Shown here: positions 1 through 64,000 of the stretch, in pieces
How the letters are laid out: each line of letters starts with the position of its first letter
Numbering within the stretch: the stretch's first letter is position 1
Source: Haliclystus octoradiatus
Taxonomy: Eukaryota > Cnidaria > Staurozoa > Stauromedusae > Haliclystidae
Direction of reading: 5' to 3'
Assembly (NCBI GenBank): GCA_916610825.1
Contig: OU744452.1
Span: 1,213,543 to 1,277,542 of the forward strand
DNA length: 64,000 nt
Made by a program: the position numbers and the translations under genes
Notes under the pieces: generated by a model
The model's input: the letters and a program-made list of their open reading frames with translations, nothing else
What the model was told of the DNA's origin: nothing
Databases searched by the model: none

Positions 1-473
1 ATTTTAAGTAAAACAATATTTTCTGAAGTCAATAGCAAACTAAATTAATGTTTATTAATCTTATTTAGCTAGCTTTATTGCATATAACCATAGTTCACAA
101 CACTGTCACATCACTTGCACTATCATACTATGCGTTGATATATTATAAGTGCGCCTGACCACATCTAAATACGACTTCTGTTTATACGATATCAATACAC
201 ATACAAATTATACGTAGCACTAGACGATGGATTTACGAGCCACAGGGAGGCATGAATAATTAATGAGCTAAATCAAACAGTTGATCATATTTAGAGGTCA
301 ATAATGGGCAGATAGTTACTTAAAAACAATGGCGATGATAGGATTTTGAACAATGCTGGTAATTTCGAGATATAGGAAAGATTTATTTTTTACACATTTA
401 TCTATGGAATATATTTGATAATGGTAAACTAAAGGAACGCTGTTTAATCAGCTAGTATTAGCGATACATCAAG
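1..473. other. 5' flank of the SLC17 gene
   Basis: No gene or repeat was recognised here. The stretch lies directly upstream of the SLC17 start codon at 474 and should contain its promoter and 5' UTR. No clear TATA box or CpG-rich block stands out. Confidence 0.4.
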
Positions 474-7562
<7,089 letters not shown>

Positions 7563-8330
7563 AATAGACAGAAATCATGAAAAAGCTTCTTTGTAAAACA
7601 TCTCCAATAACAAAATTTATCGGTACCATAAAGTTTAAATTTAGAATGAAGCTTAGGGGTAATTCGTTTTCCATCACCAGTTCGGTGGAGGTTTTAAAAT
7701 ATATTGTATAACTTTGGTCTTTGGATCAATCTTCCCAAACTTGAGAATGGCAAAAAGAAGCCGAAACGTTGTTCAAATTATTAATTAACTTTTTCGAATG
7801 ATTTTTGTCGTTAAATAATTAGAGAAGTTGTATAAAATTTATATGATACTCAATTAATATGAAATGTTAATTTATATACACAGCGACGTACAATGGAAAG
7901 AAAATAGGTCTTTTATCGTGAAATAATCCATATTTTCGATTGCGTTCCGTTAATCAAATATATACGGCAGTAATTTAGAGATGGCAAAACATACCTGAAT
8001 TACGACCGCTTCGTGATAGATAAGTGGTTTTTAATCAGAAATGCATATTTATTTATTTCTAAGCCTGATGATAGCATTGCACTTCATTCTAAACAAAAAT
8101 CACAGTTTGTTATAAATTCATTCATTTTGAAAAGATCATATTGCGATTAATAAATATTTAACAAAATAAAATATTGTAAATTATAACAATAAAAAATTGT
8201 CTTGGTTAAATAATTCACCATTAGCATAAGTTACTACTCTGTTTTAAATTAACATGAATTTACAAATATATATAGATTAAAAATCATCATTATTATTGAT
8301 TTAAAAACTATAACTATGATATACCTATAG
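7563..8330. other. Intergenic, 3' flank of SLC17
   Basis: AT-rich, presumably including the SLC17 3' UTR. The only structured piece is near 7731-7776, where GGC and GCC arms precede GAAACGTTG. This resembles the core of the foldback family seen at 32.8, 34.3 and 59.3 kb. Confidence 0.4.
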
Positions 8331-10499
8331 CTACCACGTCTCAAATTTATTCTGTGTTTTTAGTTTCAAATGTTTTGCCTTCCTTGCTTGTAGATTGTTA
8401 TTCTCTTTTACAGTCTCCTTGATAATAGCTATCATGTCTAATTCCCTTGTGTTTTCAAAATGTTGCTCTAATTCTTTCCCTTTTCCTCGATTGCGATGAA
8501 ATTTAATGAATGTATTAGCATCATCTGAAATAAAATAAAACAAGGCACGGAAATAGCTTAAGCAGCCAATCAAGCAGAAAATAAAAAGATCACAAAAATA
8601 TGACATCATACAACCGAATGGAAACCATGGGACCAATATGGTGGAGTATTTATCCAGGAAACTAGAAAATGAATTATCAAAGCAACAGGAGAAAAAAGAG
8701 CTAAATATTTTCTTATGCAGGGACTCAAAATGGCTGTACAAATGGCAAATGTATAATTTGTAAATAATAAGTAATAGTTTGGATTTAATTTATTCCTACA
8801 TCTACTTATGTACTGTAGTAATGATTTTTTAATTGTACGCTGCTTTTGTAATAAAGAGCATATAAAACTGCAAAATTGATTCGTGGCGTAAAGCAAGCAG
8901 AGCTATATCCTCAAATTTTTTATTTAAAAAGTCACATTTTATAACCTGCTACAGATGCCATCAATAAGTTTAACAACACGCAGGCTACAAGAATTTACTA
9001 ATGGTGCTAGTTTCAAACTGCTGAAACCTCATTTGAATTAACATCAGTATTGAGCCAAACGGTTCGACGGACCATGTACATTTATTTTCTGAATGTTGCT
9101 TTAAATGCATACAGTTGACAATATCGCATTGCGGGTTCAAAGTTGAAAATGAATGCATTTCTCAAGCCATAAGTAGTGTGACGCGCCATATTCGAATACT
9201 GAGGGCAAATACCGCCGGTCAATTTTACGCCTATAATTTATTGATGTCTATTTAATGTCATAACTTTGGAGGTTGGCACAGACATGGATGGATGGCTATT
9301 CCAGTATGGATAAACGGCATCTGATTCAAGGAATTTCTACTAACTTGATGATATGGCAGCACGGACCAGCGAGCCAAGTTGAAATTCATATGCAGAAGGA
9401 CTGGGAACTACACGATGAGCATCACGTGATCGTTTACGATGATAACGTTGCTGGCTCAAATTGACAGTGATTAGTAAGATGAATAAAAGTAGCAAAACCA
9501 AAAGAAATACCTAAAATAAATACATCAACAAATAGATAAATAGATGAAAAATCTCTTTTCATCGGCCACTCGTTTGGGAAAACGTTTTTACTGTTGGGGA
9601 AACTTTGTAACTTTTTCATCAAGCAGTAATTCCATATTCTGGTGCCACAGCTGAGGTCAGGTCATTCCATGGGACTCTATCAGTAACTACTTATACAGCT
9701 TTGAAAACAAATAAATGGGCTATATATGGAGTTTGAATATGTCCTCAGCCAAATAGAGACACGGATTTATGACAGCAAAGTTCAAAGAAAGTAGTATCGT
9801 TTCTAAGCTCTCTATAGCCTGATTGTTGCTGACCTGCTACTTACTTTGACAATGATAATGGCAACCAATTAAGCGCACATGAAACAAACATTTTTTAACA
9901 CAGATTCGGGTAGCTGATGTTAAACATTTTTTTTAAATTTCGTATTAATATTTCAATAATTTTTCGATTTGTATAAGCGGATATATTTGATGATGAAACT
10001 AAAAGTATTATTTTCGATCATTCATTTTCCTTTTGATTTTGTGTGAAAGAAGATACGACTTTGTAAAGTTTTTAATTGTCCCTTTTCCTATAGTAAGACC
10101 CCTTGTCATTCTGACTGTCGTTCCGAGTTGGAAGGCAGTAACTGATCGAAAATAGGATATATTCATCGAATATGAAATATCACTGCTTATACGTTTCCAA
10201 ACTGAAAAATCATTTTAAGCGTTCTTCATCATTTTACCTCAGCTATAACCAAATCTGTGTGATTTCATTTTCGTGAAAAACACTGACATAGTCATTAATT
10301 AAGAGAATATCTTCAATGCCGTTTCCAAAGATTGTCAATTTTATACATCCATTAATAAATGTTGTTTATAGATAATAGATATACTCACACATTATAAGGT
10401 ATGCCCAATTCTTATAAGTTGAAGAGTGAAGATATTAATAAATAAAAATTTACTGTATATACTATATAAGCTTACCTTTCTAATTCTGATTAAAGCCAT
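8331..10499 (-). CDS. Candidate small gene, incomplete exon set
   Basis: Three compatible minus-strand pieces suggest a short gene but do not yet join. A possible first exon at 10499-10476 reads MALIRIRK and stops at a GTAAGC donor; the upstream 10560-10700 is locally CpG-richer, like a promoter. A possible exon at 8984-8946 reads CVLLNLLMASVA. A terminal exon at 8524-8331 has a good TTTCAG acceptor and encodes about 64 highly charged residues (DDANTFIKFHRNRGKGKELE at its start) ending in TAG. The 8946 donor and the 8524 acceptor agree in phase 1. The first exon ends in phase 0, so at least one exon is missing between 8985 and 10475, or the first exon is wrong. No family was recognised. A short hydrophobic segment followed by a charged helix would suit a small single-pass membrane protein, but that is only inference. 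Confidence 0.27.
9619..9672 (-). mobile_element. LINE C-terminal remnant, short
   Basis: The minus strand reads PWNDLTSAVAPEYGITA then TGA (9619-9621), matching the P-W-N-x-L end of LINE reverse transcriptases. It is a small relic in intergenic DNA. Confidence 0.45.
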
Positions 10500-12297
10500 A
10501 TTTCTTCAATAAATTCTATTAACAAATATCTATTGCCATTGATAAAAAATATTTCGCGTCGCTCAGTTTTGTTTGGCAGCGAAAGAAAAACGAGAAGGAT
10601 TTCTAAGGAGAGAGGGGCGATATATTGACACAGCCGACATAAAGCGTGTCACGGTGAGTCAATACAAGACGCACGCAATTTCTAACCTAACGTAACCTGC
10701 TGTAAATCTCAGGGTATCGTTATCCGGATACAATCCGATCGTGATCTGAATCGTCAAATACAGTTTGCTGTGCGTCAAACTATTCTAATCGGATTGATTC
10801 GATTCAAATAATTTAGTACTGTTTTTGGGGGGTGAAATAAAAGCTGACAACTACTTTGATAATTATCTTATTATCATCTCATTTACAGTAAGCAAACAAT
10901 CAGATCAGAAATAAATCGTTTTCATCAATTAATGTTTCTGATCGTTTTTGAAATTGAATCCGATAAAATACACGATTGGATTAAAATGAAACGGATCCAA
11001 TTCACAGCACACTTGACTCAGGGGCATGAGTTTGTGTAATTTTAATTTTGTTTGGTTTTAATATGTTTTTATTCTGAAAGTCAACTGAAATATATTCGGC
11101 GGTCTGATGATCGATCTGTAGATGATGAAATCTGATCTGATAGTTTCTGATAGGCAATTGTTAAAAGACAAACTCACTTGTAGACAAATTATTCGTATCG
11201 ATATTTATAAGTATATATTTTAAGTAAGACGATCGATCCTAAATTATGAAATGTCAAAGACAAGTTGCCAAAATGACGCAATCAAAACCCAGCGCCATTT
11301 TCATATAAAAATGTTTGCCTTTCATGAAAATGTGTATATCATATTTCAAAATTTCTTTTCTTAATTTTGTATACGTAATCAATATAAAAGTTTTTAATTT
11401 TGAAATAGCAAACGATCATCCGAATCGATGTTAATATTGCTGATGATGCTGTGCAAAATATCAGGACGAAACGTCGCAACAATTACGTCTCCTTTTTACC
11501 GCCTGTACTAATTCTTATATTTATTAATAGCAAATATGGATTTTGATTGAAATATTTGAATCTGCATAACTCTCTTTGTATTTCTCGATACAATATAACG
11601 ATACAGTAAAAACAGTAGAGAGACATCTAGTCATTTTAAACGTCTCTTTAACGTCTGTAATATTCGATTTCAAAAGAGCATAAACTATGAAAAGAGAGCA
11701 AAAAGGTATCACATTAGCATTCGGAACAAGATAAATAATAAATTCAATTGCCTATACTTGTTTATTAAATATAAATCCTCTCTCTTAAAATTAAATATAT
11801 AAACCTATTTACAAGAGTTTGAAGCGAGATTAAATTAAAACATAATCTTGACTTTTGAATGACTGTGGCTTTCAATCTAGTCACATTCAAATCAATAGTT
11901 TTCAACACTTAAAAAATGTTATTTGAAATAAATCCAACATTCTTCAAAAAAGTTATTCTAGTCAATAAGTACCCAGATCATTGAGAATTGTAAATTGTGT
12001 CTCTGTTGTTCTTGTAACTTCAATCAACATTAACTTTTGATTTAGCTTCATAATTTATGATGCCAACATCAATTTATTTTGAATATTTGTTTGGATAAAT
12101 AAATTAAGATGTTAATATGTCACCTCCATGTTTCAAAGTGAAGAAATGTCTTGAAATGGATTCCACTTTTAAATTGGTTCAATATCTTATCCATAATCCA
12201 AAACTTAATTACTCCGATCCAGGCAAGCATATTGATACCATGGTGTTATTTCTTTCTTTTGGTGTGTCAAAAACGATGTGTTTTAAATCTCCATCTA
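10500..12297. other. Intergenic DNA, CpG-richer patch at 10560-10700
   Basis: No confident gene. The patch at 10560-10700 has several CG dinucleotides and may be a promoter. Near 11439-11470 a CTGATGA ... GGACGAAACGTCG arrangement resembles a hammerhead core. The remainder is AT-rich with nothing recognised. Confidence 0.4.
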
Positions 12298-15200
12298 TCA
12301 GCCAAGAGGGAGAATTGAAAGGAAAAATATGCCTCCCATGCACAGAATGAAAAGTATTAAAGGCGTTAATAAACCCCAAACAGGCCACAAGCCAATGCAA
12401 CAACTAAATACAGAAGAAAAATACAAAATTATACTATTTTGTAATCATGAAATAGTCAGTAAGAAACAAATTTATTATTAAGAAATGAAACATTGCCTCA
12501 GTCGGGTCAATAAAAGTCAAAAATATTTTCATGAGATGGAAACTTTTATCCCCAAAGATGTAACTATTATTAACTATTTTTGTGAACTTATAATAAATAA
12601 ATTAGATCAACATGACATTTGTTTACTGCTAGTTTTTTTCGTAAAATTATTTTCAAAAAAAAATTCTTAGTTTGTAATAATTAATAGCCCACACAGGAAT
12701 ACAAATTTGCTAGGGTACAATTATTTCTTGTTTTAAGCAAAACATTTTCTCAAAACAAGAAATATCATTTTATGCATTTCAAGCAAAAAAAGTTTTACAA
12801 AGGTTTATATTTAGAAACTTTTCATTTTGCGCGAAAGGAAAATAAACATATGTACACCTTACATCTCTCATGAATTAATGGAACATTTAACAGCTTAAAA
12901 CGAGTTGTAGAAAGCCCACAAACAGTTCAGCGACAGAGTCCATTGCTTTCTTACGAATAATTTACTGATATTTCAGACCAAGCCTTTACTTTTTTGTTTG
13001 TTTATGAGCATTGAGCATCGTAATTCATACACTGTTTTATGTTTTATGAATAGCAAAGGAGGATTAGCTCAGATGGCAGAGCAACCGAACTTCAGATCGG
13101 ATCATATCTGATCGACCGTGGTTCAAATCCCCCTAAGGTCAACTCAGCCTTGACTTTATTTGAAACATCAAATGAGTACCATCTGAGGATGGCGGATGGA
13201 ATGGTCCAGAGGGAATTAGGAGTAGAGGAGTGGTACGGGTGCCTTTGGTAGGGCGACACCGTCTACATTACTTTTTTAATAGCAAATCATGAAAATAGTC
13301 TGAAACTAACAGTAAGAATAATTGTTGATTGAATTTCAATGGGAAAACACAAATTTTAGAGTATATAAATGTAGAAAAAGCCTGAATGTCTGATTTCATG
13401 CAGATGGTTTTTCATGAACTGTTCATGATAGTGGGGAAATCATAGTACTACTAATATGGGTAGGCCACTATTGTTTGGATTGGGGAAATATTAAATTTTG
13501 AAGGGAAAAATTTCACACTAACAAAATTATTCCAATAACGAAGGCAAGCGTTGCAACAGGGATAGCAAATGTTGCCAACATCTTTCAATATCAACGTTGG
13601 CGTTGGTCGTTTCAGGGTGTTGATAGTATTTTGCTATTCATCTGTGTCATGTTTTGCAAACAATCCTCTTAACAGATATCACAATCAATTGACCATTAAG
13701 TTTTGAATTATGGATTTCATAAACTGTTTTATAGACATCCACAATCAAGAATGTAGGAAATACAGTAGTATGTTTCCAATGAACTTCATTACTATATTTC
13801 ATGAACTATTCATGATTGTGTGTGTGTGTGTGGGGGGGGGGGGGGGGAGTGTAGTACCACTATAGCACCCCCTACTGAATCATGAAGGGGAACATTCAAA
13901 CTTACAAAATCATTCCAATCACAAAGGCAAGAGTTGCAACAGGGATAGCAAACGGAAAACGTCTCTCATAATCAGGGTCTTTTCTTAAATATTGAAAAAC
14001 AATTACAAAAAATAAACCAATTGTGAAATTAATTGAAATCAGTCCTACACCGACATAAAACCAGAACCTGAAATGAAAAAAAATAATCTACAAATAAAAT
14101 ATATTTACAAGATATATGCAGATAAATAAATATGAACGGGATATATGCAGCTAAAAATATATATTTACAAGATATATACAGCTCCTGCGAAACTTCACAC
14201 TTGTGTAATTTATGAAAAGCGTTGCGATGTTAGAACGCCTCCTACACAACAAAGTTTAACCAAATAAGAATACCTGAAGACAGAGAAAACAGTGCAAATG
14301 AACGTGTGATCATGGAGTGACAACAAAATGGCGGCAAACTATGAAACAAAATGATTTTATAATAAAAAGAGTAGAGCTACTCATTCACAACTACTTTCCA
14401 GACGAGTGGAATTATTGATTGTACTGTTTATGGAGTAATTTTATATAGTTAATTGAAGTCTTTTTGAAATATAATATGGATAAAACTCAAGTGTTGATAA
14501 AAATTTTTTATAATCAAAATTTTTTACCAATCAGAAATAATAATCGGTCAATTACCCAAAAAAGATCAAAAAAATGCCAATTATTTTCCAATTAATCGGT
14601 GCACCACTATCTCAGATTAGTTTTACTAAAAGAGATTTACATCCCCACTAAACCAAAATCTTTCATAAAAAAACAGCCTAGTTTAAATTTACACACCTAT
14701 CAATCCTAGGATCGTATCGGATTGTCAGAAAGAAATCTGTAACATACAACGTAACCATTGAAGCAAACATCCATAATATCGAATGAGTATTAAATTTGGA
14801 TAATTTGTTAAATTCAGGATCATATTTTTTTAGGATTCTTTCTCCTTCAGCTTGAAGGGCATCTGTTGAGTAGGAAGAAATCAAAACAGATTATTAGAAA
14901 GCATTGCACAACATCATCATCATCATCATAATCATCATTTAATTAGGATCTGATAAGTTCACATAGAACGTTTTTTCACTGGACATTGTTAAATAATTAT
15001 CGGTTCAAAGATTGAAAATTAATTAATTTGTAGATGACAATTATGTTTTGATTACTAAAAATGACGCAGATGATCAGCAAAACTGACTATTTTCAGAACA
15101 ATCATCTCATCCCTCAAATACTATTTACTATTGAATCAAACCTGAATATAAAGGCCACCTGTCTATAGTGGTCAATTTATCTACCTCTCGTAGCTGGCCG

Positions 15201-17572
15201 TTATATACAGGTTCACCGTATATGAATGATTTTGAGTTGGAATAGACTCTTATTCTTTACCCATGTGTGTTTTTGATTGTTTTTCTCATTGCACTTAAAA
15301 TCTGATAACCTTTTCATAAGAACAAGAGGCTAGACAATGTAAAAAGAGTGTCAAATGGTGTGACGGAAAATTAACGGAGGTTGAATTACAATGCTTCGCG
15401 ATGTAAACAAAACATGTACAGCCAATTTAATGAATCGTTGTTGTTAAATTGCACAGGAATAAGCAAAGAAGCTTCGTTTATCTACTTGCTTGAAAATAAA
15501 TAACATTAGGGGAAACAGATTTAAAGTAATCATTTTTGCTGTACATTTAGCAGCAAATATATGGAGTAGCTTTGGTTTATTCGTCATGTCTTCCGTGACC
15601 TAGGATTCAAGGGTTTATTGGCCCTTGCCAGCATGGTCTTGGGTTCAATTACCGGCAGAAGCATTGGCGTCAGGAAGGACATCTGACCAATGAGCTCAAA
15701 CAAGCTATACAATACTCATACAATAACATTAATCAACCAAGTTCAACTGACCAATGTTCAATAGCAAAATGGTATCCGGTTTATAGTAAAATGATAAATA
15801 AAAATATATAATAATGGTGACTTGATTAATAGATTAATGAATCAATTTACCAAAATTTAGGCAAAACACCAGTTCAATGCTCAATATGTGACATAGTGCA
15901 AATTAAAAGAGCTGTAATAGAATATATCAAGAAAGAGACATTTTCTCCGTTATGCGAGATATTAGCCTGCGTACCAGCCCTAGTTTTTTTCTGAAACCAT
16001 AGGGTCTGTGAACCAATGTGTGATTTTCGGTCCAACAAGTTCCCATGAGTTTGGGATATAATTTATGCATTACGTTGTCTTATCATTAAGATAATTGTCG
16101 CGATTGATAACTATGACGTGTTTGACGAAGAGTTGTGATTTTATGTCAAATGACGCTTTGTGACAGTGTGTGAATTGGGATGTGAATAATCTACTTTTAA
16201 ATTTATATTGGTGCTATTTTCAATGGGCTGAGAATCACACATTAGTTCGCAGACCCTATGGTTTTAGAAATAAACCTCGGGGCTGGTACGCAGGCTAGCG
16301 CGATATAGTCTATCAGAAGGTTTTATTCATTTACAGTGAAACCTGTTTATCTAGCCTCTTGTTCTTATGAAAAGGTTAAAGGTTATCAGATTTTAAGTGC
16401 AATGAGAAAAACAATCAAAAACACGCAAGGGTAAAGAATAAGAGTCTATTCTAACTCAAAATCATTCATATACGGTGAACTGTATATAACGGCCAGCTAC
16501 GAGAGGTAGATAAATTGACCATTGTAGGCAGGTGGCCGTTATATACAGGTTTGATTCGATAGAAAATACTATTTTAGACATTGGGTCAGTCCATGTCAAA
16601 TCAAACGGCTTTGTTCCAAAAAAAAATTGATTTTGTTTAAACTTTTTATACATGTAGATATGGGTACGGAGATATCATATGTGGAGTATTTTTGATCTTA
16701 GATGAAAAGTAGCGATTTTATTAGCAGTTTAATTTTAACCCTTTTTGTGATCAATGATCCTTAAAAACTTTCTTATCCTTGTAGCTCATTTGTTTGTTGG
16801 TTTAATAAAATGAAATTTCGTATCAGGATAGAATAAACAGCTTTCTATTGATTAATGTCATTTTATTGACAAAACTACGAGTAGTTGTTACAATGTTTCA
16901 ATTTTCCGAAAAAGCTTTAGAGTCCGATAGAATGAAGGGCACATCATTTTTCACGCCGATTTTTTTATCAGTCGATTAAGCAGAATTAAAACAAGCGATG
17001 GACAAAAATGTACGATGGTGTTATTTGTTTAAAGAGTTTAATGATCAAAAATGTAGTATTGTCGGTATTTCTTTTGATAATTATACTGCATTTGGAATGC
17101 TGTACATAACACTCGAGAAGGCGTGAAGTGATGATTCTCACGTCGCATCGCATGTCAATAATACTCGCGTGTCTACAATAGAGTAATTTCTATTTTATTT
17201 ATAGGCTAAATGAATCAGTGTTAGTTTGGTAATATAAAATATAATCTAATTCAGTGTAACCATTTTTTAATAGCATTTATCATGATCAGAAAGAGAAAAT
17301 AAAAACGTTGCTTCACTCTCAAACACAAGGAACACGGAACTAAAAATTGGCGAAATTGTCAAATGGATGAATTTTATCACAGAAAAAAAGATTAGTTCCC
17401 ATAATTCGTCCGTGCATCCACATCCAATTATTCAAATTACTAACAGTAATTAATAAGAATATTCAGCTAACATACCATCTGTATTTCTATTAAACTTTTT
17501 TGTTCTATATTTGATAAAACTTTCATTTAATGTCTCTGTTCCTCTTAGCAAAGACGCCTTCTCGTCCGCCAT
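12298..17572 (-). CDS. TMEM128: Transmembrane protein 128
   Basis: Four exons on the minus strand: 17572-17476, 14862-14697, 14067-13906 and 12403-12298. They join in phase to a 176-residue protein, against about 165 in mammals. The start MADEKASLLRGTETL is followed by FNTHSILWMFASMVTLYVTD (TM1), then FWFYVGVGLISINFTIGLFF (TM2). Next come the loop YLRKDPDYERRFPFAIPVAT, TM3, and a last exon with LWPVWGLLTPLILFILCMGG (TM4) ending just before TGA at 12298-12300. The L-W-x-V-W-x-x-x-T-P-L motif and four-TM layout are diagnostic of TMEM128, an uncharacterised ER/endomembrane protein in mammals. It is divergently paired with INPP5A. Intron 3 holds a SINE and a partial copy of exon 3. Confidence 0.92.
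13058..13277 (+). mobile_element. tRNA-derived SINE, family 1, internally deleted copy
   Basis: Begins GGAGGATTAGCTCAGATGGC (A box), has GGTTCAAATCC (B box), and ends in the family's GGGCGACACCGTCTACATTA domain plus a T run. It is flanked by a perfect 9-bp duplication AATAGCAAA (13049-13057 and 13278-13286). It is about 140 bp shorter than the copy at 31128 because the middle is missing. Confidence 0.9.
13523..13569 (-). pseudogene. Partial duplicate of TMEM128 exon 3
   Basis: The minus strand reads FAIPVATLAFVIGII followed by a GT, nearly identical to the 3' end of the true exon 3 (13906 side) about 380 bp away. Flanking intron DNA, including a TTCATGAAC block, is duplicated too. It is a tandem partial exon duplication without its 5' half or an evident acceptor. 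Confidence 0.75.
13817..13850. repeat. (GT)n followed by poly-G
   Basis: A short GT run merges into about 16 consecutive G in TMEM128 intron 3. It lies between the two copies of the duplicated segment. Confidence 0.9.
15590..15710 (+). mobile_element. SINE family 2 fragment
   Basis: Carries GGTCTTGGGTTCAATTACCGG (B-box region, listed here as seen) followed by GGCGTCAGGAAGGACATCTG, shared with the copies near 6190 and 50300. The A box is degraded. Confidence 0.5.
15963..16297. mobile_element. Mutator-like MITE, 335 bp
   Basis: Terminal inverted repeats of about 60 bp start TAGCCTGCGTACCAGCCC and include ACCATAGGGTCTG on both sides. The flanks GCGAGATAT (15954-15962) and GCGCGATAT (16298-16306) match at 8 of 9 bases, as expected for the 9-bp duplication of Mutator-type elements. 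There is no coding capacity. The element is nested between the inverted mariner-like arms. Confidence 0.8.
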
Positions 17573-17779
17573 TTTTCAAACTGAGGGCTGCCTACCTCGA
17601 TTCCATCCTACCTCGTTATTCATGGTTTCTCAGTGGATTTAGCAGAGTGGTGAGTTGACCGCGATCAATCGTTCTATAACTCACCGCCCCAACAAGGTAC
17701 TAGTTTTGCTGTGTTTCATTAATAACATCCCAGAAGTGAACTATTTTATGGTAAATTTGGTATCATTTGTAAACTCTGT
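17573..17779. promoter_or_regulatory. Divergent TMEM128/INPP5A promoter
   Basis: Only 207 bp separate the two start codons, so both promoters and 5' UTRs must lie here or overlap the first exons. No TATA box was seen. A few CG sites occur near 17660-17695 (ACCGCGATC, CACCGCCCC). Confidence 0.7.
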
Positions 17780-20700
17780 ATGGATTTAAATGAAATAAGC
17801 CTGTTCTGTGTTACAGCAAATGTGGGATCAATTTTTGAGGAGGTAATTTAGGCTTACATATTTTGCAAAGTCATTTTTGCTTGGACAAGGTAGATATGAT
17901 CAGGGTCAACATCACATTAGATAGTAAGCTTGCACATTAAATCATTTTAGTTACTTTTTTGATAGTATTATGATATATTCATGCACTTTGTTATCTTACG
18001 TAATTTGTTTGTTGGTTTTTAACGTGTGCTCGGTTGACTGAGCTTCTGCGATTAAAAATTACAAATGATTACGTTGTTTCATTTTCGAATGTTGATGACT
18101 AGCCAACCATTAGGCTACTTTTGTTTTCTTATTCCTGCTATCTCTTCAATTATTTACCAAAAAGCTATGTTTTACAAGTAAATTGTTTACATCTTTACGT
18201 GATTGATAGTATAGAATAGTTAAAAGACTCTGTTTCTCAACGTCGAAAGTATCGTTGGAGATTGTGTTCTGCTTGCAACTGTCGCTGTTGTTTACATATC
18301 TTTGTAAGTTATACCACCTGTTTTTTATAGACTTATTGCAATGATTATCAATCTAATTTGTTTGTCTGGATATGTGCATTAACTATCTGTGTTTCTGTGT
18401 TGTACAAACATATTATATTCCCACGTTAGATGTTTATGCCGGTTCGATCACACGCCTGATTTTGTATAATGATGAAATGAATTGGTTTGTCTATTATGTT
18501 GAACCGATATTGGTTAGTTCTACGAGCCGCTAGCTATCTATTTTGTCGTTATACGCAACAGAACTTTATAGTCTGACTGAATATATTTCTGTTATTGATT
18601 AGATCGGGATTATTGATAATTACTGATCCAAACCAGTGATCTTTCTCTTTTATAACAAAATGTGTTTACATGTTTATTGAAAAGATCAACCGTTCTAGTC
18701 TAAAATTGTGGTTCAAATTTATATAACCTTTGAAGGGATTTATTTTTGAACTTTACTAAGTATGATTTATTGATGTTGTTGTTGTTGTTGTTGGTTTTAA
18801 AAGCAGGTGATTCTGCTGTCATAATATTAAAAACATCACTTTTTATATATATATTTTTTATGATGTTTGCTTATTTTCAAATAAAATAATGCTCTCTCGA
18901 TCAAATACTTTAACATCAAGCATCAGTTATTAAGGGAACATGTGTGGTCCCTCTTTTAAATAGCCTCAAGATAATTTTGTTCCAGAAATTAGGATACCGT
19001 GGAACGCAACACATTGATCAGATAGAGAGATTCGCCTGTTAGAGTTGAAGAAACAATATATTTATCTGATATCTTCATTTTCAAAAATTGAATTATTATT
19101 TTAAAGTCATCAATTATTAAGCTGAATTCTCCTTGGACTAGGAAAATCTTATAATTTACCAAACGTGAATGTGGAAACATAGATCTGCAAAAGAGTCAAG
19201 TCATGGCCATTTAATGTTGACCTAAATTTCAGCCATGTTTACCTTATCAGTGTTAACTGAAGCTGCCAATATCTCGCAACACAATTGAGATTTTTCAAAT
19301 ACATAATTTCGGTTTCATGATTTGATTTCAAATAACAAAATTAAACTACAAATTATTATCAAAATTAATTTGTGATTTTGGTAGATTGGAATTTACAAAT
19401 CCTAGAATAACCATTAAGTAGGCTAAAATCAAATCATTTGTCTTTACATTGTAAAGTTTTGCCATCTGTCAGGATTAACCATTCCTACCTATTCAAATCC
19501 ACTTTCATAAAACAGTTTTAATTAACAGATCTTCTTAAATTCAAGTCTATTGTTTGTGCAACGATCAAACTCAGCTATCTACAGATTAACCCCCTGTTCA
19601 AGGGAAGTCTTAAATGCTTCAGGGGGGGCTGTAGTCACCAAAATTTCTTATTTCTCTTGTTTGTGACAACAAAATCTCTTGAATTTTCTAACAGGTATTG
19701 TCTGTAGAATCAGAGATTTGCCACGCAACCACAGCTCATAACTGAGTACAGTTTTAGTGGCCCCACCTAGATAATAATTAAGCAGATGGACGGTTCAAGA
19801 CAGCTGCTCTTCTTGTTTCTCATGTTGATTAATTTTCAGACTCACAGAAAGGTTACTGTGCTTAAGCCTTTCCAAAATAATCTTCACTAACACAATAGAA
19901 TCTGGGTCGGATTATTATTAATAATATTCGATAAACAAACAGTTCAACAACACAATCAAACTTTGAGTACACAAACACAACATATGCGAATTAAATATCA
20001 ACTGAGATTTATAAATTTGTTTTTGTTTGAATTTTAATAGCCTGAAAAGCTGAAAAAGACATGGGTTGATGAGCTGCTTGAGGTTTGTTGAATCGTTCAA
20101 ACAATTTATGCGCAATTTCATCTCAAATAAACATCATATGACGTCATTAGGCAAATAATTAAAGAAGGTGTCATAAAATCGTAAATCGCCAATGTGGCAA
20201 TGGATTTTTAGTTCAGTTTCATTTCAGTATCTCAAAACAACTCAAATGTTAAATTATATGAGCTATGTTTATTAATCAATTGTTTGTAGGCTATAAGGTT
20301 AATTCAAATCTTTAAAAATATGATTCCAGAAAACCGATTCAAGTTGCTTCTAATATTTGATATAATTTCTTTACAACTTGAAAATATGCATATTCATCTA
20401 TAGAGCTGATCATGTATGTTGATTGTAACGCTTGATAATTAAGCCTTTATTACCCTGCAATTTTATATCATCATCATCTAAGGAACTGAAGTTGTTCGAT
20501 CCATTCAAGATCTACTTCAAGTAGGCAGACGGCTGATCAAAAATGGCTTCCAGCCTGCTACTATGTTGTCATAAAAACATTTACTGTATTACCTGTAGTC
20601 AGGGTCCGAAAAACAGTCTTCTAGAGTCTTAGATGCATTTCAATATTTTCTTCTGAATTATTTTATTTATGTTTGACCAATAAATCCTAACAACATCAGT

Positions 20701-23700
20701 TACCTTCTGAATTTGCTACGACCTTCCGTAATATAGGATTGCAGGACACTGGCCTTAGCTCTGATAATTTGCAAATCATGTAGATCCATTTATTGTTATT
20801 ATTGTACGTATGTGGTTATCTCTGTCCAATGTGCTTAGAACCCCATTCCGTCACACTATAACATCCTAATGTATTCTTTAAGAGAAGATTGTGATACCAC
20901 ATGTGAGGATGCATCATATTGACACGAAGCATTGACTCAATTCGATTTGTACCTTCTGAAATCAATTCTTCAAAGTTCTGTTCAAATGTGACTCATTTCA
21001 AAGCACAATGACATGCATTTCAAATAATATCAAGTTTGAAGTGAAACAAATAAATGTTTGTCTCCACTATGACAAGTAACCACTTCTTAAAAAGGTACAA
21101 TTTACCAAGTCTTAATCGGAAATCGTTAAAGGAATTCATAATTTAAGTCTTCGACTTTTTAATTTCTAAATGTTTTTTAATTTTCAGAGCATTTCAAAAT
21201 GCAAACCACATTTTATAGCTATACATTGTCAAGAAGTTGGTGGTAAATCATCGGAAGTATCGCAGAATCTTGTTCATACATTTGTTAGGTACGGATAATT
21301 ATCTATCTAATAATAATAATAATATAATAATTTTAATAGGTGGATTGTTCCACACCAGTTCTTGGTATAGTGCTCAATGAACTTAAAATAGTTGAAGTTG
21401 AAATAAATCGCCTGATGATCACCTTCTGGTGTGAAACTTGAAGTTGCTGAAATCTAGAATGTTTCATTTTTGACTCTCATTTTATAATTATCTATCTACC
21501 AGCACTGTCAACATCAAAACCATGAGGAAAAGCCTTGAAAGTGTTGTTAAAACACCTTGAAAATATTAAAAAATGAAAACCATAATTTTCTGCACCTTTT
21601 TGTTAATGTTTGATCAATACATCAGTAAAACTATCAATTTAATTATGAGTTTGCTTCAACCTTCCTGAATCTAGTATTCCAGAATTTCTCCTATTGTCGG
21701 AACCTGAACTCACAGTTAGCACTTATGACTCGAATCCGCAAAGACCGCAAAATGGAAAGATTTTTTTTCGATAGGAAGAGTACAAAACTAAACTAAAACA
21801 GCAAGCCAAATATAAACATAGATGAAAATACGCTGATTCAAATGGTACTACTTTCAAACATTTTGATGGATTATTGAAAGAGGTATTAGCGTACAGTGAA
21901 ACCTGTATATAACAGCCAGCTATGAGAGGTAGATAACTTGACCATTATAAGCAGGTGGCCTTTATATACAGGGCTATTTCAATAGAAACAATTATTTTAC
22001 AAATAGCAAAAGTGACCACTATAGACAGGTGGTCGCTATATAGAGGTGGCCGTTATAACAGGTTTCACTGTACAAACGTTTGAAGCTATTCTCTTTTATG
22101 CATTAAGATTTCTCAAATTAAGATTTCTGGTATAAAAATGTTGACAAAATTATACTACAATAAAACAGTGAAGGTCTCCATCATTTGACCTCTGTTTAAT
22201 GATCATTCCCAACCATTTCTCTCTGAGTGAGAAGAACTCCTCCACCAAAAATAGAAAAGTTGTACAAGCGCTTTCATTGTTCCCTTTCTTGTCTTTCGTT
22301 ATGTTCAAGTTATGTGAAAAATCCATGATGAATTCCTCATACAAGTTTGTCATGTTGTGTCTTGTTAGGGACCTTTACAATCATGCTGAATTGAATCAAT
22401 ACACAAGATGCATAACATTTCTAGATGAAGACTATAGTAGTAAAGAAAACTTTACGGTGATTATTACTATTTACTTGTAGGTATATTAATTCTGTTGCGA
22501 GGGTTGACAAATGTTTGAATTGAGCAAATTCATTTTGCTGTTTTCACTGGATTTATGCTCAATTAATTGTATTTTAAATAATGTAAGCAATTGTAATTGA
22601 GACAGTGGTCGCAAAGGCAATGATGCTAAAGGCTCTTTATTGATCTCAGCCGCAACACTTCAGATCAATTCATGAACAGACTTCATCGTAGATAGGCCTT
22701 GATTGTCAATGCACAACTATGTCCTGCAGGTACTCACAACGCAGTCATCCTTAGATGGTATTGATTTGGTGTTGGCTGCTTGGCTTTTGGGGGATCTGAA
22801 CCACAGTCGATCAGATATGATTGGATCTGAAGCTCGATTGCTCTGTCATCTGAGCTAATCCTCTTCCACAAATGTGACCAGGTTCCCACAAAAGTTGGAA
22901 TCCTAGGTTGTTAGAGCAAATTGACAACAAAATTGTTATTTTTATGATTTATTGGTCAAACTGTAACATAACAATGTTGAAATGCCTCTAATTGGATTCG
23001 AGAAGGCTAAACCTTTTTTCAGACCCTGAATGTGACTGTCTTGATTCAAGATAAGCTTTAGAGATAGCTTGGAGTAAGCCTGAATGCAGACCAAGTTGTT
23101 TTTACTGAATTAGTAGGGTCTTTGTAATATCAACGTAAAGCTTGTTCTGGGCTGAATTAGTAGGGTCTTTGTAATATCAACGTAAACCTTGTTCTGGGCT
23201 GAATTAGTAGGGTCTTTGTAATATCAATGTAAACCTTGTTCTGGGCTGAATTGGGAGAGTGATTAAAACTTGAGAAAACCATTGTTCATCAGCCAATTAT
23301 TAGCGAGTATCTCCAAACTAGAACCAGATCGTTGTTGGTTGATGAATAATAGACAAACAATTGTTTCTCATGCTTCAACCACTCCCCCTCATTTCAGCTA
23401 AGAACAACTTGAAAAAAGATTTTAGTTCGCGCCCAACTTTGAATTCCCATGATAACATATTTGTCATTTGTCAATGGTATGGATTTCTAAATCTATTAGA
23501 ACTTGTATAAAATTTGATTATTATTTTTTTTGTTATCCAGGCATTAGGTTGTCTGTATTTTGTTCACAATTCACTCAAAGATGTAAGGATTTGGGATTTT
23601 CAAAGTGAGGCTATAATCTAACATTGTTCTGTTTTATAATTTTTTCTAGAATTTCTTCATATATTCTTAATTTAATGGCATCAATTTTTAAAACTATTTT

Positions 23701-26700
23701 ATTTTGTTGTTAGAGAATGAATACTTACAGATGGAAGAGACCAAAGAGGTTTGGATTAATTACATCTGTTTAATTATTTAAAAACTTCATTTTCTCATTA
23801 CAGTCATATTATTTTTACTTTTGGTTCGCTCGATGCCATTTCAAAATTGTCTGGACCAGAAACTCTATTCAGATTTTTTCAACCTTGTCAAAGTACCAAA
23901 TTTTGATAGAAAACTGTTATTCATGTTGATACTAAATTTCTTGTTTAAAGAATTCAAATCAATATTTTAGTTAGATCATTCATAATTTATGAATAACAGA
24001 AATTATTAAGTAGATAATAGCTAAATGATATAATTTTTGTTGATGAATTTTCCGTTAAGTTGGCAAATTAAGATTGAAACTATTGACTAATTGACATAGC
24101 TTGAGTGACCCTTATCGACATGTGAACACTATCGTAAACAGAGATATCTATTTTCAAGAGTTGGGACCACTCTGTCATGTGCTGCTCTCTGCTCCAATTG
24201 GACAAATGCCGGTCACGTGATTCTATTGACACCATTTCTGTTCCATCAAACCCAGGCTTGCAAAATTTGAACAAAGCGCTCAAAAATAATATCATGAAAT
24301 TGAGAAATTTTTGTTCAAAAGCAAAACCTTGTTCTCAATGGGACGAAAATGGAGATTTTAGAACTGCCAAAATTGCATGTTCAAACTCCTATAAATAGAT
24401 GGCTCTGTTGTATAGGGGGCTAGGGGCTATGACTGCTTTTTTCGCCTGTATATCAAATGTACTCAATTGGTGAAGGAATTGATATAGAAATGCTAGCAAC
24501 AGGTAGATAAAAAAAACTGAAGTATAATCTTACTGGAAACTACTGAATAGGGTGTACTGAATTGGCTGTTCATTTCAGTAGCTTTTAAATTTTAAAGTAC
24601 CTTTCAGTAGTTTTTCAGTGGAATGTTTTTCTTGAGAGGGGGGTAACTCCCATATGGCGGCTATACGAGGACATGCCACATTTTTGGAGTCCATATTCCA
24701 ATTGAGAAAAATGCTTTTTGGGTAGGAAATTTCGAATTCGAAAACTTTGAATTTTGAAGAACTATAAAGAAATTTGAAAATTTAAATTTAAATTTGAATT
24801 TTTTTTTGTAGATTTTGTAAACGTTTGAGGTAGCTTTTATAAGTTTTTCGACCTTCTTTGGTAGCATTAACAGGATTTTTGGAACTTGGGTGTTTTCCAA
24901 AGTGGCATCCCCCGTCCAAGCAGAGTGTTTTAATATTATAATGTACACAATGGCATTTCTGTCTTGAGTTTAATATTTGATTTGTATATTTGTATATTTT
25001 TGCAAAATAGCTTATTGCTGGTTCATTGGATGCCACACCTTGTATAGAAAAGATGAAATTCCCGTTGAATTGTTTTCCAAAGGTACAAGCAACGTTTTTA
25101 ATTTACAATTACTTCAATTCTTTATAATACAATTTTGAAAGAAATACATCTCGCTACTCGCAAATGTCTTACTATCAGGAATTTAGGTATTCATTTCTAT
25201 TGTAATGAAGGATTGTAATTAAGATTCCTGTCTGTAGCTTATAATCAATTACTGGTATCACTCAATCATTTATCGATTTAAGGGTCCAATGAAAGATCTT
25301 TGCTTCTGGGATCATAATTTTGCATTCAAGATTTTTTGAGTGACCGCATCATGATTCATAGCTAAACATTCTAGGGGATATTGTCATAGAACATTTTGAC
25401 TGATCTTTCATAAAAACGAAAGCAAAATATGTTTCTACTGATTATAAAAACTTGACAGTGATGTGAGAATTACTTTTGAAAAGTAATACATTACATTACA
25501 AATTACTTTTCCTCAAAAGTAACTAATTACATTACTAATTATTTCAGTCTAAAAGTAATTGATTACAATTACTAATTACTTTCCCCAAAAAAGTAATTAA
25601 TTACTAATTACCTCATGATTACTTTAACTTGTGAAACAAAAGATATTGCCTCCCTTTCGATAATGACATGTCTCGTTTTGACAATCATGGCGGCCATCTT
25701 GTTTTCTTACGAAGGAGAACGATCGATTTAATAATATTAATTTAATATTGATGACTGCAGCAGAAGATAAATTGACGTTGGAAACTTTTTAATAAAGTTG
25801 CCAAATAAATGGTTTCAATTGATTTATCAAAATGGTTTATTTTTGTCGGATCAATCTATTCATATAGCCATAAATTTTACATCATCTTTTCAATATTTGA
25901 AACTCACTCAAATAAAAAGTGAAAAACTATTGAATCTATTGATCAACAGAACAATGTCTGAACAGAAAAGAATAGGTTATGGGATAGGGTTTATTGGTGA
26001 TATATCACACAATTCACCTGGCTTGAATAGCTCTCATGAAAGCTGCAAATAATGTGAGATTGCATCGCAGGCAGAACAATAAAAAGCGGAACTTAGTGAC
26101 ATCAACGCCTTTGAAAATTATCACAAGACAACAAAGCAAATATTTTATAATCATAAAAGTAATTTGAAAAGTAATGTCAATTACTTTCTCTCAAATAATA
26201 CTCGTTACTTCAAAAAGTAATCAATTAGATTACTTATTACTTTTCCCCAAAAAGTAACTAATTACTCCTAAAATTACTCCTAAAATTACTCCAAAAGTAA
26301 CGATTAACGAGTAACGCGTTACTTTAGTAACGATTATTTACAACACTGAAACGTGAATAGAGCTATTTCTTCACCTTCCTTCTGAATTTGTGCTTGCTTT
26401 CTGGGACTCTCAGTCTCAGAATACCCCATTTTATGAAACCCTGATCGATTTCAATAACATTACATAGTGTGTAATTACATTGATACAGTGTACCCCGCTT
26501 ATAAGAATGCAAATCAAAGTTAGGGACGGATTCTGTTGCAACCTAAAAAAAAGGAAGTACACTTTCTACAACCTTGATTTGCAAAAGGTATTTTTTGTCC
26601 CTGCTCGTTCCCCACTTCAAAGGCGGATGGATGGGGGCAATTGCAGCCTGTAGTGTCATCCGTCCCTATCCATACTCTAATTATGCTAAAAACATTAAAG

Positions 26701-29700
26701 CTGCAATCTCCTGGACATTGGAAAGTTTGTGATCTTAAATGTTTTTTTATTCATTTCAATTTTCTCAGAAAATCTGGTCGCGGAAAGGATATATGATCAC
26801 TAAATGGAAAATTGAAGAAAGGTAATAATTATAATCTATTAACTACGAATTTTGAAAATCTGAAAACGTACTAAAAACAGACTGAAAACGGACTAAAAAT
26901 GGACTGAAAACAGACTGAAAACGGACTGAAAATGGACTGAAAATGGACTGAAAACAGACTGAAAACGGACTGAAAGTGGACTGAAAACAGACTGAAAATG
27001 GACTGAAAACAGACTGAAAACGGACTGAAAATGGACTGAAAACAGACTGAAAATGGGCTGAAAACAGACTGAAAATGGACTGAAAATGAACTGAAAACAG
27101 ACTGAAAATGGACTGAAAATGGACTGAAAACAGACTGAAAATGAACTGAAAATGGACTGAAAACGGATTGAGAATAGACTGAAAATGGACTGAAAACGGA
27201 CTGAAAATGGACTGAAAACGGACTTAAAACGGACTGAGAATGGACTGAAACCAGACTGAAAATGGACTGAAAATGGACTGAAAACGGACTGAAAATGGAC
27301 TGAAAATGGACTGAAAACGGATTGAGAATAGACTGAAAATGGACTGAAAACGGACTGAAAATGGACTGAAAACGGACTTAAAACGGACTGAGAATGGACT
27401 GAAAACAGACTGAGAATGGACTGAAAACATACTGAAAATGGACTGAAAATGGACTGAAAACGGACTAAAAACAGACTGAAAATGGACTGAAAATGGACTG
27501 AAAACCTACCGAATAGGCTACTGGATTATATAGGCACCTTTCACTTTTCTACTGATCGATCAGTAGCTTTCAAATTTCAAGCTGCGTTCCAGTAGTTTTT
27601 CAGTAGAATGAGAAGATTCTATTTTTGAGTGTCTGATGAGTTTCAGTATGGTTTCAGCACCCAATCCCAATCCAGTGTGTTTTCAGAATGTTTTCAGTAG
27701 GGATTCAGTATTTCCAATATTCATAGTAATTGTTGCACGGCATTTTAACAACATCAATTCAGAAATATAAGCCAACATATCATAATGTAAGTAGTTTTAT
27801 CAAATACAATTAAGAGTTAGCTATCTTTCCATCATCTGACTTTAACATAAGCTTGATAACAAGACTTTTGATAATAATAAATGCTATTTGAAACCAATTT
27901 CTATGTTATGAAGTGTGACACATAATTTCACAACCTGGTTTAGCCTATGAGACAAGAAGAGAGCTGCCTCGATACCGTGTTTAAACAGAGGCTCAGTTAT
28001 CTTGTCTTTATTCACAGATCAGTCCTTTGAAAAAGGTTTCTGAATAAATGATGATGATAATAATGATGATGTTGAAGTACTTTTTTGTATTGTTTTCCAA
28101 TATTTTTGTTTTGTAGGGAAATGGAATTTGTCAACATTCATTTAATTCACGATATATCAAATGTCAAAGCTTTGCAAGCGGTATGTTTATGTCGCTGTGG
28201 GGTTAGTTTAGTTGGCAATGTAAGGACCATTAAGGAAATATTCAATTACATTAAATGGCAGCTAGTAGGCTACGGTTTTGTCTGAAAGTAAATGTGGGTT
28301 TTATGAATGGGAATGTCTTTTCAGTCGTTAACAAACATGACCAAGCACTGTCTTTCACTAACAGCTTATACAATATACCGTAATTATTTCTTTTATGTTT
28401 TTAAAAGTTTCTCCTCTTTCGATTGAACTCTACTCTCATATGCCATGGCAAAATAAAAATTGAATCTTATTCCCTTACTTTCCTGATTCTGTTTTAGTCT
28501 CCATCAAAATACGCCAAATATAGAAAAGAATCGTTAGCTTATGTGTTAAATCGGTGAGTGCTACATCGATCAACCATTGCATTGAATTTCAACATTTCAT
28601 TTTATCAAATATATTTATTTTAATTAATAGACTGGGAACGAAAGATGGTGGACATCAACTTCTGTTTGGGGATTTTAATGTGCGATTAGATACTAAATCT
28701 TTCATTGAGGTTTGTAACTAAATTATGTTCATTTGTTAACATGAAAGCCATTCTTTAGATCATCGACCACTAAAGACACTAAGACAGGTGGTCCTTGTAA
28801 ACAGGACTGATTTAATAGATAACAGTGTATAAATTCTTGTTGAGTGAAACTCTCATTTTTGAAATCAGTTAATTTGTTATGAAATCTTTCTTGTTTGTCA
28901 CATAATTTTATGGACGCCATTTTCGTTCCGTCAAACCCAGGCGTGCGAAATTTGAATAAAGCAAGCGAGGATAATATCATGAATTCGAAAAACTTTTTGT
29001 TCCAAAGCAAAACCTCGTTTTTAATGGAACAAAAATGGTGATTTTCGAGCCTCAAAAGTTGCGTGATGGCTCTGAAATGTTGACTATAGCGTATGAAGCT
29101 GTCGGTGACCTCCCCTCGCGATAGTTATCTGTTGTTGTATTCTTGATGCTGTATTGTAGCATTCACCCTTCTGTCATTATCTGGATGTTAACTCAAATCT
29201 CTTTTTATAATCCTCATAGAAATAGCTGTTATGTCATTAAAACTTTAATCCAATTAGGATCAGTATTGTTCTACTCACAGCTAGTATAGCAATCCTTAAA
29301 AAGACAACTGTAAATATAATGTTAATGGTGTTTAATCTATGTGCGTATTTCACTTTTCTAGACTTTTCCTTAATGATATCTCGATATGGTAGTTCTATCA
29401 CGGACGTGTTGTCTATCATCCGCACTATCATTCCTTTATATTGATCTATATTATTGTCAAAGCTATCTTGTCTCAGGGCTATCGATTGAAAAAAGTCTTG
29501 TTCAGCCTATTGCCTTGAGCTGGATATTCTACACAATGTTACTATTTCTGCAAAATTGTCATATTAGCCAAACGCTATCATCAAACACTATCTGGAAGTA
29601 CTTATGTTTTTTTAATTAGCATTTTATGAAAGATGCTTCTTCGTATCAAGTCAAACGAGATGGCGAGAAGAAGCCACATTCAATAACATACAAAGATACA

Positions 29701-32634
29701 CAGAACCAATCAGAGGTAAGAACAATCAATATGATTGACACATGATTTTGTTATGGAAACATCCAAGTTATTGTTATTGTTATTTTTTCATTGTAGGAAA
29801 TGTTGCATGTTGAAGCAAGGCGTTTCTTTGTTAAAGACGATGCTTTATTTACGCAAAGAAGGATACAAGAATTGTTGCAGTTTGATTCAGAGTTAAAATG
29901 GACATCAAATATTTTGAAGGAATTGCCAATTGCTTTTTTACCAACGTATGTGATTTTGATTTTATTCAAATGAAAACATTCTTAAATTTCTAGCGATAAT
30001 AATAATATAATAATATTAATAGTGGGATTGTTCCACACCCACGAGTGTTGCGTCGTGCGGCACGAGGAAGGCGTAAGAAAATCAAGAGCTGCAGCAGCGA
30101 GTGATTTTCTTAAGCCTTTTTAAGTGCCTAGCTCGAATAAGATAAAAGCTGGAATCGTCGGACCATGATTCTACGCAAACTTCTTTATTTATTCAGGCTA
30201 CCGTTGGTCATAGCCGAATGACGACATTCGAATTAGTTCCGAACCACAGATTGAAGATTATTTGTGCTATGTTGTACTGACAGCGTTTCGATATTAGGGT
30301 TTTAATGAAATTTCACTTGTTCTATTTCTATATATTGTTTATGTTAGTAACTTTTTTATTATTATTAGTTACCCTCATTCTGAAGATCCCTCCAAACCAA
30401 CAATCTACTCAAGTACGAGGTTAGTACCAGTAATTTATGCATTGGTTTAGCAAGCATATTTCTAGCCTTATAGAAACAAGTTATGAATACTGTATGCTGA
30501 CGCATAAACCTGGTACCGAGAATAATCGGCAGTTTTTCTCGATTATCCACAATCAATTAATTTCATTTGAACTATTCAAGGCTTTCGATCTCCCATGAGT
30601 TTTTAGTGTATCCCCATGGTTCCTGGTTTCAAAATGAAAATAGAGTTTATCGACTCTGAGGTTGTGAGAACTGTTCAACCTGTTGTAACGGTCACATCTA
30701 CACAGCAGTCACCTGTCCAAAGTGGTCACCCCTTCAATATCCATAATAGTATTTTCCATTAAATAAACCCTGTATTTAAAGGTCACCTGCATATAATGGT
30801 CAATTTATAACATCTCATATTTGGCTGTTATATACAGGTTTTATTATAGTCATTTATTTTCATTGTATAATCTTGTAGTAATTCATTATATGATTGTGTT
30901 TTTTATCAGATGTCCGGCATGGTGTGATCGGATATTGATGAGTAGTCATCTATACAACACTATCAACGAGGTCAGTCATTCATCATATGTAGTATTTTAA
31001 AGTATCTATAAATATATATTTATAGTTTTATTGAATGTTTTTATCGGATTGGTATTCATATTCTATCAAAGTGTTATTTACGTCTACACAAGTTTTTTTT
31101 CATTTTCAATGGTTAGTACACTATCTATCTAAAGGAGGATTAGCTCAGATGGCAGAGCAACCGAACTTCAGATCGGATCATATCTGATCGACTGTGGTTC
31201 AAATCCCCCTAAGGTCAACTCAGCCGTGACTTTATCTGAAACATCAAATGAGTACCATCGTGAGAATTGTATTGTGAGTAGCTGCGGCGCATCGTTGCGC
31301 ATTGACAATCAAGACCTATCTGCCATGAAATCTGTTGAAATTGATCTGCAGTGTCGCGGCTGAGATTAACAAAGAGCGTTTAAAATCATTGCTCTCAGCG
31401 AAAAAAGCCATTCATCTAGAAATCGAGGAGTGGTACGGGTGCCTTTCGGTAGGGCGACACCGTCTACATTACATTATGTTTTACACTATCTACATTTATT
31501 TTAAGGGTGTTGTCCTACCTGCATGTATATACATATTTTAAATTATGTGAATAAATCATATCCTATTCTATTCTATCCTATCCTACGCGTTTCAAGGGGC
31601 ACTACCCAAAATGAGAGGACACGGGGGCCCCAATATATTATGGCGTAACCCCCCTGGACCATGCCATCCTTGAGCTTATCTGAACATCATTCTGAAGAAA
31701 ATAGAATGAGGTTTCTGATGAAAAACAACTAAAAAGAATGGTCTATCAAAGATATCTATATTCTAATACGTACATTCTGCTATTATAGCGAATTATCGAT
31801 GTTTGAAATTGTTAATTTTCATTATAGTTTGGTTCTGATGTTCAATATGATCTTCTTGGCAGCGATAAATGTGTAGGCGATCATAAGGTATGCTAATCAC
31901 TCGTAACATCCTAATTTGGATGTCAAGCAATTGATCATGTTTGAATGTTTTCCAGACTTATTTTGATCATGTAAGTGTTGGTGTTTGGATTGCGAAATTT
32001 TGGCGATGTAAAATAACCCTTTAGATACTGCATCATAATTAGAATATATTCTCTGAATACTCCGTTCATACCCTCCAATGCTCCTGGAAACAGTAGTATC
32101 TGAACCTTTGTCTGAAATGCATCATGTAGCAATCTTAAAACCATACCCTTTATAGTTTGAAGGTTCTGAGTTGAATACCGTAAACATTTTGTCAAAAGAA
32201 CTAGAAAAGATACCCCTTCAAATTGGCGCATCCTCATCCCCTAATCACGCCAGTCATATTGAAGTTATTCCGGAGGCTAATTCCTCAGAATTCATGTCAC
32301 TACCAACACGAAAATCATGGAAATGCATTTAAAGTGTTGTGAAAACACAATGAAAATGTAAAAAATGAGAACCGCAAATCTTTTAGGCCATGAAAATGTT
32401 TGAAAACCATACAAATATCACGATATTCACGATATCAAGATTTGAAATTTGACGCTCTTTTCATGGTTTTCATGTTAGTAGTGTGTTGTTTTGCTTTGGT
32501 CAGCCTATTAGTATTTTCTGTACATTAATTTTAACAATTTGTATCTATTCTAGCCCGTCTTGCTGAAGTTCAAATTAAAGCTAACTGATTTCACTAACAA
32601 CAATATATCATCGCAGCTAAAATCAGCGGATTGA
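17780..32634 (+). CDS. INPP5A: Type I inositol polyphosphate 5-phosphatase
   Basis: Seventeen exons join in phase: 17780-17842, 20041-20082, 21188-21288, 22369-22456, 23541-23604, 23714-23748, 25011-25082, 26769-26821, 28117-28180, 28498-28553, 28631-28709, 29620-29715, 29797-29945, 30369-30419, 30910-30970, 31828-31887 and 32554-32634. The sum is 1215 nt, 404 residues; the vertebrate enzyme has 412. Landmarks: FCVTANVGSIFEE, HCQEVGG, FLDEDY, WSRKGYM, FVNIHLIHD, LLFGDFNVRLD (metal/catalytic motif), SSTRCPAWCDRIL (substrate/catalytic motif) and VGDHKPV. The enzyme removes the 5-phosphate from Ins(1,4,5)P3 and Ins(1,3,4,5)P4, ending calcium signalling, usually at the plasma membrane. The 42-bp exon 2 (PEKLKKTWVDELLE) is easy to miss. 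Unlike mammals, the C-terminus QLKSAD has no CaaX prenylation box. Introns hold many MITEs, a minisatellite and a SINE. Confidence 0.96.
21309..21375 (+). repeat. Dispersed repeat with AATAAT head and TTGTTCCACACCAG
   Basis: The AATAATAATATAATAAT head followed by ATTGTTCCACACCAGTTCTTGG recurs at about 61495-61590, and a shorter form occurs at 29998-30045. The class is unknown. Confidence 0.5.
21894..22070. mobile_element. Tc1/mariner-like MITE, 177 bp
   Basis: Inverted termini CAGTGAAACCTGT ... ACAGGTTTCACTG are bordered by TA on both sides (21892-21893, 22071-22072), the target of Tc1/mariner elements. The interior repeats GGTGGCCTTTATATACAGG and GGTGGCCGTTATAACAGG. There is no coding capacity. 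Confidence 0.85.
22607..22866 (-). mobile_element. SINE family 1, old minus-strand copy
   Basis: Reads on the minus strand as AGGATTAGCTCAGATGACAG through GATCTGAAGC and a B-box region, then the CTTGATTGTCAATGC and CAGCCGCAACAC segments of the full-length copies. It is diverged and lies in INPP5A intron 4. Confidence 0.75.
23106..23256. repeat. 47-bp tandem repeat, about 3.2 copies
   Basis: Units start at 23106, 23153, 23200 and (partial) 23247. Each begins TGAATTAGTAGGGTCTTTG and ends CTTGTTCTGGGC, with only one or two differences between copies, so the expansion is recent. Confidence 0.95.
24139..24407 (+). mobile_element. hAT-like MITE, copy 1
   Basis: Starts CAGAGATATCTATTTTCAAGA and ends ATAAATAGATGGCTCTG, weak inverted termini. 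The interior contains CAAACCCAGGC and AAAGCAAAACCT, shared with copies at 28823 and 58255. The 8-bp flanks are only partly alike here. Confidence 0.65.
25456..26348. mobile_element. Non-autonomous hAT-like element, 893 bp
   Basis: Ends CAGTGATGTGA ... TTACAACACTG are inverted. The flanks AAACTTGA (25448-25455) and AAACGTGA (26349-26356) match at 7 of 8, the hAT duplication length. Both ends are packed with AAAGTAAT/GTAACGCGTTAC subterminal repeats. An 84-codon frame at 25798-26052 does not resemble a transposase. Confidence 0.8.
26853..27505. repeat. 11-bp minisatellite (ACTGAAAAYGG), about 650 bp
   Basis: Some 58 tandem units of the type ACTGAAAATGG, ACTGAAAACGG or ACTGAAAACAG, with higher-order blocks reused around 27160-27240 and 27310-27400. 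It lies in INPP5A intron 8. Flanking CAGTAGTTTTTCAGT DNA (27560-27625) also occurs alone at 24570-24625, so the array probably grew inside a dispersed repeat. Confidence 0.97.
28823..29074 (+). mobile_element. hAT-like MITE, copy 2
   Basis: Shares CGTCAAACCCAGGCGTGCG, AATAATATCATGAATTC and GATGGCTCTG with copies 1 and 3. The start CAGTGTATAAATTC is degraded and a short piece before the right end is missing. Confidence 0.6.
30690..30850 (-). mobile_element. Degenerate mariner-like repeat
   Basis: A diverged copy of the repeat at 15117/21894: GTCACCTGCATATAATGGTC and GGCTGTTATATACAGG remain. No intact termini. Confidence 0.5.
31128..31481 (+). mobile_element. SINE family 1, full-length copy
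   Basis: A 354-bp element bounded by a perfect 11-bp duplication TACACTATCTA (31117-31127 and 31482-31492). It has an A box (TAGCTCAGATGGCAGAGC), a B box (GGTTCAAATCC), a middle section with GCGGCGCATCGTTGCGC, and a 3' domain GGGCGACACCGTCTACATTA. It lies in INPP5A intron 15. Confidence 0.93.
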
Positions 32635-32832
32635 ATTGTACTTAAATGAAAGTATGCGTGCGCATCATTGATTTAACTGTTAGAAATATTATAGAAGTAA
32701 CGTTAATATCAAATGCGCTTTTTAAAGGTTTTAATGTAAAATATAGCATATCAAAGGTATATAAATATATGTATAGTATTTATTCATTTGTAATTTCAAA
32801 TAATTATTATACTGAGGAAACATATTCATTGT

Positions 32833-33094
32833 AAAAGGTTAGCAACAATAAGTGATTAATGAAAACGTTTCGATCAATCATCATGTCATCTTCAATTCAA
32901 AACGGAATGAAACATTAATATACAAAGTATTTACAGAGGTTATAGTCTAAATAAATCAACACATGCTAAATTTGTAAATGCCATGTTACATTGTATTCCT
33001 TTTTGAACTGAAGATGGCATTATGTATGTGATCGAAACGTTTTCAACACCCACTACTTGTAGTTTATTGTAGCTGGCCTTTTAGTTTTAAAATG
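32833..33094. repeat. Foldback element, CTGAAGA/GAAACG family, copy 1
   Basis: Inverted arms about 32833-32908 and 32996-33094 share AAACGTTTCGATCA, CATCTTCAATTC and the outer AGCTACAATAAACTACAAG type sequence. The right arm reads GAACTGAAGATGG ... GATCGAAACGTTTTC, then CTACTTGTAG. Confidence 0.7.
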
Positions 33095-34283
33095 TTTTAC
33101 AAGGAAACTTTCAAAACATATTTAACCAAGATAATTATTGATATTGTAACTATCTTGATATCTAGATTTTTAACTGATTTGTGTACAGCGAATGATATAC
33201 ATTATATTGCACTATTGTATAATAATTTTGTGATTTTTAAAATTTAAAATGAATGATAATGAAATTTCTAATGTAAGAAATGATGATATTTTTTGTGTTT
33301 TAACAAATAATGGCATCGAATGAGATGGACGTAATTTCGATTTCGTTATACTGAATGACGTCAAATAAAAAACACGATAATACGTGCCAACGTTTCCGAG
33401 TTTATTCTTTACTAATCATCGCCAGGCAAGTGAAAGAGAGAGAACAGGTTTACATCGTATTTATTTTATTTTTTAAATTTTTTAGTTAACAAAATCTTAA
33501 TTTCATAATGACTATAGAAAATTGTACAAATGCCAAATAGAAGCAAAGATAAAAGTAACGTCTTGTGATTCAAGGAACACAACACGTTTTCAAATTTTAT
33601 AAGTATACACACGATAAAAGTTTTCAAATTCAAGTAATTGTGAAGGAGGTTTGGAACGGTAGACACCGTTTTGAAAAAGAAATAGCTCACGCTCTATATT
33701 TTTCAAAGATATGTGGCAGATCTTTAGGAACTTGGTTCCTAATACCACAGGGGGAAGGAAATTAACATCCATTTATATCACATTTTACCGTGGCATTTCC
33801 TTGATGTTACAAAAACAAATTCAAAAGAAGGAAATTTTTGGCTCTTCAGCTGCAATCTTCAAATCCATCCAAGGATTGAACTTCTTTGGTAATTTGGGAA
33901 ATTGAGTAATACTATCTTATATGAAGTAGATATTGTTTATAATGGCATGCAGGGAACTTTTAAAATGTACACTATAGGCGATGTGCCGCTATAGCCAATT
34001 ATTCACAAGAAGAAAGATACCAACATTTCACCAGGAAGATCAGTACACTATAAACAGTAATCCGTGATAACAGGTGTAAACAATGCCGTTAAAACAGTTT
34101 CTACTGTAAAGCACTGTCTTATAACAAATCCGTATTCATATTTATTATTTTCTTTTGAACTACTTTTGAAATAAAATCAATGAGCCGTTACATGACCTAC
34201 AATGCAAATAGTTCTGACTGGATTTTTTGAGAGTTACAGGGGAAAATTAAGATTTCAAGAACTTTACTACCCTAAAAGACAGA

Positions 34284-34463
34284 TTTTAAGACAGAAGATA
34301 GCAATAAAAAAAGCTACATGTAATTGTGGACAACGTTTCGCGTACATTCATGATATATTCCTTCTTTCTTTCTTTTGACCTGATGATGGATATCATGAAT
34401 ATAACCGAAACGTTGTCCACAACTACATGTAGCTTCTTTTATAGCTATCCTTTTGTCTTAAAA
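34284..34463. repeat. Foldback element, CTGATGA/GAAACG family, copy 2
   Basis: Nearly perfect inverted arms at 34284-34355 and 34390-34463 with AGCTACATGTA, TTGTGGACAACGTTTCG and ATTCATGATAT, separated by 34 bp. The core CTGATGA (34380-34386) and GAAAC (34407-34411) flanks a short stem, as in hammerhead ribozymes. Confidence 0.85.
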
Positions 34464-36197
34464 TGTTATTCAAAGAAATTTTATCAAACAAGAGATTGTT
34501 TTTTAAGTTTGGATACGCATGCGTCTATATACAGCCTCTATTGATAAAGGTTATTTAAAATTGTATTTTGCTGAATCAGCTATTATGATCAACTAATGAT
34601 AGGCATATGGGCTTACCGTAACAAATCATAAATGATTTCATCGCGACATTGAACCGTTTTATTTTTGAAAATTTTTTACCTTCTTTTTAAATTGTACGAA
34701 TGAGAGACCAATCCAAAATTGAAGAATCTTTTAAAAACAAACGTAGCACCAATAACTCGTAAATCCAAATTATTAATCTATCAATTTGCTACAAACCATT
34801 GTCTGTCAGAGACGTTTAGGACATTATCCAGACGAGGTCGCAAGGTGTTGGGTTGAATGTTATAATTTCAAAATTAAATAGAGTATTTGAGAGCGAAATT
34901 ATATTTGAAATTCCATGATTCAAATTAACCGCCAATTTCAAAGTCTGACAGACCGTGATTATGTTTACGATTTCCGTGCGTGATCAATAAGTTTTCTTTC
35001 CTCAACAGAAACACACCACCGACTTGTTTGTACGAGTCGTCAGCGAAGCGCGATAAATCGGCTGCCTTCGTATCGCAAGGGTTGATTTCTGACTAAGAAA
35101 AAGGTTTGTTTTGAAAAGTCAAGAATTTGCCAAAGTCTACAAAAAGAAATGAAAGGAATACAAAAACGATGAGCAGTGTTATATACCTGCAACATTTACG
35201 GAGAAATAACGTTGGAAATACAACTCTATAACAAGGTATTTGAAACAGAATAATTTTTTTTCGATTTTGTTACGGTCTAATGATTCCATTTTTTAATAAT
35301 AATTCCATTTCTTGAAGAATAACAAATGCATGTTTTAGGCCTTCTATAAATAGCCAAGGATAAGTGTCCAACTTCCACCGTATTTAAGTTCGACAATTTC
35401 TGATGCTAAGATTCCGATTTTATAGATTTTATGAAATTATACTTAGTGTAATGCATTTTAAAATACCTTTATATAGTAAGGGATCCGAACATAATTACAT
35501 AATTTGGCTAATTTGATAGACGGTGTTCAAAATAGAATATAGTAAATAAAAATTCATATTCTTGCTTATCAATACTGAATCAATTAGAAAAGCAAATTAA
35601 ATGTTAGGAGAAAGCGAACATTATGTATAGTTATAATTCTGCTGAAGTGAATTCATGACTCATTGCTCATTCAGAGATGTGATTTTGTTTGGCCCAATTC
35701 TATATTACTTCTAATTATGCAATGCAGACCTCTCTTCTATATTAGCCTCATAATGCTTCAAGGCAGAACAATAGAATACAATTGAGCTTATTAAAATAAG
35801 TTTGAGCAATGATTCGTAAACGTAATGCGAGCCATCAGAAAAACAATAGAAGGGCTTAATTCGTAAAACTATGACTTGCCCCAGTATTCAGCTCAAAGCT
35901 CCGATAAAAATTGATTTAAAAATTTTACTTGATTTAAGGTTTTTTGCTCCAAGTTCAAGAAAATCTTGTTTTTATCCAACATTTTGGTCTCACAAGATTA
36001 TTTTTCTCAAAATGGTTAAAAGTCAAAAGTTCGACATATAATACAAAACAAGAAAATCGATACTAAATTAAATAATTCTCAAGAATCTAGACTTTTTGCT
36101 GTGATAATATATAGATAGCCCTGACCATAGCTGATATTCATAACATTCATGCTTTCATCTTTTTTATTTTTAGAATTGAAGATCAAGCGAATACACA

Positions 36198-38799
36198 ATG
36201 CTAAACTATCTTGTGCTGCTTCTTCTCATACTGGTAAACACACCTGGTCCATCTCAAGAACTTAGCCGACGCGGTAAGTAATATGAAGCAGCATTTCATC
36301 TACATATAATCTGATTAAGCACATCAATTTGATAACTAACTACAGAGCGAGCATTACAGGACTTGAATACAACTAGGACATACATGCACAACTCAACCTG
36401 TGATTGTGTCAATTCCCTGTCTAGAATGGTCTTTCACAATCTAACATATTATTAGACTGTGTTAAGTATATGCACTTTAGAGGTAACCGATCGTTAATGG
36501 TCACTTTTAACAGGTTAAACACTGACCGCTATCCATAAGTATTACCTTGAATGATCATATCTATTCTTTTATTATCTTAATAGATATTTTCAATGGCGAT
36601 GATGGGAGTACAAATATAGATTTAGATGATGACGATGATGATGACTTGTTTTCATCTGGAGAGAGTGGCGAAGGTAAGCGGCACAGCATGAACTATGAAA
36701 CTTTTGTATCCATTTCCTATTCACATGGCATTGGCAAAACGACCATAAACATGTTCAGATAAGGAAACAGATTTGAAAAAGGACATATTACCCTCAACTT
36801 AATATCAGACAACAAAAACTTCTACGCAAAATAAAACAATCGAGAAAATAGTCAAAAATTATTGGCTAAATGAGTCAAAAAGTATATCTCAAACAAATTT
36901 CAAGGCAGAGAGATACCCTAAAATTTGTTTCTAGAATTTGAAAAAGGTACCCTTTAAAATTTGAATACCCCAGCGGGGGTATTGCGATGTAATTTTAAAT
37001 CTTCAGTCCATGTACGTGTAAAAAGTACATCGTACTCTGAACCTTCACGAAGACTAACTAATCTTTTGTTTTGTTTAGGTTCAGCAGACTTGCAATCTAA
37101 GAGAAACACATACGAGCATTCACCAATGGTATTAGATGATAATTCTAACAAAAAAGATGCCGTTCCTGCTCTTGAAAATAAAGAACTACAAGGTGGAATT
37201 GATAATCCTATCCTCTGGAGTGAAGGCTTCAATGGTAGATCATACGACCATGGCAAACGAATGGAAGAAGGAGAAGGTGGAATGTTACCAGCTGACGTCA
37301 TGCCTAATACAGTCGGACCCAATCCTAATGTGTTTGGTGGATTTCCAGAAAATGACATTTGGGGAAATTTTGAGTTACCATCTCCAGAGAAATTAGAAAT
37401 GATGAAATTAGCGTTGAAACCAAAATCCCCACATCGTCCAAGTTATGATCCACATTATCATGTTGATGTTGGAAATGTACTATATCATTACGAACATAAT
37501 GCCTTACCAGAATATGATGTACACGAAACACCACCATTTACAGTTGGTCTCCTTCATGCTATGAATAAATTAAAACTACAAAATGGTCCAGGCAAAAAAC
37601 CAGCAAATGGTAAATGCCCTCCTGGAATGGGAAGTTGTCCACCGGTTAAAATACAAGCAGGTAAATTACCACCAGGACCATGTAAGAGACCAAACCCAGT
37701 TTGTAATGCTGAAGAGCCCGCTTTATTGAAGCCAGACTATGAACCACCTTGTCCATCAAAGATTTTACAAGCCATTGGTGGATGTGGGCTTGGAAAACAA
37801 GCAAAACCAGGACCAAAAATCCCGGATGAGAAGCCAGAAAATCCTGCTGATATACCTTTTAAGAATCCAAATGTTGGCCCAGACAATAAGCCTGACCAAT
37901 TGGAAGAGCCTAAACCACCTAAGCCACCAAAGGCTCCGGGCAAACCGTCTCCCCCGGATAAAGAAGAAGAGGGGAAAAAACCGGATGCAGATAAACCGGA
38001 ACCACTTCCTATACCTGGCGTAACCGACAACAAATTATTATCAAATGCAAACACAGCAGACCTGACATCAGCATTAACGCCATCAATCAAAGCATTACTT
38101 AGACAACCAGCAAAGTTAAATAGAGATGAGATGTCTGTATTGAAGTTACTAGAAACAGCTTCAGCTCTGAAAGAAGTTAAAGGTAAAACAATGACTGGTC
38201 ATACTGGCAGCAAACCATTGAAAAAGAACCGTTTAGCTACGAGGAAACATATTAAGAGAATCGCCAGAGGATTTTTCAATCCATACCAAATCAGTCACGA
38301 AGATAGTGCTTTTACGGGGATTGAAAGAGGAATGAGTAATCAAATGGCGCCAGAGGAATACCCCACTGTGGGGACAGACGATGACTTTGCATATGAATCC
38401 CCTGATGAGTTAATGGGGGTCAAACAAACACAATTAACCCATGAATTTGCAAGGTTGAAAAAAGAACAAGAAAAGATCAAAATCAGTAAAGATTTAAAAG
38501 ACAGTGAATCGGTTGCGTTGATGATGAAAGTTGGCGGTGAATTAGAAAAAACAATGGCTAATAAATTGAATGATTTGTCATTAAATGGCGGAAAGAAAGA
38601 AAAGAATTCAGAGGCAGAAGCGGCACAAGTGACAGCAACAGCTGAAGATGCCAAACATTTGAGTTCATTTTTTGATCAAATCAGCAACGAAACGAAATCA
38701 TCTGATAAGGAGAAAGGTAGACATCATCTACACCAACTTAAAAATAGAATAAATATCTTGAAAAAAAAACATCACAAGGCTAAAAAGCATCATGCATAA
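36198..38799 (+). CDS. Secreted acidic/Pro-rich protein (short-form isoform)
   Basis: Three coding exons, 36198-36273, 36584-36673 and 37079-38799, give 628 residues. Residues 1-20 are a signal peptide (MLNYLVLLLLILVNTPGPSQ). Exon 2 has a run of seven Asp, then LFSSGESGEG, which looks like a glycosaminoglycan attachment site. Exon 3 is low in Cys and rich in Pro, Lys, Asn and Gly, with CPPGMGSCPP, a Pro/Lys/Glu-rich block (PKPPKPPKAPGKPSPPDKEE) and several dibasic sites (SKR, HGKR, HIKR). It ends in a basic His-rich tail (HHKAKKHHA). AATAAA follows the stop at 38833-38838, so exon 3 is a terminal exon. No family was recognised; an extracellular-matrix protein is a reasonable guess. Exons 1 and 2 end in phase 1 and could instead splice to the TSP1 exon at 39806. 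Confidence 0.85.
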
Positions 38800-39111
38800 T
38801 ACAATCACTCACATGTATTTATAAACTAACAAAATAAACACTAAAAGCATTGATCATATCTTGTATTTGTTGTTGCAGTATTTGACTATCGCGTTCTCTG
38901 TCTCGTTCAGGATTGTCTCTTTCTAAATACAATCAATATTTTCCTCGTTTAAACAACTTATTTCCATAGCTCAACGTGGATTTTAAATGTCGTAAGATGT
39001 TCCTGGATATAGGGTGACAGAGAACGATAGTCAAATACAACTACAAGTGAAGATGTCTATCAGATATACCCCCATGTTTAACGATTACCGAACCACACAG
39101 AGCACAATATA

Positions 39112-39300
39112 ATGAATATGGTAAAGCAGTTAGTGCAACCTTGGTGTGTAGTGGTTAAGGTTATGGACAACAGCCCGCGAGGGTCTTGGGTTCAACTCCT
39201 TGAAGGGGGAGCACTATTGATTGGTGGCAGGAAAGTCAACCAGCCACAAAAACACTCGAGAGTACCACCAGACACCCAGTTGAGAAAAAAAGTCACCTGC
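39112..39300 (+). mobile_element. SINE family 2 copy
   Basis: GTGTAGTGGTTAAGGTTATG (A-box region) and GGTCTTGGGTTCAACTCC (B-box region) are spaced as in tRNA-derived SINEs, followed by GGGGGAGCACTATT. It resembles the copies at 6190 (minus) and 50300. The 68-codon frame across it is an artefact. Confidence 0.6.
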
Positions 39301-39584
39301 GGTTTTCGTGGATTATGATAAATCAAAAAAATTAAATCAGTTGTACACGTATATAGTATATGTAGTTAGATGTAGGTGGGTGGTTTGAATTGAATATCAA
39401 AAACACTGGTCTGCTCTTTGATAGCAATACTACAGGTAAGCGTCGAGTAACACAATACTGTGACATCATAATATGTGATAGATTTCATAGGAGATAATCA
39501 TTCCATTCGACAACAGAAGATGGTGCTTATTTGTGATGTTTTAGACAAAGCCAGGGCTGAGTTTATATTCGGTGCATTTGAATA

Positions 39585-39650
39585 TCAGATATGATCAGAT
39601 CTTAAGTTCGTTGCTCTGCCATTTGAGCTAATCTTCTCACAGACACCATA
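39585..39650 (-). mobile_element. SINE family 1 head fragment
   Basis: The minus strand reads AGATTAGCTCAAATGGCAGAGC then GATCATATCTGA-type sequence, the tRNA-like head only, with the rest missing or unrecognisable. Confidence 0.6.
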
Positions 39651-39805
39651 TGAATGAAAATGATGCTGGATAAACAGTGAAATAGAAAGGTCACCTGTAT
39701 AGAAGGGTCGCTCAGCTGGAAAGGTCGACATTTCCGCATCTCATAGCTTCCACCTGTATTCTGCCACTGACATTCATTTGGTCTTTTCTCTGCGGTTAGT
39801 TTCAG

Positions 39806-41868
39806 ATGAAGAGAGGAACACTTTCTCACCTTGGACAGAATGGACAGCATGTAGTGTCACGTGTTCAGCTGGTACAACGACAAGAACACGTGTCTGCAAT
39901 CAGAAAAAGTGTGTTGGAAAGGCTGTGGATATCAAAGAATGCGTCCAGACAGACTGCCCAGGTCAGTAATATACACCCGCATTGAAACTGACTAATCTGA
40001 ACAATTACTTTTCAATAAACAATACTAACAAAGGCATAAAATTGACCATCGCGCCTTGCGTGCGCTCAAAGTTGAAAAGTGAATGCTATTTTCAAGTCAC
40101 AAATTGTGCAGTGAATTAGTGCATCATGCAACATAATCGAAGACCGAGCGCAATGAACAACAGTCAATTTTATGCCTTTCAGCAGATAATCATAGACCGG
40201 ACAGATTATTAAACGACTTCACGAATGTGTAGCAAAAACGATTAACCAGGCAATAACTTGTGATAACAAGTAAATAAACGAACGGCATGACATAGAACGG
40301 AAACAAAAGACAAACACACAACAACAGCAAATAAGGCAAAGTGGTTATAAACTCCTATTTCTCTGTGTGCAGCGTACTTTGAGTGGAGTGCTTGGACATC
40401 ATGTAGTTCAACATGTGGTCGAGGTTATATGATGAGAAAGAGGTCATGTCCTGTTAGCAAATGTTCTGGTTCATCAACACAGGCGAAAGAATGTTTCAGG
40501 GACACTTGCGCTGGAGGTGAGGATTAGAAATATCATCTCAAGAATATGCACGAAAGCGAAGAAATCGTCTGTGGAATGGAATGCAGATATAGTGGCAAGC
40601 GTCGTTGAAACCATGTAGTAGCAAAAACGCATGAATTCCTCAACTTTCGGATTGATGATCATAAAAACAACCAACTTTAATTTATATAGCACGTCAAAAT
40701 TAAGTCAAGGATCCATCGAGAGGCAAGAAAAGAGACTTTGTAAACATACAAATGAAGAAAGAAAAAAAGATTCAGTCGAAAGGAAGGAAAACCCTTGAAA
40801 ACCTCCTTGAAACATTCGCTAGATTAGTGCTTTCTTTCTTTCTTTTGGAACTAACAAAAAGGATGAAGTCAGCTAATTGAAGGAACTCCTTCATTAACTG
40901 ATTACAAAATAGTTATTGAGAGGTGTTTTGTAGCCTTCTTTTTCATTGGACTCCAAAGGTCTACTTACCCAGGAGTCCATACTAGCCTCAGTTTGTTATC
41001 GTTATTAAGTCACCCAAGTGTAACCTGTGACGACAATGTTCTTATCTATTTCTGCTTAATTCTCTAATCTATATGCAGCTGGAAAACCTGCTGCCGTTGA
41101 TCCGTCAGCACCAAGTTGGGGAGAATGGTCTCCGTGCACTTCAACATGCGGAGCCGGATTAAAAGTAAGAAAACGAAACTGTAAAGGAAAGTCATGTGAC
41201 GGATACCGGGATTTGGTACAAAGCAAAACATGTCTTAACAAGAAATGTGGTAAACGTAAGTTGAAATTTGAAACACGGGTTATAAAAAGGCGGGAAAACC
41301 ATAACGAGGCTAATTGTTGAATTATTGTTGATGATTGACAGGTCAAGAAGTGCCAATTCAAGTTCAACGTGAATGTGTTGGCCTCCATAATAAATATCGC
41401 ACTGCGCATAAATCATTAGAAATCAGTTGGGACGATTCACTGGCAGACGAAGCACAAGACATAGCAGAAACTATGGCGATAAGTCATACAAAACCAAGTG
41501 AAGTTAAACTGTATGAACGGTCGGGAGTATCAGCTGCGTTGGTCAAATCAAATAAAAACACCAAGGAACTCACAGGAGAACAAGCAGTTACAGATAATAG
41601 CACCGTTGGTTTATGTTCACATGTTATTGACAAATGGTACGCAGAAAAAGAATTTTATGATTTCATGAACCCAAAATTATCAAATAAAAATAAACATTTT
41701 ACGCAATTAGTATGGAAATCAACAAAGAAAATAGGAATCGGAGAAGCAGCAGCACCCCCTGGATTGATTTATTTTGTAACAATGTATGACCCCCCCGGTA
41801 ATATCGATGACGTAGATAGTAAAAAGAATAATCTACCAATCGGTGAAGAGGGCAAAGGTCTTCCATAA
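39806..41868 (+). CDS. Three thrombospondin type-1 domains plus CAP domain
   Basis: Four exons in one frame: 39806-39961, 40373-40516, 41079-41255 and 41342-41868. The first three each encode a TSP1 repeat with W-x-x-W (C-mannosylation) and C-x-x-[ST]-C motifs: WTEWTACSVTCSAG, WSAWTSCSSTCGRG and WGEWSPCTSTCGAG. The last encodes a CAP/SCP domain closest in pattern to GAPR-1/GLIPR2: CVGLHNKYRTAH, VIDKWYAEKEFYDF, KHFTQLVWKSTKKIGIG and MYDPPGNID. In the CAP site, His of SHTKP, Glu of WYAE and His of KHFTQ are present, but the Glu of the usual G-E-N-L motif is absent (SGVSAAL). All junctions are phase 1, and the first needs one upstream base. Joining to exon 2 at 36673 makes GAT and a 389-residue secreted protein. 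ATTAAA at 41909-41914 is a likely polyA signal. A separate gene with an unseen first exon is the alternative. Confidence 0.88.
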
Positions 41869-41926
41869 AATCGTTTCCATTCAATTATGTTATTGCAAAC
41901 TCGAACATATTAAAGCTCAGCTTTAA

Positions 41927-41932
41927 TTTATT
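41927..41932 (-). terminator. LETM1 polyA signal (AATAAA, minus)
   Basis: Minus-strand AATAAA about 200 bp after the LETM1 stop. It lies beyond the plus-strand ATTAAA (41909-41914) of the CAP exon, so the two 3' UTRs probably abut or overlap. Confidence 0.55.
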
Positions 41933-42130
41933 ATATTCCATATTCTAAATGTGTTGTAATATTTTCAGCGAATGATAATTTAAATTTGTCATATTATTTA
42001 ATACTTGAATATACCTGTAGTAATACCTGCTTGTACAAATTTACATCTCACAAAAGATATAGCAGTTATTTAATTCCATTTTTTAAGATAAGATTACTGC
42101 ATTAGAATGTGAATAATGTTAATATGGTTT

Positions 42131-64000
<21,870 letters not shown>

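What the first reader, a model, noticed from the sequence alone, without database searches (positions are those of the whole stretch)
36198..41868. Phase-1 modular locus: Pro-rich terminal exon or TSP1x3-CAP as alternative ends
Every internal junction (36273, 36673, 39961, 40516, 41255) is phase 1. The Pro-rich exon carries its own stop and AATAAA, and no separate signal-peptide exon precedes the TSP1 exons. One signal peptide and Asp-rich segment could therefore feed two unrelated C-terminal halves. TSP1 repeats fused to a GAPR-1-like CAP domain is an uncommon architecture.
Basis: partly seen in the sequence, partly recalled or inferred. Interest (0 to 1): 0.72.

Follow-up and report, generated by a model that had tools for sequence, protein, structure and literature searches.

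The report
Jellyfish secreted-protein locus, possible alternative ends
In a stalked jellyfish, one signal-peptide start lies upstream of two unrelated possible endings for a secreted matrix-type protein; the layout is real and would allow either end to be used, but only RNA data can show whether it is one gene or two neighbours.

Summary
In the window (Haliclystus octoradiatus, chromosome 7) I find a signal-peptide exon, an Asp-run exon, a 1.7-kb Pro/Lys-rich exon with its own stop and poly(A) signal, then three TSP1 exons and a GAPR-1-like CAP exon. All junctions are phase 1.

The main argument offered for alternative ends is weak: phase 1 is the norm for TSP1 exons in this genome (36 of 38 predicted acceptors, 37 of 38 donors; redundant rows, six of them this locus).

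Better support: I found no other signal-peptide exon with a usable phase-1 donor between 36275 and 39806; the AATAAA at 38833 is one of 2 of 105 plus-strand AATAAA with a strongly GT-rich stretch downstream; and the His/Lys-rich tail before the stop looks translated.

TSP1 plus GAPR-1-type CAP is not new in Cnidaria: red-coral skeletal protein CR_3-4 has CAP followed by two TSP1. The order here is reversed.

Best reading: one gene with a skipped terminal exon, as in calcitonin/CGRP (about 0.5). Two neighbouring genes, or a hybrid protein through an internal donor, remain open. Published RNA-seq (ERR9434978) could decide.

The parts
36198..36273 (+). Exon 1: signal peptide (MLNYLVLLLLILVNTPGPSQ, cleavage point guessed), then ELSRR; donor GCG|GTAAGT, phase 1
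   Evidence: the only hydrophobic ATG-led start with a phase-1 donor found in 36198-39806
36584..36673 (+). Exon 2: Asp run and SSGESGE (acidic plus Ser-Gly pairs, possible glycosaminoglycan attachment, inferred); donor AAG|GTAAGC is the highest scored
37079..38799 (+). Exon 3a: Pro/Lys-rich terminal exon with own stop; 6 Cys, His/Lys-rich tail
   Evidence: one DNA match in the genome, itself
38833..38838 (+). AATAAA of exon 3a, with GT-rich TTGTATTTGTTGTTG downstream
39806..39961 (+). Exon 3b: TSP1 number 1 (tandem acceptor also at 39800)
40373..40516 (+). Exon 4: TSP1 number 2
41079..41255 (+). Exon 5: TSP1 number 3; alternative donors 41249 and 41255 leave out or keep Lys-Arg
41342..41868 (+). 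Exon 6: GAPR-1-like CAP domain and stop
41909..41914 (+). ATTAAA, possible poly(A) signal of the CAP end (its downstream GT content is unremarkable)

Best explanation
One gene with two mutually exclusive 3' ends. Exons 1 and 2 (signal peptide, acidic Asp/Ser-Gly segment) are spliced either to exon 3a, which ends in its own stop and poly(A) site and gives a secreted, low-complexity Pro/Lys/His-rich protein, or past it to exon 3b, which gives a secreted protein with three TSP1 domains and a C-terminal GAPR-1-like CAP domain. The choice would be a competition between recognition of exon 3a with cleavage at its poly(A) site and splicing over it, as in the calcitonin/CGRP gene. Both products would be matrix or adhesive secretions. 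Shown: exons, frames, splice signals, domains, poly(A) context, no other leader found in the interval. Inferred: that both transcripts exist, the switch, and the function.
For: Both joins are in frame. The exon 3a acceptor ties for the best and the exon 3b acceptor for the second-best score of 209 AGs between 36691 and 39806, and the exon 2 donor is the highest scored. No ATG-led signal-peptide-like exon with a phase-1 donor in 36275-39806, and no hydrophobic open segment with such a donor when no ATG is required; in the whole window, both strands, the strict phase-1 scan gives two sites, one of them exon 1. AATAAA 38833 is one of 2 of 105 plus-strand AATAAA with at least 14 of 15 G/T downstream. 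The last 27 residues before the exon 3a stop hold 7 His and 7 Lys; 1 of 17,107 open, overlapping 27-codon windows of comparison sequence has 7 or more His, and 0 also has 6 or more Lys. Skipped terminal exons tend to carry a canonical poly(A) signal (PMC3647115, passages).
Against: No transcript was examined. Phase agreement is uninformative. Other AGs in the interval tie with the two acceptors, including one at 38911. The His-tail and GT-run tests were chosen after seeing the sequence, and the comparison sequence includes a transporter-like gene's exons in the first 7 kb. No relative with the same layout could be compared: the tool holds no relatives of this genome; leader and Pro-rich DNA match only themselves, and the protein search for diverged copies of the Pro-rich exon did not complete.
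Confidence: 0.5

Rival explanations
1. Two neighbouring genes. Exons 1-2-3a form a complete Pro-rich secreted protein gene that ends after 38833, and the TSP1x3-CAP exons belong to a second gene with its own promoter and a first coding exon that I did not recognise (split signal peptide, weak donor, or a distant upstream exon).
For: A good poly(A) context sits between the two halves. A hydrophobic ATG-led start with a phase-1 donor lies further upstream at 30305-30419. My scans needed a donor score of at least 5 or 6 (or 4 of 7 matches), and one plausible donor of this locus scores only 4.0 (41249).
Against: No signal-peptide-like exon found in the 1 kb between the halves or elsewhere in 36275-39806. 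The candidate at 30305 lies 6 kb upstream of exon 1, and its transcripts would have to skip exons 1 and 2.
Confidence: 0.28
2. One long protein from a composite exon. An internal phase-1 donor of exon 3a (37661 CAG|GTAAAT, 38183 AAG|GTAAAA, or 38717 AAG|GTAGAC) is spliced to exon 3b and gives SP-Asp-Pro-rich-TSP1x3-CAP; the stop and poly(A) signal serve a shorter form only.
For: In the same genome a long low-complexity open frame at C2:33568209-33570266 runs straight into a TSP1 domain and ends at CAG|GTAAAT, the motif present at 37661; the same motif is the predicted donor of another TSP1 exon. All nine internal donors scoring 5 or more are in phase 1.
Against: The number of such donors is what codon shuffling gives: 9, 4 and 1 at scores of at least 5, 6 and 7, against means of 9.3, 3.4 and 0.6; they are in phase 1 because they fall in GGT or similar codons. 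The frame stays open to the stop and the tail looks coding. The C2 frame and exon 3a share no detectable similarity.
Confidence: 0.2

Closest known systems
Corallium rubrum skeletal matrix protein CR_3-4 (CAP-like), PMC7853314
   Same: A secreted cnidarian protein that joins a GAPR-1 CAP domain with TSP1 domains; in the top ten by emPAI in all four skeletal fractions, with homologues among stony-coral matrix proteins according to that paper (passages)
   Different: There CAP comes first and two TSP1 follow; here three TSP1 come first and CAP is last. No alternative end is described in the passages seen. Haliclystus makes no coral-type skeleton (recalled). Sequence orthology was not tested.
CALCA (calcitonin/CGRP) coding-region alternative polyadenylation, PMC3647115
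   Same: Alternative C-terminal coding regions by last-exon splicing and a proximal poly(A) site (passages; the exact exon layout is recalled)
   Different: A vertebrate peptide-hormone gene with proven transcripts, whose proximal site is described as weak; here there is no transcript evidence, and the two ends are a low-complexity protein and a TSP1-CAP protein
Module run at C2:33.54-33.57 Mb of the same genome
   Same: VWA, CAP, C-type lectin, F5/8C, a long low-complexity frame and two TSP1 domains on one strand
   Different: Not shown to be one gene; CAP and TSP1 lie about 20 kb apart; the long low-complexity frame is continuous with TSP1
GAPR-1 (GLIPR2), PDB 1smb
   Same: CAP core, E 2.9e-16
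   Different: Human protein is a lone CAP domain (recalled). At the GEN motif the window CAP has GVS where six Haliclystus relatives have GE (four) or GQ (two); 15 residues nearby have model confidence under 50

Membership tests
CAP superfamily, GAPR-1-like | CAP domain profile | tested here: met
CAP superfamily, GAPR-1-like | Putative metal-binding His-Glu-Glu-His tetrad (recalled definition) | tested here: not met
   The His of HFT and the Glu of WYAE are present, but the GEN Glu is Val in alignment A1; two of the six aligned relatives also lack it (Gln). This speaks against the tetrad, not against the fold.
Thrombospondin type 1 repeat proteins | TSP1 profile, WxxW, C-x-x-S/T-C-x-x-G motif (motifs recalled) | tested here: met
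   Three PF00090 stretches; WTEW, WSAW, WGEW and CSVTCSAG, CSSTCGRG, CTSTCGAG
CR_3-4-type CAP-TSP1 proteins | CAP followed by two TSP1 | tested here: not met
   Order and number differ: three TSP1, then CAP
CR_3-4-type CAP-TSP1 proteins | Sequence orthology to the coral protein | not testable with these tools
   No animal genome or protein collection other than this genome and solved structures is offered
CALCA-like skipped terminal exon | Internal terminal exon with own acceptor, stop and poly(A) site, followed by in-frame downstream exons | tested here: met
   By sequence signals only:
CALCA-like skipped terminal exon | Both transcripts exist | not testable with these tools
   No RNA reads available

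The most novel reading that the evidence does not exclude
A single cnidarian leader, signal peptide plus acidic Ser-Gly segment, is switched by competition between a canonical poly(A) site and exon skipping between two unrelated secreted products: a low-complexity Pro/Lys/His-rich matrix protein and a TSP1x3-CAP protein. Both would thus enter the same secretion with a shared N-terminal tag, for example pedal-disc or mesoglea matrix.
Probability: 0.42. Interest if true: 0.5.

Novelty: new variant of a known kind. Interest (0 to 1): 0.35.

Why it matters
If both ends are used, one promoter and leader would set the ratio of two unrelated matrix proteins by RNA processing. I saw no such report for Cnidaria in the listings (10 of 47 papers shown; 12 of 1,311 shown), which is a thin search. 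The TSP1-CAP end also hints that this domain pair, known from coral skeletons, is a wider cnidarian matrix theme, since it occurs in a staurozoan. The test is cheap because RNA-seq exists.

Tried and rejected
Phase-1 agreement as evidence for alternative splicing: rejected, since it is the base state of TSP1 exons here. A repeated origin of the locus: DNA searches with the leader, the Pro-rich exon and the spacer 38850-39060 return only themselves; with the TSP1-CAP region, the 40 matches besides itself are one dispersed repeat of about 150 bp in the intron after TSP1 number 1 (714 candidates, so a lower bound). Another TSP1-CAP copy: of 41 CAP places, 20 had loci, the window included (two of these loci show one and the same frame on C11); none of the other 19 has TSP1 within about 1.5 kb by the profile, nor do eight stretches of 9.9 kb around nine of them; one weak 25-aa tblastn match in L015 (E 0.023) was not confirmed by the profile; the 21 CAP places without loci were not examined. 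One CAP place (C2:33548226) has TSP1 exons about 20 kb downstream on the same strand. Homology of exon 3a to the C2 low-complexity frame: none. tRNA scan of the window: none, bacterial settings. Paper searches for TSP1 with CAP: (listings). In passages searched by word, no CAP/SCP protein was found in the cnidarian TSR survey (PMC5446238), the Hydra TSR paper (PMC4820225), the Nematostella matrisome (PMC12549020) or the Acropora digitifera skeletal proteome (PMC4890752); the last does not back the presence of CR_3-4 homologues in stony-coral skeletons. A coral settlement paper lists SCP proteins and TSP proteins separately (PMC3204972). The thrombospondin-superfamily paper gave nothing on CAP (PMC6526912). 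The sea-anemone pedal disc is enriched in TSP1 and PR-1-like families (PMC6626399, passages), the basis for the adhesive guess; there the GAPR-1 genes listed carry PR-1-like alone.
Full report
Organism. The window lies in an assembly of 261,861,806 bases in 33 contigs. Contig C1 is 39,977,743 and C5 28,991,210 bases, exactly the longest scaffold and the scaffold N50 printed for Haliclystus octoradiatus jrHalOcto1.1, 33 scaffolds (PMC9975415, first of two parts of the text read). The printed span is 261,898,343, which is 36,537 more than the tool's; I did not resolve this. C8 (21,348,345) fits chromosome 7, 21.35 Mb. So this is a stalked jellyfish (Cnidaria, Staurozoa).

The observation. The exon model was rebuilt, and all named junctions are phase 1 with GT/AG borders. 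Pfam finds TSP_1 three times and CAP once in the spliced product, and nothing above cut-off in the Pro-rich exon. The CAP exon is nearest Pry1 and GAPR-1 among solved proteins. The Pro-rich frame, 613 codons stop to stop, is not chance: the longest frame in 300 base shuffles of the exon was 173.

What phase 1 is worth. TSP1 exons elsewhere in this genome were taken from a TSP1 search (59 matches listed from 150 of 586 candidates scored, 20 with loci). Best-scoring acceptors are phase 1 in 36 of 38 rows and donors in 37 of 38. Six rows are the window's own three exons seen twice; without them 30 of 32 and 31 of 32. Other rows also repeat where loci overlap, and the sites are predictions. Phase 1 is thus the normal state and gives little support to alternative ends.

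Is the Pro-rich exon a true last exon? The stop is followed 33 nt later by AATAAA and then TTGTATTTGTTGTTG. Of 105 plus-strand AATAAA in the window 2, this one included, have at least 14 of 15 G/T in the 10-50 nt downstream. The 27 residues before the stop hold 7 His and 7 Lys; of 17,107 open windows of that length in comparison stretches, 1 has 7 or more His and none also 6 or more Lys. These windows overlap one another, and the stretches include exons of a transporter-like gene in the first 7 kb (by eye). Both tests were devised after seeing the sequence.

Where does the TSP1-CAP half get its start? The open frame of TSP1 number 1 has no ATG, so it needs an upstream phase-1 exon; its cysteine-rich domains imply secretion (inference). 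Between 36275 and 39806 no ATG-led exon with a hydrophobic start and a phase-1 donor was found, nor any hydrophobic open segment with a phase-1 donor of score 6 or more when no ATG was required. In the whole window, both strands, the strict phase-1 scan finds two sites, 30419 and exon 1. The exon 3a and 3b acceptors tie for the best and second-best scores of 209 AGs, though other AGs tie with them. The simplest source is exon 2, with exon 1 as second choice.

Rivals. Internal donors of exon 3a are as many as codon shuffles give, but one, CAG|GTAAAT at 37661, equals donors predicted for other TSP1 exons, and elsewhere in the genome a low-complexity frame does run into TSP1. A hybrid protein is therefore possible. 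A second gene with an unrecognised first exon is also possible; the thresholds of my scans exceed the score of one plausible donor in this very locus (41249, 4.0).

The TSP1-CAP protein. WxxW and fucosylation-type motifs are present in all three TSP1. In the CAP domain the Glu of the GEN motif is Val; four of six aligned relatives have Glu and two Gln. A segment of 15 residues nearby has model confidence under 50. The tetrad definition is recalled. The stronger donor of exon 5 adds Lys-Arg right before the CAP domain (CGKR-QEVP), a possible cleavage site (inference).

What is known. In Corallium rubrum, CR_3-4 is a GAPR-1 CAP domain followed by two TSP1, abundant in both biominerals and, by that paper, with homologues among stony-coral matrix proteins (PMC7853314, passages); passages of an Acropora skeletal proteome paper show no CAP protein (PMC4890752). 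The sea-anemone pedal disc is enriched in TSP1 and PR-1-like families (PMC6626399, passages). In Haliclystus itself, VWA, CAP, lectin, F5/8C and TSP1 modules stand on one strand within about 30 kb of C2. The domain pair therefore looks like a cnidarian matrix theme, and the window adds a reversed order. The layout of leader, skipped terminal exon and downstream exons is that of calcitonin/CGRP (PMC3647115, PMC4227790, passages; details recalled). Searches of open papers for alternative last exons in Cnidaria gave nothing to the point in the listings seen.

Verdict. Real anatomy, sound proposal, no transcript proof; probability of alternative ends about one half. Each part resembles a known kind, and one RNA-seq mapping would settle it.

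Noticed in passing
38870-38891 and 39025-39046: Inverted repeat of 22 nt, 86% complementary, that starts about 30 nt after the AATAAA of exon 3a; the DNA search returns only this copy, so it is not an evident mobile element.
   Followed up: partly
about 40030-40180: Dispersed repeat of about 150 bp in the intron after TSP1 number 1; at least 40 further matches genome-wide at 71-86% identity.
   Followed up: partly
41249 / 41255: Two donors 6 nt apart in exon 5 add or omit Lys-Arg just before the CAP domain; may control proteolytic release of CAP.
   Followed up: no
about 42150-42870, minus strand: Convergent gene with an EF-hand-like stretch ([13 protein letters not shown]) downstream of the CAP exon; read by eye.
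   Followed up: no
45257-48442, minus strand: Long open frames of a non-LTR retrotransposon (endonuclease-like and reverse transcriptase-like, by eye).
   Followed up: no
L052-L054 (C2:33.543-33.573 Mb): Run of VWA, CAP, C-type lectin, F5/8C, low-complexity and TSP1 exons on one strand, perhaps one giant matrix gene and nearer to coral CR_3-4 in domain order, CAP before two TSP1.
   Followed up: partly
C7:20.89-20.93 and 21.43-21.59 Mb: Clusters of many CAP matches.
   Followed up: no
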